Assembly: GCF_012932565.1 (NCBI RefSeq)
Contig: NZ_JABBYJ010000001.1
Location: forward strand, 2,046,001-2,110,000
Source of the DNA: Sneathiella limimaris
GTDB lineage: Bacteria > Pseudomonadota > Alphaproteobacteria > Sneathiellales > Sneathiellaceae
Direction of reading: 5' to 3'
Length of the DNA stretch: 64,000 bases
Both the position numbers and the translations under genes were made by a program. The first letter of the stretch is position 1; each line of letters begins with the position of its first letter. The notes beneath the pieces are model-generated. The model was not told where the DNA came from. It made no database searches and worked only from the letters and a program-made list of their open reading frames with translations. Of the stretch, positions 1 through 64,000 are shown in pieces.

Positions 1-581
1 GGGTTTTTGTTGTGCCTTGCAACCTATCTGATATGGAAGCGGTTGATGGCTTGATTAAAGCTGCTGAAGAGGCGATGGGCCAGGTGGATATCCTCGTCAA
101 TAACGCGGGCCTGACAAGAGATGGTTTGGCCATGCGGATGAAGGATGAAGACTGGGATACGGTCCTGGACGTTAATTTGAAGTCTGCGTTTAAGTTGTCA
201 AAAAACTGTCTTCGCGGCATGATGAAACGCAAAAACGGGCGCATTATCAATATCACATCCATTGTTGGCGTAACCGGCAATCCAGGGCAGATGAACTATG
301 CTGCTTCCAAAGCTGGGATGATTGGCATGTCCAAATCTCTCGCGCAGGAAGTTGCCACTCGTGGTATCACAGTAAATTGTGTGGCGCCTGGGTTTATTGC
401 AACTGCAATGACAGACGCGCTGCCTGATGCTCAAAAGGAAGCTCTGCTGACTGCGGTGCCTGCCGGACGCCTTGGGGATCCAAAGGATATTTCGGCTGCC
501 GTTCTATATCTGGCATCTGATGAAGCTGCTTACGTGACGGGGCAAACACTGCATGTAAATGGCGGCATGGCCATGATTTAG
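1..581 (+). CDS. fabG: 3-oxoacyl-[ACP] reductase FabG, 3' part (5' end outside window)
   Basis: NADPH-dependent reduction of 3-oxoacyl-ACP in cytosolic type II fatty-acid synthesis. The reading frame is open from base 3 with no start near the window edge, so the N-terminal cofactor-binding glycine motif is missing only because of the window boundary. Visible short-chain dehydrogenase features are the Asn-Asn-Ala-Gly motif (bases 99-110), the catalytic Ser (258-260), Tyr (297-299) and Lys (309-311) in the Tyr-x-x-x-Lys arrangement, and a family-typical C-terminus ending in Gly-Gly-Met. acpP and fabF follow on the same strand, the usual fab order, which separates this from other short-chain dehydrogenases. 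Confidence 0.95.
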   Translation, partial: VFVVPCNLSDMEAVDGLIKAAEEAMGQVDILVNNAGLTRDGLAMRMKDEDWDTVLDVNLKSAFKLSKNCLRGMMKRKNGRIINITSIVGVTGNPGQMNYAASKAGMIGMSKSLAQEVATRGITVNCVAPGFIATAMTDALPDAQKEALLTAVPAGRLGDPKDISAAVLYLASDEAAYVTGQTLHVNGGMAMI

Positions 582-620
582 CCCTAATCTCTTTATTAAT
601 TGCAGCATAAGTTTTTGAAT

Positions 621-649
621 GTGACAGCTTTGCTTTGCAATGCCTATAA
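621..649 (+). promoter_or_regulatory. Candidate sigma70-type promoter for acpP
   Basis: A -35-like GTGACA (621-626) is separated by exactly 17 bases from a -10-like CTATAA (644-649). It lies in the 184-base gap between fabG and acpP, so acpP can be transcribed separately at the high level its product needs. Inferred from consensus match only. Confidence 0.4.
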
Positions 650-765
650 AGTATGTTAGGAACGCGACGAGATTTTCGCGATTGGAATTCTAGGGTTGAA
701 AAATCAGGGGCAATCGCAAAATAAACTGAACTTTTTATTGCTGGTTAATCTTAAGGACAACACAT

Positions 766-999
766 ATGAGCGATACAGCGGAACAAGTTAAAAAAATCGT
801 TATTGAACACCTGGGTGTTGAAGAAGCTAAAGTAACTGAAGATGCAAGCTTCGTTGATGATCTTGGTGCAGACAGCCTGGACACTGTTGAGCTGGTTATG
901 GCTTTTGAAGAGCAGTTCAATATCGAAATTCCAGACGATGCTGCTGAAAAAATCCTGACAGTTAAGGATGCTATTAGCTTTATCGAGTCAGCTTCCTAA
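766..999 (+). CDS. acpP: Acyl carrier protein
   Basis: Small acidic cytosolic carrier of growing acyl chains, 77 residues, the normal family length. The Asp-Ser-Leu motif that accepts 4'-phosphopantetheine is present with Ser37. AAGGA at 753-757 lies 8 bases before the ATG and supports the start. It sits between fabG and fabF, its reductase and condensing enzyme, and has a candidate promoter in the upstream gap. Confidence 0.98.
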
Positions 1000-1054
1000 T
1001 TTGGCGCTGAAACGTCATATAGATCTCTGATAACTTAACTCGATAGGTATCGAT

Positions 1055-2317
1055 ATGCGACGTGTAGTTGTTACTGGACTAGGACTTGTCACGCCTTTGG
1101 CTAACGGTGTTAAGCCGAGCTGGGACAGGTTGATAAATGGTGAGTCCGGTGCTGGAATGATCACCAAGTTTGACACAACAGACTTGGCGGTGGCTTACGG
1201 TTGTGAGGTGCCTGTCGGTGACAGTCAGCCTGATGCGTTTAATGCCGATGATGTGTTGGCTCCAAAGGAGCAGCGGAAACTTGATAGTTTCATTATCTAT
1301 GGTATTGCAGCGGCTGATGAAGCGATCAAGGACTCTGGATGGACACCAGAAACTGATGAAGATTTCTTCAGAACTGGCGTGTCCATCGGGTCCGGGATTG
1401 GCGGTTTGCCGTCAATCGAAGAGAATTCCATAAAACTTCATGAGCAGGGTCCCCGTCGGATCAGCCCGTTCTTCATTCCGGGTGCTTTGATCAACCTGGT
1501 TTCTGGGCAGGTTTCCATCCGCCACGGATTTAAGGGTCCCAACCACGCCGTTGTAACAGCCTGTTCTACAGGTGCTCATGCGATTGGTGATGCGGCCCGC
1601 ATGATTGCCGATGATGATGCAGACGTGATGGTTGCAGGTGGTGCAGAAGCTGCCATGTGCCGGATCGGCTTTGCCGGCTTTGCCTCTGCCAAGGCACTGT
1701 CCAAGGGCTTCCATGATGATCCAACCAGAGCGTCTCGTCCTTACGATGTGGACCGCGATGGCTTCGTAATGGGTGAGGGCGCTGGCGTTGTTGTGCTCGA
1801 AGAATATGAGCATGCCAAGAAACGCGGTGCGCATATTTATGCAGAGGTTGTGGGCTATGGCCTGTCCGGAGATGCGTATCATATTACTGCACCTGCCAGT
1901 GACGGTGACGGTGGTTTCCGTTCCATGCAGATGGCGCTTCGGAAATCTGGTCTGACCACTGCAGATATCGGTTATGTAAACGCGCACGGTACATCCACAC
2001 CGCTTGGTGATGAGATTGAAGTTGGCGCTGTAAAACGGCTCTTTGGTGCTGACGTTGCTAACCTTGCGATGTCATCAACAAAATCCGCAATTGGTCATCT
2101 GCTCGGTGCAGCGGGCGGTGTTGAAGCCGTCTTCTCTATCCTGGCTATGGAGCATGGTGTATTGCCACCAACCTTGAACCTTGACCAACCGTCTGAGGGA
2201 CTTGAGGATATGAACCTCGTTCCAAAGGTTGCACAGGAGAAGAAAGTCGATGCCGTTCTGTCCAACTCTTTCGGGTTTGGGGGAACCAACGCGTCGCTTG
2301 TGATGAAGCGAGTGTAA
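1055..2317 (+). CDS. fabF: 3-oxoacyl-[ACP] synthase II
   Basis: Condenses malonyl-ACP with acyl-ACP in chain elongation. The 420-residue thiolase-fold protein has the KAS catalytic set: Cys170 in a Thr-Ala-Cys-Ser-Thr context, His311 in Asn-Ala-His-Gly-Thr, Lys343 and His348 in the Lys-Ser-x-x-Gly-His motif. The glycine-rich C-terminal Phe-Gly-Phe-Gly-Gly-x-Asn loop is present. Length and the His-His-Cys triad identify KAS I/II rather than FabH; FabF rather than FabB follows from the acpP-fabF arrangement. No strong Shine-Dalgarno is seen, only a TAGG near 1045. mltG starts 15 bases after the stop. Confidence 0.96.
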   Translation: MRRVVVTGLGLVTPLANGVKPSWDRLINGESGAGMITKFDTTDLAVAYGCEVPVGDSQPDAFNADDVLAPKEQRKLDSFIIYGIAAADEAIKDSGWTPETDEDFFRTGVSIGSGIGGLPSIEENSIKLHEQGPRRISPFFIPGALINLVSGQVSIRHGFKGPNHAVVTACSTGAHAIGDAARMIADDDADVMVAGGAEAAMCRIGFAGFASAKALSKGFHDDPTRASRPYDVDRDGFVMGEGAGVVVLEEYEHAKKRGAHIYAEVVGYGLSGDAYHITAPASDGDGGFRSMQMALRKSGLTTADIGYVNAHGTSTPLGDEIEVGAVKRLFGADVANLAMSSTKSAIGHLLGAAGGVEAVFSILAMEHGVLPPTLNLDQPSEGLEDMNLVPKVAQEKKVDAVLSNSFGFGGTNASLVMKRV

Positions 2318-2332
2318 CACCGACCTTTCTAA

Positions 2333-3319
2333 ATGAAAAAATTCCTGATTTTTCTGATTGCCCTGTTCTTGCTGTTTAACGCAGCAATTGCAGGGTTAAT
2401 TGGTTATGGATGGAATTTGTATAAGACTCCGGGTCCGCTTCAGACCGAAAAAATCCTAGTCTTAAAAAAGGGAAGCGGCCTTCGTCAAATTGCGACCCTG
2501 CTGGAATCTGAAAATATTATTCCTCATGAACTGGCTTTTATCCTTGGGGTCCGGCTTCAGTCCCTGGAGAAAAAACTGAAAGCTGGTGAATATGCATTCA
2601 CGCCAGGTATGACCGGGGAACAGGTGGCGGCACTGCTGGTCAGTGGTAAGTCGGTTGTTCATGGACTGACAATTCCCGAAGGCTTGCAAAGCCGCGAAGT
2701 CCTGGAGCTTATTAAAGCATCTGATATCTTGACGGGTGACATAACAGAAAGCCTGCCGGAAGGATCAATCCTGCCAGAAACCTATCATTTTCTGAGGGGA
2801 GACACCCGCGATAGCCTTATTCAGAGGATGAAGCAGGCATTTAATGCGGAAGTAGATGCCTTGTGGCAGGCAAACGGCCCCACCAAACATATCAAAAGTA
2901 AAAAGGACCTGATAACCCTTGCATCTATCGTTGAGAAGGAAACTGGACTTGCGAGCGAGCGCCCTCATGTGGCCAGTGTATTCCTTAACCGGTTAGAAAG
3001 GGGAATGCGCCTCCAGTCAGATCCTACTGTGATTTATGGAGTTACCAACGGACAATCTGATTTGGGCCGGCCAATTTCTAAATCCGATCTGGCAGCGGTA
3101 AATGACTATAACACTTATACGCGGGACGGCTTGCCGATAGGGCCTATCTGCAATCCCGGGTTAGATAGTCTTAAAGCGGTTCTTAATCCATTACAGACTA
3201 AGGATCTCTATTTTGTGGCAAGTGGGGATGGCGGACATCTCTTTGCTCGAACCTTGAAAGAGCATAACCGCAACGTCTACAAATGGCGCAAACTGATGAA
3301 AGAGCGTCAGAGTAACTAA
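2333..3319 (+). CDS. mltG: Endolytic murein transglycosylase MltG
   Basis: Inner-membrane lytic transglycosylase that cleaves nascent glycan strands and sets peptidoglycan strand length. The 328-residue protein has one N-terminal membrane segment (about residues 4-25), then the YceG/MltG domain with the Leu-Pro-Glu-Thr-Tyr motif (148-151) and the Ala-Ser-Ile-Val-Glu-Lys-Glu segment holding the catalytic Glu at about 201. Length matches the family. It follows fabF by 15 bases and may be cotranscribed. The fabF-mltG-(x)-yicC-gmk order is common in alphaproteobacteria as I recall it. Confidence 0.95.
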   Translation: MKKFLIFLIALFLLFNAAIAGLIGYGWNLYKTPGPLQTEKILVLKKGSGLRQIATLLESENIIPHELAFILGVRLQSLEKKLKAGEYAFTPGMTGEQVAALLVSGKSVVHGLTIPEGLQSREVLELIKASDILTGDITESLPEGSILPETYHFLRGDTRDSLIQRMKQAFNAEVDALWQANGPTKHIKSKKDLITLASIVEKETGLASERPHVASVFLNRLERGMRLQSDPTVIYGVTNGQSDLGRPISKSDLAAVNDYNTYTRDGLPIGPICNPGLDSLKAVLNPLQTKDLYFVASGDGGHLFARTLKEHNRNVYKWRKLMKERQSN

Positions 3320-3392
3320 TCCATTTTCCCTGGTACAAAATTCTGTTTCAACCGTCTTCAACGCAGGTAGATACAGGAATGTTCGAGGGATC

Positions 3393-4217
3393 ATGTCTGG
3401 AACAAGCGACTCAATTCAAACTTTATTGTTTCAACGCAGGCAGTTACGAGATTGCCTTCAAGAGCTGCGTGAGGAAATAAATCAGCTTCATGCTAAAGCA
3501 AATAGTTATGCAAACAGATCAAGTTTAAATAGCTCACTTCCTCAGGCTGATGACGTTTCTAAGCCCTCCCTGCCATCTGAGAAAGCTGATATGGCACCTT
3601 CTGTGGAGGTGTCCAGCCCTCTCTATACCAGTCCTGATACAATGACAGTTGAAGGGGTTGAGGAAGATTCTCAAGAAGCAGTTGCGCCCAAACCGGATCC
3701 TGTCTCAGCTCAAAAGATAAAAACTAATCCTGAAAGGGAGGCTGCAGTCTCACTGCAGATCTTGGATGGGGATAGTGTGAACCCAACCGGTGGAGAAGAA
3801 AAACGGCGCTTTGATCCTGTTTTAACACTTCCCCAGACCCCTTTGCGGAGCAAAATGGAGGCAGAACAACAACCTGAACCTAAACCTGCACCTGTTCCAA
3901 AAGAAGACCTGGTGGAGGAGGAAGAGCCTCTTCTTCTTACCGTGGAAAATGAGATCGGCGATGACAAAAAGCAAGAGACGATAATGTCTCACTTTAACAG
4001 GCAGCCTCAGACAGAAGTTGAAGGCCAAAGTCGTGATCTACCTGCAGATCCAGATCAAACAAAAGAGCTTCTTCATCATGCCATCTTGTTGGCAGGTTTT
4101 TTTTACATCACCCTTCTGCTGCAGGTAATCGGCTCCTCAACCAGCTTGACGCTGCAATTCAACAGGTTAAAGCCCTTCCCGAAGAAGCGCTCCGTAATGA
4201 AGCGCTGGAGAAATTGA
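3393..4217 (+). CDS. Unknown protein, N-terminal part of a frameshifted membrane protein
   Basis: I do not recognise a family. Of the 274 residues, the first 40 are basic/coiled-coil-like (Gln-, Arg-, Glu-, Leu-rich). A long disordered linker rich in Pro, Glu and Ser follows to about residue 225, then a short hydrophobic stretch around 231-250. The last 37 codons after the T8 run at 4097-4104 read as basic, low-quality sequence. The other frame is open across the same place and reads as a convincing amphipathic helix continuing into the next ORF. Joined by -1 slippage at T TTT TTT the product is 445 residues. Either this is one gene with a frameshift (real or a homopolymer sequencing error), or both products are made. 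It lies between mltG and yicC. Confidence 0.65.
   Translation: MSGTSDSIQTLLFQRRQLRDCLQELREEINQLHAKANSYANRSSLNSSLPQADDVSKPSLPSEKADMAPSVEVSSPLYTSPDTMTVEGVEEDSQEAVAPKPDPVSAQKIKTNPEREAAVSLQILDGDSVNPTGGEEKRRFDPVLTLPQTPLRSKMEAEQQPEPKPAPVPKEDLVEEEEPLLLTVENEIGDDKKQETIMSHFNRQPQTEVEGQSRDLPADPDQTKELLHHAILLAGFFYITLLLQVIGSSTSLTLQFNRLKPFPKKRSVMKRWRN
4097..4104 (+). other. T8 run with T TTT TTT slippery heptamer joining two ORFs
   Basis: Eight T residues sit so that the upstream frame reads GGT TTT TTT TAC. This is the X XXY YYZ layout for -1 ribosomal frameshifting and also a substrate for RNA-polymerase slippage. A -1 shift continues in an open frame through to the stop at 4729 without any stop codon. 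I found no strong downstream stem-loop or internal Shine-Dalgarno stimulator. Sequencing error in a homopolymer is an equally simple explanation. Confidence 0.6.
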
Positions 4218-4729
4218 AGGATGCTTATCGCAATGTGGTTGAGAAGACCTATCCGAGCAGTCATGTGAACGGGGAGACACTTGCTCAAAGTCGAGAAGTT
4301 ATTCCACTGTTGTTTGCTCTACCGTTGACGGTGGCGACTTTGGTTCTGGTTCTGATGCCACTTTTTCTTCTGCTGGGGCTGGTTGCTGACCAGACGTTAT
4401 CGTCTTCTTTGGCAATGTCGACAAAGCTATTATTTGCAGGCTTGATTGCAATTTCGTGGGGGGTGTCAGGTGCTCTGACCATTCAGTCGTTCCATATCGC
4501 GTTGCTGGCTCGTAAAGGCAAGTATCGTCGCGATCTTGTGAAAGGATACGGGGTCGAAGTGGTTGTTAGCGGTATGCTCGCGCTTATCCCCTATGTAACG
4601 CTTTACTTTCTTACTGATCATGAAACCGTTCTTATAACTTTCCTCAGCAATCTCTTGTCCTTTGGTTTAGGACTGGTTGGGGGCGGGTTTTTACATATCT
4701 GGCTCAATCGTAAAAGCCGGCAAGAATAG
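4214..4729 (+). CDS. Unknown four-helix membrane protein, C-terminal part of frameshifted gene
   Basis: The nominal start is a TTG at 4214 with no Shine-Dalgarno, inside coding-like sequence. The frame is open back through 4103, where the preceding residues form a Leu/Ala/Glu/Lys-rich amphipathic helix, so this is probably not an independent gene. The visible part (171 residues) has about four membrane segments, near residues 30-57, 65-90, 115-130 and 138-160, and ends in a short basic tail. I know no family for it. Together with the upstream disordered region it would make an inner-membrane protein with a long N-terminal cytosolic tail. It lies 71 bases before the likely yicC start. Confidence 0.6.
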   Translation: MKDAYRNVVEKTYPSSHVNGETLAQSREVIPLLFALPLTVATLVLVLMPLFLLLGLVADQTLSSSLAMSTKLLFAGLIAISWGVSGALTIQSFHIALLARKGKYRRDLVKGYGVEVVVSGMLALIPYVTLYFLTDHETVLITFLSNLLSFGLGLVGGGFLHIWLNRKSRQE

Positions 4730-4800
4730 TTCCGTGTCTTGTTATGGTCTTAAAATCCCGATATACAAAGTCACCTTAATACTTCTCAATGAGGCTGGCT

Positions 4801-5697
4801 GTGTCCCTACAAAGCATGACCGGGTTTGCCCGGACCAATGGAAACCACGATGATTATTCCTGGCTATGGGAATTAAAAAGCGTCAATGGTCGAGGACTCG
4901 AGATCCGCAGTCGTTTGCCCCTTGGATATGATGCTGTTGAAGAAGTGGGACGTAAAATCCTGAAAGCGACCTTTCAACGGGGGAGCGTGAACTTCCACTT
5001 GCAGCTGCATCATCAGGGTGGCAAGGCGGACTATCAGATCAATACGGAGTTTCTGAACGAACTGATTGAACTGTCCCGTGAAAAATCAGGACTTGCCGGC
5101 GTTAAATCCCCCCGGATTGATGGTCTTCTTGGACTAAAAGGGGTCATTGAGCCAATGGACAAGGCCTTGCCCGATGAGGACGAACGATCAGCCCTGGAAA
5201 CTGCCTTGATCAAATCATTCAAGGAAGCCGTCGAGAAATTGAAAGCCGCTAGGTTGGAGGAGGGGGCGCAACTTGCCCCTGTGCTGACTGCGCAGCTGGA
5301 TGAAATCGCCGATCTGACAAAAAGAGCTCAAGCAACTGCAGCTTTGCGACCGGAGGCGGTCAAGGAACGGATTACAAAACAGATCGATTTACTGCTTGGA
5401 AATACCGGAAATGCGGATGAGGAGCGGATAGAGCAGGAGCTTGCCATCCTGGCGACAAAGGCAGACATTTCAGAGGAAGTGGATCGACTTGCCAGTCATA
5501 TTGTGACTGCAAGAGATGTTCTGAACAGCGGCGCTGAGGAAGCAGTTGGTCGCCGCCTTGATTTCATCTGTCAGGAATTTAATCGGGAAACCAATACGAT
5601 CTGTTCCAAATCCAATGATAAGGAACTGACCCAAATCGGACTGGATCTGAAGGTGATCATCGATCGGTTCAGGGAGCAGGTTCAAAACATAGAATAG
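4801..5697 (+). CDS. yicC: YicC family endoribonuclease-type protein
   Basis: YicC proteins are conserved RNases linked to stationary-phase survival and sRNA turnover. The 298-residue protein shows the family N-terminus Gln-Ser-Met-Thr-Gly-Phe-Ala-Arg and the conserved C-terminal DUF1732 region with Arg-Arg-Leu-Asp-Phe and Asn-Arg-Glu-x-Asn-Thr. I chose the GTG at 4801 rather than the ATG at 4789. TGAGG at 4790-4794 is 6 bases before the GTG, and family members start a few residues before Met-Thr-Gly-Phe. It precedes gmk, the usual partner. Confidence 0.93.
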   Translation: MSLQSMTGFARTNGNHDDYSWLWELKSVNGRGLEIRSRLPLGYDAVEEVGRKILKATFQRGSVNFHLQLHHQGGKADYQINTEFLNELIELSREKSGLAGVKSPRIDGLLGLKGVIEPMDKALPDEDERSALETALIKSFKEAVEKLKAARLEEGAQLAPVLTAQLDEIADLTKRAQATAALRPEAVKERITKQIDLLLGNTGNADEERIEQELAILATKADISEEVDRLASHIVTARDVLNSGAEEAVGRRLDFICQEFNRETNTICSKSNDKELTQIGLDLKVIIDRFREQVQNIE

Positions 5698-5848
5698 AAG
5701 CGGTGATCATTATCTGCAAATGGCCTGAAAAATTATAAGACTTTGATAAATTTCCCCTGTTCTATTGCTTGGGCCGCACGGAAAAATTTGCTACATAGTC
5801 GAGACTTCGAAATTCAATATCCTCGTTTACAAAGTTGCAGGGAAAAGC

Positions 5849-6502
5849 GTGTCTGAAACTCCGTCTGATCGAATTCAAATTGACCGTCGTGGATTGATGT
5901 TGGTCCTGTCTTCACCTTCTGGAGCTGGAAAAACAACAATTTCAAAAGCGCTACTCCAGGATGATGACAACTTGTCTATGTCAGTCTCCGCAACAACGCG
6001 GAAGCCTCGACCTGGTGAGGTGGAGGGAAAAGACTATTTCTTCATGGAACCGGTTGATTTTAACCTTCTGATCAACCGGGATGAGCTTCTGGAACATGCC
6101 AAAGTGTTTGGAAACTACTATGGAACTCCGTCCGCACCTGTAAATGAAGCATTGGCTGACGGAAAAGATATCCTTTTTGATATCGATTGGCAGGGAACCC
6201 AGCAACTCGCACAAAAGGCAGGCGATGATCTGGTTAGTATCTTTGTTCTGCCCCCATCAACGAGTGCCTTGGAAAAACGGCTAAAAGCCCGCGCGCAGGA
6301 CAGCGATGAAGTTGTTGCCCAGCGGATGTCAAAAGCGGCTGAGGAAATCAGTCATTGGGCGGAGTATGACTATGTCGTCGTCAATGACGATATGGATCAG
6401 TGTATCGCCGAGGTAAAAGCAATTTTGAAAGCTGAACGGGTCCGCAGGTTCCGCCGTCCCGGATTGCTGAATTTTGTAAAAAGCCTGACCGAGGGTTATT
6501 GA
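5849..6502 (+). CDS. gmk: Guanylate kinase
   Basis: Phosphorylates GMP/dGMP to GDP/dGDP in the cytosol. The P-loop [10 protein letters not shown] is at residues 21-30, and the GMP-binding lid segment with Arg-Lys-Pro-Arg-Pro-Gly-Glu follows. The open frame extends upstream to 5765, but the GTG at 5849 is preceded by AGGGA (5839-5843) at 5 bases and gives the usual size, 217 residues. The stop overlaps the stop of the convergent rsmA by 7 bases, so no terminator separates them. Confidence 0.95.
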
Positions 6503-7332
6503 GCTTTCCGGTAGGCTTCTGCAAGTTTACAAAATTCCTCTACGGAAAGTTCTTCGGCGCGCCTTGTTGGCTCGATACCAGCTTCTTCAAGCAGGGGTTC
6601 CGGCTTAACCCCGAGTGATTTCAGGCTAGCCCGTAGCATCTTCCGGCGTTGGTTAAAAGCTGCTGCAACCACTTTTTCAAGAATTTCGAGGTCAGCAGGA
6701 TAGGCTGGTGTCTCTCTGGGAATGAGTTTGACCACAGTGCTTGTCACTTTTGGTGGCGGTGTAAAGGCTTGCGGGGATATATCAAACTGTCTTGAAACCG
6801 TGCACAGCCACTGACAAAGAATTGACAGCCTTCCGTATGCTTTGGTTCGGGGTTCCGCAACGATACGATCCGCAACCTCTTTCTGAAACATCAGGGTCAT
6901 GGACTTGAACAGTTCCCGCTTTTTCAGCCATTTGATCAATAAAGGTGTTGCGACATTGTAGGGCAGGTTTGCAATAATGTGTGCTTTCTCCGGCAGCAGG
7001 CTCGCTTCATCGATTTCGAGTGCATCCTCATTCAGAACCGTCAACCGACCTCCGAAAGCATCAGAGACATTTTTGAGTGGCTCAAGGCATCGTGTGTCTT
7101 TTTCAATGGCATAAAGATGCGAAACTTCGAAGGCCAGAATGGCTCGGGTCAGGCCACCTGGACCAGGGCCAATTTCTAGAACGGTTTCATCTTTGAGAGA
7201 GCCGGGACATCGTGCAATTCGCCCTGTTAAATTCAGGTCCAGAAGGAAATTCTGCCCAAGGGATTTTTCGGCCCTAAGACCATAGGTGTTGATCACTTCC
7301 CGAAGCGGAGGCAGGTCGGAGCCGTCTGTCAT
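6496..7332 (-). CDS. rsmA: 16S rRNA (adenine1518-N6/adenine1519-N6)-dimethyltransferase
   Basis: Dimethylates two adjacent adenines in helix 45 of 16S rRNA late in 30S assembly (KsgA). The 278 residues show the SAM motif Glu-Ile-Gly-Pro-Gly-Pro-Gly (53-59), the Asn-Leu-Pro-Tyr-Asn catalytic motif (122-126) and the C-terminal helical domain with Arg-Arg-Lys-Met-Leu. It is the last gene of the lptF-to-rsmA operon and overlaps pdxA by 4 bases (ATGA), implying translational coupling. Its 3' end overlaps gmk tail to tail. Confidence 0.96.
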
Positions 7333-8303
7333 GCGCCTTTCCTTGTCTTCAGGGACATCTCAGACGCCAAGCGGATGGCTTCGATCAAGCTTTCAGGGTT
7401 GGCGATCCCTAGACCGGCGATATCCTCCGCCGTTCCATGATCTGGAGAAGTCCGTATAATCGCAAGGCCGAGGGTCACATTGACACCGCGATCAAAATCG
7501 ATTGTCTTGATGGGGATTAAGGCTTGGTCATGATACATGCAGATGGCCGCATCATAGGATTTCCGCATCCGTTCATGAAACAGGCTATCGGCTGGGTATG
7601 GACCAGAGACGGCCATGCCACTTGCTTTCATGTCATTGATGACAGGTGTGATCACGTCTACCTCTTCATGGCCCATGCTTCCTGCTTCACCCGCGTGAGG
7701 ATTTAATCCGGCAACCACGATGGATGGATTAGCAATGCCAAACCGGTTCTGTAAATCCTGATGCGTTGTTCGAATGACGTGGGATAAATGGTCTTTGGTC
7801 AGGGCTTTTGGAACCTCATTCAACGGGATGTGAATGGTCGCTGGCACTGTCATGAGTTCGGGAGAGGCAAACATCATGACTGCTGCCGCCTCCGGCGCCC
7901 CGGTTAAGTGAGCGAGATACTCAGTATGGCCAGGGAACTTAAAACCAGCGTCATAGAGGCGCTTTTTCTGGATAGGGTTTGTGATGACCGCATCTGCAGA
8001 ACCTTGAAGGCATAGGTCTACGGACAGGTCGATAGCAGCAATCGTTTTTTCGGCAGCAGTTGTGCCAGTTTTAGGATCCAGAATAGTTAGGTGGTCCTGG
8101 TCCTCTTTATACTGATTGATGTCCGTAATAACTTGTAAAGAGACTTGGGCCTCGATTTCTCGGGCCCTCTGCTTAATGAGTTCTGGGTCGCCAACAAGTA
8201 AGAAGGCAGGCAGGGAGTTGTGGTTTCGCTTCAACCACGCCAGAAGCGTGATCTCGATCCCGATCCCAGCGGGATCACCCATGGTTACCAGTAGGGTTGG
8301 CAT
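7329..8303 (-). CDS. pdxA: 4-hydroxythreonine-4-phosphate dehydrogenase
   Basis: NAD-dependent oxidation of 4-phosphohydroxy-L-threonine in the DXP-dependent pyridoxal phosphate pathway. The 324 residues contain the N-terminal Gly-Asp-Pro-Ala-Gly-Ile-Gly motif, the metal-binding His in Gly-His-Thr-Glu-Tyr-Leu, and the conserved Met-Tyr-His-Asp-Gln and Gly-Thr-Ala regions. It lies between surA and rsmA, the same order as in many proteobacteria. The 4-base overlap with rsmA and a 32-base gap to surA indicate cotranscription. Confidence 0.96.
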
Positions 8304-8335
8304 GGCTAAAATCTCTTTAAGTTTGTATCGCCGGA

Positions 8336-9604
8336 TTAGCGTGACTCAATCGAGGCTTCCCTGCGTAGGTCATTCAGATAACGGCGGGCTCTGGATTCAA
8401 TGCGTTCATTACCAATAGTCTGGCGAATGGCTTCTTCAGAGTCACCTTGCTGATTTCGATCCACGCGTTCGCAGACCACAAAGATCCGGTATAAATTCTT
8501 GTCCAAGTATGGCTCGCTCGCTTGACCCTTCTGCAGATCACTCACCAGCGTTTTAATATGGGAGGGAAGTTTACTGAGTTGAACTTGTCCCATACGACCG
8601 GTTTCGCCATTGGTGAACTCATTATAAAGCTCGTCTATATAACTGCAGTCATCGATAAATCCGCTTACTGACTTGGCAAGTTGAACTTGGCTTTCCACTT
8701 CGCCAGCTTTCTTCGCTGCATCAATTGGCAACACGAGCTGGCCAAGGTCCAAAATTGCGTCACTGCCACCATCTTCGAGTATTTTTCGAACCTGTTCGAC
8801 CTTGACCAAATAATACCCGTCGTTAGTTCGAATGGGGTCAGAAACACTGCCGTCATCAAGATTGACTACGGTCTGTGCGATGGCTGTAGGCATTTCGCTG
8901 GCCATTTGCCAGCCAACGATACCGCCTTTGGCAGCAGTCGGGCCATCACTGAATTGTGTGGCTACGCGGCTGAAGTCAGCGCCAGATTTAAGCTTGCTTG
9001 AGAGATCTTCCGCAGTTTTCCGAACGTCTGGTTCTTCTGATTGAACAGCAATCGGGAGGAATATCTCACGGAGCAAATATTCGTTCTTACCCTTATTTTC
9101 CCTTAGACGATCCTGCATCGCCTGAATTTCAGCTTCTGTGACATTAATCCGGGGGACAATGCGCCGGCGGATCAATTTATCCCAGCCAAGGGCTGCGCGG
9201 ATTTGATGGACGACCGTTTCCGGGTCAACCCGAACTGATCGCATGGCTCCTTCAAACTGGCCAGATCGTATGTTGAACCGTTTTTCAAAATTCTCAATTG
9301 CCGCGTTGATTTCGGCATCAGTTGGTTCTGTATTCAGGCGCTTTGCCTCCTGAATTTTCAACTGATCATCGATGAGAGTGCGGATCACTGTCGGGACAAG
9401 TCGCTGACGGGTTTGGTTGTTCGCAGGCAGGCCAGCCATAAAGATGTTGAGGTTAATGCGTTGAATTACATCGTAGCCGGAAATTACATCGTCATTGACG
9501 ATCGCAACAATCTTCTGCACTTCCTGTGCTGCAGCCGTTTGGGCCGGCAGGAAACTTCCCATAAAGAGAAGCATTCCGATAAGCAGAGGTTGAATCCGTT
9601 TCAT
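8336..9604 (-). CDS. surA: Periplasmic peptidyl-prolyl isomerase/chaperone SurA
   Basis: Chaperone that escorts outer-membrane proteins, including LptD, through the periplasm. From the ATG at 9604 it has 422 residues. They comprise a signal peptide (1-26, Ala-rich cleavage region), a SurA N-terminal helical domain with the typical Ile-Val-Asn-Asp-Asp-Val-Ile start, one clear parvulin domain (about 150-255) and a C-terminal degenerate parvulin/helical part. An in-frame TTG at 9616 is possible, but the ATG gives a normal signal peptide. It lies downstream of its client gene lptD. Confidence 0.93.
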   Translation of the reverse strand: MKRIQPLLIGMLLFMGSFLPAQTAAAQEVQKIVAIVNDDVISGYDVIQRINLNIFMAGLPANNQTRQRLVPTVIRTLIDDQLKIQEAKRLNTEPTDAEINAAIENFEKRFNIRSGQFEGAMRSVRVDPETVVHQIRAALGWDKLIRRRIVPRINVTEAEIQAMQDRLRENKGKNEYLLREIFLPIAVQSEEPDVRKTAEDLSSKLKSGADFSRVATQFSDGPTAAKGGIVGWQMASEMPTAIAQTVVNLDDGSVSDPIRTNDGYYLVKVEQVRKILEDGGSDAILDLGQLVLPIDAAKKAGEVESQVQLAKSVSGFIDDCSYIDELYNEFTNGETGRMGQVQLSKLPSHIKTLVSDLQKGQASEPYLDKNLYRIFVVCERVDRNQQGDSEEAIRQTIGNERIESRARRYLNDLRREASIESR

Positions 9605-9688
9605 AACAAGTCTCAAGTTCGATTGTCCAATGTCAGCAAACTCTTCTGATACCTGAATAGGTCATTTGAAGATAGTTGTATTTTCCAT

Positions 9689-11845
9689 TTAGTTGAAGGG
9701 GAGAAGTCTGATTTTCACACTGAATTTTGTCTCCGGTTCAATATCTCTATCCCTTGTAAATTCTCGTTTTGCCTCAAATGCGAAACCAAAACATTCGTCA
9801 AGATATTCAAAGCCAAGTACAGCATCGATGGAATTGTTATTTTCCAGATCCCGTCTGTAACCGCCATAACTGCTCCAGTAATCGGTCATTTTAACACGGC
9901 CAGCAGCATAGATCTCATGACGGCTTTCAATTCCGATGGCAGATTGATCGTCTTTCAAGTTCAGATATCCAAGACTGACCCAGTTAAACTGACTTCCCAC
10001 TCTCAAGTCCAATTCATGGCGGGCCAGACTTAAATCATCCTCGTCAATTCGCACCCTTTGCGTATAGCTGAAATATTCGTTGGGATGGATTTCCAGCCGG
10101 GCCACATAGTCAGAAAGCTGATTTTCCAACCCGCTCCCTTCACTAAAACCTGTGTCATTGTTTTCGTAAAGGCTCTGACCAACAAGAAGTGATGTATATC
10201 CCCCATCTGCACCATAAAAGCCAAAATTCACACCGTAGTTCAGTCGTGCACCTTCTTCGACCTGATCCAGACCCGCAGAGCGATTGAAGCCAAAAAGATT
10301 TGTATCATCGAATTCGAAGCTCAGGCTGTCTTCGTTTGGAGTGTCTTTACTCCCAAGAGACTCAGACCAAACAGCCTCGACAATTGGCTCGATTGTCTGT
10401 CGCATATTGCCTGCAGCTCTTACAAAGGGATAACTCCATCTCAACGAGAGGGCAGGAATAACACGACCTGAAAAATTGTTGTCTGTATCGCTTGTAGGAT
10501 CGAAAGGATCATCTAATTGATCTCGCGCATAGTAGGCATCTCCGCGCATGGATGCATCCAAGGCGATTGTTTGACCCGATGGCGTGATATAGGGGAGATG
10601 CCAACCCGCAGAAGCAGATAGGCGGTTTGTATCTTGCCCAGCGGTTCTAATCAGCATCAAGCCGTCAAGGTTGACATTGTAACGGGCACCATATTTGTTA
10701 GGTTCACTAACATATGCATACTCCAGCCATCCCGGAATAAATGGTGTTTCCCCGCTGTCATCCTCTTCTTCGAGGCCTTGGAACCCAATTGCGCTGAAGC
10801 GAGTGTAGTTGCGTCCTCTGAGACCTTGGACATATGCAGTTGACGTCAGGGTATCTTCATTGCTGATATCGTACTTATCCAGATAGGTGTCGTTGCTGGT
10901 CGCAAAGAAATCAAAACCCCAAACCCAGTCAGGACGGAATTCAAATTCACCGATACCCCGAATGTGACCCTGAAATTCCTGATCACCGGTTTTGACATTG
11001 TCAGAGGTGCGCTCGTCCACATAAGTCAGTGAGGCGTCCAGAGTCATGTCACCCGTTTCAAATGCCTGACGATATTCTGATGCCAGCTGCACACCTTCCT
11101 TGCTTGTCACCATTGGCGTAATGGTCATGTCTTTGTCTTCATCAATGACATAATAGTAAGGTAGTGTGGCGCCATATCCGAGATAAGAGCTTTCGAATAC
11201 GGATGGGGCTAGAAAGCCACTTTTGCGTTTCACGGTCGGATCCGGGTGACTGAAATAAGGTGTGTAAAAAACGGGCACACCGTAAAACTCTAAAACCGTG
11301 TCTTTATATGTAATGGTCTGATCCTGTTGATCATGAACGACCTTAGCTGACTTGAGTTGCCAAAGGGGCGGAGCATCTGGGTCATCTTCACAAAGCTGGC
11401 AAGTGCTATAGACCGCCCTATTCATGATAGTGGTGGTTTCGCTCTCTTTGACAGCGCTGGACGCCGCCAGTCTGGACTGATCTGTGAAGAGAATACGGAT
11501 CTGTTGGATTGCCCCAGTTTTCAACTCGTTGGACAACGTGACCTTATCCGCGAAGAGAACATCACCTGATGGTTCTAGCAGGACAATGTTCCCCTGCGCT
11601 TGAACCGTATCTGCATTGACGTTGTAGATGACCCGGTCCGCTTTTAAAACCCTGTTGCCCTGGACAATTTCAACGTTGCCAGAGGCTGTTACCGTGTCAC
11701 TAGACTGGTCATAGAGAATTTCATCAGCATTAAAAATGCTCTCTTTTTCCAAATCAATCGTTGGGACAGGTGAGGTAACTTGCGCAACGACTGCGGGTAC
11801 GGAAAAAAAGGTGCTCGCTAAAAGGATGGATAAAAACTGCTTCAT
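9689..11845 (-). CDS. lptD: LPS-assembly protein LptD
   Basis: Outer-membrane translocon that inserts lipopolysaccharide in the outer leaflet. The 718 residues contain a signal peptide (1-21), an N-terminal OstA/beta-jellyroll domain (about 35-150) with repeated Ala-x-Gly-Asn-Val motifs, and a C-terminal beta-barrel rich in alternating aromatic strands. Cys149 and Cys152 form a Cys-x-x-Cys pair, and a C-terminal Asp-Glu-Cys-Phe-Gly is seen. These plausibly form the periplasmic disulfides that activate LptD, although spacing differs from Escherichia coli. It follows lptG by 3 bases. Confidence 0.95.
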   Translation of the reverse strand: MKQFLSILLASTFFSVPAVVAQVTSPVPTIDLEKESIFNADEILYDQSSDTVTASGNVEIVQGNRVLKADRVIYNVNADTVQAQGNIVLLEPSGDVLFADKVTLSNELKTGAIQQIRILFTDQSRLAASSAVKESETTTIMNRAVYSTCQLCEDDPDAPPLWQLKSAKVVHDQQDQTITYKDTVLEFYGVPVFYTPYFSHPDPTVKRKSGFLAPSVFESSYLGYGATLPYYYVIDEDKDMTITPMVTSKEGVQLASEYRQAFETGDMTLDASLTYVDERTSDNVKTGDQEFQGHIRGIGEFEFRPDWVWGFDFFATSNDTYLDKYDISNEDTLTSTAYVQGLRGRNYTRFSAIGFQGLEEEDDSGETPFIPGWLEYAYVSEPNKYGARYNVNLDGLMLIRTAGQDTNRLSASAGWHLPYITPSGQTIALDASMRGDAYYARDQLDDPFDPTSDTDNNFSGRVIPALSLRWSYPFVRAAGNMRQTIEPIVEAVWSESLGSKDTPNEDSLSFEFDDTNLFGFNRSAGLDQVEEGARLNYGVNFGFYGADGGYTSLLVGQSLYENNDTGFSEGSGLENQLSDYVARLEIHPNEYFSYTQRVRIDEDDLSLARHELDLRVGSQFNWVSLGYLNLKDDQSAIGIESRHEIYAAGRVKMTDYWSSYGGYRRDLENNNSIDAVLGFEYLDECFGFAFEAKREFTRDRDIEPETKFSVKIRLLPFN

Positions 11846-11848
11846 TTA

Positions 11849-12943
11849 CTAACCATCCTCCAAGTGGAACATCATCGAAAGCCCGAGAAGGGTTATGGCG
11901 ATCGAAGGCGTCCACGCGGCCAGCAGAACGGGCAGGTTTCCTGCGAGTCCAAGCGCAAGAATGATGTCAGTAAAGAAATAAAACACGAACCCTGTCGTAA
12001 TCCCCGCCATTACTAAAATACCCGTTTTACCACGCCGTGTTGCCCGCAAACTGAAGGTAGCCGCTACCAATACCATAGCCAAGAGCAGCACTGGACGGGC
12101 AATCAAGCTATGCCAGTATATACGATGGTTGAGGGCTGAGAAGCCTGCTTCTTCTAGAGTGCTGATAAATTCTGGCAACTCCCAAAAGGAAATTTCTTTT
12201 GGCGGAGCAAAACTTTCCTGTATTTGGGCTGCAGTTAAGCTGGTGCTGAGCTGGAGGTTTTCGAGCACGGTTCCAGGTTGCTCAGGGCTTGTCATCAAAA
12301 CCCGTTTTAAGTCCCAGTAGCCCTCCATGAGGCGGGCTGTGTCAGCCTCAATTCGGCCAGTGAAATTTTCATTGCGATCATACTGAAAAATAATGACGTC
12401 AGTGAGCTCAATGCCCTGATTAATCGCACCGCGAGCATGGATCACAAAAAGCCCGTTATCATCCACCTGACGGAGCCATAGATTGTTGGAGGTGAGTACC
12501 AGCAAGTTAGATCTTTGCTCGAAATACTTGGTTTCCAACTGCGCCGAGTAGGATTGCATGGCAGCAGCAATAGGGTTGATTACCGTCAACATGAACACAC
12601 CGAGAAAAAAGGCGATTGCAAGCGAGGGCATGAGAAAAAGCCATGCAGATACACCAGCTGAGCGGATGACTGTGAGTTCATTGGTTCGTGACAGCCTGAA
12701 GAATGTCAGCATGCCGCCAAAGAGCGCAATAAAAGGGAACAGGATTTGAGCGAGTGTTGGAAGCCGAAGAAGTGCAAGCTGAAAGGGGACAAAAATGCTG
12801 AGATCTTCCTTGTCACTCGTTTGACGAAGAAATTCGATAAAATCAGCGATGAACACGATGGAAATAATTATTGAGAAAATGATCGCCACATTTTTCAAAA
12901 ACTGTTTACCAAGGTAGATAGAGAGTGTGCTGGAGAGCTTCAT
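11849..12943 (-). CDS. lptG: LPS export ABC transporter permease LptG
   Basis: Inner-membrane half of the LptB2FG extractor, 364 residues. It has the YjgP/YjgQ topology: two or three N-terminal membrane helices (about 14-120), a periplasmic jellyroll domain (about 130-265) and three C-terminal helices. The Thr-Asn-Glu-Leu-Thr-Val-Ile-Arg-Ser-Ala-Gly-Val coupling helix that contacts LptB is near residue 90. It overlaps lptF by 4 bases. It is distinguished from LptF by position and by its better match to LptG in the coupling helix. The ATPase gene lptB is not in the window. Confidence 0.94.
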   Translation of the reverse strand: MKLSSTLSIYLGKQFLKNVAIIFSIIISIVFIADFIEFLRQTSDKEDLSIFVPFQLALLRLPTLAQILFPFIALFGGMLTFFRLSRTNELTVIRSAGVSAWLFLMPSLAIAFFLGVFMLTVINPIAAAMQSYSAQLETKYFEQRSNLLVLTSNNLWLRQVDDNGLFVIHARGAINQGIELTDVIIFQYDRNENFTGRIEADTARLMEGYWDLKRVLMTSPEQPGTVLENLQLSTSLTAAQIQESFAPPKEISFWELPEFISTLEEAGFSALNHRIYWHSLIARPVLLLAMVLVAATFSLRATRRGKTGILVMAGITTGFVFYFFTDIILALGLAGNLPVLLAAWTPSIAITLLGLSMMFHLEDG

Positions 12944-14082
12944 GTTGAAGGACCCTCTGCAATTATATCATCCTCTGATGGGGTTTGATGCTTGCGTCCA
13001 ATAATCGGAATTTTGCCGCCGCTTGCTAAATGAGCAGCACAGAGGCTTGCGACAATTGGCAGCAGATAAAGCGGCGCGATAAATACTGCACTTTTTTCAG
13101 CCAGGTTAAACAGGGCAATTGCCAGTACTAAAAGTAAAACTCCGGAAGATCCCGCATAAAAAAGCTTATAGCCACGGCCCCGACGTGTGAATTCACCGCT
13201 CATGGTGCCAGCAAGTGCAATCAGAGCTAGGGCAAAGGTATATAGAGGTAACGAGAATCTGTTGTGTAATTCTGAGCGGATCCGATTTTGTTGTTTTTCA
13301 GACAGGCCATCTTCAGGCCACAAAAGCTCACCGATGTAACGGGCGTCCGCTTTTACAAAGTTATTTGATTGCTGTTTTTCAAACTGACTGACATCAAGAG
13401 TATAGTCGTTGAAATAAAGAATGCTCAGCTTGGCTTCATCTTTACGAACTTCTTGAAGGTTGCCGTTCCTCATAACAAAACGCGGGCCTTCTTTGGTTTT
13501 GATGAAAGCACCTTCCTGGGCCATATAAGTTATCGGTTTTTCGGGGTCACGTTCATCATGTACAAGAATGCCCTGAAGCGTACCATTCCGTGTTTTCTCC
13601 CGGATATAGACGGTTACATTTTTGGACAAAGTGTTGAAAACACCCTCGCGCAGAACGACTGCGGCTAAGCTGTCCCGCCATTCAACGCGGAGCTCCTGGA
13701 CGGTTCTGATCCCATATGGTGTGAGGAAGAAGCTGAATAGATAGAGGATAATTGTTATGACAAGGGCGGTCAGTAGTACAGGTCTGCAAAGCGCCCATTT
13801 ACTCAAACCCGCTGACCACATAACAATAAGTTCGGATTCTGTGTAGAGCTTGTTAAACGCAAACAGAATGCCAAAAAATAAACCAAGCATCAGAGTGAAT
13901 TTGAGGATACCTGGCAGCAGGAGAGCTGTCAGAACAAGAAAAGTACTGATCGGCAAACCAGAAATCAGCTTTTCAACAAACTGCAAGGTCTGGGAAAGCC
14001 AGATCACACCGGTTAGGGCGAAGGTAATGAACAGTGTTGGCCCCAACAGCTGCACGATTATGTACCAATTAATCCTTTTCAT
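12940..14082 (-). CDS. lptF: LPS export ABC transporter permease LptF
   Basis: Partner of LptG in the LPS extractor. From the ATG at 14082 it has 380 residues with the same permease topology and the coupling-helix motif Glu-Ser-Glu-Leu-Ile-Val-Met-Trp-Ser-Ala-Gly-Leu. An in-frame GTG at 14118 is less likely because it would lie in or before the candidate promoter, and LptF proteins normally begin a few residues before the first helix. It is the first gene of the lptF-lptG-lptD-surA-pdxA-rsmA operon. Confidence 0.94.
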   Translation of the reverse strand: MKRINWYIIVQLLGPTLFITFALTGVIWLSQTLQFVEKLISGLPISTFLVLTALLLPGILKFTLMLGLFFGILFAFNKLYTESELIVMWSAGLSKWALCRPVLLTALVITIILYLFSFFLTPYGIRTVQELRVEWRDSLAAVVLREGVFNTLSKNVTVYIREKTRNGTLQGILVHDERDPEKPITYMAQEGAFIKTKEGPRFVMRNGNLQEVRKDEAKLSILYFNDYTLDVSQFEKQQSNNFVKADARYIGELLWPEDGLSEKQQNRIRSELHNRFSLPLYTFALALIALAGTMSGEFTRRGRGYKLFYAGSSGVLLLVLAIALFNLAEKSAVFIAPLYLLPIVASLCAAHLASGGKIPIIGRKHQTPSEDDIIAEGPST

Positions 14083-14433
14083 GGGGCAGAGTATACTCAA
14101 GGAATTTCTGAGTGCCACGCTAGATATGTCAAATCCATATAAAAATTGGCTTTTTTAACCTCTTTAAGTTCTGAATTCGGGTTTCATCGCACTCTTTTCC
14201 CGCTAATCATATTGATAGATGAACTGACCTAGGGTAAGCATTGAAGGAGTGGACCCGTTTTTCAGGTGCCTCATGGATTCAGACCCTTGTTCCGACAGAG
14301 TTGGGAGCAGGGTCGTTTTATGCGAATTCAAAGCGGTACTCAAAATCGACCCCATTCGGTTCGTCGTTGGGCGCGTGATTGATGTGTCCAGAATTCAAAA
14401 ATTCGTTTTATTTCAGATAATCAGGTGCGACTC
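14083..14433. other. Divergent intergenic region lptF/pepA (351 bases)
   Basis: No gene is supported here. Short open frames on both strands have no Shine-Dalgarno and poor composition. The left part holds the candidate lptF promoter. The pepA side must hold the pepA promoter, but I found no clear consensus match. Confidence 0.6.
14104..14132 (-). promoter_or_regulatory. Candidate promoter for the lptF operon
   Basis: On the minus strand a perfect -35 TTGACA (14132-14127) is 17 bases from AGAAAT (14109-14104), a weak -10. Transcription would begin close to the lptF ATG, leaving a very short leader without a clear ribosome-binding site. Confidence 0.3.
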
Positions 14434-15939
14434 ATGAAATTTGCATTCTCCGAGATATCTCTTCCCAAAAGAGGATCACTTGCCATTGCCGTTTTTGCTG
14501 ACAAGAAGCTGTCTCCTACAGCAGCCGAAGTCGATAAGGTTACTGGTGGTGCCGTCGGACGTGCGATAGAGAATAGTCGTTTTACGGGTAAAAAAGGAAA
14601 CACGCTGGAGATCCTTTCTCCTGCCAACATGGAAGTGTCGCGAATTGTCTTGTTTGGCCTCGGCGACAAGGATGAGCTCGCTCTTCGCGATTTTGAAAAT
14701 CTGGGTGGATCACTTCTCAAGAAGCTAAACGCTGCGGGCGCAAAAAACCTGACAGTTATTCTGGACGGGTTTGATGATACGGCTGTGAAGGAAAGTGATG
14801 CAGCAGCCCAAGTGGCTTTTGGTGCAAAACTGGCTTCTTACCGGTTCACAAAATTCAAATCAGAACTGGACAAAGATGCGGAGCCAACCCTTCAGAAGAT
14901 TACGGTTGAATGTAAATCCTCTGCCGCTGCTCGTAAGGCATTCCCGGATCTGGAGGCAATCGCTGACGGTGTGTTCCTGACACGGGATCTGGTGAGTGAG
15001 CCTGCTAACAGCCTTTACCCTGAAAGCTTCGCCGAACGATGTAAGGAATTGACCAGCCTTGGCATTGAAGTTGAAATCCTAAATGAAGCCAAGATGAAGC
15101 GTCTTGGTATGGGGGCACTTCTGGGTGTGGGGCAAGGCTCCATTCGCGAAAGTCGTCTTGTTGTTATGAAATGGAATGGCGCACCCGCTAAATCCACAAA
15201 GAAACCTTTGGCCTTTGTGGGTAAAGGCGTTTGCTTTGACACTGGCGGTATTTCCCTCAAACCTGGTCCCGGTATGGAAGAAATGAAATGGGATATGGGC
15301 GGCGCTGGAACGGTGACCGGCCTGATGAAGGCCCTTGCAGGTCGGAAAGCCAAAGTGAATGCGATCGGCGTGATTGGTCTTGTCGAAAATATGCCGGATG
15401 GAAACGCCCAGCGGCCAGGCGACATTGTGACCTCTATGTCTGGTCAGACGATTGAAATCCTGAATACGGATGCGGAGGGACGTCTCGTTCTCGCCGATGC
15501 TCTTTGGTATACGCAGGATAAATATGACCCAGAACTGATCGTTGATCTGGCGACACTGACCGGTGCGATTATCATCTCTCTCGGTCACGAGAATGCGGGT
15601 CTGTTCTCCAATAATGATGAGTTGGCGGATCAGATTTTTGCTTCTGGTAAAGACGTGGGTGAGGGTGTTTGGCGCTTGCCGATGCAAAAAGAATATGCCA
15701 AGCAAATCGATAGCCCGATTGCAGATATGCAGAATATCGGCTCTGGCGGCCGGGGCGCGGGCTCTATCGTTGCTGCTGAATTCTTGCAGAAATTTGTCAA
15801 CGGTAAGCCTTGGGCTCATCTGGATATCGCGGGAATGGCTTGGTCCAAGAAAGACACGCCAACGGTGCCAAAAGGCGGAACCGGTTATGGTGTTCGCCTT
15901 CTGGATAACTTCGTTAAAACCTATCACGAAGGGAAATAA
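14434..15939 (+). CDS. pepA: Leucyl aminopeptidase (M17)
   Basis: Cytosolic di-metal aminopeptidase; in some bacteria PepA also binds DNA. The 501 residues contain the N-terminal macro-like domain and the C-terminal catalytic domain. The latter shows the Val-Gly-Lys-Gly-Val-Cys-Phe-Asp-Thr-Gly-Gly metal/substrate loop and the M17 signature Asn-Thr-Asp-Ala-Glu-Gly-Arg-Leu. ATG 14434 is preferred to GTG 14425, because AGG at 14423-14425 lies 8 bases upstream and the family starts just before the first beta strand. It is divergent from lptF, and holC follows after 8 bases. Confidence 0.95.
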   Translation: MKFAFSEISLPKRGSLAIAVFADKKLSPTAAEVDKVTGGAVGRAIENSRFTGKKGNTLEILSPANMEVSRIVLFGLGDKDELALRDFENLGGSLLKKLNAAGAKNLTVILDGFDDTAVKESDAAAQVAFGAKLASYRFTKFKSELDKDAEPTLQKITVECKSSAAARKAFPDLEAIADGVFLTRDLVSEPANSLYPESFAERCKELTSLGIEVEILNEAKMKRLGMGALLGVGQGSIRESRLVVMKWNGAPAKSTKKPLAFVGKGVCFDTGGISLKPGPGMEEMKWDMGGAGTVTGLMKALAGRKAKVNAIGVIGLVENMPDGNAQRPGDIVTSMSGQTIEILNTDAEGRLVLADALWYTQDKYDPELIVDLATLTGAIIISLGHENAGLFSNNDELADQIFASGKDVGEGVWRLPMQKEYAKQIDSPIADMQNIGSGGRGAGSIVAAEFLQKFVNGKPWAHLDIAGMAWSKKDTPTVPKGGTGYGVRLLDNFVKTYHEGK

Positions 15940-15947
15940 TCTCCCTT

Positions 15948-16397
15948 ATGGTTGAGGTCAGTTTCTACCATTTACAGGCCCAGCCGCTTGACCAGGTTCT
16001 GCCGCGCTTGCTCGAAAAAGTGAGTGAGCGCGGCATGATCTCTCTTGTTCGAATGATGTCGGACCAGTTGAAAATAGATCTTGATGGGGCGCTTTGGACC
16101 TATTCACCAGCATCATTCCTTGCGCATGCAAAAGCGGAAGATCCTCATCCAGACCAGCAGCCCGTTCTTTTAACAGGTGCTGAAGGTCAAAACCTGAATA
16201 ACGCTTCAGTGTTGGTTCTGCTCGAAGATGCTCCGGCATCCGATATCGCAGACTATGACCGATGCCTGTATATGTTTGATGGTAATGATCCTGAAAGCCT
16301 GCAGGCTGCACGGGCACGCTGGAAAACCATGAAAGCAGAAGGTTTGGACGTGACCTATTGGCAGCAGCAGGACGGACGCTGGGTCAAGAAAGCCTGA
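15948..16397 (+). CDS. holC: DNA polymerase III subunit chi
   Basis: Clamp-loader accessory subunit that links DNA polymerase III to single-strand-binding protein. The 149 residues fit HolC, with the N-terminal Val-x-Phe-Tyr-His-Leu strand, an Asp-Gly-Ala-Leu-Trp-Thr-Tyr segment, Ser-Phe-Leu-Ala-His, and the C-terminal Tyr-Met-Phe-Asp-Gly and Arg-Trp-Lys-x-Met-Lys motifs. The pepA-holC order is conserved widely, which supports the call. The stop lies 2 bases from the convergent ABC-F stop. Confidence 0.92.
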   Translation: MVEVSFYHLQAQPLDQVLPRLLEKVSERGMISLVRMMSDQLKIDLDGALWTYSPASFLAHAKAEDPHPDQQPVLLTGAEGQNLNNASVLVLLEDAPASDIADYDRCLYMFDGNDPESLQAARARWKTMKAEGLDVTYWQQQDGRWVKKA

Positions 16398-16399
16398 CC

Positions 16400-18319
16400 T
16401 CAGGCTTGCTCAAGGGCTTCCAGTTCTTCCTGTTTTTCCATCCAGGATGTTTCGACTTTTTCCAGACGACTATTGATTTCGCCCATTTTGGCTGACAGCT
16501 TCGCTTGATAATCCGCACCCTTTTCATAGGTTGTCGGATCGGCGAGTGCGTCCTCCAGAACCTTTCGGTCACTCTCCAGTTTCTGGATCTGTTTCTCCAG
16601 TTTTCCAATTTCCTTACGAAGAGGAGCAAGCTGTGCCCGGTTTTCTGCTCGGTTTTTCCGAGCTTCCTTGCCGGTGAGCTTGGAGTCTTCTGGGAGGATT
16701 GCCGGTTCAGCTTCTGCCGCCATGGCCTCAGGCTTATTGCCAGAGCCACCACTTCTCGCTTTTTCAAGGACTTCTTTCTTGTAATCCTCGATATCACCCA
16801 AGTATCGGCTCACCGTTCCATCGCTGACGAGCCAGAGTTCATCGGCTACCAGACTAACCAAGTGGGGGTCATGGCTGATGAGTAGGACAGCGCCCTCAAA
16901 TGCATTTAAGCCTTGAACCAGAGCTTCACGGGCATCCACATCCAGATGGTTTGTTGGCTCATCCAAAATCAGAAGGTGCGGGGCCTCGACAGATAGAAGG
17001 CAGAAGGTAAGTCTGGCTTTCTCGCCGCCCGAAAGCTGCTCAACTGCAACATCTGACTTGTCTTTTGAGAACCCAAATTGACCGAGGCGGGAGCGAATAA
17101 CAGACTCGCCCACTTTGCCCATTTTTGCGGCTAGATGCTGATAGGCTGTTTCTTTTGGCCGCATCTCGTCCAGTTGATGCTGAGCAAAAAAACCAATTTT
17201 GAGTTTACCGGATTTTCGAAACTCACCAGCTTCTGCTTTCAGCTTACCTGCGATCAATTTGGCAAATGTGGATTTACCGTTTCCGTTGGGGCCGAGCAGG
17301 GCAATCCGGTCTTCCATATCAATACGCAAATCCAACCTATTCAGGATCATCTTGGTGGGATCATATCCTGTGGCGCATTTGTCCATGGTAATAATCGGCG
17401 AGGACAGCGGCTCGGGAGATGGAAAGTCAAAATTGACCGTATATTCTTCCATAACGGAGGCAATAGGGGTCAGCTTTTCCAGCATTTTAACCCGGCTCTG
17501 CGCTTGCCGTGCTTTGGATGCTTTTGCCCGGAAGCGATCGACAAAGGATTGTAAATGTTTGCGCTGGGCTTCTTGTTTTTTGGCCATGGCCGCATTGAGG
17601 GCCAATTGCTCTGACCGGGTTTTTTCAAAGAAGTCATAGTTGCCCGTATATCGGGTCAGGTTATGCTGCTCCAAATGAACAATTGTGCCTACTACATTAT
17701 TCAGCAAATCCCGATCATGACTGACGATGATCAGGGTTTGTGGGTAATTTTTCAGAAAGTTTTCCAGCCAGAGCGTCGCTTCCAGATCCAGATAGTTGCT
17801 CGGCTCGTCGAGCAGGAGAAGATCGGGATTGGAAAACAGGGTCCCGGCAAGTCCCACACGCGTTCGCCAGCCACCTGAAAAAGAGGAACAGGGGCGTTGC
17901 TGGGCTTCATGATCAAACCCGAGACCCGCCAGGATCTTGGCAGCGCGGCTTTCCGCCGTGTAGGCATCGATATCTGCAAGACGGGTATGGATCTCAGCAA
18001 TGCGCATGGGATCAGTCGCTGTCTCAGCTTCCGCCATTAACGAGTTTCGCTCCACATCTGCGGCCAAGACGGCTTCCAGTAGGCTTTCAGGACCGGACGG
18101 CGCTTCCTGCGGGAGGACACCGATACGGGCGCCGTTTCGGATCTTGATAGAGCCACCATCGGCGTGTAACTCACCGGTGATCAGTTTAAGAAGGGTGGAT
18201 TTACCTGTCCCGTTTCGACCGATCAGGCCAACTCGATGCCCCGCCGGGATATGGACTGTCGCCCCATCCAGCAAAGTTCTGCCCGCCACGCGGTATGTGA
18301 GATCGTTAATCTGTAACAT
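16400..18319 (-). CDS. ABC-F family ATPase (Uup/YheS-like)
   Basis: Soluble tandem-ATPase protein of the ribosome-associated ABC-F group; no membrane segments. The 639 residues have Walker A at 34-42 (Gly-Arg-Asn-Gly-Thr-Gly-Lys-Ser-Thr) and a second one with Gly-Pro-Asn-Gly-Asn-Gly-Lys-Ser-Thr. They also have two signature loops (Ser-Gly-Gly-Trp-Arg-Thr-Arg, Leu-Ser-Gly-Gly-Glu-Lys), Walker B with Asp-Glu-Pro-Ser/Thr-Asn, an interdomain linker rich in Arg/Lys, and a C-terminal coiled coil (about 555-639). The longer open frame up to 18379 adds residues with no family match. The C-terminal coiled coil fits Uup/YheS rather than EttA, but I cannot separate those two. Confidence 0.9.
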   Translation of the reverse strand: MLQINDLTYRVAGRTLLDGATVHIPAGHRVGLIGRNGTGKSTLLKLITGELHADGGSIKIRNGARIGVLPQEAPSGPESLLEAVLAADVERNSLMAEAETATDPMRIAEIHTRLADIDAYTAESRAAKILAGLGFDHEAQQRPCSSFSGGWRTRVGLAGTLFSNPDLLLLDEPSNYLDLEATLWLENFLKNYPQTLIIVSHDRDLLNNVVGTIVHLEQHNLTRYTGNYDFFEKTRSEQLALNAAMAKKQEAQRKHLQSFVDRFRAKASKARQAQSRVKMLEKLTPIASVMEEYTVNFDFPSPEPLSSPIITMDKCATGYDPTKMILNRLDLRIDMEDRIALLGPNGNGKSTFAKLIAGKLKAEAGEFRKSGKLKIGFFAQHQLDEMRPKETAYQHLAAKMGKVGESVIRSRLGQFGFSKDKSDVAVEQLSGGEKARLTFCLLSVEAPHLLILDEPTNHLDVDAREALVQGLNAFEGAVLLISHDPHLVSLVADELWLVSDGTVSRYLGDIEDYKKEVLEKARSGGSGNKPEAMAAEAEPAILPEDSKLTGKEARKNRAENRAQLAPLRKEIGKLEKQIQKLESDRKVLEDALADPTTYEKGADYQAKLSAKMGEINSRLEKVETSWMEKQEELEALEQA

Positions 18320-18396
18320 GCGGGATGCTCTAGCAGGTTTTTTGTCTTTGGAACACTGAATTCCGGCGGGATTTGGCAAAAAATGCGGTAAATCTG

Positions 18397-18425
18397 TTGC
18401 AGCAAAGGGCTTAGGAAGTTATAAG
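18397..18425 (+). promoter_or_regulatory. Candidate promoter for ndk
   Basis: TTGCAG (18397-18402), 17-base spacer, TATAAG (18420-18425). It lies 44 bases before the ndk ATG in the gap with the divergent ABC-F gene. Consensus-based inference. Confidence 0.5.
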
Positions 18426-18468
18426 GCGCAAAATTCTTTTTTCTGTCCCTATAAACTGAGTGAAAACA

Positions 18469-18891
18469 ATGGCTATTCAACGCACTTTTTCAATTATTAA
18501 ACCAGATGCAACTCGTCGCAACCTGACTGGCAAAATCAATGCAAAACTGGAAGAAGCTGGTCTTCGCATCGTTGCCCAGAAACGGATCCAGATGACTACT
18601 GCAAACGCAGAAGCATTCTATGCTGTTCACAAAGAGCGTCCTTTCTTCGGTGAACTGGTTGAGTTCATGACATCTGGTCCTGTTGTTGTTCAGGTTCTGG
18701 AAGGTGAAGATGCAGTGGCGAAAAACCGCGAAGTCATGGGTGCAACAAATCCTGCTGACGCTGCTGAAGGCACAATCCGTAAAGAGTTCGCAGAAAGCAT
18801 CGAAGCTAACTCTGTTCACGGTTCTGACAGCCCAGAAAATGCTGCAATTGAAATTTCTCAGTTCTTCTCACAGTTTGAAATTGTTGGCTAA
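18469..18891 (+). CDS. ndk: Nucleoside diphosphate kinase
   Basis: Transfers gamma phosphate between nucleoside triphosphates and diphosphates through a phospho-histidine. The 140 residues match the family length, with the catalytic His117 in Asn-Ser-Val-His-Gly-Ser-Asp and the N-terminal Thr-Phe-x-Ile-Ile-Lys-Pro-Asp motif. The ATG at 18469 is preferred to GTG 18460 because it gives the standard Met-Ala-x-x-Arg-Thr start. It is monocistronic, with its own promoter candidate and a strong terminator directly after it. Confidence 0.97.
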
Positions 18892-18920
18892 TCCCAATAT
18901 TCAAATTTGTTGATTCATTA

Positions 18921-18948
18921 AAGGGTCCGGTTTCCGGGCCCTTTTTTG
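18921..18948 (+). terminator. Rho-independent terminator after ndk
   Basis: Inverted repeat AAGGGTCCGG / CCGGGCCCTT with a 3-base loop (TTT), followed by a run of T. One G-U pair is tolerated in the stem. Confidence 0.88.
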
Positions 18949-19121
18949 TGTTTTGACGCAGGGAAATACACAGGTTTATAAAAATCGCCCGTGCTCAATT
19001 GTTCAATTATATCAAGCCTTGAGCGTATATATGCCGAAAGTTACAAAAATTATTATTGACAGGAAATAAAATAAAGGTCAGTGTTGCTGACATTAAGGGA
19101 TGAAACGTTATAGGTTTAGTG

Positions 19122-20354
19122 ATGAGTTGGAATACTAAATTTTCAGAAGACGCTCGTGCGATCGAGGCGTCTGAAATTCGTGAATTGTTGAAATTGCTGG
19201 CGGATCCGACAGTCCTGTCATTTGCAGGTGGTATCCCGGATCCAGAACTGTTCCCAACAGCCGATGTGACGCGTATTCGCAACGACATAGAAGGGAACCA
19301 GCAGATTTCCCGTGAAGCTATGCAATATTCAGCGACAGAAGGCTATCTGCCACTTCGTGAATGGATTGCTGATCGTCATAACACAGATAACCTTGAGCTG
19401 GATTTTGGTAATATTCTGGTAACTTGCGGTGCGCAGCAGTCACTAACCCTATTGGCCGCGGCGCTGATGGATCCAGATGCGCCGATTGCGGTGGCTGATC
19501 CAACTTATCTGGGGGCTTTGCAGGTCTTTATGACCCGGCGACCGAACTTCATTCCTGTCGCAACAGACCCCGATGGTGTTGTCACGTCTGAGCTTGAAAA
19601 AGCCTTTCAGGCGGGCGCCAAGATTTTCTACACCATTCCGGATTTCCAAAATCCAGGTGGGATGACCCTTCCATTGGAGCGCCGCCAGGAAATCATTGAG
19701 CTTGCCCATAAATATGATGTCGCCATCATTGAGGATACAGCCTATCGGACCCTTTATTATGATGCACCGCCACCAGCGTCTCTCTTGGAGGTCGAAGGTG
19801 AGTTTCTGGGTAAAGGGAAATGGCAAAATGAAGGTCTGGTAATCCAAATCGGAACAGCTTCCAAGACATTGGTACCTGCACTTCGTGTCGGCTGGACAAT
19901 CGCACCAAAAGCTTTGCTGGATAAACTTGTGATCTTGAAGCAGGCCAATGACCTACAGACATCCTGTATGAACCAAATCCTGGCCTATCGTCTGTTCTCA
20001 AGCATTCTGGATGATCATGTCCTAACGCTTCGCCAGGTATATGGAGAGCGCAAAGACGCCATGGTCAAGGCCCTGCGTCAGTATCTGCCGAACAATGTTA
20101 GCTTCACCGAGCCAGAAGGTGGGATGTTTGTCTGGCTTCGTCTGCCGGAAGGGTTGGATGCCCGCAAACTTCTTGAAGTGGCTTTAGCGGAAGATAAGAT
20201 TGCTTATGTTCCAGGTGCAGCTTTTCACGCCAAAGGGGGCGGGGACAACACACTTCGCCTGTCCTTCTCGACTTGCTCGCCAGAAGATATCGATCGCGGT
20301 ATGAAAAAACTATCTGATCTGATTGCACGGGAAGCCAGACGTCAGGTTGCCTGA
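19122..20354 (+). CDS. PLP-dependent aminotransferase (2-aminoadipate/LysN-like, class I/II)
   Basis: Fold-type I aminotransferase, 410 residues. The Schiff-base Lys is Lys248 in Ser-Lys-Thr-Leu-Val-Pro-Ala-Leu-Arg-Val-Gly-Trp. The Asp-Pro-Thr-Tyr, Pro-Asp-Phe-Gln-Asn-Pro-Gly-Gly and C-terminal Arg-Leu-Ser-Phe motifs fit the MocR/LysN-type aminotransferase group without the GntR domain. The substrate cannot be fixed from sequence; 2-aminoadipate, aromatic or branched-chain amino acids are the usual options. ATG 19122 has AGG (19112-19114) 7 bases upstream. A terminator follows, so it is a single-gene unit. Confidence 0.88.
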   Translation: MSWNTKFSEDARAIEASEIRELLKLLADPTVLSFAGGIPDPELFPTADVTRIRNDIEGNQQISREAMQYSATEGYLPLREWIADRHNTDNLELDFGNILVTCGAQQSLTLLAAALMDPDAPIAVADPTYLGALQVFMTRRPNFIPVATDPDGVVTSELEKAFQAGAKIFYTIPDFQNPGGMTLPLERRQEIIELAHKYDVAIIEDTAYRTLYYDAPPPASLLEVEGEFLGKGKWQNEGLVIQIGTASKTLVPALRVGWTIAPKALLDKLVILKQANDLQTSCMNQILAYRLFSSILDDHVLTLRQVYGERKDAMVKALRQYLPNNVSFTEPEGGMFVWLRLPEGLDARKLLEVALAEDKIAYVPGAAFHAKGGGDNTLRLSFSTCSPEDIDRGMKKLSDLIAREARRQVA

Positions 20355-20380
20355 TATCTGATAAGATAATTCAAAAAGAA

Positions 20381-20408
20381 AAGGGCCTCACAAGAGGCCC
20401 TTTTTTTC
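20381..20408. terminator. Bidirectional rho-independent terminator
   Basis: AAGGGCCTC, loop ACAA, GAGGCCCTT, followed by T8 on the plus strand and by a T-rich tract on the minus strand. It lies between the convergent aminotransferase and bactofilin genes and can serve both. Confidence 0.88.
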
Positions 20409-20439
20409 TGTGTGTTTAACCCAGTATCAACTCGCTGTC

Positions 20440-20856
20440 CTAGTCTGACGTTGCAGCGTCTTCCTTGTTGAAGAGAGCTACTGTTTCAGCGCCGCCTCTG
20501 GGATTGTCGCTGTGCTGGCAATGTCCATCAACAATAGCACCTGACTCTATTTTCAGGGATGAATTGGTGACGTCGCCTTTAACCCGTCCAGTGTCAGCGA
20601 TGATTACTTCGACGGCTGTGATATTGCCATCAACCTTGCCATGGATATGCAATACATTTACATCAATGTCGCCGGTAACGTGAGATGTTTCTCCCAGTGT
20701 CAGGCGGTCAGCACGGATGTTTCCAACCACAATACCATCTACCTGAAGTTCCCCGTCGCATTCCAGGTTTCCAGTGATAACCAATCCCTTGGCGAGGATT
20801 GACGGCATACTCTCATCCGCAGCGCGGATTTTCTTGTCACTATTACCGGAAAACAT
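20440..20856 (-). CDS. Bactofilin family cytoskeletal protein
   Basis: Bactofilins polymerise without nucleotide into membrane-associated filaments that localise cell-wall enzymes. The 138 residues have a short charged N-terminal tail and a central right-handed beta-helix (about residues 20-115) made of repeated short strands with Gly-Asn, Gly-Asp and Val turns (DUF583). A short disordered tail follows. It lies 21 bases downstream of an M23 peptidase gene on the same strand, a pairing known from other proteobacteria where bactofilin positions the peptidase. I infer the same relation here. Confidence 0.93.
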   Translation of the reverse strand: MFSGNSDKKIRAADESMPSILAKGLVITGNLECDGELQVDGIVVGNIRADRLTLGETSHVTGDIDVNVLHIHGKVDGNITAVEVIIADTGRVKGDVTNSSLKIESGAIVDGHCQHSDNPRGGAETVALFNKEDAATSD

Positions 20857-20877
20857 GGGAGTAAACTCCTTAAAGAC

Positions 20878-22344
20878 TTATTGAGTGGTTTCTTCCTCTA
20901 ACACGCTACTGGTTTTGAAGGCATAGTTCCCCGCCTTGAAGAATTTGGCTGGGTTCTGGTGCTTGCCGTTATAGATAATCTCGTAATGGACATGGCGTCC
21001 GGTGCTGCGTCCGGTGGATCCCATGGTTCCAACCTTGGTCCGAAAATCAACCATGTCTCCTTTTTTCACATGGATCTTCTTCAGATGACCGAACTTTGTC
21101 GTGAACCCCTGGCCATGATCAATTTCGACCATACGTCCATAGGCGCCGCTATGACCTGCAAAAACAACCTTGCCCGGCGCTGTTGCCAGAATAGCTGAAT
21201 TGCGAGGGCCCGCGATATCAACACCAGAATGGAAAGCTGTTCGCTTGGTAATTGGATCGCGGCGTTTGCCAAAGCTTGAAGAGACATACCCAACATCCAC
21301 AGGACGGGCGAGGGGGATATTTTTCATCAGGGAATTGAGCGTGGTCCATTTCATCAGGCTGATTTCCATCTTCTGGGCATCCTGATAATATTTTTGCTCA
21401 ATATCCAACAGCTCCTGGCGATTGGAGAGGGCATGGAACGGTCCGCCAATCCCTTCAACCGCGTCTGCGGCAAGTACCTCATCCGGATCAAGGCCCGTCA
21501 AGGTGATCGTCTGCTTAAGGGCAACAATACCTTGTTCAGCCTGTTCATGAACACGGGCGATCAGGTTTTTGTTTTCCTTGGAAATAGTGGCGATCCGGGT
21601 GCGCAAGCTTTTAACCTCATCCTGTAAGGATGTGATCAGCTGCTCTTTTTCCTCGGTATTCTGCTCAAAGGTCGTAAGGCGACGCTTGGTGGTTTGAAGT
21701 TCCTTGTAAATCTCATCCTTGGTGGACTGGAACATTTCCAGTTCCCGGTTGAGCGAAGACAGGCGCTTCTGGGCCATGCGTTTCGCTTCAACCTGCAGAT
21801 CCCGCTCTTCTGCGGTTTGATATAGCTCTTTGTTGATCTGCGTAATCTTTAAGGATAGCTCTTCGCTGCGTTTGTTCGTCCGCTCCAAACGGCTGGTGAG
21901 CATTTCAATCCGGTTTTCCAGATCTCGCGCATATTCATCCCGGTTATTCAGATCGCGCGCTGTTTTTCGCAAATCCTGTGTTGCTGCCTGTAACGTCGTT
22001 TTCAGGGATTCCCGTTGGGATAGAATGCCTTCAAGACGCGCATATTGGCGATCAAGCTCATCCTTGGTGAGTGCAAGATTGGATTTGGAGTGAAGCAGGC
22101 TGGAAGAGACAGTCCTAACTTTGTCCTGCAAAAGCGTCAGTTGCTGTTCCTGATGGGCAATCTGATTATGCTGATAGACTGTATAGGCGCCAAGGGAGGC
22201 GATACCCGCCACCATAACAAACCCACCAACTGCAAAGGTAATCTGCAGCTTTTTAGGGAAGTTGTAGTAATGTGGCTGGCCTTCGGTGCTGACGATGATC
22301 TGGCGTTGTCTGAAAACGCTATTCAACAACCCGTTCAGTTTCAT
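20878..22344 (-). CDS. M23 family metallopeptidase with coiled coil (murein endopeptidase)
   Basis: Predicted membrane-anchored peptidoglycan hydrolase of 488 residues. A short cytosolic tail is followed by one membrane segment (about 36-55) and a long periplasmic coiled coil (about 60-275, heptad Leu/Glu/Lys/Arg). The C-terminal LytM/M23 domain (about 350-460) has the zinc motifs His-Ser-Gly-Val-Asp and His-Val-His-Tyr, so it looks catalytically competent, unlike EnvC-type activators. The adjoining bactofilin gene suggests that filaments control its position. No clear terminator separates the two. Confidence 0.92.
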   Translation of the reverse strand: MKLNGLLNSVFRQRQIIVSTEGQPHYYNFPKKLQITFAVGGFVMVAGIASLGAYTVYQHNQIAHQEQQLTLLQDKVRTVSSSLLHSKSNLALTKDELDRQYARLEGILSQRESLKTTLQAATQDLRKTARDLNNRDEYARDLENRIEMLTSRLERTNKRSEELSLKITQINKELYQTAEERDLQVEAKRMAQKRLSSLNRELEMFQSTKDEIYKELQTTKRRLTTFEQNTEEKEQLITSLQDEVKSLRTRIATISKENKNLIARVHEQAEQGIVALKQTITLTGLDPDEVLAADAVEGIGGPFHALSNRQELLDIEQKYYQDAQKMEISLMKWTTLNSLMKNIPLARPVDVGYVSSSFGKRRDPITKRTAFHSGVDIAGPRNSAILATAPGKVVFAGHSGAYGRMVEIDHGQGFTTKFGHLKKIHVKKGDMVDFRTKVGTMGSTGRSTGRHVHYEIIYNGKHQNPAKFFKAGNYAFKTSSVLEEETTQ

Positions 22345-22458
22345 TTGCTCCCCAATAGTCCCTTAATCTGGTGCTCCCAAGTCCGCACCTATTAAACTTA
22401 TTTTGCGCCGAACTTCAACAGTCGGAAACATCACGGCTCACAGGTTTAGGTCTGTTGG

Positions 22459-23262
22459 TCAACCCTCAGCGGCTTCGGTAAGAGGGAGATAATAGTCTGG
22501 AGTTAAATCGGCTTGGGTTCGGGCATCTTCATTAAATGGGGGTTTTAAAAGGCCTCTGAAGTTTTTTCGAACCAGTAATTGCCAGGTCTCACGGGGGCTT
22601 TTTCCCTCTCTGCCGCAGATGAAATGGAACCAGCGGTTGCCGGAGGCAACATGGCCGATCTCATCGTTCAGGATAACTTTCAGGATATCAACGCTGGCCT
22701 GATCCCCCATTTTGGCGAATCGCGCGATCATGCCTGGGGTTACATCCAGGCCCCGGGCTTCTAAAACCATAGGCACAACAGCAAGTCGCGCCAGCAGTTC
22801 ATTGCGGGTCTCAAATGCGGCTTCCCAAAGACCATCATGAGCTGCGAAATCCCCGTAGGAATAACCCAGCTCCCGAAGGCGAGTTTGCAGAAGCTGAAAG
22901 TGTTTACCTTCTTCTTCGCCTACCTGAACCCAGTCGTCATAAAATTCCCGGGGCAGGTCATGGGCTGTGAACCGGGCAACCATATCCCAGGCCAAATCGA
23001 TTGCATTGAGCTCAATATGCAGGACTGCGTGCAGAAGAGTGGCACGCGCTTTGTCGGAGCCACCGCGTCGCCGTGGCATTTCCGTTGGCGCGCGCAATTC
23101 GGGCTTGGTGGGGCGGGCTGGGCGATCTGGCGGGTTCACCTTGCCAATTGGCATGTCGGGATCCTTTTGCCAAAGCAGTGCATTTTGCCGACTGATCTCA
23201 GCTTTTTGATCACCGTCGGCCGTGCTCAAGACTTCGAGGGCCAGATCGCTCAGAGTTTTCAT
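22459..23262 (-). CDS. DUF455 ferritin-like protein
   Basis: Predicted soluble diiron four-helix protein of 267 residues. The Glu/His ligand pattern is visible: a Glu in Leu-His-Ile-Glu-Leu-Asn-Ala, a Glu-x-x-x-His in Glu-Glu-Glu-Gly-Lys-His-Phe, a Glu in Val-Leu-Glu-Ala-Arg-Gly, and a Glu-x-x-His in Asp-Glu-Ile-Gly-His-Val. The family is related to MiaE-like and rubrerythrin-like proteins, but its reaction is not established to my knowledge. The start lies 2 bases from the bcp stop, so the two genes are cotranscribed, which hints at a role in oxidative metabolism. Confidence 0.88.
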   Translation of the reverse strand: MKTLSDLALEVLSTADGDQKAEISRQNALLWQKDPDMPIGKVNPPDRPARPTKPELRAPTEMPRRRGGSDKARATLLHAVLHIELNAIDLAWDMVARFTAHDLPREFYDDWVQVGEEEGKHFQLLQTRLRELGYSYGDFAAHDGLWEAAFETRNELLARLAVVPMVLEARGLDVTPGMIARFAKMGDQASVDILKVILNDEIGHVASGNRWFHFICGREGKSPRETWQLLVRKNFRGLLKPPFNEDARTQADLTPDYYLPLTEAAEG

Positions 23263-23264
23263 GA

Positions 23265-23726
23265 TTATAACGCTTTTGCCGCCTCCAAAACGGCATCGGC
23301 ATGGCCTTTGACTTTGACTTTGCGCCAGATCTTCTGGACGGTTCCATCGCCATCAACAAGGAATGTTGCACGCTCAATACCCATGTATTTGCGGCCATAC
23401 ATATTCTTTTCAACCCAAACACCGAAGGCCTCGCAAACGCCGCCTTCTTCATCGCTACCAAGGGTTACGGCCAATTCGTGCTTGGCACGGAATTTTTCAT
23501 GCTTGGCGATGGTGTCTTTGGAAACACCAATGATTTTAACGCCGAGGGCGTCAAACTCACTTTTCATAGCCGTAAAATCTTTGGCTTCATTGGTACAGCC
23601 AGGTGTGTCATCTTTCGGATAGAAATAGATCACATATGGACTACCCTTCAGACTTTCATTGCTGATTGTTCCGTCCGTATCTGTCGGCATTTCAAATGCG
23701 GGTACGGCTTTTCCTTCTTCTGTCAT
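23265..23726 (-). CDS. bcp: Peroxiredoxin Bcp, 1-Cys type
   Basis: Thiol peroxidase that reduces hydroperoxides, 153 residues. The peroxidatic Cys44 lies in Asp-Asp-Thr-Pro-Gly-Cys-Thr. The position five residues later, where Escherichia coli Bcp has its resolving Cys, is Lys, and no other Cys lies close, so this should work as a 1-Cys enzyme or use an external thiol. The ATG at 23726 with TGAGGAAA upstream is preferred over the longer frame to 23807. It lies downstream of glnE and directly upstream of the DUF455 gene. Confidence 0.93.
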   Translation of the reverse strand: MTEEGKAVPAFEMPTDTDGTISNESLKGSPYVIYFYPKDDTPGCTNEAKDFTAMKSEFDALGVKIIGVSKDTIAKHEKFRAKHELAVTLGSDEEGGVCEAFGVWVEKNMYGRKYMGIERATFLVDGDGTVQKIWRKVKVKGHADAVLEAAKAL

Positions 23727-23821
23727 TGTGCTGATTTTCCTCACTGATTTCGGAACTCGTTTTGACTTAACAGTGGTTGGTAAAGGATACAAGTCCCAAG
23801 CGGTCAATTATCTGGATAGCC

Positions 23822-26803
23822 TCAGGCTTCAGCAGGTTTTTCACCAATAAGCTTTCTAAAAATCCTGGTAACGGCTTGTTCCGTTTTCTCGACCTTGACA
23901 TTAAGCTCCTCAAAACTCTCCACATTCCCGGCCTCCGCTAAAGCGTCTTTAAGGGCCGCCGGAATTTCGTCGGTGACAATACGATCTTTGAGGGACAGTC
24001 GGATCAGTCCTTGCAGGTTCAGATAAAAACTCATGGCGTCAATCAGAGTATCTGCATCACTTCTTTCGATGAGATCTTTCTCTTTAAGCTTTGATAAAGC
24101 CTCTATTGTGTTGGGCACCAGAATATCAGGGTGTTTGTGACAGTCTTTGAGCTTCAGATACTGACAGATAAATTCAAGGTCCATCAACCCGCCCGGATGA
24201 TGTTTTAAGGCCCAAATGGAAACCCCGGAATTCGCCGCATAAATCCGCTCCTGCATATCGAGGAGGTCAGTTGAAAGCGTCTGCGGATCTCGGTCTTGGC
24301 CTATGATCGTCTGCAGTTCTTTTTGTACATCGACAAGAAGACTTTCATCGCCAACGATCGGTCGCGCCCGGGTCAGAGCCAATAGCTCCCATGTCCAAGC
24401 GTCGTTCATGTAATAGCTGTTGAACCCTTCAAGGGGCAGGGCAAGTGGTCCGGCTTTTCCATGCGGACGCAATCGCATGTCCACTTCATAGAGATACCCC
24501 TCGCCGGTCAGGGCGCTAAGGCCGTTGATAAAGCGCTGGGCAAGGCGCGTATAATAAAGGCCTGGGGAGATCGGCTTGGCGCCAGTTGTTTCCACATCTT
24601 CCTGCTCAAGATCATAAACGAAAATCAAGTCCGCATCTGATCTTGGGGTCATTTCCTGGCTGCCCAGTTTGCCCGCTGCGATAACTGCAAAGCGACCTCC
24701 GGGAACGCTCCCGTGTTTGTCACTTAGCTCCTTTTCGACCTTGGGCAGCAGTCGGCTCATCACCACTTCGGCAATCAGGGTTAAGCCATTTCCTGCATTT
24801 GTCGTCGGGCCAAGTGGATTGCCATGGTCTATATTATCAAGGATCTGCACGCCCACCTGAAATTTCAGATCGTTCAGCCAGCGCCGGCTGATATCCAGTA
24901 CATCCTGAAAATCCCTCGCTGTTGCCAGCAGTTGATCCAGTTCTTCCTCCAGCTCTTCTCGACTTGGGATAGGTCCCATAAAATCGCTGGAGAGTACGCC
25001 GTCCAGCAGCAGCGGGTTCCCAGCAAGCCGATCCGCAAGTTCAGGGGCCATACCCATAATTTTGGCAACAAGTTTTAGCAGGCTCGGATGTGCCGTAAAC
25101 AGGGAGAAGAGCTGAACGCCAGCAGGGAGTTTTCGGAGGAAACTGTCAAAACGGGTGAAGGCGGCATCCGGGTTTGCTGTGCGGGACAGCTCTTCAAGGA
25201 TTGTCGGCATGAGCGCGGTCAGCAATTGTTGTGCGCGAACGGTACGGGTGGCCCGATAACGTCCGTGATGCCATTCGCGAACCAGCTGACAGATGCTTTC
25301 CGTGTCCTGATAGCCAAGCTCTGCAAGGGAGTTTAACGTTTCCGGATCATTTTCTGATCCTGTAAAGACCAGTCGTCCAACGGTTCGCTCCTCATTTTTT
25401 TCAAACTGGAAGAGGCGGTCATAGTGACCTTTCACCGTGTTGAGGGTTTGCTCCAACTCGCTGCGAAACTCTGCTGGGTCGCTATATCCCATAAAGATGC
25501 CAAGGGCATTCAACTCATCTGGCTCACTCGGCAGGAGTTGGGTCTGTTCATCATTGATCATCTGCAGGCGATGCTCAAGGGTTCGCAAAAACACATAAGC
25601 CTTTTGCAGGTCGTCCCGTACCTCTGGTTGCGTTTTTCCCGTGTCGACAAGCGCATCGAGCGTTGCTTGAGTGCCGGCGGTTCTTAAGTCCAGATCCCGT
25701 CCACCTTCGATAAGCTGTTGTGTCTGACAGAAAAACTCGATTTCCCGGATGCCCCCACGACCGATCTTGATATTGTGCCCATCCAGGCAAATCTCACCAA
25801 AGCCCTTATGGGTATGGATCTGGCTCTTGATTGCCTGAATATCGGCAATCGCTGCGAAATCGAGAAATTTTCGCCAGACAAAAGGTCTGAGAAATTCGAT
25901 AAATTCCTTACCAGCCATCAGGTCACCAGCAATCGGGCGGGCTTTGATCATGGCGGCCCGCTCCCAGTTTTGACCCTGACTTTCATAATAGGTATGCGCA
26001 GCTGCAAGAGGGAGCGCAAGCGGCGTTGCACCTGGATCCGGTCTTAGCCGTAAGTCCGTTCGAAAGACGTATCCGTCTTTTGTTCTTTCCTGCATCATCC
26101 GGATCATGGATTTGGTCAGGCGCAGAAAGAAGTCCTCCATGAACTTGCGGCCGGTGTAATTAACCTTGTCTCGGTCAAACAGCACGATCAGGTCAATGTC
26201 ACTGGAATAGTTAAGCTCATACGCTCCGAGTTTTCCCATTCCAAGAATGATCAGGCCACAGTCGCGGGTAGGCTCTTCTGGAAATGGCAAAGAAAGCTCG
26301 CCCTTTTCATGAGCCTTAAAGAGCAAATGACCGACACAGCGATTGACGGCTTCGCTTGCAAAATCAGAGAGTGTTTTTGTGATTTGGGGGAGTGGCCAGG
26401 CCCCACCAATATCACATATGGCAGTCAGTAACGCGATCTGGCGTTTTGCGGATCTCAGAACACTCATGATGGTCACTTCATCAACATCTGCTGAGGCTTC
26501 AGCATCTATCCGTTCAAAGATTGCGGTATAGGCAGCTTCGCTTCCCTCCGTTATCAGCAATTTGAAGAAGTTGGCCTCTTTAATCAGGCACTGACTGAGG
26601 AAAGGGCTGTTTCCAAAGAGCGCCGCAAGAAGCGCTGACCCTTCCACACTCTTGCCCAATTGTTGTGCGAACATATCAAGTTCTGGATCGGATGCGGCCT
26701 TTTCAGCCCAGTTTTCGAGGCCAAGTGACAGTTGCTCTTCATGGGCTGCGTTCGGAAGACTCACGATTTCAGAGAAGAAAGCGAAATTTTTGTCAGCAGA
26801 CAT
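23822..26803 (-). CDS. glnE: Bifunctional glutamine synthetase adenylyltransferase/deadenylase
   Basis: Adds and removes AMP on glutamine synthetase in response to PII state. The 993 residues include two nucleotidyltransferase domains with the paired motifs Gly-Lys-Leu-Gly-Ala-x-Glu-Leu-Asn-Tyr-Ser-Ser-Asp-x-Asp (N-terminal, deadenylase) and Gly-Lys-Leu-Gly-Ser-x-Glu-Met...Ser-Asp-Ala-Asp (C-terminal, adenylylase), separated by helical PII-response regions. The start at ATG 26803 follows an in-frame TTG at 26809; neither has a clear Shine-Dalgarno. It is divergent from the AsmA-like gene. Confidence 0.96.
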   Translation of the reverse strand: MSADKNFAFFSEIVSLPNAAHEEQLSLGLENWAEKAASDPELDMFAQQLGKSVEGSALLAALFGNSPFLSQCLIKEANFFKLLITEGSEAAYTAIFERIDAEASADVDEVTIMSVLRSAKRQIALLTAICDIGGAWPLPQITKTLSDFASEAVNRCVGHLLFKAHEKGELSLPFPEEPTRDCGLIILGMGKLGAYELNYSSDIDLIVLFDRDKVNYTGRKFMEDFFLRLTKSMIRMMQERTKDGYVFRTDLRLRPDPGATPLALPLAAAHTYYESQGQNWERAAMIKARPIAGDLMAGKEFIEFLRPFVWRKFLDFAAIADIQAIKSQIHTHKGFGEICLDGHNIKIGRGGIREIEFFCQTQQLIEGGRDLDLRTAGTQATLDALVDTGKTQPEVRDDLQKAYVFLRTLEHRLQMINDEQTQLLPSEPDELNALGIFMGYSDPAEFRSELEQTLNTVKGHYDRLFQFEKNEERTVGRLVFTGSENDPETLNSLAELGYQDTESICQLVREWHHGRYRATRTVRAQQLLTALMPTILEELSRTANPDAAFTRFDSFLRKLPAGVQLFSLFTAHPSLLKLVAKIMGMAPELADRLAGNPLLLDGVLSSDFMGPIPSREELEEELDQLLATARDFQDVLDISRRWLNDLKFQVGVQILDNIDHGNPLGPTTNAGNGLTLIAEVVMSRLLPKVEKELSDKHGSVPGGRFAVIAAGKLGSQEMTPRSDADLIFVYDLEQEDVETTGAKPISPGLYYTRLAQRFINGLSALTGEGYLYEVDMRLRPHGKAGPLALPLEGFNSYYMNDAWTWELLALTRARPIVGDESLLVDVQKELQTIIGQDRDPQTLSTDLLDMQERIYAANSGVSIWALKHHPGGLMDLEFICQYLKLKDCHKHPDILVPNTIEALSKLKEKDLIERSDADTLIDAMSFYLNLQGLIRLSLKDRIVTDEIPAALKDALAEAGNVESFEELNVKVEKTEQAVTRIFRKLIGEKPAEA

Positions 26804-26912
26804 ATTCAATGTGTCCAGAATCGGTCATAGTAAGTCAAATTATGTTTGGAATATCAGTGTGCACCATTTCTGAATTTGTGAACAGTCCTAGTAGTTGAGC
26901 GATTAGACAGCC

Positions 26913-29900
26913 TTGTTTTCTACATTCTACAAAATTGTTAGCCGAAGCGTGATTGCCTGTGTGGTGCTGGGTGTCGTCGCTGTTGTCATTCTGATTGCGG
27001 CTTTGTCTCGTGGGCCGGTTTCCCTGACATTTATGGGGCCTTATCTGGATCAGATCATGAAGGATCAGTATCCGGAATTGGCTGTTGAATTTGCTGATCT
27101 GGATATGAACTGGGACGGCCGCGACAAAAACCTTGTCTTTGGCGTGAAAAACGTATCCGTTCGCGAAGGCTTGGAAACCGTCGCTTTCATCCCGGCGGTG
27201 ACTGTCACCTTCAGTGGTGATGCTCTGCTGAAAGGGCGATTGGCGCCTTCCGGGCTTGAATTTACAGGCCTCAAGATTGTGCTCAACCGGAACTCGGATG
27301 GCCAGGTTCAGTTGGGGTATAGCTATAATCAGGACTCAGACCAAAAAAAGGCTGAAAATGTTCTCTCGGCGACCGATCCGCATCTCATTCATGAGCTTCT
27401 TCGGCAAATGGGTGAAAAACAGGCCAGCTCAGATCTGACCGCCTATCTGGAGCGGATGGAGATTTATCAGTTTGGCTTGTTTGTCGCGGATGAGCGGATC
27501 AATAAAACCTGGCGGGTTACTTCTGCCGATTTGGTGGTCTGGAAAAACGAAACCGGGTTGCAGGGCCGCCTTCAAGGGGATGCCCATTTTGGGGATGATA
27601 CTATTCGCCTCGTATTCGACGCGGCTTATAATAGTTCAACCCGGCAAACGGTCATGCAGACAAGTATTCAGGATCTGCCCCTTCCATTGCTCGCGCGGGA
27701 AATTCCAGATCTGAAACAGCTCCGTGGGATTACACTGCCTGTTAGCGGCAATATTGATGTCTCGATAGATAGCGAATTCCAGCCTCAAAAAGTCAGCTTT
27801 AACCTGCAGGCACATGAGGGGCAGGTTGATCTTCCGGACCTCTACAAAAAACCACTCTACATTAATTCAGTAGAGGTTCAGGGATATACAGAAGCTCCTT
27901 TTGATGGCGTTAATCTGAATAAAGTTAAAGTGGTCAGCCCCGGACCGGATATCCAAATGACAGGTGCCTTTCGCCAAACCGAAGAAGGTTTTGGCATGTC
28001 CATCGAAGGGACAATGCCTGAGGTTCTTGTCAAGGATCTAGCAGATTACTGGCCCTATTCGACTGCCGTTGATGCCTATAATTGGGTGACCCGAAAAATC
28101 AGTAAGGGGGCAGCACGAAACGTGACATTTCGTGTTGATTTGCCTGTTGGCGCTATCGAAACCGGTCAAATCCCGAAAGATGCGATCGAACTCGCCTTTG
28201 ATATCGATGGCGCATCAGCCGATTACTTCGCACCTCTCCCGAAGGTTGAAAATATCACGGGCAAGGCTGTGCTGACGGAGAAGCAAATCCATATCTTTGA
28301 TCTTGCCGGTGAGGTCTATGGGCTTGCAGTGCCAACAGCCGATGTCTTGATTTATGATTTCGATAAAGAGGATCAAATCGCCGATATTACGCTGACTGTG
28401 TCAGGTGAAAGTCGGAAGATTTTTGAATTTCTTGATCATGCGCCGCTGGGTCTGGCCAAACCCTATGGCATCGTTGCATCAAACATGACAGGTTCTGGCA
28501 AGGTAGACGCCCAGTTTGTCTTTCCTCTGCTGGATGACCTTCAGCTCAGCCAGGTTGATTATGAAGCCAATGGCGCCTTTGAGAACGCCTTCATCCCGAA
28601 TGTCTATGAGGATCTGGATCTGGCGAATGGTAATTTGGCGGTTCTGGTGACCCCGGCAAATCTGCAAGTGAAGGGGAATGCGACTATCAACGGAAATGCA
28701 ACGGATGTTTCGTTTCAATCCTGGTTCACAGGTCAAAAGAAAGGGGATCGCCGGTACGAGGTTATCGCCAAACTGGATGACGAGGCCCGTCGAGAACTCA
28801 AACTTCTGGATACAGAATATCTGAAAGGCCCGGTCGGTGCGTCATTGGCCGTTGATGTTCACGAAAATGGAAATTCTGATGGAGTTGTGACCCTCAACCT
28901 GTTGGAGGCAGAACTCAGCGTCCCAGAGATCAAGCTTCTAAAGCCCGTTGGCGTGCGGGGGTTGTTTGGAACTCAGTTTCAGCATCTGAAGAGTGGCTTT
29001 ACGGAGTTGAGCAATATTCGTCTTAATTCAGAGCAGATCGATTTAGTGGGACAGGCAACTCTTGATCCGACAGGTCTTCGAGACTTCAAATCCAGTAGAT
29101 TCCGCTTTGATCAGAACGAGGTTACTCTTGAGATCAAACGGGTTGCTGAAAACCAGTATGATGTCCGACTGGGAGGCGAGCGAATAGATCTTCGCCCCCA
29201 TATTCTGGAAGAACAAAAACCTCTGACCGAAGAAGAATTGACGGCAAAAACTGACGAGCCTTTAGAAGTTGGCCCCACCGTTCATGCCAGTTTTGCGTTT
29301 AAAGAGGCCCTTCTGGATGAAGGGATTGTGACCACGGATTTGAACGGTGCCTTGATATTTTCTGGTGGGTTAATTCAAAAAGCCGATATTTCCTCAAAGC
29401 TCGAAGGGAAAAGCGATATTCGCTATATCATTGCACCGCGTCCTCAAGGTGGGCGCCGGGCAGACTTTTGGGCCGATGATGCCGGATATCTTCTGAAGGC
29501 GCTGGATATCTATGACAACGCACAAGGCGGTAAGTTACAACTTGCGGCCAACCTGACCAATCACAGGCAAGCTCCAGAAATGAAGGGGCAGGTGAAGATC
29601 GAAAATATGAAGATCTACAAAGCGCCGGTCCTGGGCAAGATCCTGACCATCGGCTCGTTGACGGGAATTGTGGAGTTGCTGCAAAACGATGGGATGACCT
29701 TCGCTACGATTGAAGGGCCTTTTACATTTCGCAACGGTTTGCTGGAAACGGAAGATTTCCGTGCTGTGGGGGCGATCGGTCTGACCTATACGGGGCAAAT
29801 TGATATGAATAAGGATGTAACGAATGGGTTCGGCACAGTCATCCCTTCATATACGCTGAACTCCATACTCGGCAATATTCCCATACTGGGTCGACTGCTC

Positions 29901-30113
29901 GTTGGACGCGAAGGTGAGGGAATCTTCGGTTTTTCCTATAAAATTAGTGGATCTAATGAGGAGCCGGATATTGCCGTAAATCCAGTGTCAGCTCTGGCAC
30001 CTGGCATCTTGAGACGGATGTTTTTTGAACCTTGGGGGGATCCAAAAGACGGCGATGTCAGCATTGATGCCGGCAAACCAATTAATGGAAATAATACAGA
30101 AAACCGCCCCTGA
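26913..30113 (+). CDS. YhdP/AsmA-like DUF3971 domain protein
   Basis: Giant envelope protein of 1066 residues: one N-terminal membrane helix (about 11-33), then repetitive beta-strand-rich sequence to the end, matching the AsmA-like/DUF3971 and YhdP C-terminal families. These are thought to form periplasm-spanning grooves for phospholipid transport to the outer membrane. The nominal start is TTG at 26913, just after an in-frame stop at 26904. A GTG inside the membrane helix is possible but would shorten it. A terminator overlaps the stop codon. Confidence 0.88.
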   Translation: MFSTFYKIVSRSVIACVVLGVVAVVILIAALSRGPVSLTFMGPYLDQIMKDQYPELAVEFADLDMNWDGRDKNLVFGVKNVSVREGLETVAFIPAVTVTFSGDALLKGRLAPSGLEFTGLKIVLNRNSDGQVQLGYSYNQDSDQKKAENVLSATDPHLIHELLRQMGEKQASSDLTAYLERMEIYQFGLFVADERINKTWRVTSADLVVWKNETGLQGRLQGDAHFGDDTIRLVFDAAYNSSTRQTVMQTSIQDLPLPLLAREIPDLKQLRGITLPVSGNIDVSIDSEFQPQKVSFNLQAHEGQVDLPDLYKKPLYINSVEVQGYTEAPFDGVNLNKVKVVSPGPDIQMTGAFRQTEEGFGMSIEGTMPEVLVKDLADYWPYSTAVDAYNWVTRKISKGAARNVTFRVDLPVGAIETGQIPKDAIELAFDIDGASADYFAPLPKVENITGKAVLTEKQIHIFDLAGEVYGLAVPTADVLIYDFDKEDQIADITLTVSGESRKIFEFLDHAPLGLAKPYGIVASNMTGSGKVDAQFVFPLLDDLQLSQVDYEANGAFENAFIPNVYEDLDLANGNLAVLVTPANLQVKGNATINGNATDVSFQSWFTGQKKGDRRYEVIAKLDDEARRELKLLDTEYLKGPVGASLAVDVHENGNSDGVVTLNLLEAELSVPEIKLLKPVGVRGLFGTQFQHLKSGFTELSNIRLNSEQIDLVGQATLDPTGLRDFKSSRFRFDQNEVTLEIKRVAENQYDVRLGGERIDLRPHILEEQKPLTEEELTAKTDEPLEVGPTVHASFAFKEALLDEGIVTTDLNGALIFSGGLIQKADISSKLEGKSDIRYIIAPRPQGGRRADFWADDAGYLLKALDIYDNAQGGKLQLAANLTNHRQAPEMKGQVKIENMKIYKAPVLGKILTIGSLTGIVELLQNDGMTFATIEGPFTFRNGLLETEDFRAVGAIGLTYTGQIDMNKDVTNGFGTVIPSYTLNSILGNIPILGRLLVGREGEGIFGFSYKISGSNEEPDIAVNPVSALAPGILRRMFFEPWGDPKDGDVSIDAGKPINGNNTENRP

Positions 30114-30137
30114 GATCAGGAGCGGTTTCTCAATTTT
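30101..30137 (+). terminator. Terminator overlapping the stop of the YhdP-like gene
   Basis: The stem formed by AACCGCCCCTGA and TCAGGAGCGGTT (one bulged or mismatched position) is followed by a T-rich tract. The TGA stop codon lies inside the stem. The convergent tyrS ends 18 bases beyond. Confidence 0.65.
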
Positions 30138-30155
30138 CTGTTTAAGAAATGCAGT

Positions 30156-31409
30156 TTACACTGGAATGATCAGGTGATGACGTTTCTTGCCAGCAGAGAG
30201 CTTGATCCGGCCTTCACTGTCCAAATCGCTCAAGCTCAAGACTTGCTTCTCATCCTCAATTTTCTCATCATTCAGGCGGGCGCCGCCCCCCTTGATCAGC
30301 TTGCGAGCCTCTGAGCTTGATTGGGACAGACCCACTTTATTGAACAGGGCAAAGGCTGGAATGCCAGCTTCCAGATCTGCTTTGGGAACCTCAGTTGTTG
30401 GAAGACTGTCCGCTGTCTGACCCATTTCAAATGTTTTCCGGGCTGTTTCCGCAGCCAGAGACGCAGCTTCCTCGCCATGTGCCAGCTTGGTACATTCATT
30501 GGCAAGGATCTTCTTCGCTTCGTTCAGTTCCGCACCTTCAAGCTTTTCAAGCTTTGAGATCTCTTCCAGAGGAAGCTCGGTAAAGAGCTTCAGGAAACGT
30601 CCCACATCCGCATCTTCTGTATTCCGCCAGAATTGCCAGTAGTCGTAAGGCGACAGCATATCTTCATTGAGCCAGATGGCACCAGCTGCGGTCTTACCCA
30701 TCTTGGCACCGGACGAAGTGGTCAGAAGCGGTGTTGTCAGACCAAAAAGGCTGAAGTCATTTGTGCGGCGACCAAGCTCGGTTCCGTTGACAATATTGCC
30801 CCATTGATCAGAGCCACCGATTTGCAGGCTGCAGTCATAGCGCTTTTTCAGTTCCACGAAATCGTAGGCCTGCAGGATCATGTAGTTGAACTCTAGAAAG
30901 CTCAGGGATTGTTCCCGTTCCAGACGCAGTTTCACGCTATCGAAAGTGAGCATGCGATTGATGGAGAAATGCCGCCCGTAATCACGCAGGAAACTGATGT
31001 AGCCCAGTTCACTTAACCAGTCGTCATTGTTGACCATGATCGCGTCGGTCGGCCCATCGCCAAAGGTCAGGAACTTTTCAAACACCTTTTTGATGCCATC
31101 CATGTTTTCCTGAATGATTTGGTCGGTAATAACCGGCCGGCTTTCATCCTTACCAGAAGGATCACCAACTTTCGTGGTGCCTCCTCCCATAAGGACAATA
31201 GGGCGATGTCCAGCTTGTTGCAGACGGCGAAGGATCATGATCTGCATAAGAGATCCGACATGGAGACTGCGGGCCGTACAGTCAAAGCCAATATACGCTG
31301 TGACCGGCTTTTTGGCGAAAGCGGCATCCAATTCGTCAATATTGGTACATTGATGCATGTATCCTCGTTCGACGAAGGTTTTCATAAAGTCAGAGCGTAA
31401 TTCGGTCAT
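30156..31409 (-). CDS. tyrS: Tyrosyl-tRNA synthetase
   Basis: Class I aminoacyl-tRNA synthetase of 417 residues. The HIGH-like motif is His-Val-Gly-Ser (50-53), the KMSKS-like loop is Lys-Met-Gly-Lys-Thr, and a C-terminal S4 RNA-binding domain occupies about the last 65 residues. The Tyr-binding Gln-x-Gly-Gly-Ser-Asp-Gln motif is present. I chose ATG 31409 because the extra residues up to 31463 have no family match. A perfect TATAAT can be seen on the minus strand about 30 bases upstream of the ATG, but without a good -35. Confidence 0.96.
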
Positions 31410-31528
31410 TTGTTCTATACTGTGTAAAAGGTTGAAATTATAGGAAACAGTCCTGTAGCACATTCCGGCAGAGTTTTAAAAGGCTGGAATAGTACTGGCT
31501 GCTATGCAGGAAGAGGGAACAGGGAAGA

Positions 31529-32602
31529 ATGGAACCGGTTTGGGCAATTGGCTTGATGAGTGGGACCTCTATGGATGGAGTGGATGCAGCACTTATCCGA
31601 ACCGATGGGGTACGGGTTCTGGAGCATGGGGACTCCATTTCTTTCAGCTATGATCCTGCGTTTCGGGATCGCTTTCGCCAGTATCTGGGTCATCGGGATG
31701 CGCCTGCCGAAATTGTGGATGAATTTACCGATCTGAATGCTGAGGCCGCGCGGCAGCTGTTAAGGATTTCCGGGATTGCTGCACAAGATGTGCGTGTTGT
31801 GGGCTTTCATGGGCAGACCCTGTTTCATGATGCGCCAGCAGGGATCACAATCCAGGTTGGAAACGGCGATCGTCTGGCAGAATTGCTGCAACTCGATGTT
31901 GTCAGTGATTTTCGCACAAACGATGTGGCCGCTGGCGGGCAGGGAGCTCCTTTTGCACCCCTATATCATCAGGCCCTGTCACAGGATCTGGAAATGCCGC
32001 TTGTGGTTTTGAACTTGGGCGGGGTTGCAAATGTAACCTATCTGGATGGGGATCAAATTCTTGCATTTGATACGGGTCCGGCAAGCGCTCTTCTGGACGA
32101 CTGGATGAATGAGAAAACCGGATTGCCTTATGATCGGGAAGGAGCTTTTTCTCGGGGCGGACAAGTGGATGAGCTGGCTTTGCGAAAACTTCTCGATCAC
32201 CCTTATTTTGCAAAAACACCACCTAAAAGTCTGGATAGGGATGATTTTTCAAAAGATGCCATGGCACATTTAAGTGCGGCCGATGGCGCTGCGACTTTGA
32301 GTGCTTTTACCATTTGCAGTATTGCCAAGGCGCTTGATCATATGCCCAAAACACCTCTTCGCTGGTTGGTCACAGGCGGTGGCCGTCACAACAGTTTTTT
32401 CATGGAGAAAATCTCCGAAATGGTCGGGGTGCAGTTGGAGCCCGTTGAAGCCGTCGGTTGGAAAGGGGATGAATTGGAAGCCGAGGCTTTCGCTTTTCTG
32501 GCGGTGCGCAGCCTTTATGGGATGCCGTTGAGTTTGCCCGGAACAACCGGTGTCTCAAAACCAATGACAGGCGGCGTGACCCACAAATACCGCGCGGCAT
32601 AG
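31529..32602 (+). CDS. anmK: Anhydro-N-acetylmuramic acid kinase
   Basis: Phosphorylates and opens 1,6-anhydro-MurNAc to MurNAc-6-phosphate during cell-wall recycling. The 357 residues show the family's ATP-binding start Gly-Leu-Met-Ser-Gly-Thr-Ser-Met-Asp-Gly-Val-Asp, Phe-His-Gly-Gln-Thr, the Asn-Leu-Gly-Gly-x-Ala-Asn-Val loop and the C-terminal Gly-Gly-Gly-Arg-His-Asn motif. It is divergent from tyrS, an arrangement common in alphaproteobacteria. mltG in this window is one source of anhydro-muropeptides. Confidence 0.96.
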   Translation: MEPVWAIGLMSGTSMDGVDAALIRTDGVRVLEHGDSISFSYDPAFRDRFRQYLGHRDAPAEIVDEFTDLNAEAARQLLRISGIAAQDVRVVGFHGQTLFHDAPAGITIQVGNGDRLAELLQLDVVSDFRTNDVAAGGQGAPFAPLYHQALSQDLEMPLVVLNLGGVANVTYLDGDQILAFDTGPASALLDDWMNEKTGLPYDREGAFSRGGQVDELALRKLLDHPYFAKTPPKSLDRDDFSKDAMAHLSAADGAATLSAFTICSIAKALDHMPKTPLRWLVTGGGRHNSFFMEKISEMVGVQLEPVEAVGWKGDELEAEAFAFLAVRSLYGMPLSLPGTTGVSKPMTGGVTHKYRAA

Positions 32603-32625
32603 AGAGAAATTATGACTGCGGCTTT

Positions 32626-34302
32626 TCAGGCCTCTTTGTCTGCTGTTGAGCGAATAGCTTGTGCCAGCATTGAGCCGCTATAGGGCTTTGGCAGAATGTT
32701 GTTTTTCAGATCTTCAATGCGGCTGTCATGAATATTGCCCAGCAACTCATCCATTTTTGAATAGCCACTGGTTAGCTGGATTTTTAAGTCTGGCCGAAGT
32801 TCAAGTGCTTTTATGGCCAGTTGAAAACCGTTGAGTTCACCGGGCATGACCACATCACTGAACATAATTTCAATTTCCGGAAAGTCTTCCAGAGAGAACA
32901 GCGCGCTGGAGCCGTCGAAAGCGGTATAGACAGTATACCCAAGGTTTTCCAGTTTCTGACGGGCCAGATTGACAAGGCTGGGTTCATCATCCACCACCAG
33001 GATCGTCTCGCTACCCTTTGGCATGATGGCGGAAGTTTCACCTCGCTGGTGAGCACGAAGAGGGGACTGATTGACCCGCGGTAGATACAGGGAAAAAAGG
33101 CAACCTTCTCCTGGTTTTGAATCAACCGAAATATGTCCGTTGGAGCGCTGGATAAACCCGAAAATCATGCTCAGGCCAAGACCTGTCCCGCGCCCTTTTT
33201 CTTTCGTCGTGAAAAATGGCTCGAAAATGCGATCGCGCACATCTTCGGGCAGCCCACAGCCTGTATCCCGGATACGGATCGCGACATAATCCCCAGGCTC
33301 AACCGTTTCATGAAAGCGAGTATAGGTCTCATCAAGCGACACATTCTCAGTCATGATGCTGAGATGGCCACCGTCTGGCATGGCGTCATGGGCGTTGAGC
33401 GACAGATTGATAATCGCATCTTCCAGATCGCCGGGATCCACGTCCACAGGCCATAGATCCTCGTCCAGCAGCGTTTCCAGCTGAATGGCTGAAGTTACTG
33501 ACTTGGCAATCAGATCCTTCATTGACGAGATGACGTCATTTGCGTTGATAACCTCACGGCCTGACGCTTGCTTGCTAGAAAAGCTAAGTAGTTTGCGGGT
33601 AATTTTGGCGCCCCGGTGGGCACCATGAATAGCCGATGCCAACAATCCCTGCAGCGGGTCATTTTTGTCTACCCGCTCCTGCATTAATTCAAGGTTTCCT
33701 TGAATTATGCCTAGCAAGTTATTGAAATCATGAGCTATTCCGCCAGATAGCTGGCCGATCGCTTCCAGTTTTTGGCTGTGTTGCTGGTTCTTGTTGATCT
33801 GCTTGCGTTCCGTGATGTCCACGCCTGAGAAAAACAACAGGTTCTTTCCATCAACTTCAAGCACTTCAGCGTTTAGGATGAAATCCCGTTTTGATCCGTC
33901 TCTGACGATTGACTGGGTTTCATAGTCTCTAAGCCGGCCTGTCTTCTCTATGTCGGAAATGATCTTCTGACGATATGTTGGATCTTCGCCCCAGATGTTC
34001 AGCTCATCCGCTGTCTTTCCAATGGCCTCGTCTCTGCTGATCCCACGGGTATGCACCCAGGCATCATTGACATCCAGAAAGCGTCCGGTTTCTAAATCTG
34101 AGATGGAGGCAAGTTGCGCGCTGGAATAAAATGCTGCGTCATACAGCTTCTCGATAGTTTCCAGCTTTTTTTGGTAGTGATTTAGCTCTTCCTGCGTTTT
34201 CTGAAGTTCTGATTTGAGGCGCTCAATCTCTGCTTTTTGGCAGTCGTTGGAGTGAGGCTCTTTTCGCGTGTGCAGGTTCACTTTGGCAACTATTCTTTGC
34301 AA
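32626..34302 (-). CDS. PAS-domain hybrid histidine kinase with C-terminal receiver
   Basis: Soluble (no membrane segment) sensor kinase of 558 residues. It has an N-terminal coiled coil (20-55), one PAS domain (about 55-165), and HisKA with His191 in Gly-Gly-Ile-Ala-His-Asp-Phe-Asn-Asn. HATPase_c follows with N, G1 and Gly-Thr-Gly-Leu-Gly-Leu boxes (about 295-408), then a receiver domain (about 432-555) with phospho-acceptor Asp483. The start is TTG at 34302; a GTG at codon 8 is an alternative. No DNA-binding response regulator is adjacent, so it is an orphan. It resembles the kinase at 56859, which lacks a receiver. Confidence 0.92.
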   Translation of the reverse strand: MQRIVAKVNLHTRKEPHSNDCQKAEIERLKSELQKTQEELNHYQKKLETIEKLYDAAFYSSAQLASISDLETGRFLDVNDAWVHTRGISRDEAIGKTADELNIWGEDPTYRQKIISDIEKTGRLRDYETQSIVRDGSKRDFILNAEVLEVDGKNLLFFSGVDITERKQINKNQQHSQKLEAIGQLSGGIAHDFNNLLGIIQGNLELMQERVDKNDPLQGLLASAIHGAHRGAKITRKLLSFSSKQASGREVINANDVISSMKDLIAKSVTSAIQLETLLDEDLWPVDVDPGDLEDAIINLSLNAHDAMPDGGHLSIMTENVSLDETYTRFHETVEPGDYVAIRIRDTGCGLPEDVRDRIFEPFFTTKEKGRGTGLGLSMIFGFIQRSNGHISVDSKPGEGCLFSLYLPRVNQSPLRAHQRGETSAIMPKGSETILVVDDEPSLVNLARQKLENLGYTVYTAFDGSSALFSLEDFPEIEIMFSDVVMPGELNGFQLAIKALELRPDLKIQLTSGYSKMDELLGNIHDSRIEDLKNNILPKPYSGSMLAQAIRSTADKEA

Positions 34303-34304
34303 CT

Positions 34305-34318
34305 TTTACAAGTGTAAA
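34305..34318. promoter_or_regulatory. Perfect palindrome upstream of the hybrid kinase gene
   Basis: TTTACA-AG-TGTAAA lies directly upstream of the kinase start codon and could be an operator or part of a promoter. Short, and no regulator can be named. Confidence 0.25.
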
Positions 34319-34428
34319 TTTCCAAGTGGGGAAATCTAGTCAGTAGGGGTAAATCTTCTCTTAACAATCCAGATAAACCTGCGGCCGAAGCCCCAGGCTT
34401 TCTGGATTGCAGAGATTCAGATTTTAGA

Positions 34429-35082
34429 TTACTCGGCTGGAGAAGGGGCCAGGCGCATGTTTAGGTAATCATCGACCGCTTCCATCAAGTCCGGAATAGT
34501 TTCCTGGAAGAAATGGTCAGCTTTGGCGATTTCAGTATGATGGATGGTAATTCCTTTCTGGGCCTGCAGTTTTTCCACAAGCTTCAGAACATCCTTGTAC
34601 GGCACCTGAGCATCTTTAAGGCCATTGATAATAATGCCAGAAGACGGGCAGGGCGCGAGGAATGAAAAATCATACATATTTGCGGGCGGCGCAGCAGAAA
34701 TGAAGCCTTCAATCTCTGGACGGCGCATCAACAGCTGCATGCCAATCCAGGCACCAAAGGAAAAACCAGCCACCCACACAGAGGATGCGTTGGGATTGTT
34801 GGTTTGCATCCAGTCAAGGGCTGCTGCGGCATCGGAAAGTTCTCCAATGCCCTGATCAAAATCACCTTGGCTACGACCGACACCCCGGAAATTGAACCGG
34901 AGCACGGAGAACCCCCGCTGCTTGAAATTGGTAAACAGGTTGAACACCACTTTATTGTTCATTGTGCCACCGAACTGCGGATGGGGGTGCAGGATCAAGG
35001 CAAGTGGGGCATTGGCTTCAGTGGAATGATGATAGCGGCCTTCTAGGCGGCCTTCAGGTCCATTAAAAATTACGTCAGGCAT
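34429..35082 (-). CDS. Alpha/beta hydrolase (dienelactone-hydrolase/COG2945-like)
   Basis: Small cytosolic serine hydrolase, 217 residues. The nucleophile is Ser108 in Gly-Phe-Ser-Phe-Gly. The oxyanion region is His-Pro-His-Pro-Gln-Phe-Gly-Gly near residue 32, and likely acid and His residues occur in Gly-Leu-Lys-Asp-Ala-Gln and Lys-Ala-Asp-His-Phe-Phe. This architecture belongs to the COG2945 group of unassigned hydrolases found in many proteobacteria. The substrate is unknown. A 167-base gap containing a strong palindrome separates it from the divergent cysE open frame. Confidence 0.85.
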   Translation of the reverse strand: MPDVIFNGPEGRLEGRYHHSTEANAPLALILHPHPQFGGTMNNKVVFNLFTNFKQRGFSVLRFNFRGVGRSQGDFDQGIGELSDAAAALDWMQTNNPNASSVWVAGFSFGAWIGMQLLMRRPEIEGFISAAPPANMYDFSFLAPCPSSGIIINGLKDAQVPYKDVLKLVEKLQAQKGITIHHTEIAKADHFFQETIPDLMEAVDDYLNMRLAPSPAE

Positions 35083-35134
35083 CTAAGTCCAGGTTCCTAA
35101 TCGTCTCACATGTTAAAAGCACAGCTTTCTACTT

Positions 35135-35155
35135 TATCACATCAAGAGTGTGATA
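35135..35155. promoter_or_regulatory. Perfect operator-like palindrome between hydrolase and cysE
   Basis: TATCACA-N7-TGTGATA, seven bases in each arm, is 47 bases upstream of the cysE -35 element and 52 bases upstream of the hydrolase start. The arm order (TCACA then TGTGA) is the reverse of a CRP site. The binding protein is unknown. Confidence 0.4.
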
Positions 35156-35202
35156 TGGATCAACAAAGCCTTAATTATCATAATGTTAAATGGGGCAATT
35201 GC

Positions 35203-35230
35203 TTGACAGCCAAGGGATTGCCTTTATATC
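35203..35230 (+). promoter_or_regulatory. Candidate promoter for cysE
   Basis: Perfect -35 TTGACA (35203-35208), 16-base spacer, -10 TATATC (35225-35230). Transcription would start about 70 bases before the preferred cysE ATG. Confidence 0.45.
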
Positions 35231-35305
35231 TCACATTATGAGGGCGCATTGCATCCGTGCATGCTTTTAGTTATAAAGGCCGCACAATACAGAAGGAATG
35301 GGCAA

Positions 35306-36076
35306 ATGTTCAAGCAGATTAGCGAAGATATTGCCGCGGTCATTGAAAGAGATCCGGCTGCTCGCTCTAAATTAGAGGTCGCACTCCTCTATCCGAGCTT
35401 CCATGCAATCCTGTTTCACCGCATTGCTCATGCTTGTTACAAACGGGGCTGGCGCTTGCTTGCGCGCTTTATTTCCCAAACTAGCCGCTTTCTAACCGGT
35501 ATCGAAATTCACCCTGGCGCGAAGATTGGTAAAAAGCTTTTCATCGACCATGGAATGGGGGTTGTGATCGGGGAGACGGCTGAAATTGGTGACAATGTAA
35601 CCCTTTATCACGATGTTACGCTGGGCGGTGTCGCCCCTTCCATCGATTCTGATTCTCAGCGGGACGTCAAACGGCACCCCACTTTGGAAGATAATGTGAT
35701 CGTCGGTTCCGGCGCTCAAGTACTGGGTCCAATTACTGTTGGACGCTGTGCCCGGGTTGGTGCGAACTCTGTCGTCGTTAAGGCTGTACCTGAACGAGTT
35801 ACTGTTGTGGGCAGCCCGGCACGTGCTGTCGCAGGCTCTTCCCGTCCATCTGAAGAGCGCTTTGCAGCTTACGGTATTGGTGGGGACGAACTGCCCGATC
35901 CGGTCTTTAAGGTTTTGGACGGCTTGCTTGACAAGGTTCAGTCTTTGTCCATGCGGGTGGAAGAACTTGAGCATGAACTGGAAAACGCGCGGCCGTCCTC
36001 AGTTTTGATTTCATCTGAGGAAATTGAGATCGAAACGACTGCCAAAAAGACCTCAAAGGCTGACAGCGACTACTGA
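35306..36076 (+). CDS. cysE: Serine O-acetyltransferase
   Basis: Acetylates L-serine, the first committed step of cysteine synthesis. From ATG 35306 it has 256 residues: a helical N-terminal domain, then a left-handed beta-helix of hexapeptide repeats (about 75-195) with the His-Gly-x-Gly-Val-Val-Ile-Gly-Glu-Thr-Ala active-site segment and His-Asp-Val-Thr-Leu-Gly-Gly. An acidic/Ser-rich tail of about 60 residues extends beyond the usual C-terminus, so the usual CysK-binding terminal Ile is not conserved. AAGGAA (35293-35298) 7 bases upstream supports the start over TTG 35249. The next gene encodes a cysteine desulfurase. Confidence 0.94.
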
Positions 36077-36091
36077 TCCGCTCCCTTTCTA

Positions 36092-36124
36092 TTCCGGCAG
36101 GTTTGAATTGAAGACTTGCCGGAA
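36092..36124 (+). other. Hairpin between cysE and the cysteine desulfurase gene
   Basis: TTCCGGCAGG and CTTGCCGGAA can form a 10-bp stem (one G-U pair) with a 13-base loop. Only a short CTTTC follows, so it may be a weak terminator, an attenuator or a processing/stability element rather than a full stop. Confidence 0.4.
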
Positions 36125-36150
36125 CTTTCATCAGCACATATTTTGCCTGT

Positions 36151-37272
36151 ATGAATTCAGGCATTTATCTCGACTATAACGCAACAGCACCAATCCGCCC
36201 CGAGGTCATTTCTCTGGTCACGAAGGTTATGGCGGAAGGGGGAAACCCGTCCTCAGTCCACGCCCGTGGCCGAAAGGCTCGCGCTCGTGTGGAAACTGCG
36301 CGCCGTCAACTGGCGTCATTGGTGGATTGTAAGCCTCAGGAAATTATCTTCACTTCCGGCGGAACAGAAGCAAACAATATGGTTTTTGCCGGATTTCCAG
36401 ATCGTCAGATTTTTGTCAGTGCTGGCGAACATGACAGCGTGCTGGCGCCGGGAACCGTTGCCGGTGCGGTCCAGATTCCTCTGACGAGCTGCGGTACACT
36501 CGATCTTGGCGCGTTGGAAGATCTGCTTAAATCAGCAGATGGCCCTCCGCTGGTCTCTGTCATGATGGCCAACAATGAAACAGGAGTGCTGCAACCGATC
36601 CCAGAGATAGCGGCACTTGTGCATGAGCATGGCGGCTTCTTGCACACGGATGCTATTCAGGCACTTGGTAAAATACCGGTCAGCTTTACAGAGGCTGGTG
36701 TGGATCTAATGACCGTTTCCAGTCATAAAATCGGCGGTCCGCAAGGGCAGGGCGCTCTTATTTTGCGTGAAGGCTTGCCCATCAAGGCGCGTCAAATTGG
36801 TGGTGGGCAGGAACTGGGCCGTCGCAGCGGGACTGAAAATGTCGCCGGGATCGCTGGTTTTGGTCTTGCTGCAGAACTGGCATTGAATGACCTTGAGGGG
36901 GCAAGCGAAATAGCTGCGCTCAGGGACCGACTGGAAAGCCGTCTTCTTGAATATTGCCCTGAAATCAATATCTACGGAAAAGGCACTGATCGGCTGCCGA
37001 ACACCAGTTGTCTCTCGATGCCTGGGGTCGGCAGTGAACTTCAGGTGATGAATTTCGATCTCGCCGGAATCGCTGTCAGCGCGGGCTCTGCCTGTTCCAG
37101 CGGCAAGGTGAAGGCTAGTCATGTTCTGACCGCCATGGGGGCGGATGAGGACGCCGCTGGCGAAGCGATCCGGATCAGTCTTGGCAGGTCAACATCGCCT
37201 GAGGAGATTGATAAATTCATCGAAGTCTGGCAAAAGCTTTATAAGAAAAAGTCACCGCGCTCGGCCGCCTGA
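36151..37272 (+). CDS. Cysteine desulfurase (NifS/IscS class)
   Basis: PLP enzyme that mobilises sulfur from L-cysteine as a persulfide. The 373 residues have the Schiff-base Lys193 in Ser-Ser-His-Lys-Ile-Gly-Gly and the acceptor Cys314 in Gly-Ser-Ala-Cys-Ser-Ser-Gly-Lys on a long flexible loop, the class I (IscS/NifS) form. It lies between cysE, which helps make cysteine, and an adrenodoxin-type ferredoxin gene, so a role in Fe-S cluster assembly is the best inference. No iscU, hscA or suf genes are in the window, so I leave the symbol open. No clear Shine-Dalgarno precedes the ATG. Confidence 0.92.
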   Translation: MNSGIYLDYNATAPIRPEVISLVTKVMAEGGNPSSVHARGRKARARVETARRQLASLVDCKPQEIIFTSGGTEANNMVFAGFPDRQIFVSAGEHDSVLAPGTVAGAVQIPLTSCGTLDLGALEDLLKSADGPPLVSVMMANNETGVLQPIPEIAALVHEHGGFLHTDAIQALGKIPVSFTEAGVDLMTVSSHKIGGPQGQGALILREGLPIKARQIGGGQELGRRSGTENVAGIAGFGLAAELALNDLEGASEIAALRDRLESRLLEYCPEINIYGKGTDRLPNTSCLSMPGVGSELQVMNFDLAGIAVSAGSACSSGKVKASHVLTAMGADEDAAGEAIRISLGRSTSPEEIDKFIEVWQKLYKKKSPRSAA

Positions 37273-37310
37273 TTGCATTTTGAAAATAAGAACCAAGGGT
37301 AGTACCATCT

Positions 37311-37640
37311 ATGTCAAAATTGACTTTTGTGAAACCGAACGGAGATCGGATTGAGGTCGAGGCGCCCATTGGCAGAACATTGCTGGATATTGCCCAACAG
37401 AACGGTCTTGAACTGGAAGGTGCCTGTGAAGGAAGTCTTGCCTGTTCCACCTGCCATTTGATCATTGATGAAGACGATTTTGATCGCTTGCCTGACGCTT
37501 CCGATGATGAGGAGGACATGCTGGATCTTGCCTATGGGTTGACCCCAACCTCCCGGCTTGGATGTCAGATCATCATGACCGAGGAATTGGACGGCATGGT
37601 GGTTTCCTTGCCGAGCAGTTTTAACAACCAACTTTTTTAA
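37311..37640 (+). CDS. Adrenodoxin-type [2Fe-2S] ferredoxin
   Basis: Cytosolic one-electron carrier of 109 residues. Cluster ligands are Cys39, Cys45, Cys48 (Cys-x5-Cys-x2-Cys) and Cys85, the spacing of the adrenodoxin/ISC Fdx class and not plant-type ferredoxin. A strongly acidic stretch between residues 54 and 70 matches the partner-docking helix of this class. It follows the cysteine desulfurase by 38 bases, as Fdx follows IscS in some ISC clusters. An adrenodoxin-reductase-like gene (39134-40450) lies close by on the opposite strand and is a plausible reductase partner. Confidence 0.94.
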   Translation: MSKLTFVKPNGDRIEVEAPIGRTLLDIAQQNGLELEGACEGSLACSTCHLIIDEDDFDRLPDASDDEEDMLDLAYGLTPTSRLGCQIIMTEELDGMVVSLPSSFNNQLF

Positions 37641-37651
37641 GCGATGCCGGC

Positions 37652-38314
37652 ATGACCCTTTTTGAGAAGCTGAAAGCGGCCAACAAGGATGTTTGGCACG
37701 CCTACACCCATCATGAGTTTGTAAATGGCCTACAGGATGGGACCTTGGATCAAAAGGCATTTCAATACTATCTCATTCAGGATTATCTCTTTCTCATTCA
37801 TTTTGCACGGGCCTATGCCCTGGCTGCTTATAAAGCGGATAATCTGGAGGATATGAAGGCCGCCGCCGCGACAGTGACAGCTTTGACGGAAACTGAGATG
37901 AAGCTCCATGTCAGTTATTGCGCCGAGTGGGGCATTACCGAAAGTGACATGCAGGCCGCTGACGAAGATCCTGCCAATATGGCCTATACTCGTTATGTGC
38001 TGGAAAAAGGGCATGCGGGGGATGTTCTGGATCTTTATGTGGCGCTTGCCCCGTGTGTGATCGGTTATGGGGAAATCGGCGCAAGACTGATTTCAGACCC
38101 GGCGACAAAAACAGAAGATAATCCTTACCTTCCCTGGATGGAAATGTATGGCGGGGAAGAGTATCAGCCGGTCATGAGCGGTGCACTTGCTCAGCTGGAG
38201 ACGCTTGCCGAAAAACGCTTTACCGAGGCCCGCTTCGACGATCTTTCCAAGACCTTCGGCGCAGCAACCCGGCTGGAAGTTGATTTTTGGCAAATGGGTC
38301 TAAACGCAGTTTAG
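37652..38314 (+). CDS. tenA: TenA family aminopyrimidine aminohydrolase (thiaminase II)
   Basis: Hydrolyses aminopyrimidine breakdown products of thiamine for salvage. The 220 residues carry the expected catalytic set: Asp44 in Gln-Asp-Tyr, Cys134 in Leu-Ala-Pro-Cys-Val-Ile-Gly-Tyr-Gly-Glu-Ile-Gly, and Glu209 near the C-terminus, close in number to Asp44, Cys135 and Glu205 of Bacillus subtilis TenA. It starts 11 bases after the ferredoxin stop, so it is probably cotranscribed. No other thiamine genes or THI-box riboswitch are evident nearby. Confidence 0.92.
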   Translation: MTLFEKLKAANKDVWHAYTHHEFVNGLQDGTLDQKAFQYYLIQDYLFLIHFARAYALAAYKADNLEDMKAAAATVTALTETEMKLHVSYCAEWGITESDMQAADEDPANMAYTRYVLEKGHAGDVLDLYVALAPCVIGYGEIGARLISDPATKTEDNPYLPWMEMYGGEEYQPVMSGALAQLETLAEKRFTEARFDDLSKTFGAATRLEVDFWQMGLNAV

Positions 38315-38318
38315 AGAT

Positions 38319-39128
38319 TTAAGACGGGTACTCGTCAATTTCCCAAAGGATATTCGGAACCTTGGTTGCGCTTGTATGGGTCACCAGGGTTTTTGCGTCC
38401 GGTGACCAGAAATGCAGCAAGATATCGGCCGGTTCGTCCACTGTTCCTAGTCTCCCTTGCTCGGAGAGATCTAACAAAACCTTGTGAGAGGTAGACGCGC
38501 AGATTTGCGACGGAACACCATAAAACTCGCTTGAAATATTGCGATGCAGGTGGCCACAGAAAATCCGCTTGATTTGCGGGTGGCGAGCAACAACTTCACC
38601 AAATTTCTCAGCATCTCTCAGACCCATTGCATCCATCGCCCGGATCCCGGTTTCAAACGGGGGGTGATGCATGAAGATCAGGGTCGGGGTGTCCGGATGC
38701 TCTGAAAGCTCTTTTTCCAGCCAGGCAAGCCGTTCTTCACAGAGCGTTCCATAGGGCTGACGATGGACGTTTGTGTCCAGCATGAGGGAGCGCAAGCCCT
38801 CTTGTTCAATCGCATATTGGATAAACCCTTCTTTTGGCAGGTAGTCTTCTGTGCCAAAAGTCTGGCGAAGGGTCTCCCGGCAGTCATGGTTCCCGATGCC
38901 GAGGTAAACAGGTACTTTTGAGCTTTCCAGAACTTTTTTCAGTTCCGCATACTCATCGACGCCGCCTTCATTCACCAAGTCTCCGGTCAGCATAATAAAG
39001 TCAGGTCTGGGAACAAGATTATTGACGCGATCAACGGCCAACTGCAGTTTGTCGATCGTTTTGTACAGGTCGTGGAACTCTGTTCCTCGAACGACCACAT
39101 GGGGGTCGCTGAGCTGCGCAATAATCAT
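38319..39128 (-). CDS. Metallophosphoesterase (CpdA/GpdQ-like phosphodiesterase)
   Basis: Cytosolic di-metal phosphodiesterase, 269 residues. All calcineurin-like motifs are visible in order: Asp-x-His near the N-terminus, Gly-Asp-Leu-Val-Asn, Gly-Asn-His-Asp, Met-His-His-Pro-Pro, and Gly-His-Leu-His. This arrangement fits class III phosphodiesterases (cAMP phosphodiesterase CpdA, glycerophosphodiesterase GpdQ); the substrate cannot be decided. Of two starts, ATG 39128 has AAGGGAAG upstream. GTG 39137 would overlap the fprA-like stop by 4 bases. Cotranscribed with that gene in either case. Confidence 0.88.
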   Translation of the reverse strand: MIIAQLSDPHVVVRGTEFHDLYKTIDKLQLAVDRVNNLVPRPDFIMLTGDLVNEGGVDEYAELKKVLESSKVPVYLGIGNHDCRETLRQTFGTEDYLPKEGFIQYAIEQEGLRSLMLDTNVHRQPYGTLCEERLAWLEKELSEHPDTPTLIFMHHPPFETGIRAMDAMGLRDAEKFGEVVARHPQIKRIFCGHLHRNISSEFYGVPSQICASTSHKVLLDLSEQGRLGTVDEPADILLHFWSPDAKTLVTHTSATKVPNILWEIDEYPS

Positions 39129-39133
39129 ACTTT

Positions 39134-40450
39134 TCACTTCCCTTCACGGAGTAGTTTTAACATATCCCTTTTTCGCACAAACTTGCGCCTTGGGCTATCT
39201 TCATCCGCACGTTTCTCTTCTTCTTCCTTGATTTTCTGCCAGTCGGAAAAAGACACCGTCTCAATTCCATTTTCCTGGCAGTATTGATCTAGCCCGCGAG
39301 CCCCGGCTTTCGCAGGATCTCCACCGTCACAATGATCTTCAGCGATCTTTTCCACCACTTTTTGGCTATCAAGCCGATTGGTGCCGATCGTACCGGAGGG
39401 GCCACGTTTCGCCCAGCCAACAACATAGAGGTGATCCTCCACTTTGCCATCCACATTGCGCACAATCCCGTTTTCAACGGGCAGGCCGCCCACATTGGTG
39501 AGTTCATAGCCGATGCAGGTGACCAGTAGATCACACGGATAGTCAACAAATTCACCGGTTCCAACGGCCTTGTTGCCCTCAATGCGGTTCTTTTCAAACC
39601 GGACAGCTTCGATCGTTTCCTCTCCTAGTATGTGGGTGGGGGAGAGGCAGAAATCAAGGGATAGCAAGCGTTTGTGGGGATCTGGCTTGTTGGCCGCATA
39701 ATCGCGCAAGAGTTCCAGATTGTTGTTCGCAACCTTGGTGGTTTTGGGATCATCAGTCTCATAGTGATCGGGAATAATTGACCCATCTGTTGTGGTAACA
39801 GCGGTTGTCAGATCCTTGAACTCACTGAGCTCCTTGGTAGAGAATTGCGCGTGTTCGGGACCCCGCCGTCCAATAACCCGCACATGTTCAACAGGACTTC
39901 TGAAGATATGATCGCCAGCATGATCCACAAGGTCACTATCCCGCATTTCATCTTCGGTGCTCAGAAGAACCCGTGCAACATCCAACGCTACATTCCCGTT
40001 TCCAATGACGATGGCATTCTTGACTTCCAGATGGGGGACCGCATCCCTGTATTCAGGGTGGCCATTGTACCAATACACAAAGACTTGCGCGCCAAACACG
40101 CCCGCTTTGTCTTCTCCTGGGATGCCAAGCTCCCGGTCTTTGGGTGTCCCAATGGCGAGAATTACCACATCGTAGAGGCTTTTCAGGGTTTCAAGAGAGA
40201 TATCATCACCGAAACTGATATTACCGACAAACCGAACATTCTCGTTTTCCATGATTTTGTCATAGGCGCGCGAGACGTTTTTTGTCGTTTGATGATCGGG
40301 GGCAACGCCGGTACGGATCAATCCGTAGGGGGTTGCCAATTTTTCGAGAATATCAATCTCGCAGCCCGGGCAGCTGGAATTAAAGGCCCCCGCTGTATAC
40401 ATTCCAGCGGGGCCGGACCCAATGATCGCGACTTTTAAAGGACCTCCCAT
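39134..40450 (-). CDS. Adrenodoxin-reductase-type ferredoxin--NADP reductase (FprA-like)
   Basis: FAD enzyme that passes electrons between NADPH and ferredoxin. The 438 residues show the FAD motif Gly-Ser-Gly-Pro-Ala-Gly (12-17), the family sequence Tyr-Gly-Leu-Ile-Arg-x-Gly-Val-Ala-Pro-Asp-His, and the NADP motif Gly-Asn-Gly-Asn-Val-Ala-Leu-Asp-Val-Ala. A C-terminal Trp-Ala-Lys-Arg-Gly-Pro-Ser-Gly-x-Ile-Gly-Thr-Asn motif follows. This is the mammalian adrenodoxin reductase/mycobacterial FprA family, not the plant-type Fpr. It is a likely partner for the adrenodoxin-type ferredoxin at 37311. The phosphoesterase gene follows it. Confidence 0.93.
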   Translation of the reverse strand: MGGPLKVAIIGSGPAGMYTAGAFNSSCPGCEIDILEKLATPYGLIRTGVAPDHQTTKNVSRAYDKIMENENVRFVGNISFGDDISLETLKSLYDVVILAIGTPKDRELGIPGEDKAGVFGAQVFVYWYNGHPEYRDAVPHLEVKNAIVIGNGNVALDVARVLLSTEDEMRDSDLVDHAGDHIFRSPVEHVRVIGRRGPEHAQFSTKELSEFKDLTTAVTTTDGSIIPDHYETDDPKTTKVANNNLELLRDYAANKPDPHKRLLSLDFCLSPTHILGEETIEAVRFEKNRIEGNKAVGTGEFVDYPCDLLVTCIGYELTNVGGLPVENGIVRNVDGKVEDHLYVVGWAKRGPSGTIGTNRLDSQKVVEKIAEDHCDGGDPAKAGARGLDQYCQENGIETVSFSDWQKIKEEEEKRADEDSPRRKFVRKRDMLKLLREGK

Positions 40451-40507
40451 TTCCTTATCCCCTTATGCTCAACCTATTTATTTATAAGGTTTTTTATAAA
40501 CTCCGTA

Positions 40508-41449
40508 TCACTCTGCTCCCACAAGACCCCCAAAACGTTGATTGAAAACTGACGATGCGGCCGGAAGGCCACCGTCACTGGTTTCGAGGGTTTTGAGAAG
40601 ATGCGTTTCCGCATCTTTCCAGACCAGTTGATAGATATCGTGAAAAATTTCCCGTGCCCTGTTTCCGTGCCACCCATTTGGTAGCAGTGTTTCCGGCAAC
40701 ATGGGATCACGAAGCAATGCGCGGCGATACTCATGGACCAACAGTGTGCGAATGAAAAAGGCATCCTGAAGATCTATGTCACCCTCTTGCTGGAGGCTTT
40801 TGAGGATCGGCTCAAAATGGGTAATGAAATCCGTATACCCTTTTTCGATCTCATCAAGGTTCCAGCCTTTTTGAATAATGATATGGGCAGATGGCTCCTC
40901 TGCCAGGGCAAACTCTTTTCCCCGGATGAAGGAAACATGCGACATGACGCCCAGATCCGCAACCAGCTCCGTGACTTCAGCAGGGGAGGTCGTCGGATGG
41001 GCAAAAATACCGGCCCCCAGGTCTCCAAACCCAAGCCAGCCCAGCTCCATTGTCAGTTGCCGCCGCGTCTCATCGTCCAGCCGTCGTCTTTCCGTGAAGA
41101 TCAGGGTCCAGGCACCGTCCCAATCCTGCGGTAGATGATTGTAAATTCTTTTGGTCGCTTCTTCGAACCGCCGGGCACCGCTTTGCGTTAAGGTGTAAAA
41201 ACTCTTTCGCCCTTGCTGGGAGCTTTCCAGAAGCTGATCATTTTTGAGGCGGAAAACGGAGGTTCTGACGGCCCGTTCGTTGAGACCGAAACAGGCGACA
41301 AGATCGATCAGGCTTCCAAGCCAGACAGTCCCGCCATGTGGGGCAATTGAATCCCCCCAAATCGTTACTAATAAGGAGCGGGCTTTTAGATTCAGCCGCT
41401 CAGGCAATCTTTCAAGATGCCGGCTGATGGCCGACTTCGTGTCACTCAT
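40508..41449 (-). CDS. PaaX family transcriptional regulator
   Basis: Repressor of the family typified by PaaX, which responds to phenylacetyl-CoA. The 313 residues contain the N-terminal winged HTH (about 20-95), a central PaaX domain beginning at Trp-Asp-Gly-Ala-Trp-Thr-Leu, and the C-terminal helical PaaX_C domain (about 180-290). ATG 41449 has TGAGG 9 bases upstream; an ATG at 41464 also exists. No paa catabolic genes are in the window. The upstream neighbour on the same strand is an 8-oxoguanine-deaminase-like gene. An inverted repeat precedes it and may be its own operator. Confidence 0.9.
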   Translation of the reverse strand: MSDTKSAISRHLERLPERLNLKARSLLVTIWGDSIAPHGGTVWLGSLIDLVACFGLNERAVRTSVFRLKNDQLLESSQQGRKSFYTLTQSGARRFEEATKRIYNHLPQDWDGAWTLIFTERRRLDDETRRQLTMELGWLGFGDLGAGIFAHPTTSPAEVTELVADLGVMSHVSFIRGKEFALAEEPSAHIIIQKGWNLDEIEKGYTDFITHFEPILKSLQQEGDIDLQDAFFIRTLLVHEYRRALLRDPMLPETLLPNGWHGNRAREIFHDIYQLVWKDAETHLLKTLETSDGGLPAASSVFNQRFGGLVGAE

Positions 41450-41516
41450 CCTGTCATGCCTCATTTGTCGTCAGGGATTTAACCCCATTCGACGCCCGTA
41501 AATGCTGTTACATAAA

Positions 41517-41547
41517 ATGATACGTCAATCACAATGCGTTGTATCAT
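41517..41547. promoter_or_regulatory. Inverted repeat upstream of the PaaX regulator
   Basis: ATGATAC (41517-41523), 17-base spacer, GTATCAT (41541-41547). The arm extends imperfectly as ATGATAC(G/A)(T/A)C. It lies 68 bases upstream of the paaX-like start and 37 bases from the deaminase stop. Probable autoregulatory operator by position; not proven. Confidence 0.45.
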
Positions 41548-41583
41548 ATTGCGGGATTTTACTTTCTGGTTCCAGTGGAAAAT

Positions 41584-42927
41584 TCAGGTAACCAGTTCTC
41601 TTGCGAGGGAGCTGTGTTCTGCGATCAGGCTTGCCATATCTAAACCTGGGATCTCTCCATTTTTGAGCCGCCATTTTCCGCTGACCATCACATGATCCGC
41701 CTTATGTGCCCCGCAAAGAAGCAAGGCTGCCAGTGGATCGCCGGCACCGGAAAAGCGAGGTTCATCCAGTTTGAAGAGCGCGATATCGGCGGCCATTCCT
41801 ACTTCGAGCTTGCCGATATCGTCACGGCCGAGGCAGCCGGCTGATCCTTCGGTTGCCATTTTGAAGGCTTCCAGGTGGGTCATTTCATTGGCTGGATAAC
41901 GCAGTCGTCCGATCAGCAGTGCTTGCCGCACTTCCTGAATAAGGTTGGATCCGTCGTTGGAGGCGGAGCCATCCACCCCAAGTCCGACGGGAGAGCCCGC
42001 TGCCGTGAGTTCCAGCGTTCGGCAGATACCGGAACTCAGAACCATGTTCGATGATGGGCAGTGGCAGATCCCGACGCCAGCCTTACCCAGACGTTGGATC
42101 TCTTCAGTTTCAAAATGAATGCCGTGGGCCAGCCACACATCATCAGTCAGCCAGCCGACACTTTCCAGATAATCAAGCGGACGCAGGCCAAACATTTTTT
42201 CACAAAATGCCGTTTCATCATGTGTCTCCGCCAGATGGGTGTGCAGGCGAACACCATATTTTCGGGCCAGTTCAGCCGATGATTTCATCAATTCTGTACT
42301 CACTGAGAAGGGCGAGCAGGGCGCCAGTGCGATTTGCACAAACGCATCCTCTCCCGTCTCATGATACCGCTGGATCAACCGCTCGCTATCTTCAAGGATG
42401 GTTTCTTCATCCTGCACAGTGCTCTGTGGGGGCAATCCGCCCTGATCCTCCCCAAGGCTCATGGATCCGCGGGTGAGGGTAACTCGAAGCCCCATTTGTC
42501 TAGCGGTATTTGCCTGAATATCAATGGCATCGGGCAGGGCTTTTGGAAACAGGTAATGATGATCCGCTGCTGTCGTACAACCGGACAGCAGAAGCTCTGC
42601 AAGCGCCAGGCGGGTCGAAAGCTCAATCATCTTTGGGCTCAGCCTTGCCCAGATAGGGTAAAGGGCCTTCAACCAGGGAAACAGCGGTTTGTTGAGCGCT
42701 GGCGGGCAGGCCCGTGTCAAAGTCTGATAGAAATGATGATGTGTATTGATCAGGCCGGGTAGCACAACGTGATTGCTGGCATCCAGGATCTCAAGTTCTG
42801 AAGTTGGCACCGAGGATGGCACTTCACCTTTGCCAACAAGTTCAGCAATCTTCCCATCCTTGATCACCAAACCGCCTTCAGCGTTCTCAGCCAGGATGCC
42901 CAGCGGGGTCTTGATCCACACAGCCAT
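41584..42927 (-). CDS. 8-oxoguanine deaminase-like amidohydrolase
   Basis: Zn-dependent amidohydrolase of the ATZ/TRZ/guanine deaminase group, 447 residues. Metal ligands are seen in Asn-Thr-His-His-His (63-65), His-Thr-His-Leu-Ala-Glu-Thr, Ala-His-Gly-Ile-His and Gly-Val-Asp-Gly-Ser-Ala-Ser-Asn-Asp. The stretch Thr-Arg-Ala-Cys-Pro-Pro-Ala and Leu-Phe-Pro-Trp-Leu after the metal motif resembles characterised 8-oxoguanine deaminases, so that activity is likely, but isoguanine or hydroxyatrazine-type substrates cannot be excluded. It stands alone upstream of the PaaX regulator gene on the same strand. Confidence 0.87.
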   Translation of the reverse strand: MAVWIKTPLGILAENAEGGLVIKDGKIAELVGKGEVPSSVPTSELEILDASNHVVLPGLINTHHHFYQTLTRACPPALNKPLFPWLKALYPIWARLSPKMIELSTRLALAELLLSGCTTAADHHYLFPKALPDAIDIQANTARQMGLRVTLTRGSMSLGEDQGGLPPQSTVQDEETILEDSERLIQRYHETGEDAFVQIALAPCSPFSVSTELMKSSAELARKYGVRLHTHLAETHDETAFCEKMFGLRPLDYLESVGWLTDDVWLAHGIHFETEEIQRLGKAGVGICHCPSSNMVLSSGICRTLELTAAGSPVGLGVDGSASNDGSNLIQEVRQALLIGRLRYPANEMTHLEAFKMATEGSAGCLGRDDIGKLEVGMAADIALFKLDEPRFSGAGDPLAALLLCGAHKADHVMVSGKWRLKNGEIPGLDMASLIAEHSSLARELVT

Positions 42928-42987
42928 ATAAAGGATACCTTAAAGTCGTAAAGACCTGAGAATAGGGTGCGTGTCTGAAACGCGCAA

Positions 42988-43035
42988 GCAACAGTCAGTT
43001 ATCCTGGAAAGAAATTATATGACTATAACTGTTGC
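42988..43035. promoter_or_regulatory. Long inverted repeat upstream of the Crp/Fnr gene
   Basis: GCAACAGT (42988-42995) pairs with ACTGTTGC (43028-43035), and CAGTTAT (42996-43002) pairs with ATAACTG (43025-43031). The alternatives arise because CAGT is repeated in the left arm. It lies 73 bases before the regulator start. A perfect TATAAT (43068-43073) sits between it and the gene, without a good -35. Confidence 0.35.
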
Positions 43036-43107
43036 CCTATTTGGATTTTGAGCTTAGGTTCTGAAATTATAATCACAGCTTATTTCTAAAAGTGGTTTTT
43101 TACAGTC

Positions 43108-43809
43108 ATGCCCAGCTTGGATAACATCGAATTATTATCGGTACTCAGCCCGGTAGAACGTCAGGCGTTGGCCGCGAAATGCAGCTGGAAGAATTATTCC
43201 TCTGGCAAGCAGATTTTGGAGCGGTCTAGCACGAGCCGCGATGTTTTCTTTGTTGTTGAAGGCACCGTCAATATTGTTAATTTTGGCGTATCCGGGCGTG
43301 AAGTGGCTTATGCAAGTGTGGAAGCGGGCCAATATTTTGGTGAGCTTTCCGCCATTGATGGTCGGCCTCGTTCCGCCAATGTGATTGCCAACAAGGAATG
43401 CCTGCTCGCCTCCCTTTCCCCAGATAATTTTGCGGAACTGTTGAAAGAGCATCCTGAGGTTTCCATTCAGGTGCTGGAACGGCTTGCCCGAATTATCCGG
43501 GTCAATGATGAGCGGATCCTTGATCTCTCTACTCTGGGGGCGGTGCAGCGGGTGTGTCAGGAACTCTTGCGAATGGCCAAACCGGATCCGTTAAATGCCG
43601 ATAGCTGGTTGATCTATCCAATGCCAACCCAAAGCGCGATTGCCAGTCGGGTATCAACGACACGGGAAACCGTTGCGCGTGTGCTCGGGCAGCTTACCAA
43701 TGAAGAACTGGTCTTCAAAAAAGGCAAGAGCCTCTATTTGAAAGATCGTGCTCGGATTGAGGAAATGATCAGCAATCTGGCGTCTTCCACCAGTAACGTG
43801 GCGCGCTAA
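43108..43809 (+). CDS. Crp/Fnr family transcriptional regulator
   Basis: 233-residue regulator with an N-terminal cyclic-nucleotide-binding-type beta-barrel (about 15-125), a dimerisation helix, and a C-terminal winged HTH with Ser-Ala-Ile-Ala-Ser-Arg-Val-Ser-Thr-Thr-Arg-Glu-Thr-Val-Ala-Arg (about 178-193). The barrel holds Gly-Glu-Leu-Ser-Ala-Ile-Asp-Gly-x-Pro-Arg-Ser-Ala, the phosphate-binding-cassette pattern of cAMP-binding members. The N-terminal Cys cluster of FNR is absent. So a cyclic nucleotide ligand is likely but unproven. Single-gene unit between divergent and convergent neighbours. Confidence 0.92.
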   Translation: MPSLDNIELLSVLSPVERQALAAKCSWKNYSSGKQILERSSTSRDVFFVVEGTVNIVNFGVSGREVAYASVEAGQYFGELSAIDGRPRSANVIANKECLLASLSPDNFAELLKEHPEVSIQVLERLARIIRVNDERILDLSTLGAVQRVCQELLRMAKPDPLNADSWLIYPMPTQSAIASRVSTTRETVARVLGQLTNEELVFKKGKSLYLKDRARIEEMISNLASSTSNVAR

Positions 43810-43836
43810 TAACTCTTTATTCTTAGAGCTTTAACG

Positions 43837-45072
43837 TCATTTCTTGAGGTAATTCTCAATACCCTTAGCGGCGCCCAGTCCTGTGGCAAAACAGGCTTGC
43901 AGCAGATAGCCACCAGTCGGCGCATCCCAGTCCATCATTTCGCCGGCAACGAAAATGCCGGGCATGTCTTTGACCATTAACTCCGGTGTCAGGCTCTCTA
44001 GTTTGACGCCGCCCAAACTGCTGATCGCCCGCTCAATCGGCCGGGCTCCAGTCAGGGTGATGGGCAGGTTTTTGACTGCGGAGATAATCTCCTCATTTGT
44101 TTTTAGCTGATCGCCAGCGCGTTCATGGAGCAGGGCAACAATATGCGGCGGCAGGCCGAGAGCTTTTCGCAAATAATTGCTAAAGCTCTGTTTTCCACGT
44201 GGGCTCTCTAGCTTGACCCGCAAACGATCTGCACTCATGTCAGGTTTCAGATCCAGATGGACAACGACTGGCTCATTCTCCTCGCTTTTCTCCCTATCCA
44301 GATCCTTTACCAACTCCCGGCTAAGGGCATAAATCGCACCACCCTCCAATCCGTAGTCAGTCAGGATCAGGTCACCGGGCACCACTTCATCCTGATACTT
44401 GACCCGGATGTTTTTCAGGGCCTCGCCGCTATATTTGGAAATCAGGTAAGCGGACCAATTCACTTCAAATCCGCAGTTCATGGGCAGGAAAGGGCGGATA
44501 TCTATCCCTGCATCTTTCAGAGCCGGGATCCAGTTGCCGGTGGAGCCAAGGTGGGGATAGCTGAGACCACCCATCGCAAAGAGCGTGGCATCGGCGCTAA
44601 CCAGTTCAACGGACTCTTCGCTTGTCTGGAAAATCAGATCGCCTGTTGGGGCAATGCCTGTCAGGCTGTAGCCGGGATGAAAGGTGACCCCTTGATCCAG
44701 TATTCGTTTTGACCAGGCACGGATAATCCCGGTTGCCTTCATTTCTACCGGAAAGACCCTGCCACTGGTGCCAACGAAGGTTTCAACGCCCAGACCCTCT
44801 GCCCAGTCCCTAAGCTTTCGGGGGTTGAAATCGGTGATCAGTGGTTTGAGAAAGTCTTCTGCCGGACCGTATTTAGACAGGAAGCTCTCCAACTCCTCGC
44901 TATGGGTCAGGTTAAGGCCGCCGCGACCCGCAATCAGGAACTTTCGCCCGATGGAGGGTTTATGATCAAACAGATGCACATCCAGCCCGTCAATCCGGCT
45001 CAGATACTCTGCCGCAAACAGGCCCGCAGGGCCGCCACCGACTATCACAACTTTTCGCTTTTGCGCTGTCAT
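43837..45072 (-). CDS. BaiN/HI0933-type NAD(P)/FAD-dependent oxidoreductase
   Basis: Flavoprotein of 411 residues. It has an N-terminal FAD dinucleotide motif Gly-Gly-Gly-Pro-Ala-Gly-Leu, Gly-Arg-Lys-Phe-Leu-Ile-Ala-Gly-Arg-Gly-Gly-Leu-Asn-Leu-Thr-His (family signature), and Tyr-Pro-His-Leu-Gly-Ser-Thr-Gly. A C-terminal Gly-Glu-x-Met-Asp-Trp-Asp-Ala-Pro-Thr-Gly-Gly-Tyr segment follows. The family is widespread, and its physiological reaction outside the bile-acid reductase BaiN is not established to my knowledge. It is the last gene of a tight run, 3 bases after modC, which may reflect only operon convenience. Confidence 0.88.
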   Translation of the reverse strand: MTAQKRKVVIVGGGPAGLFAAEYLSRIDGLDVHLFDHKPSIGRKFLIAGRGGLNLTHSEELESFLSKYGPAEDFLKPLITDFNPRKLRDWAEGLGVETFVGTSGRVFPVEMKATGIIRAWSKRILDQGVTFHPGYSLTGIAPTGDLIFQTSEESVELVSADATLFAMGGLSYPHLGSTGNWIPALKDAGIDIRPFLPMNCGFEVNWSAYLISKYSGEALKNIRVKYQDEVVPGDLILTDYGLEGGAIYALSRELVKDLDREKSEENEPVVVHLDLKPDMSADRLRVKLESPRGKQSFSNYLRKALGLPPHIVALLHERAGDQLKTNEEIISAVKNLPITLTGARPIERAISSLGGVKLESLTPELMVKDMPGIFVAGEMMDWDAPTGGYLLQACFATGLGAAKGIENYLKK

Positions 45073-45075
45073 TGC

Positions 45076-46155
45076 CTATCTCTCGATCGAATTGACGGTT
45101 ACGGATTTGATGAGCGCCCAGACTGGCATACCAATTTCCAGTTTTAATAAATTCAATGATTTCAATGTAATTGCTGCATTTAGTTGAATGCCCACATCAA
45201 CTTTAAGAAAAACAGTTCCAGATCCGGTTTTTTGAATATCTGTGACTTTTCCTTTTAACCGGTTAAGTGTCGATATTAGGTTTATGTCCTCAGTGGCGAT
45301 CGTTATGTCTTTGGCCCTGAGACGAATTCGAACTGGATCACCGATCGCTTTTTGGCTGAGACCAGTGACCTCAAGCAATCCAGCATCCGTCTCCAACTGG
45401 GTTAGTTTGAGCTCCGGATCCTGATGGGCAATCGTTCCATTAAAAACGGTGCCGATCTCAAGACTATCATCGGTGAGTGCCAGATCATGGCGGGAGAGGA
45501 TTTCCCCCGTTGGTCCGGCAGCAAGACATTTGCCGCCTTCCAGCAGGATCAGATTATCGGCCAGACGCATCACCTCGGGCAGGGCATGGGTAATATAAAG
45601 AATGGTCAGGCCGTAGCTGTCCCGCAGCTTCTCAATCAGGCCCATAATGTCCTGTTTGATGGCACTGTCCAAACTGGCGAGCGGCTCATCCATGATAATC
45701 AGGTCCGGCTCACTTAAAAGCGTGCGGCCAATGGCAACCCGCTGACTTTCCCCACCTGAGAGGTTCACCGGCTTGCGGTCCAGTAAATCTGCAATCCCCA
45801 AAGTGTCGACAATTTCATTGAAATCCAGCTTTGGCGATGTTGGCCGGCCATAAAGCAGGTTTTTTCGAACGCTTAAGTGGGGAAATAGAAGATGCTGTTG
45901 AAATACATGACCAATTTTCCGCGCCTCTGCTTTCACATTGAGGACGGCACCGCCATTGGGTCCGCTTTCGAACAACGGGCGGCCAATCATTTCAATCATG
46001 CCCTCATCTGGCGTATCCAGCCCGCTCAGCAATCTCACCAGCTGGGTTTTACCTGCGCCTGAAGGGCCGAAGATGGCCGTGATCCCGGGCTCAACGGTTA
46101 ATTCGCAGTCCAGCGTAAAGGGGCGGAGCTTTTTGACAATCCGGGCGATCAGCAT
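45076..46155 (-). CDS. modC: Molybdate ABC transporter ATP-binding protein ModC
   Basis: ATPase of the molybdate importer, 359 residues. Walker A is Gly-Pro-Ser-Gly-Ala-Gly-Lys-Thr (about 33-40), the signature is Leu-Ser-Gly-Gly-Glu-Ser-Gln, and Walker B is Leu-Ile-Ile-Met-Asp-Glu-Pro. The C-terminal 70 residues form a molybdate-binding Mop/TOBE domain, which separates ModC from other importers such as CysA. It follows modB by 3 bases. No modA lies in the window. Confidence 0.93.
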   Translation of the reverse strand: MLIARIVKKLRPFTLDCELTVEPGITAIFGPSGAGKTQLVRLLSGLDTPDEGMIEMIGRPLFESGPNGGAVLNVKAEARKIGHVFQQHLLFPHLSVRKNLLYGRPTSPKLDFNEIVDTLGIADLLDRKPVNLSGGESQRVAIGRTLLSEPDLIIMDEPLASLDSAIKQDIMGLIEKLRDSYGLTILYITHALPEVMRLADNLILLEGGKCLAAGPTGEILSRHDLALTDDSLEIGTVFNGTIAHQDPELKLTQLETDAGLLEVTGLSQKAIGDPVRIRLRAKDITIATEDINLISTLNRLKGKVTDIQKTGSGTVFLKVDVGIQLNAAITLKSLNLLKLEIGMPVWALIKSVTVNSIER

Positions 46156-46158
46156 AGA

Positions 46159-46851
46159 TCAGCTCTCCTTCGTCCGGGCCGGGCTCCGCCGGACTAGATA
46201 TTCAGAGAGAGCGATAGCCGCAAAGGAGATCAGGACAGAGATCAGCACCAGTTTAAGGATCTTGTCCTCGCCCCCTGGAATTTGAATGAGGCTATAGATG
46301 GCTATCGGCAGGGTTCGTGTTTCCCCCGGAATGTTGGAGACAAATGTAATGGTTGCCCCGAACTCTCCAAGCGCTCTGGCGAAGCCAAGGGTCATTGCCG
46401 AAATGATGGCTGGCAGGATTAGGGGTAGGGAGATAGTCCGAAAGATGTGAAGCCTTGATTTACCCAGCATCTGTGCCGCTTCCTCAAGTCTGGGATCAAG
46501 CGCTTCAATTCCGGTGCGCATGGCCCGCACCATCAAGGGATAGGACATGACGGCCGCTGCAATCACGGCGCCTTTCCAAGTGAAAATGAGGGTGATGTCA
46601 AAAACGCTATAGAGCCAGCTACCGATGGGCCCGTTTTTGCCAAGCAGAACAAGAAGAACATAGCCTGTCACCACCGGCGGTATAACAAGCGGCAAATGAA
46701 CGGTCGCGTTGACAACCGATTTCCCTGGAAAGTCACAGCGCGCGAGGAGCCAGGCCATGGCAAGAGACGGGATCAGGTTTACGCCTACACACCAGATCGC
46801 CACTTTTAAGGAGAGGGAGATGACCTCCCATTCAGCCGGGCTCAAAGACAT
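46159..46851 (-). CDS. modB: Molybdate ABC transporter permease ModB
   Basis: Inner-membrane permease of 230 residues with five or six predicted helices. The cytosolic coupling loop is Glu-Ala-Ala-x-Met-Leu-Gly-Lys-Ser...Ser-Leu-Pro-Leu-Ile-Leu-Pro, followed by Ala-Arg-Ala-Leu-Gly-Glu-Phe-Gly-Ala, the family's conserved end of the permease motif. GAGAGGCGA precedes the ATG as Shine-Dalgarno. It lies between hisI (8-base gap) and modC. The periplasmic binding protein gene modA, usually first in the operon, is missing here. Confidence 0.93.
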   Translation of the reverse strand: MSLSPAEWEVISLSLKVAIWCVGVNLIPSLAMAWLLARCDFPGKSVVNATVHLPLVIPPVVTGYVLLVLLGKNGPIGSWLYSVFDITLIFTWKGAVIAAAVMSYPLMVRAMRTGIEALDPRLEEAAQMLGKSRLHIFRTISLPLILPAIISAMTLGFARALGEFGATITFVSNIPGETRTLPIAIYSLIQIPGGEDKILKLVLISVLISFAAIALSEYLVRRSPARTKES

Positions 46852-46859
46852 TCGCCTCT

Positions 46860-47246
46860 CTATTTCTCTCCATAAAGCTGGTTGGGATCGATTTCCACAT
46901 CAGCGATAATGCTGACCTGACCATCGCTGACTTCATTATAGAAGCAATTCCGCCGCCCTGTATGGCAGGCAACGCCCTTTTGATCGACCAGCAACAGGAT
47001 CGTGTCCCCATCGCAATCGACGCGGAACTTGACCAGTTTCTGCACCTGACCAGAACTTTCACCTTTTCGCCACAGCCCTTTGCGGGACCGGGACCAGTAG
47101 CAGACCTGTCCGGTTTGCAATGTCTCGTCAATTGCATCCCGGTTCATCCAGGCCATCATCAGGACTTCGCCTGTATCATGCTGCTGGGCGATGGCCGGAA
47201 TGAGGCCATCACTATTGAATTTCAGCAGGGTATCCAAATCAGTCAT
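46860..47246 (-). CDS. hisI: Phosphoribosyl-AMP cyclohydrolase
   Basis: Third step of histidine synthesis, opening the purine ring of PR-AMP. The 128 residues show the metal and catalytic motifs Ser-Arg-Ser-Arg-Lys-Gly-Leu-Trp-Arg-Lys-Gly-Glu-x-Ser-Gly, Asp-Cys-Asp-Gly-Asp and Ala-Cys-His-Thr-Gly-x-x-x-Cys-Phe-Tyr. It lacks the HisE pyrophosphohydrolase domain, so that is a separate gene elsewhere. AAAGGCAAGAGA precedes the start. It is placed between metC and modB rather than with other his genes. Confidence 0.95.
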   Translation of the reverse strand: MTDLDTLLKFNSDGLIPAIAQQHDTGEVLMMAWMNRDAIDETLQTGQVCYWSRSRKGLWRKGESSGQVQKLVKFRVDCDGDTILLLVDQKGVACHTGRRNCFYNEVSDGQVSIIADVEIDPNQLYGEK

Positions 47247-47275
47247 TCTCTTGCCTTTAAAAGCAGAGGCAGGGC

Positions 47276-48451
47276 TTAGCTCGCCGCCGCCAGTTTTTCA
47301 AAACCTGCGGATAGATCCGCCATCAGGTCTTCAGGATCCTCAAGACCGATATGAACCCGGATCAATGGGTTGGAGTTGTCCCAGGTCGTCGCGGTCCGGT
47401 AGCTACTGGGGTCAGCATAGATGATCAGGCTTTCATAACCACCCCAGCTATATCCCATGCCGAACAGCTCCAGATTATCCAAGAAGGCTGCCATAGCCTC
47501 TTTTGAGCAGGCTTTCAGCCGGAAGGAAAACAAGCCTGACGCCCCAAGGAAATCTCGTTTCCACAGATCATGCTGCGGATGGCTTTCCAGGGCAGGGTGC
47601 AATACAGAATGAACTTCGGGACGGTCTTCCAGCCATTTGGCGATCTTGATTGCATTTTCCATATGCTGTTTCAGGCGCACAGACAGGGTGCGAAGTCCCC
47701 GCTGAGCAAGATAGACATCATCGGGTCCCGATGTCTGGCCCATCTGGTTGGCGGCCGCTTGCAGGGCTGGCCAATGCTTTTCGGTTGTGGTGACGGTTCC
47801 GATCATGACGTCAGAATGACCAACGATATATTTGGTACCAGCTTGAATGGATACATCAACACCATGCTCGAAAGGCTTGTAAAATAAAGGAGATGCCCAG
47901 GTGTTATCCATTATGACAACGGCACCATGCTGGTGGGCAATTTCAGCGATTGCCGGAATATCCTGCATTTCGAATGTTTGCGAGCCGGGTGATTCTGTAA
48001 AAATGACGGTTGTGTTGTCCTGAATCAGCTCTGCGATTCCTTTTCCGATCAATGGATCGTAATAAGTCGTTTGTACGCCAAACTTTTTTAGAACCGTCTC
48101 ACAGAACTGCCGAGTAGGATTATAAACACTGTCCGTAACCAGAATGTGATCGCCGGATTTGACAAAAGCCTGAATGGCAAATGAGCAAGCTGCCAGACCA
48201 GATGGAAAGACCTGAGTCCGGTATCCGCCTTCCAGATCTGCAACTGCATTTTCCAGTGACCAGCTAGTTGGAGTTCCGATCCGTCCGTAGGTGACAACTT
48301 GCTTACCTTCCGCACGGTCCCTGTGGGCTTGCTGCAATTCGGCAAGGGATGAATATAGAACGGTGGAGGCATGATAGACGGGTGGATTGACGATCCCGAA
48401 ATTGTCTTCTGGGTTCCGGCCACTGACCACAATTTTTGTTTCGTCTTTCAT
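47276..48451 (-). CDS. metC: Cystathionine beta-lyase
   Basis: PLP enzyme that cleaves cystathionine to homocysteine in methionine synthesis. The 391 residues match the Cys/Met metabolism PLP family. The PLP Lys lies in Ser-Ile-Gln-Ala-Gly-Thr-Lys-Tyr-Ile-Val-Gly-His, and Tyr-Gly-Arg-x-Gly-Thr-Pro-Thr, Gly-Leu-Ala-Ala and Asp-Asn-Thr-Trp-Ala-Ser-Pro are present. The Trp after Asp-Asn-Thr and the C-terminal Gly-Tyr-Ser-Trp-Gly-Gly-Tyr-Glu-Ser are typical of MetC beta-lyases rather than gamma-synthases. First gene of the metC-hisI-modB-modC-flavoprotein run, divergent from aapJ. Confidence 0.92.
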   Translation of the reverse strand: MKDETKIVVSGRNPEDNFGIVNPPVYHASTVLYSSLAELQQAHRDRAEGKQVVTYGRIGTPTSWSLENAVADLEGGYRTQVFPSGLAACSFAIQAFVKSGDHILVTDSVYNPTRQFCETVLKKFGVQTTYYDPLIGKGIAELIQDNTTVIFTESPGSQTFEMQDIPAIAEIAHQHGAVVIMDNTWASPLFYKPFEHGVDVSIQAGTKYIVGHSDVMIGTVTTTEKHWPALQAAANQMGQTSGPDDVYLAQRGLRTLSVRLKQHMENAIKIAKWLEDRPEVHSVLHPALESHPQHDLWKRDFLGASGLFSFRLKACSKEAMAAFLDNLELFGMGYSWGGYESLIIYADPSSYRTATTWDNSNPLIRVHIGLEDPEDLMADLSAGFEKLAAAS

Positions 48452-48545
48452 GTTTAAGCAACTCCTGTATCACTGTTTTGAGTGTGTCTTGAATAGAGGA
48501 ATAATGAGACCCAGAAAAGGGAGAAATTATTAGGGTTAATTTTAT

Positions 48546-48619
48546 GGAAAATTGATCGACCGGTCAAAAAGTGTAAATTTTCCGTTGACGGGTAAAGTAA
48601 AAATATTATCGTTTTACCC
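48546..48619. promoter_or_regulatory. Cluster of inverted repeats between metC and aapJ
   Basis: The 278-base divergent gap contains GGAAAATT (48546-48553) paired with AATTTTCC (48576-48583), the self-complementary GACCGGTC (48558-48565), and GGGTAAA (48590-48596) paired with TTTACCC (48613-48619). A TTGACG (48585-48590) is present without a well-spaced -10. Several operator sites are likely, but no regulator is evident. Confidence 0.35.
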
Positions 48620-48662
48620 ATACAAGGTCCGAAATTGGGAAAAAGGGCTTTGTGGGCGATTG

Positions 48663-48692
48663 CCCGTTTTTGCCTGGTCAAGGACTACCAGG
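48663..48692 (+). other. Leader hairpins upstream of aapJ
   Basis: GGGC-GATT-GCCC (from about 48655) is followed by a short T run, and CCTGGT (48673-48678) pairs with ACCAGG (48687-48692). AGGAAGG (48716-48722) is the aapJ ribosome-binding site. These may structure the mRNA leader; function is inferred only from position. Confidence 0.3.
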
Positions 48693-48729
48693 TGAATTGA
48701 AAATAGAAAACTGACAGGAAGGTTATTTT

Positions 48730-49743
48730 ATGAAAAAAGCGAGCTTTTTAGCTGTCGCTGCTACAGCTACTTTGATGGCCGGTGCTGCTTCTGCAGGCAC
48801 ATTGGACGATGTTAAGGCCAAAGGCTTTATTCAGTGCGGTGTGACAACAGGTCTTGCTGGCTTTGCAGCTCCGAACGACCAAGGTGTCTGGGAAGGCTTT
48901 GACGTCGACTTCTGCCGCTCTATGTCTGCAGCCATCTTTGGTGATCCGGACAAAGTAAAATACACACCAACAACTGCAAAAGAACGCTTCACAGCTCTGC
49001 AGTCTGGTGAAATTGATGTTCTTGCTCGTAACACAACATGGACACTGACACGTGACGTGAACCTCGGTTTCGAGTTTGTTGGCGTCAACTACTACGATGG
49101 TCAGGGCTTCATGGTTAAGAAGTCTCTTGGCGTTTCTTCCGCCAAAGAACTTGACGGTGCACGGGTTTGCCTGCAGTCCGGTACAACAACTGAGCTGAAC
49201 TTGGCTGACTACTTCGCTGCTGAAGGCATGAAGTATGACTCAGTTCTGTTCGACACAGCTGACGAAGTACGGACAGCTTATCTGGACGACAAATGTGACG
49301 TTTACACAACTGACCAATCTGGTCTGTATGCACAGCGTTCCGTTGTTCCAAATCCAGACAACCACGTTGTTCTTCCAGAAGTGATCTCCAAAGAGCCTCT
49401 TGGTCCACTTGTTCGCCACGGCGACAACCAGTGGGGTGATATTGCTCGTTGGGTACTGAACGCATTGATCAACGCTGAAGAAATGGGCATTACATCTGCA
49501 AATGCCGCTGACATGAAAGGCAGTGCAAATCCAGGTATTGCTCGTCTGATGGGTGCATCTGGCGATCTGGGTGAGCAGCTTGGCCTGTCCAACGACTGGG
49601 CATACAACATTGTATCCATGGTTGGTAACTACGGTGAAATCTTTGAAAAGCACCTGGGTCAAGGAACTCCACTCAAAATTTCACGCGGTCTGAACGCTCA
49701 GTGGAATAAAGGCGGTATCCTTTATGCACCACCTGCACGCTAA
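48730..49743 (+). CDS. aapJ: General L-amino acid ABC transporter, periplasmic binding protein AapJ
   Basis: Periplasmic receptor for a broad range of L-amino acids. The 337 residues have a signal peptide with cleavage likely after Ala-Ser-Ala22, then the SBP_bac_3 fold with Gly-Val-Trp-Glu-Gly-Phe-Asp-Val-Asp-Phe-Cys-Arg near residue 55. The length and Trp-Thr-Leu-Thr-Arg-Asp segment match the Aap/Bzt group rather than shorter glutamine-binding proteins. Strong Shine-Dalgarno AGGAAGG. A terminator lies between aapJ and the permease genes, as expected for a receptor made in excess. Confidence 0.94.
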   Translation: MKKASFLAVAATATLMAGAASAGTLDDVKAKGFIQCGVTTGLAGFAAPNDQGVWEGFDVDFCRSMSAAIFGDPDKVKYTPTTAKERFTALQSGEIDVLARNTTWTLTRDVNLGFEFVGVNYYDGQGFMVKKSLGVSSAKELDGARVCLQSGTTTELNLADYFAAEGMKYDSVLFDTADEVRTAYLDDKCDVYTTDQSGLYAQRSVVPNPDNHVVLPEVISKEPLGPLVRHGDNQWGDIARWVLNALINAEEMGITSANAADMKGSANPGIARLMGASGDLGEQLGLSNDWAYNIVSMVGNYGEIFEKHLGQGTPLKISRGLNAQWNKGGILYAPPAR

Positions 49744-49762
49744 GTCGACTTAGTGGGGGATT

Positions 49763-49807
49763 AAAGAGTGTGTGTCTCAGGTGAGGCATGCACTCTTTTT
49801 GTTTTTT
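49763..49807 (+). terminator. Intra-operon terminator/attenuator between aapJ and aapQ
   Basis: A 16-bp stem (49763-49778 with 49783-49798, several G-U pairs, no unpaired base), loop AGGT, then a T-rich tail. Partial read-through would give more AapJ than permease mRNA. Confidence 0.8.
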
Positions 49808-49842
49808 GACTTAAGTGAATTACTCCTGGAAGGAGCTGCCTT

Positions 49843-51030
49843 ATGACTGCAGATGTCTCGGGCCAAAGTGGAGTAAGTCTATGGCGTGATCCGAAAATCC
49901 GAGCGATTTTCTTTCAGGTCCTCGTACTAGGCCTATTCCTTGCTTTTGTACTTTACGTTGGCAACAACACCATTATTAACCTTGAGAAACGGGGAATTGC
50001 CTCAGGGTTTGGGTTCTTGAGCCAACCTGCCGGTTTTGATATCGGCGTTGTCCTATTGATGGACTTTAATGCGCAGACCTCCACACACGGGGATGTGCTT
50101 CTCATCGGCATGATCAATACCCTTGCGGTATCCTTTGCCGGTATTGTTCTGGCAACCATTATCGGATTTATCTTCGGTGTTTTGCGGCTATCCAATAACT
50201 GGATGGTCAACAAAATTGCCGCCGTTTACATTGAAGTGGTTCGAAACATTCCGTTGCTGGTGCAGTTGCTGTTCTGGTACGGCGCGGTGGGTGCGTTCCT
50301 GCCCGGCGTTAAAGACAGTATTCACCTTTCTGAGAATGTGTATTTGAATATTCGCGGGCTCGCCTTTCCGAAAATTATTCCGGAAGCCGGGTTCATGATC
50401 ATTCCGATCGCTCTCATCATTGGTATTGTTGCAACTGTCTTTGTTTCCAAATGGGCACAGAAGCGGCAGGATGCTACCGGTCAGCCATTTCCGACTTTCT
50501 GGGCCGGTCTGGGGTTGATTATAGGGTTGCCGATCATCGCTGCACTGGTTTCCGGTATTCCGTTCTCAATCGAAGATCCGAAATTCGGTCGCTTCAATAT
50601 TCAGGGCGGTTGGTCACTGGAGCCTGAATTCCTGGCCTTGCTGCTGGGATTGGCGATCTATACCGGCTCTTTCATTGCGGAAATTGTCCGTGCCGGTATC
50701 AATTCGGTTAGTCACGGCCAGACAGAAGCTGCCAACTCATTGGGATTACATCCGAATAAGACCATGCGTCTGATTATTCTGCCGCAGGCTCTTCGGGTTA
50801 TCATTCCACCTTTGACCAGTCAGTATCTGAACTTGACCAAGAACTCCTCATTGGCCACCGCAGTTGGCTATCCGGAGATTGTGGCCATCTTCAGTGGAAC
50901 GTCCTTGAACCAGACTGGCCAGGCGATTGAAATTATCGCGCTGACCATGTTGTTCTATCTGGTAATCAGTCTTCTGATTTCCCTGTTCATGAACTGGTAC
51001 AACAAGAAAATCGCATTGGTGGAGAGGTAA
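49843..51030 (+). CDS. aapQ: General L-amino acid ABC transporter permease AapQ
   Basis: One of two inner-membrane permeases. The 395 residues have about eight predicted helices and the polar amino-acid permease motif Glu-Ala-Ala-Asn-Ser-Leu-Gly-Leu...Pro-Gln-Ala-Leu-Arg-Val-Ile-Ile-Pro-Pro in the C-terminal part. It is longer than the usual HisQM permeases (about 230 residues), with an internal insertion, as is typical for AapQ/BztB. AAGGAG about 10 bases before the ATG at 49843. It is 3 bases from aapM. Confidence 0.94.
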   Translation: MTADVSGQSGVSLWRDPKIRAIFFQVLVLGLFLAFVLYVGNNTIINLEKRGIASGFGFLSQPAGFDIGVVLLMDFNAQTSTHGDVLLIGMINTLAVSFAGIVLATIIGFIFGVLRLSNNWMVNKIAAVYIEVVRNIPLLVQLLFWYGAVGAFLPGVKDSIHLSENVYLNIRGLAFPKIIPEAGFMIIPIALIIGIVATVFVSKWAQKRQDATGQPFPTFWAGLGLIIGLPIIAALVSGIPFSIEDPKFGRFNIQGGWSLEPEFLALLLGLAIYTGSFIAEIVRAGINSVSHGQTEAANSLGLHPNKTMRLIILPQALRVIIPPLTSQYLNLTKNSSLATAVGYPEIVAIFSGTSLNQTGQAIEIIALTMLFYLVISLLISLFMNWYNKKIALVER

Positions 51031-51033
51031 GCT

Positions 51034-52134
51034 ATGGCTATTGTAAAAACAGAACGCCATCCGGAAATGCCGCCACCGGTATCCCAGACGGGCGTTATTG
51101 GCTGGCTGCGGGAGAATTTATTCTCCAGTTGGCTAAACTCGATTTTGACCTTGGTCTCTCTTTATGTGGTTTGGTGGGCTGTATCGCATCTCGTCAGCTA
51201 TACGATCATTGATGCGAATTTCCTTGGTTCAACCAAAGCGGATTGTACTGGGGAAGGCGCCTGCTGGGTCTTTATTAAAGAGCGGTTTGGTCAAAACATG
51301 TATGGGTTCTATCCGGTAGATGAACGCTGGCGGGTGGATCTTGGATATATTCTCGGGGCGATCGGGTTGTTCCTGGTTCTCTCTGATGTGGTCAAGGACA
51401 AGAAGTGGCCTGCCATCTTCCTGTTCCTGATTTATCCGGTTGTTTGCTACTTCCTCTTCTACGGAGGAGTTGGACTGCAGGTGGTTGAAACCTCTGAATG
51501 GGGTGGATTGTTCCTGACCCTGGTTTTGGCCTCGGTGTCCATTTTTGTGGCTTTGCCGCTTGGGATCGTTCTGGCGCTTGGGCGTCGCTCGACCATGCCG
51601 GCCGTTCGTATGATGTGCGTTGGATTTATCGAACTGATCCGTGCGGTTCCGCTCATTTCCGTGCTGTTTATGGCGTCAGTTATGCTGCCGCTGTTCCTGC
51701 CGGAAGGACAGAATTTCGATAAACTGGTTCGGGCTCTTGTAGGTATGTCCCTTTTCTCCGCAGCTTATATGGCTGAGGTGATCCGCGGTGGCTTGCAGGC
51801 AATCCCGAAAGGACAGATGGAAGCTGCCAAGTCTCTTGGACTTGGATATTGGCAGGCCATGGCATTTATTATTCTGCCGCAGGCCTTAAAAATTTCCATT
51901 CCGGCCATCGTGAATACCTTTATCGGCTTGTTCAAGGATACAACTCTTGTCCTGATCATCGGCCTTCTGGATCTGCTTAGCATCGTGAAAGGTGGTCTGG
52001 CAGATACCAAATGGCTGGGTCTCGCGACTGAGGGTTATGTCTTTGTTGCCGCCGTGTTCTGGGTATTTTGTTTTGGCATGTCACGTTACAGCATCTGGTT
52101 GGAGAACAAACTCCACACCGGACACAAACGATAG
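51034..52134 (+). CDS. aapM: General L-amino acid ABC transporter permease AapM
   Basis: Second permease, 366 residues. It has an N-terminal helix, a large loop with paired Cys residues, then the C-terminal permease domain with Glu-Ala-Ala-Lys-Ser-Leu-Gly-Leu-Gly-Tyr...Leu-Pro-Gln-Ala-Leu-Lys-Ile. The Aap/Bzt-type extended N-terminal half is present. Spacing to aapQ (3 bases) and aapP (12 bases) shows one transcript. It forms a heterodimer with AapQ. Confidence 0.94.
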   Translation: MAIVKTERHPEMPPPVSQTGVIGWLRENLFSSWLNSILTLVSLYVVWWAVSHLVSYTIIDANFLGSTKADCTGEGACWVFIKERFGQNMYGFYPVDERWRVDLGYILGAIGLFLVLSDVVKDKKWPAIFLFLIYPVVCYFLFYGGVGLQVVETSEWGGLFLTLVLASVSIFVALPLGIVLALGRRSTMPAVRMMCVGFIELIRAVPLISVLFMASVMLPLFLPEGQNFDKLVRALVGMSLFSAAYMAEVIRGGLQAIPKGQMEAAKSLGLGYWQAMAFIILPQALKISIPAIVNTFIGLFKDTTLVLIIGLLDLLSIVKGGLADTKWLGLATEGYVFVAAVFWVFCFGMSRYSIWLENKLHTGHKR

Positions 52135-52146
52135 GAGGCCGCGATT

Positions 52147-52917
52147 ATGAGTGAAGCAGCCATGAGTAAATCACAGGAAGATGCAGCCATTCAAATCATT
52201 GGCATGCATAAATGGTACGGAGACTTCCATGTTCTTCGGGATATCAACCTGACTGTTGAACGGGGTGAGAGAATTGTGGTTTGTGGACCTTCCGGGTCCG
52301 GTAAATCCACAATGATCCGCTGCATCAACCGTCTGGAAGAGCATCAGCAGGGCCAGATCATCGTTGATGGTATTGAACTGACCAACGATGTGAAGAAGAT
52401 TGATGAAATCCGCCGCGAAGTCGGCATGGTGTTTCAGCACTTCAATCTGTTTCCGCATCTGACGGTTCTGGAGAACTGTACGCTGGCGCCGATTTGGGTT
52501 CGCAAGACCCCAAAGGCTGAGGCGGAAGCCACTGCCATGAAGTTCCTGGAACGGGTAAAGATCCCGGATCAGGCGCTTAAATATCCGGGGCAGCTTTCCG
52601 GAGGTCAGCAGCAGCGTGTGGCGATTGCCCGTTCGCTCTGCATGAACCCGCGGATCATGCTGTTTGATGAACCAACTTCTGCTCTTGATCCGGAAATGAT
52701 TTCCGAGGTGCTCGACACCATGATCAGCTTGGCGGAAGAGGGGATGACAATGGTTTGTGTGACCCATGAAATGGGCTTTGCGAAAACCGTTGCTGACCGG
52801 GTTATCTTCATGGACCAGGGTGAAGTGATCGAGCAGGCACCACCTATCGAATTCTTCGAAAACCCACAAAGTGAGCGGACGAAACTCTTCCTCTCACAGA
52901 TCCTGCATAACGGCTAA
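52147..52917 (+). CDS. aapP: General L-amino acid ABC transporter ATP-binding protein AapP
   Basis: ATPase of the importer, 256 residues. Walker A is Gly-Pro-Ser-Gly-Ser-Gly-Lys-Ser-Thr (47-55), the signature is Leu-Ser-Gly-Gly-Gln-Gln-Gln, Walker B is [10 protein letters not shown], and the H-loop is Val-Thr-His-Glu-Met. This is the polar amino acid uptake class. Methionines at 1 and 6 are both possible starts. Last gene of the operon; a strong terminator follows. Confidence 0.95.
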
Positions 52918-52940
52918 ACCAGCCTTATTCGGACAACAGA

Positions 52941-52969
52941 AAACCCCGGTGGCAACGCCGGGGTTTTTT
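52941..52969 (+). terminator. Terminator of the aap operon
   Basis: 10-bp stem AACCCCGGTG / CGCCGGGGTT (one G-U) closed by a GCAA tetraloop and followed by six T. It lies 24 bases after the aapP stop. Confidence 0.92.
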
Positions 52970-53193
52970 GATTCTGACCCTTATTCACTTTAGAGGTGTG
53001 GCTGCAATAAAATTGCAACATATGAGGGAATAGTTATGTGCCTTATGGTTCGTTTTGGATGGAATTGCTAAAATTTTCATCAAATTTGCGGCATGGGGTG
53101 GATTTTTCTTTTCTCATGTACCAGTTAAAGGATAGTATTTGGAACAGTAGGTACAAAATGAAACGCTATATCTGGTATGTGGGAGAATTGGAT

Positions 53194-53415
53194 ATGCGAC
53201 ATAAAGCCGTTGTGGGTGTTACACAATTATTGGCCCTACTTATCGGAATTGGTATTTCCTTCGGAATTGCCGCCGTGCTCGACGTTAAGGGCTGTGTAGC
53301 TGGTGGATACGGATTTTGTTTTCTCGATACGGTCATCGTGACCGCGATGGCTTCGGTTGCTTTTGTTGCCTTTGCCTTTGCGGCTCTTTTATGTAAGGCC
53401 TATTCGCAAGAGTAA
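53194..53415 (+). CDS. Small hypothetical two-helix membrane protein
   Basis: I do not recognise a family. From ATG 53194, with GGGAGA (53181-53186) 7 bases upstream, the product is 73 residues. It has two hydrophobic helices (about 8-28 and 44-68) joined by a short loop with three Cys (Lys-Gly-Cys-Val-Ala-Gly-Gly-Tyr-Gly-Phe-Cys), and a further Cys near the C-terminus. Longer starts at 53158 and 53038 exist, but their extra residues look non-coding. It is isolated between the aap terminator and its own terminator. Confidence 0.6.
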   Translation: MRHKAVVGVTQLLALLIGIGISFGIAAVLDVKGCVAGGYGFCFLDTVIVTAMASVAFVAFAFAALLCKAYSQE

Positions 53416-53448
53416 GACCAGCACAGATCAAAAGAAGGTAGATGTACC

Positions 53449-53475
53449 AAAAGGCGCTTTTTCAGCGCCTTTTTG
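53449..53475 (+). terminator. Terminator after the small membrane protein gene
   Basis: AAAAGGCGCT, loop TTTTC, AGCGCCTTTT, then T. It lies between convergent genes, so it could also act weakly for the GNAT gene on the minus strand. Confidence 0.8.
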
Positions 53476-53496
53476 TTTGTCTGATAGGATCAGGGC

Positions 53497-54051
53497 TCAG
53501 TCCTTGATCGGGGCGATCGATAGGACTTTCTGCTTATAAGGAACATAGCCAAAGCGCTGATAGAGGGGCAGGGCCTTGGGATGGTCCAGTGTGCAGGTAT
53601 TGACCGTCACGCATTCCGGCCCTTTCAGCCAGGCCTGTTCAATTGCCCAGTTGAGGAAATAGGGACCCAATTTCATGCCGATAAATTCGGGCATAATCCC
53701 GAAATAGGCCAGATCTACTTCCTTTGGGAATTTCTTGAAATTCAGCTCGCAATAGCCAGCCGGAACGCCCTTGATATAAAGGACATAGATTTCCGTATCC
53801 TCATCCTGAATGACGGTTTTGAGCTCCTCATCAGACAGAAGCTTTCGATCTACCCAGCCCCAGTTTTTGCCGACCGCATCATATAGAAAGCGATAAAAAT
53901 CAACTGTGGGCTCTTCCGCCCGCTGAATAGCGTGAGGAATTGCCGGGACTGGAATGGCCTGCGGTTGCTGGCGCTCTGTCATTTTCAGGTACGTGATGGT
54001 GACCGGCCAGGACCCGTCCGGGTTCGGCTCCGGTTTTCGCATAATAGGCAT
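53497..54051 (-). CDS. GNAT family N-acetyltransferase
   Basis: Predicted acetyl-CoA-dependent acetyltransferase of 184 residues. A central Asp-Leu-Ala-Tyr-Phe-Gly-Ile-Met-Pro-Glu-Phe-Ile-Gly-Met-Lys-Leu-Gly region takes the place of the usual Arg/Gln-x-x-Gly-x-Gly/Ala motif A, and a C-terminal Leu-Tyr-Gln-Arg-Phe-Gly-Tyr is typical of GNAT motif B. The substrate is unknown. It starts 5 bases after sseA, so it belongs to the cysK-alaX-sseA operon. AAGGAG lies 13 bases upstream inside the sseA end. Confidence 0.82.
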   Translation of the reverse strand: MPIMRKPEPNPDGSWPVTITYLKMTERQQPQAIPVPAIPHAIQRAEEPTVDFYRFLYDAVGKNWGWVDRKLLSDEELKTVIQDEDTEIYVLYIKGVPAGYCELNFKKFPKEVDLAYFGIMPEFIGMKLGPYFLNWAIEQAWLKGPECVTVNTCTLDHPKALPLYQRFGYVPYKQKVLSIAPIKD

Positions 54052-54056
54052 GGGAC

Positions 54057-54914
54057 TTATTCGGCTCCTTTTTGAACCGGAAGCGTTTCATCCAATGCCC
54101 ATTCAGTCCAGGACCCATCAAAAACCGCCACATCCCGGTGTCCCAGCATATGAAGGCCGAAGGCCAGAACGCAGGCCGTAATGCCGGAGCCACAGGAAGT
54201 GATCACAGGCTTTTTAAGGTCAATGCCTGAGGCTTCATACGCCGCTTTCAGCTCATCTGCAGATTTTAAGGTTCCCTCACTTGTCAGTAAGTCGTTGAAT
54301 GGCAAGTTATAGGAGCCAGGGATCCGGCCTCCGCGAAGTCCTTCGCGGGGTTCCGCCTCAGTTCCTTCAAAACGGCCTTTTGACCGGGCATCCAAAACTT
54401 GAGCCTTTTGGCTGTCAATATTGGCAAGGACCTGGTCTTTCTCCTTCACCAGCAGATTATTGATGCGCGATGTGAAATGCCGTTCTATCGGTTTCGTTGG
54501 CAAATCATCAATGGCCCGGCCTTCCGCCTGCCATTTGGGTAGACCACCATCCAGAATGGACACATCGTCATGACCAAACAGGCGGATCATCCACCAGGCG
54601 CGGGCGGCACTGCGAATACCAGATCCATCATAGACGATAATCCGGTTGCCATCGCCAAGCCCCAGTTTCCGAAGTTTGCTGGAGAATTTCTCTGGTGCCG
54701 GGATCATGTGAGGCAGAGAGCTATCGGTATCGGCAATATCATCAATATCAAAGAAAACAGCACCCGGAATGTGGGCCGCTTCGAACTCGGCTTTCGGGTC
54801 CCGATTTTCACCAGGCATGTACCAGGAGGCATCCACAATACGAATATCGGGGGAAGAAATATTTTGGCTCAGCCATTCAGTGGAGACAAGGGACGTAGGA
54901 TTAACGTAAGACAT
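54057..54914 (-). CDS. sseA: 3-mercaptopyruvate sulfurtransferase
   Basis: Two-rhodanese-domain enzyme that transfers sulfur from 3-mercaptopyruvate to a thiol or cyanide. The 285 residues contain an inactive N-terminal rhodanese domain and an active C-terminal domain with Cys241 in Cys-Gly-Ser-Gly-Ile-Thr-Ala. That loop (CGSG(V/I)TA) marks mercaptopyruvate rather than thiosulfate specificity. It is downstream of the cysteine synthase and AlaX genes, a coherent cysteine-metabolism group. Confidence 0.93.
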   Translation of the reverse strand: MSYVNPTSLVSTEWLSQNISSPDIRIVDASWYMPGENRDPKAEFEAAHIPGAVFFDIDDIADTDSSLPHMIPAPEKFSSKLRKLGLGDGNRIIVYDGSGIRSAARAWWMIRLFGHDDVSILDGGLPKWQAEGRAIDDLPTKPIERHFTSRINNLLVKEKDQVLANIDSQKAQVLDARSKGRFEGTEAEPREGLRGGRIPGSYNLPFNDLLTSEGTLKSADELKAAYEASGIDLKKPVITSCGSGITACVLAFGLHMLGHRDVAVFDGSWTEWALDETLPVQKGAE

Positions 54915-54947
54915 GATTTCTCTTTGCGCGTTTCGAACTGATTTTTC

Positions 54948-55661
54948 TTAGTCTTCAAACATTAGGGAAACACGGCGGTTTTGACGACCCTTTTTTTCAA
55001 TTTTTCGAACCCGGACCCGGCCGATTTCCGAAGTGTTTTTGACATGTGTGCCGCCACAAGGCTGCAGATCCGTATCCTCAACCTTGATTAGTCGAATATG
55101 CCCACTGCCGCGCGGCGGCTGAACAGACATGGTTTTAACAAGATCTGGTTGCGCATCCAGTTCCTCATCCGTAATCCAGTCAGCGGTAACGGGCCGGTTC
55201 TCGGCGATTAGTGCATTCAGTTTTTCTGTAATTTCCTCTTTATCAAGCTGGGCTTCGGGAAGGTCAAAATCGAGCCGTCCTTTCCCGTCAGAAACCTGGC
55301 CACCTGTAACCGGGTAGGGCAGGACCGCAGATAAAAGATGCAGGCAGGAATGCATGCGCATCAAGCGGTGCCGGACCTCCCAGTTGATCTCGGCAGTTAC
55401 CGTATCGCCAACCTTTGGCATCACCTCGTCTGAAGCGGGAACATGCACGACCTCTTCAGGACTGTCACCCTTGACAGTGGTGGCAATCTCAATCACGTCG
55501 CCACTGGCGAGGGTTATTGTTCCGGTATCGCCGGGCTGGCCGCCACCTGTTGGGTAGAACACAGTCTGGTCAAGGACGATGCCCCCTCTCTCGTTGATTG
55601 CTGTTACAGTTGCTTCACAGCTTGTCTGATAAGAGTCTTCGCGAAAAAGGGGTTTCGTCAT
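54948..55661 (-). CDS. AlaX-like alanyl-tRNA editing protein
   Basis: Free-standing homologue of the AlaRS editing domain that deacylates mischarged Ser- or Gly-tRNA(Ala). The 237 residues have the zinc/active-site motifs His-x-x-x-His in Met-His-Ser-Cys-Leu-His and Cys-Gly-Gly-Thr-His-Val. An N-terminal domain with Tyr-Pro-Thr-Gly-Gly-Gly-Gln-Pro-Gly-Asp marks it as the longer AlaX-M/L type. CAGGAGC lies 8 bases before ATG 55661, and the extra frame up to 55748 overlaps cysK. It sits between cysK and sseA. Confidence 0.92.
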   Translation of the reverse strand: MTKPLFREDSYQTSCEATVTAINERGGIVLDQTVFYPTGGGQPGDTGTITLASGDVIEIATTVKGDSPEEVVHVPASDEVMPKVGDTVTAEINWEVRHRLMRMHSCLHLLSAVLPYPVTGGQVSDGKGRLDFDLPEAQLDKEEITEKLNALIAENRPVTADWITDEELDAQPDLVKTMSVQPPRGSGHIRLIKVEDTDLQPCGGTHVKNTSEIGRVRVRKIEKKGRQNRRVSLMFED

Positions 55662-55692
55662 GGGGTCCAGCTCCTGATGTTGGGCCGGTCTA

Positions 55693-56697
55693 TTACCCCT
55701 CGATCCAAGGGGCGACCGGCAGATTATTTTGCCGGAGCATATCAACATCCATCAGCTTGCTAAAGTATTTTTGGGCGGTATCGCAAAGGATGGTGACAAT
55801 GGTATGGCCAGGGCCCATTTCCTTGGCCATGCGAATAGCGCCGGCCACATTAACGCCTGAGGATAAGCCAAGTTGGAGGCCTTCCTTGATGTTAAGGTTA
55901 TACAGAATTTCAAGCGCTTCCGCGTCGCTGATCTGGTAGGGCATGTCGACGTCCAACCCTTCCAGGTTGGCTGTAATCCGGCCTTGACCAATTCCCTCGG
56001 TGATAGAGCTCCCTTCGGATTTCAGCTCACCGTTCTTGTAATACTCATAAAGGGCTGCACCCATGGGATCAGCGATACCAATTTTGATGTTTGGGTTCCG
56101 ATCCCGAAGCGCATCAGCCGTTCCGGCAAGGGTGCCACCACTGCCGACAGCGCAAATGAAGCCATCAACCTTGCCCTCTGTCTGGGTCCAGATCTCCGGC
56201 CCTGTGGTTTTGAAATGGCCCATTTTATTGGCCACATTATCAAACTGGTTCGCCCAGATGGCGCCTTTGTCGCTTTTCGCTGCCAATTCCTCTGCGAGGC
56301 GGCCGGAATAGCGGACATAGTTACCGGGGTCTTTGTATGGTTTGGCTGGAACAAGTCGAAGATCAGCACCGCAATATTTGAGCAGAGCCTTCTTCTCGTC
56401 AGTCTGGGTTTCGGGCATGACAATGACTGTTTTATAGCCCTTGGCGTTGGCCACAAGGGCAAGGCCGATGCCGGTGTTGCCTGCGGTTCCTTCGACGATA
56501 AGCCCGCCAGGCTCCAACAGTCCTTTGGCTTCGGCGTCTTCAATAATGGCAAGTGCGGCGCGATCTTTCACAGAACCGCCCGGGTTCAGGAACTCTGCCT
56601 TGCCATAGATTTCACAGCCCGTTGCCTCAGACGCACCGGTGAGCCGGATCAGGGGGGTGTTTCCGATCGTATCTACGAAATCTTTGCGTATTGTCAT
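55693..56697 (-). CDS. cysK: Cysteine synthase A (O-acetylserine sulfhydrylase)
   Basis: PLP fold-type II enzyme joining O-acetylserine and sulfide; it uses the product of CysE. The 334 residues have the PLP Lys44 in Asn-Pro-Gly-Gly-Ser-Val-Lys-Asp-Arg, the substrate loop Glu-Gly-Thr-Ala-Gly-Asn-Thr-Gly-Ile-Gly-Leu and the phosphate loop Gly-Ser-Gly-Gly-Thr. Glu-Gly-Thr-Ala in place of the usual Glu-Pro-Thr-Ser is seen in a subgroup annotated as cysteine synthase A in alphaproteobacteria. A cystathionine beta-synthase-like activity cannot be excluded. First gene of its operon, 31 bases before alaX. Confidence 0.9.
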   Translation of the reverse strand: MTIRKDFVDTIGNTPLIRLTGASEATGCEIYGKAEFLNPGGSVKDRAALAIIEDAEAKGLLEPGGLIVEGTAGNTGIGLALVANAKGYKTVIVMPETQTDEKKALLKYCGADLRLVPAKPYKDPGNYVRYSGRLAEELAAKSDKGAIWANQFDNVANKMGHFKTTGPEIWTQTEGKVDGFICAVGSGGTLAGTADALRDRNPNIKIGIADPMGAALYEYYKNGELKSEGSSITEGIGQGRITANLEGLDVDMPYQISDAEALEILYNLNIKEGLQLGLSSGVNVAGAIRMAKEMGPGHTIVTILCDTAQKYFSKLMDVDMLRQNNLPVAPWIEG

Positions 56698-56858
56698 GAT
56701 ATTCTCTGCTCTGGGGACGTACTTAAATATATTTCACTAATTATCTATGTAATACTTTCATCACCTGCAAGCAAGGTGTGAAATTTTTCCGTGAAAATTT
56801 TCATATGTTCGCTTTCTTAACCTTTTGGTTAAGAAATCCTCCTTAAAATAGGTACCAT

Positions 56859-58784
56859 ATGGGGGATAGAATGGGACCGCTTGGCAAAGGGTTTTTGGCG
56901 TTTATGACAGATCAGCAGGATCACGAGAAAGAGGCTGAACCTCAACTCGAGCATAATTTCCTTTTCCAAAATCTGATGGATGGGGCTGCGATCGCGGTTG
57001 TTATCACTTGGGATGGTGAATTTCTCCTGGCCAATGAATATGCCCATGAAGTTTACGATATGCAGGGAAAATCCCTGATTGGTATGAAAACCGCCGATTT
57101 TCATCCGGACAGGGAAGAGCATGAAAAGTTTGTTGCTCTGATTGAATCCAATGATCGGGTCAAGAATTACCGCATGAATATGCTAAGTGCGAAGGGAAAC
57201 CTCAAAACCCTGCTCTTCACCACCTCGCGCGGCGTTTATAAGGGTAAGCCTGCCTATTACACTGTCTTGCAGGATTTTACCGAACTGGTTCAAAGCCAGA
57301 AAGTGCTGCAGGATCAACGCTCCCAGCACCGGGAAGTCCTGGAGTTGATCCCCGACGGATTGCTGATTCAGGTCGGCGGTGTTGTCCGTTTCGTCAACCA
57401 TAGTGCCCTGCAAACGTTCGGACTAGAAAACAAGACCCAGATTATCGGAACCCCGTCCAACGAATGGGCGGCCCCGCGTATGCGGCAAAAAATGCTGGAT
57501 TTGCGTAGTCAGCTTGAGCGCGATGAGTCAACGGTCAATTACGATAGCTGGCATCGCCGTCTGGATGGATCTGAATTTCCCACCCATGTTTCCGCCCGCA
57601 CAATTGTCTGGGAAGGGGAGGTTGGAACCCTCAACATCATCCGGGATATGTCTCATACCCAGAAATATATGGACGAGTTGCACCGCAAAGACCATGAGAT
57701 GGAATTGGCGCAGGAAGTCGGCCAGATGGGGCACTGGCGCATTGTTCTGGATGGGCTGAAAGTAACGTGGTCTCGCTCTCTGTACGAAATTCATGGCATG
57801 GATCCTGACAAGGATGTCCTGACCATGGACAAGGCGGTTTCCAGGGTTTTCCCATCGGATCGGAAAATCATGATGGATGCCATCAATAATGCGATCCGAA
57901 CCAAGGCGCCCACTCAGTATGAGGTCCGCCTCAGGTTGGGCGATGGGGAAATCCGCTATATGGCGGGTAAAATTATTCCTGAGATGAATGAAGATGGCTG
58001 GATTGACTCCGTCTTTGGCGTCTCCCTCAATGTGACGGAGCAACGCCTTCTGGAAGATAAGCTGCGCCAATCTCAAAAGATGGAAGCCGTTGGTCAACTG
58101 ACCGGCGGTATCGCGCATGACTTCAACAATCTGCTGGCGATCATCCAAGGCAATGCGGAACTGTTGCTGGAAGAAAATAGTGTGCCGGGCCTGGACCGGA
58201 ATAAAATGTTGAACTCCATGATTGCAGCCGCCGACAGGGGAGCCGAGCTGACACGAAACATGTTGGCCTTTGCCCGGGACCAGAGACTGGATCCTGTTGT
58301 CAGCAGCTTAAAAGAGCCGGTGCTATCAACCATTTCCATGTTGCGCCGAACAATCGAGGAAGAGATTTCCATCCTGACTGAATTGGAGGATGATCCCTGG
58401 AACTGCCGGGTGGATTTGGGGCAGCTTGAAAATGCCCTGATCAATCTGGTTCTGAATGCCCGAGATGCCATGCCTAAAGGTGGTGACATCACCATAAGTC
58501 TTGAAAATAGCGATCTTGCTTCAGGTTTGCAGGTCACAGGCGAATATATTCCGGCCGGACAGTATGTGGTGCTGTCGGTTGCCGACACCGGCATGGGGAT
58601 TGAGCCCTCCAAGCTCGCTCATGTGTTCGAGCCGTTTTTCACGACCAAGGAAGTGGGGCGGGGAACCGGACTGGGGCTGTCCATGGTTTATGGGTTCATT
58701 AAGCAATCTGCTGGTTATGTCACGGTTCAATCGGAACTGAGTGAGGGAACGTGTCTGTCCCTTTATCTGCCGCGCATTGCGTAA
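56859..58784 (+). CDS. Multi-PAS sensor histidine kinase without receiver
   Basis: Soluble kinase of 641 residues with three PAS-like domains (about 35-145, 160-270 and 285-400), HisKA with His420 in Gly-Gly-Ile-Ala-His-Asp-Phe-Asn-Asn, and HATPase_c (about 515-640) with Gly-Thr-Gly-Leu-Gly-Leu. The protein ends right after the ATPase domain, unlike the similar hybrid kinase at 32626, which continues into a receiver. No membrane helix or partner regulator is seen. ATG 56859 and 56871 are both possible: AGG lies 6 bases before the first, and GGGGGAT lies a few bases before the second. Confidence 0.92.
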   Translation: MGDRMGPLGKGFLAFMTDQQDHEKEAEPQLEHNFLFQNLMDGAAIAVVITWDGEFLLANEYAHEVYDMQGKSLIGMKTADFHPDREEHEKFVALIESNDRVKNYRMNMLSAKGNLKTLLFTTSRGVYKGKPAYYTVLQDFTELVQSQKVLQDQRSQHREVLELIPDGLLIQVGGVVRFVNHSALQTFGLENKTQIIGTPSNEWAAPRMRQKMLDLRSQLERDESTVNYDSWHRRLDGSEFPTHVSARTIVWEGEVGTLNIIRDMSHTQKYMDELHRKDHEMELAQEVGQMGHWRIVLDGLKVTWSRSLYEIHGMDPDKDVLTMDKAVSRVFPSDRKIMMDAINNAIRTKAPTQYEVRLRLGDGEIRYMAGKIIPEMNEDGWIDSVFGVSLNVTEQRLLEDKLRQSQKMEAVGQLTGGIAHDFNNLLAIIQGNAELLLEENSVPGLDRNKMLNSMIAAADRGAELTRNMLAFARDQRLDPVVSSLKEPVLSTISMLRRTIEEEISILTELEDDPWNCRVDLGQLENALINLVLNARDAMPKGGDITISLENSDLASGLQVTGEYIPAGQYVVLSVADTGMGIEPSKLAHVFEPFFTTKEVGRGTGLGLSMVYGFIKQSAGYVTVQSELSEGTCLSLYLPRIA

Positions 58785-58908
58785 AGATATTTTCCATCCA
58801 AAAGGTATCCCTATCCGTTTTAAACCCACTTTTCGCAGGTCCATTCTTCGGATCTGATCATCTCGCCTTTTAGGTTGTTTTTTGGCCTGAATAACGTTAG
58901 CTCATCCC

Positions 58909-59430
58909 ATGACTGAAGAGACTGTGCATATTCGCTTCGCGACCCGTGAGGACTATCCTTACCTGCCGGAAATTGAACGCTCTGCCGGGGCCTTGTTTCG
59001 TCAGGTGGGAATTGAGGAACTGGCCGAGGCCGAACCGGTCCCCCAAAGTTACTATGAAAAGCTCCCACCCTCAGTCCGTCTCTTAATAGCGGAATTGATT
59101 GGGACTGGCCCTGTCGGTTTTGCGCTGGTCACAGAAGTAGACGGCGAAGCACATTTGAAGGAAATTTCTGTCTGCTCGGATCAGGCGGGCCGAGGGATCG
59201 GCCGTAATCTGCTCAAGTCTGTGATCACCGATTGCCGCGCCCAAAAATGGCGCGCGCTGACCCTAACAACCTTCCAGTATGTGCCTTTTAACGCCCCCTT
59301 TTACGGACGAATGGGTTTTACCCTGCTGGAACCGGATGGGCAATGGCCAGGCCTTGCTAGGATCCTGCAAAAGGAGCGGGAGATATTCAAGGAAATGGGC
59401 CCCCGCATCGCCATGATCCGAGGGCTTTAA
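58909..59430 (+). CDS. GNAT family N-acetyltransferase
   Basis: 173 residues. Motif A is Gln-Ala-Gly-Arg-Gly-Ile-Gly (about 108-114), the acetyl-CoA phosphate loop, preceded by Leu-Lys-Glu-Ile-Ser-Val. The C-terminal Ala-Pro-Phe-Tyr-Gly-Arg-Met-Gly-Phe is motif B. The substrate is unknown; similar proteins act on small amines. The start has no strong Shine-Dalgarno. It converges on the PhzF gene with a 7-base gap. Confidence 0.88.
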   Translation: MTEETVHIRFATREDYPYLPEIERSAGALFRQVGIEELAEAEPVPQSYYEKLPPSVRLLIAELIGTGPVGFALVTEVDGEAHLKEISVCSDQAGRGIGRNLLKSVITDCRAQKWRALTLTTFQYVPFNAPFYGRMGFTLLEPDGQWPGLARILQKEREIFKEMGPRIAMIRGL

Positions 59431-59437
59431 AGGTATC

Positions 59438-60358
59438 TTAAATCTCAACCTCAAGGATTTGCATCACCTTGCCGTAGCCGCCAGCCATCAGGCCAGTGAT
59501 CTGGCCGTTTTCTAAGGATAGATTGACTGTAATTTCGCTGGGAGAGGCGGGGCTCATGAACCGACCTTGTTCAAGGATCAGGGTGTCCGTTTTATAACCG
59601 AACTGGTCATGGAGAAGGCAGGCAAGGGGGCCTGCCGCCATACCGGTAGCAGCTTCTTCTTCAATACCATAGGCCGGGGCAAACATGCGGCTGGTTGCAG
59701 TCACGCCCTCTTCGGTTCCCTCCAGCGTGAAGACATAATAGCCAATTAAATCCAGCTTATTGGAAATGGCTTCAATTGCACCTTGGTCGGCGGTCAGGTT
59801 CTGCAGGATTTCAGGGGTTTTAACACCTACCAATATGAAGTTGTTGCCGGTATTGACCAGGGTCGGCCGACTTCCTTCAATCAGGTCGTTTGCAGTTAGG
59901 CCGAGGGAGGAGAGGATAGTCTCATCCGATACATCTTTTGCCGGCCAGCTTTCTGCGGTGTCATATCGGGGGGCTAACTGCTCCATATAGGCAGCGCCAT
60001 CCTGTAATTTGATTTGACGGGGGCCGTCGACAGTCTCCTTGGAGGCATCTCCTTCAGCAACCCGACCCAGACTGGCAAGATATGAAAAAGTGGCGATGGT
60101 TGCATGGCCGCAATGGGCAATCTGACGGTTGGGGGTAAAGAAATCCAGTTTGATGGTTTCGGTCTCTGACGTTGATACAAATGCTGTTTCCGAAAGCCCG
60201 ACTTTAGCGGCGATCGCCAGTTTGTCGTCGGCACTTAAATTATCTGCATCCAGAACAACACCCGCTGGATTGCCGCCTGTGCCGTCTTTGACAAATGCAT
60301 TTACAATCTGGACAGGTATAATTCGGCCCTCTGTTTTGGCGGTATTTACGTCACTCAT
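59438..60358 (-). CDS. PhzF family isomerase/epimerase
   Basis: 306-residue protein of the diaminopimelate-epimerase-like PhzF fold. The catalytic Glu is Glu57 in Leu-Ser-Glu-Thr-Ala-Phe, preceded by Gly-Asn-Pro-Ala-Gly-Val-Val. His-Cys-Gly-His-Ala-Thr is replaced here by Ile-Ala-His-Cys-Gly-His-Ala-Thr-Ile, the family motif, and Glu-Glu-Ala-Ala-Thr-Gly-Met-Ala closes the second half. No phenazine genes are near, so the reaction is unknown. ATG 60358 with GAGGA upstream is preferred over a TTG at 60469. Confidence 0.9.
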   Translation of the reverse strand: MSDVNTAKTEGRIIPVQIVNAFVKDGTGGNPAGVVLDADNLSADDKLAIAAKVGLSETAFVSTSETETIKLDFFTPNRQIAHCGHATIATFSYLASLGRVAEGDASKETVDGPRQIKLQDGAAYMEQLAPRYDTAESWPAKDVSDETILSSLGLTANDLIEGSRPTLVNTGNNFILVGVKTPEILQNLTADQGAIEAISNKLDLIGYYVFTLEGTEEGVTATSRMFAPAYGIEEEAATGMAAGPLACLLHDQFGYKTDTLILEQGRFMSPASPSEITVNLSLENGQITGLMAGGYGKVMQILEVEI

Positions 60359-60495
60359 TTTAACATCCTCTGTTTGTGTCTTTCCTGTCCGTCTTTTCAC
60401 TTGGGGAGGATGGCTGGCATTTAAAGTTGAATGCGTCCCCTTTGCAAATTTTTGTAATGGAGCGCACAATAATCATTTCAAAAAAAGCGGTGCAT

Positions 60496-60792
60496 TTACT
60501 GAATGAAACCGGGGCAGAAATGATCGATCCCTTCCAGCAGGAGGGAAAGTAACTGCAACAGAATACCAAGCAGAGTGACCAGGAATACCGGCAGGGGGAG
60601 TAAGGAATTTAGTTTTCGGTCAATGCTCGCGCCGCTTTGCAGGGTTGCCCTGAGGTCAGGCTTTCGCGTTGCCTGCCAGTCCCGCCAGTAACTCCGTCCC
60701 AGGAAAAAGGCAGCATAAGTGGCAGGCAGGATCAGCAGCGTTGCGGCCAGCAGTTTCAGAAGGTCAAGGTCGGATTGACTGATGATAGGCAT
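60496..60792 (-). CDS. Hypothetical two-helix membrane protein
   Basis: 98 residues. Two hydrophobic helices (about 11-30 and 65-87) flank a basic loop with Trp, Arg and Lys. I know no family. It begins 12 bases after the HTH regulator gene on the same strand, so the two are probably cotranscribed under the promoter at 61226. A toxin role beside an antitoxin-like HTH protein is conceivable but not supported by any motif. No Shine-Dalgarno is visible before the ATG. Confidence 0.6.
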   Translation of the reverse strand: MPIISQSDLDLLKLLAATLLILPATYAAFFLGRSYWRDWQATRKPDLRATLQSGASIDRKLNSLLPLPVFLVTLLGILLQLLSLLLEGIDHFCPGFIQ

Positions 60793-60804
60793 GAGGCACG
60801 GCTC

Positions 60805-61197
60805 TTAATCATCATCCTCAATAGGATCTTCAAAGGTGATATGAACCGTTTTGCCAAGGGCAAGGGCGATCTTAAACAGGGACGAGAGGTCAGGCCCGTT
60901 TTTATGATAACCGGTGGCAATTCGCGAAATGACCGCGGGCTGTAATCCAGTTTCCTTTTCAATCTGCCGAAGTCCCTTGCCGGCTTTACTGATCTCACTA
61001 TGGACCAGTTCAGCGGCAACATCCCGCGCCAGATTGCCGGCAACGTCCTTCAGGACCTCTAGCCGTTCTTCTTTTGGCAGGTTGGCCAGCAGCTCTTTCA
61101 GGGTGGAGCCCATCGGCGTCCGATGCTCCATCAGCAATTTTAGCTCATCCGCCGCGGGGGCGGTGTTTATAATCGGTTGTGAATAGGTATCAGTCAT
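60805..61197 (-). CDS. HTH (XRE-like) transcriptional regulator
   Basis: 130 residues: an acidic/helical N-terminal half (about 15-75, Leu-Lys-Glu-Leu-Leu-Ala-Asn-Leu repeats) and a C-terminal HTH_XRE domain (about 80-125) with Gly-Leu-Arg-Gln-Ile-Glu-Lys-Glu-Thr-Gly-Leu-Gln-Pro-Ala-Val-Ile-Ser-Arg-Ile. A C-terminal HTH is typical of antitoxin-type regulators such as those of RelE/HigB modules, but no toxin of those families is adjacent. GGAG 6 bases before ATG 61197 supports the start. A near-consensus promoter with an overlapping palindrome lies directly upstream. Confidence 0.8.
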   Translation of the reverse strand: MTDTYSQPIINTAPAADELKLLMEHRTPMGSTLKELLANLPKEERLEVLKDVAGNLARDVAAELVHSEISKAGKGLRQIEKETGLQPAVISRIATGYHKNGPDLSSLFKIALALGKTVHITFEDPIEDDD

Positions 61198-61219
61198 CCC
61201 ATTCTCCGTTGATGTCTTG

Positions 61220-61243
61220 ATCAACAATATAAGTTGTGTTGAT
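61220..61243. promoter_or_regulatory. Operator-like palindrome over the HTH gene promoter
   Basis: ATCAACA (61220-61226), 10-base spacer, TGTTGAT (61237-61243), perfect arms, with further GTTGA/TCAAC half-sites on both sides. It covers the -10 element of the gene's promoter, so autorepression is the simplest reading. Confidence 0.55.
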
Positions 61244-61254
61244 GCAAAAGTCAA
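61226..61254 (-). promoter_or_regulatory. Near-consensus promoter for the HTH regulator
   Basis: On the minus strand TTGACT (61254-61249), 17-base spacer, TATATT (61231-61226). The leader to the ATG is about 22 bases. Confidence 0.6.
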
Positions 61255-61304
61255 CAATTTCGGATGATTCCCGGGCGGGAGGCGGGCCAGATAGGTCAAG
61301 AAAC

Positions 61305-61913
61305 CTAGGCCGAGCGATAAGCTGCGTAGGATTTGCTGAAGGACTGCCAGTCAAAATTCGGGGTTTGAAATTCATCGAGAATCTTCTTGGTAGACCCGCG
61401 GGTTCCTGCCCCAAAAAAGACCAGTCGATTACATTTGGGTGCCAGCAGGTAAAGGGCAAAGCCGTAAATCGACTTATCCTGATAAGTGAGGGCAGTCCCG
61501 ATCAGCGTTTCCGGATCCAGAAGCAGGAAACGGCTTTTGTCTTCCCCCTTAGATCCGGGCGCCTGTCCATTATGAAGAAGGAAGCTTCCCAAGATGGCTT
61601 TTGTAAAGGTTTGCAAATTATCATCTTTTGAGGAAACCTGAGCGTCAAAAGCCTTAGCATAGGCATCTTCATCGGAAAAGGTCTCATCGAGTGTGCCTGG
61701 CGCCGGGAAATCAAGGATTACTGTTGGGGCCCGCTGCAGGATATGCTGGGACAGGTTATGAAAATAAATGCCCAGTTTGATCAACTGGTTGGCCAGTTTC
61801 AAATCCTCTCGCTGGTCGCTCGTGGCAAAGGTCATGGCCATGGGAACAAAAAGAGTCTCCTTATAGCCAGCCATCAACCGTTTCGGGTATGAGATTTTAC
61901 CAGTTCGTGTCAT
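61305..61913 (-). CDS. Hypothetical protein
   Basis: 202 residues without a family I recognise. It is predicted soluble and mixed alpha/beta, with an N-terminal basic stretch, a hydrophobic strand around residue 65 (Val-Ile-Leu-Asp-Phe-Pro-Ala-Pro-Gly) and another around 150-170, and no membrane helix or signal peptide. Composition and codon use look like real coding sequence. It lies between two HTH regulator genes on the same strand, 50 bases downstream of one and 107 bases upstream of the other. Accessory function is likely. Confidence 0.65.
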   Translation of the reverse strand: MTRTGKISYPKRLMAGYKETLFVPMAMTFATSDQREDLKLANQLIKLGIYFHNLSQHILQRAPTVILDFPAPGTLDETFSDEDAYAKAFDAQVSSKDDNLQTFTKAILGSFLLHNGQAPGSKGEDKSRFLLLDPETLIGTALTYQDKSIYGFALYLLAPKCNRLVFFGAGTRGSTKKILDEFQTPNFDWQSFSKSYAAYRSA

Positions 61914-61963
61914 GTGAGATTTTTATCATATGAGAGTGGGGTTGGGAAATGGGAAAGTTGAAG

Positions 61964-62503
61964 CTACCCAGACCCTGAGATCAGGCATTCATGCTCCAGG
62001 GAAATGGTTACCAATAGGGCCGATTTCTGATGTGTTAGCTGCTGGGTGTGACGGCGCCAGTTGGGGCATAGCGGGGAGTGGGATTGGTAGAGAAGCAGCT
62101 TTCTTGCGCCGTTTCTTGTTTGTTTTGGGGCTTCCACCAAGAAACATTGGTCCAGTTGAATAAGCTTCGGGAGCGGAAGGCTCAACAGGTAATGGTGCTG
62201 ATGAGGCCAGACGGACAGGGGAGCATCCGGACTTTTTTGCTCTCCAACAACCCACAATGCGACAGGTTGTTGTCGGGGATGAATTCCTCTGTTGCTGGAG
62301 GTATTCCCCTCCAGAAGCCAAAACAGATGTGTTAGGGGTAATCGGAGAAAACGAGCCATGGGACGAAGCTCATTCAATTTAACCTGACGCTTGCCAGCAA
62401 TGATTTCTGTGACCCGTGAGGGGGGGAGGGAAAGGGCAGAGGCGAGCTCACTTTTGTTTTTAGAAAGATCCGCAAGCCTCTCTTCAATCCATTGATGCTT
62501 CAT
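61964..62503 (-). CDS. XRE family HTH regulator (phage-repressor-like)
   Basis: 179 residues. The N-terminal HTH domain (about 5-65) reads Trp-Ile-Glu-Glu-Arg-Leu...Ser-Glu-Leu-Ala-Ser-Ala-Leu-Ser-Leu-Pro-Pro-Ser-Arg-Val-Thr-Glu-Ile-Ile-Ala-Gly-Lys-Arg, a classical CI/XRE domain. The C-terminal half is basic and His/Pro/Gln-rich and does not show the LexA-type Ser-Lys peptidase motifs usually attached to this HTH. So it may be degenerate or a different effector. It is divergent from the gene at 62780 with a palindrome just upstream of its start. Confidence 0.75.
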   Translation of the reverse strand: MKHQWIEERLADLSKNKSELASALSLPPSRVTEIIAGKRQVKLNELRPMARFLRLPLTHLFWLLEGNTSSNRGIHPRQQPVALWVVGEQKSPDAPLSVWPHQHHYLLSLPLPKLIQLDQCFLVEAPKQTRNGARKLLLYQSHSPLCPNWRRHTQQLTHQKSALLVTISLEHECLISGSG

Positions 62504-62534
62504 TACTTTTCCAAGTTTCGTATGGGATTTGCCA

Positions 62535-62551
62535 TTTACGAAAATCGTAAA
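62535..62551. promoter_or_regulatory. 17-base palindromic operator in the divergent XRE region
   Basis: TTTACGAAAATCGTAAA, perfectly symmetric about its central base except that centre, with a TTTCGTA half-site nearby on the XRE side. It lies 32 bases from the XRE start and 5 bases before a plus-strand -35 element. Confidence 0.55.
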
Positions 62552-62556
62552 AAACC

Positions 62557-62585
62557 TTGACTATCAGAGAATTATAATTTATTCT
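62557..62585 (+). promoter_or_regulatory. Candidate plus-strand promoter next to the XRE operator
   Basis: TTGACT (62557-62562), 17-base spacer, TATTCT (62580-62585). It would drive the gene at 62780 with a leader of nearly 190 AT-rich bases. Confidence 0.35.
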
Positions 62586-62779
62586 CATAGGTAGAATATA
62601 TATCAATATAATTATCCTATAAATAATATTTAATACATGAAGTTGTTGAAAAATAAAATCCTTTTAAGTTGGGGGTGCAGGGTTTTAAATTTTAAATTCA
62701 ACAACTACAGGTAACGGGGTGGCCTCAAATAATTCGCTTTTATTATATAACCATAATTTTGGTTTGATGGGGTATCAAA

Positions 62780-63313
62780 ATGTCAAAACGTGTAAGACAC
62801 AAGCGTAAAAACGTAATTTTGGGGGAAAATGAATTAAACTTGGGAGAGCCGGCCAATCTCAACTATCGGCCACAGGATATAAGGCAATATGCAGATGAAA
62901 AACTGCAACTGGCTCAAAATAAGCCGCGACAGCAACTCGCCTTTTGGAAGGGGTTTAGTGATTGCCAGATAAAAGCCGCGTCCCGATTGTATGGCGGCTT
63001 TCAGCGGCTCTATGCGGGCTCCGGGGTTCGGGCGCAAAATTACACCTTTACGCCGGGAAGCCGGGGTCCTTATACCGAACCGTCCCATGAACTGGAGTTT
63101 ATATTCTCCAATTGGGCGCGCTATGCCGGGGAAGAGGGAATACATGTGTCGGCTGTATTGGATATAGTTGTTTTCGGGAGAAGCTGCCGGGAAGTAGATC
63201 GGACATTGGCCCGGCGCAAAGGATTTGCGCGGAAAAACCTGGAAGATGGCCTTTCTTTTTATCAGCTTATATATCGCCAATACACCATTATGGAGAAAAA
63301 AGACTTGACATAA
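62780..63313 (+). CDS. Hypothetical protein with possible HTH, accessory region
   Basis: 177 residues, family not recognised. A basic start (Lys/Arg-rich, about 1-12) is followed by a helical region and an aromatic/Gly/Ser stretch. The C-terminal segment (about 125-160) contains Val-Leu-Asp-Ile-Val-Val-Phe-Gly-Arg-Ser-Cys-Arg-Glu-Val-Asp-Arg-Thr-Leu-Ala, which looks like a sigma-region-4 or phage-regulator helix-turn-helix. It faces away from the XRE repressor gene across an operator-bearing AT-rich gap, like an early gene under repressor control. DNA binding is an inference. Confidence 0.65.
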   Translation: MSKRVRHKRKNVILGENELNLGEPANLNYRPQDIRQYADEKLQLAQNKPRQQLAFWKGFSDCQIKAASRLYGGFQRLYAGSGVRAQNYTFTPGSRGPYTEPSHELEFIFSNWARYAGEEGIHVSAVLDIVVFGRSCREVDRTLARRKGFARKNLEDGLSFYQLIYRQYTIMEKKDLT

Positions 63314-63348
63314 CGGGTACGCTCTGATAGTCTATCTCTCACAGTTCG

Positions 63349-63392
63349 AAAAAGGGTTCAGAAATCTGGCTATGATTTCCGGGCCTTTTTTT
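63349..63392 (+). terminator. Terminator after the hypothetical gene at 62780
   Basis: AAAAAGG and GAAATC arms pair with GATTTC and CCTTTTTTT across a small internal loop, with a seven-base loop and a terminal T run. A TTGACA at 63304-63309 precedes it at a distance that also allows a short transcript. Confidence 0.6.
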
Positions 63393-63563
63393 GTGCCTGA
63401 TCGGCAAGAGAATTTGTTTCATAGTATTGAAAAATAAGAAAAATTTCGAAACAGGTTAAGGCGATCAGGTTTGATGAGACTATCGATCATCGGAGCCTAC
63501 TGACTAAAATTTCAGGGCAGTCACATTTTTAGCCAACATTCATAGGTGGAAAAAGGAATGGAT

Positions 63564-63692
63564 ATGAAATTTCCAGGCCTGACCGATGCGCTTGCGGTTT
63601 TTGCAAAAACGCTGGGCAGTCGGATCCTCAATCGGCAGTCGGCCATAGACCTGCTGGCACAGATGCCTGAACTTGCAATGAATGGTCTGTAA
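63564..63692 (+). CDS. Small ORF, 42 residues
   Basis: ATG 63564 has AAGGA (63553-63557) 6 bases upstream; an in-frame ATG at 63558 is too close to it. The product is a predicted amphipathic, mostly helical peptide with balanced codon use (Leu, Ala, Phe, Gly, Asn, Arg). It is convergent with the gene at the window end, 7 bases between stops. Real expression is unproven. Confidence 0.4.
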   Translation: MKFPGLTDALAVFAKTLGSRILNRQSAIDLLAQMPELAMNGL

Positions 63693-63699
63693 ACGGGCA

Positions 63700-64000
63700 T
63701 TAAACTGTATTTGCTTTCAATATGTCTTCGATATGCTCCGATACTGAGCGGGCATCAATCTCGGATTCTTTAACCAAGTTGTCGAAATGTTGAGTGAGCG
63801 CCTGTATCTGCCTGTTTTCTCGAAAAACCATATAATATTGGCCGATATAAATGACGGCCAGCAAAGGGCCGAATATGGTGATCGGGGCTGAAAAAACGAC
63901 TTTAGGGTCGTAGACATATATTCTGACGGATGGATAGAAGTTCCGGCAATACTGGATGATATGCTCGACCTGTTCTTCTCTTGCTGTCTTTGATAAGCCC
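63700..64000 (-). CDS. C-terminal part of a gene continuing beyond the window (regulator-like)
   Basis: On the minus strand an open frame enters from the window edge and ends at a TAA (63702-63700), about 100 residues. It reads as genuine coding: Leu-Ser-Lys-Thr-Ala-Arg, then Tyr-Val-Tyr-Asp-Pro-Lys, Phe-Ser-Ala-Pro-Ile-Thr-Ile-Phe-Gly, Ala-Val-Ile-Tyr-Ile-Gly-Gln-Tyr-Tyr-Met-Val, and His-Phe-Asp-Asn-Leu-Val. This resembles the C-terminal domain that I recall attached to N-terminal HTH regulators in alphaproteobacteria, but that part is outside the window, so the name stays open. A different frame here is a shadow. Confidence 0.65.
   Translation of the reverse strand, partial: GLSKTAREEQVEHIIQYCRNFYPSVRIYVYDPKVVFSAPITIFGPLLAVIYIGQYYMVFRENRQIQALTQHFDNLVKESEIDARSVSEHIEDILKANTV

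Follow-up and report, generated by a model that had tools for sequence, protein, structure and literature searches.

In Sneathiella limimaris, the gene at positions 3393-4729 of the 64,000-nucleotide stretch of DNA analyzed (the window) is very probably an ordinary single-frame membrane-protein gene of the Sneathiellales minus one T, a judgment that takes together a recent mutation and an error of sequencing or assembly. The family reading frame is lost at a run of eight T residues (T8), the genes of the relatives are open across this point, and the sister genome carries nine T residues (T9) at the same place. A natural frameshift or a homopolymer error had been among the explanations offered by a first-pass annotation of the sequence, and this part of it is borne out. 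Its description of two ORFs joined at the T8 run was likewise correct in the coordinates, the 37-codon tail, the 208-codon -1 frame and the 445-residue joined product, as was its placing of the gene next to mltG.

Table. Features of the split gene and its neighbors (window coordinates).
Feature	Position	Strand	Remarks
mltG (Pfam YceG)	2333..3319	+	conserved upstream neighbor
Zero-frame ORF, 274 aa	3393..4217	+	stop TGA 4215-4217, 37 codons past TTT TTT
T8 run, point of family-frame loss	4097..4104	+	T9, in frame, in the sister genome
-1 frame, 208 codons	4103..4729	+	to TAG 4727-4729; remainder of the conserved family
TTG-started ORF inside the -1 frame, 171 aa	4214..4729	+	TTG 4214 overlaps the zero-frame TGA 4215-4217; GGAG 4207-4210
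yicC-like endoribonuclease gene	4789..5697	+	conserved downstream neighbor
Guanylate kinase gene (gmk)	5765..6502	+	after yicC

At the T8 run the frame of ATG 3393 reads GGT (4095) TTT TTT TAC. The zero-frame ORF consists of a conserved amino-terminal stretch (SDSIQTLL..QRR.LRDCLQELR), a long variable linker, the start of a conserved carboxyl-terminal block and, in its last 37 codons, a tail that does not belong to the family. The in-frame slippery heptamer T TTT TTT is followed by the open -1 frame, and the two frames joined at T8 give 237 + 208 = 445 residues. Since 20,000 single-base shuffles of 4103-4726 yielded no sequence free of stops in frame and the -1 frame aligns with the relatives from end to end, its openness is more than chance. 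The G+C content at its three codon positions (0.60, 0.38, 0.47) is as expected for coding sequence; the values are 0.56, 0.38 and 0.48 for mltG and 0.62, 0.37 and 0.52 for yicC. Both frames align end to end with a single block of the relatives, the window reading ...LLHHAILLAGFF and then LHHPSAAGN... and the sister ...TLHHAVLLAGFFLHQPSAAEN..., and homology, as judged from these alignments, locates the frame join at the T run.

The unshifted tail had been described as 37 codons of basic, poor sequence; the length was right, but the tail opens with a hydrophobic stretch (YITLLLQVI) and is not basic only. A chance hydrophobic helix in this tail was considered. The maximum 15-residue hydropathy in the window was 1.33, and the corresponding alternative frame of the 21 relatives was mostly lower (two were higher, at 1.41 and 1.75, and five were too short to score), so that the hydrophobicity of the tail is not a conserved feature. 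At 4207-4217 the sequence has the geometry of re-initiation at the end of a short ORF, with GGAG three bases 5' of a TTG that overlaps the TGA. The downstream ORF had been said to lack a proper start, and its start is indeed TTG, but the GGAG was overlooked. The 12-base string GGTTTTTTTTAC was found once more, on the minus strand close to the start of contig 1 (L001, G000:C1:149-160), where it lies too close to the contig end for the tract census described below.

All 21 relatives have a frame open through the T8 point, with at least 75 codons before it and at least 120 after it, and none needs a shift there. Their open frames span 289-523 residues, the 289- and 303-residue frames being clipped by contig ends, and their proteins read through the block that is split in the window. 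A conserved T7-T8 heptamer, for which an alignment of homologues had been proposed, did not emerge: the run is T9 in the sister, T7 in one relative, T6 in one and five or fewer in the other 18, so that just 2 of the 21 have T7 or longer. The Phe codons of a conserved aromatic-Leu-His-Pro stretch give rise to the run. On this alignment, the difference between the window and its sister is a one-unit homopolymer change and not a conserved recoding site. The locus thus has the features of a singleton homopolymer frameshift, with relatives intact at the point and a break at a homopolymer that differs by one unit (T8 vs. T9). In the available part of the study by Antonov et al. (PMC3711429), singleton frameshifted genes are regarded as likely indels or sequencing errors.

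When the downstream frame was searched against 40 genomes, 22 matched (own included), every one of them among the 24 genomes of its genus. The two congeneric genomes that lacked a match are 65 and 70% complete, and none was obtained in the 16 remaining genomes of the class. An alignment-based search of the order Sneathiellales matched 23 of 25 genomes, again counting its own, one of them from another genus of the family, where the gene has the same mltG and yicC flanks. Among good-quality Sneathiellales genomes the count was 18 of 18, own included. Class-wide, 7 of 385 genomes matched. Five of these, counting its own, belong to the genus, and the other two matched at 2.9e-12 and 3.9e-4; neither mltG nor yicC was matched in the DNA examined from these two. 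The inactivation of a gene present in every good-quality genome of its order would be unusual, which favors an error or a rescue over decay.

The sister genome, S. glossodoripedis JCM 23214 (G008), groups with the window in both the gene tree and the yicC tree (FastTree, 16 tips each, branch support left aside). At the site it reads GGT TTT TTT TTA, a T9 run that is in frame and encodes the conserved Phe-Phe-Leu. Its copy has a second break further on, a TAA after RKRSYLR. Across about 48 kb of this assembly (L058-L061) there are 8 apparent frame breaks in 7 conserved genes, including yicC, each seen against all three comparators (the window, G018 and G011), and the assembly is therefore a poor, error-prone public draft. 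The second break in the copy is probably of the same sort. Gene decay across the clade, which that break might have suggested, was dropped because the assembly is unreliable. An error in the T9 run itself is unlikely, since this run keeps the frame of the other relatives.

Downstream of the run, 32 of 42 conserved columns are kept in the window and 32 of 42 in the sister. In the last part, which is absent from the sister's copy, the window keeps 3 of 8. The gene-tree branch of the window is 0.83 and that of the sister 0.51 (0.26 and 0.20, respectively, in the yicC tree), a comparison that is not clean because the sister's copy is truncated. The 3 of 8 columns and the longer branch are hints of relaxation. 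The downstream frame is free of stops and keeps conserved residues as the sister does, which argues that the event is recent or artefactual; the kept residues and the somewhat longer branch would be consistent with an event that is recent and has brought no more than mild relaxation.

Two censuses bear on whether the window genome is prone to such breaks. In the first, 96 A/T runs of 8-9 bases were examined, and the geometry of a split gene was present only at T8 4097-4104. These came from stretches around 100 of 172 matches (overlaps counted), all on contig 1, with three tracts near locus ends skipped. The geometry required 100 codons on each side of the run, so that a break close to a gene end would escape notice. 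Thirty-one of the 96 runs lie inside ORFs of at least 120 codons, defined by their open frames alone; the 30 besides T8 lie inside ORFs that are open. As T8 alone among the 96 shows this geometry, a general homopolymer fault of the assembly is unlikely. However, distinguishing a single wrong T run from a real mutation would take the reads.

In the second census, frame changes in the window were flagged against four relatives, with 6 flags among 103 matched ORFs for G008, 0 of 83 for G011, 2 of 74 for G018 and 7 of 125 for G010. The split gene accounts for one flag of G008 and one of G018. Of the 13 flags outside it, 12 come from ORFs that lie opposite better-conserved genes on the other strand, or from a two-gene fusion in G008, and no further frame break in the window was backed by more than one of the four relatives. 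The sensitivity of this census is limited, since G011 and G010 failed to flag the split gene itself, so that breaks beside weakly conserved halves are missed. The remaining flag, at 60496-61299 on the minus strand, is seen against G008 only: two neighboring ORFs (98 and 164 aa) are matched in two frames by one ORF of G008, and the break may lie in the window or in G008.

We infer that the run changed from T9 to T8, that the change was recent, and that some residual slippage may occur on the shortened run. The change would be either a real replication-slippage mutation or a homopolymer error of sequencing or assembly. If T8 is real, most of the mRNA would yield a product of 274 residues that lacks the membrane domain; a minor full-length share may come from transcripts to which RNA polymerase adds a U, or from ribosomes that slip by -1, on U8.

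The possibility was considered that such slippage (U8 to U9 by the polymerase, a -1 slip on U UUU UUU, or both) yields enough full-length protein. This reading overlaps with the loss of one T if T8 is real, and it would account for a frame that is still open and keeps its conserved residues beyond a T8 run in a core gene of the order. The available part of the study by Baranov et al. (PMC1088944) describes disrupted ORFs that slippage would restore and allows for slippage on shorter runs in certain bacteria, and in the portion at hand of the study by Traverse and Ochman (PMC5574713) single-base insertions during transcription rise exponentially with run length. However, according to the same part of PMC1088944, a large proportion of genomes show evident selection against A/T runs once these reach nine nucleotides, so that T8 is expected to slip weakly. 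Sufficient rescue is unlikely. The stronger proposal that slippage at T8 is the sole source of a full-length core membrane protein in S. limimaris, with polymerase or ribosome infidelity or tract switching setting the product ratio, is quite unlikely.

Phase variation, in which a T8/T9 tract toggles an envelope protein between cells, would fit an in-frame T9 and an out-of-frame T8 at the same place in sister genomes. However, with one genome per species compared, the run is eight or longer in these two genomes only and 1-7 in the other 20 relatives, and it is explained by the Phe codons of the conserved motif; switching of this kind is very unlikely. A gene split by re-initiation, in which translation stops at TGA 4215 and restarts at the overlapping TTG 4214 to give a separate 171-residue membrane protein, is suggested by the TTGA overlap and the GGAG three bases upstream. 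It is highly improbable: the spacing from GGAG to TTG is short and the TTG encodes an almost invariant Leu (position 38), so that the overlap simply follows from the coding sequence. Programmed -1 ribosomal frameshifting with two products by design, one of the readings listed by the first-pass annotation, is hardly credible, although the heptamer is in frame and the shifted product matches the family across the join with no gap. The test that the annotation proposed, relatives with a single uninterrupted frame and no slippery run, goes against it: the 21 relatives need no shift at the point and 19 of them lack T7. The adjacent GGCAGG is off the Shine-Dalgarno distance usual upstream of frameshift sites. 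Downstream folding, assessed for hairpins, is no better than that of shuffles (z 0.47; best z -1.24 of 42 windows).

The loss of one T would affect a membrane protein. The predicted structure of the carboxyl-terminal part (mean pLDDT 80, pTM 0.62) has two helices and then a set of long ones compatible with four membrane segments. The model agrees with the four segments noted earlier in the downstream part, and fits a gene that encodes a membrane protein. The two window parts gave only matches below the cut-off in Pfam and none in NCBIfam; MgtE (Pfam PF01769) scored 16.5 bits against a curated cut-off of 27.6. At an E-value of 0.1, the 16 carboxyl-terminal parts of the window and 15 relatives gave scattered weak Pfam matches, MgtE in two and six other families in one each, the best E-value being 0.0011 for DUF6161. 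A sequence search of the PDB gave a best E-value of 0.72, and Foldseek found nothing at 0.001, its best being 1.1. The best VIA-align match to the model was the CGRP receptor (Z 8.8, rmsd 4.9, 130 aligned), a likeness that may reflect only a common helical-bundle arrangement. A second, shorter relative, with an open frame of 277 aa and a weak sub-threshold match to Pfam TgpA_N, lies elsewhere in one genome (L154, G006:C59).

The loci of the relatives include mltG in 19 of 21 cases, yicC in 20 of 21 and both in 18 of 21, the other three stopping at a contig edge. The gene belongs to an uncharacterised membrane-protein family that lies between mltG and yicC in Sneathiella, with no qualifying Pfam or NCBIfam model for the parts in the window. 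An envelope role for the protein would be a guess from its neighbors.

The locus carries a caution: where relatives are open across the site, an in-frame homopolymer heptamer and the long open -1 frame behind it do not amount to evidence of programmed frameshifting. If real, T8 would also be a natural test of slippage rescue. Programmed frameshifting of the dnaX type uses a slippery homopolymer heptamer, which the split gene shares, but here neither a downstream hairpin nor conservation was found. The mxiE and IS-element genes with runs of 9A or 9T, as the available part of PMC1088944 presents them, are similar in that overlapping frames are joined by an A/T run and the addition of one base brings back the long product; the run here is of eight, its state is not conserved, and slippage on it is putative. 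The closest likeness is the singleton 'fs-gene' of Antonov et al. (PMC3711429), in which the frame of one genome breaks at a homopolymer and the relatives are open across the point; as far as the accessible part of that study describes it, there is no essential difference from the gene split here, which is core to its order.
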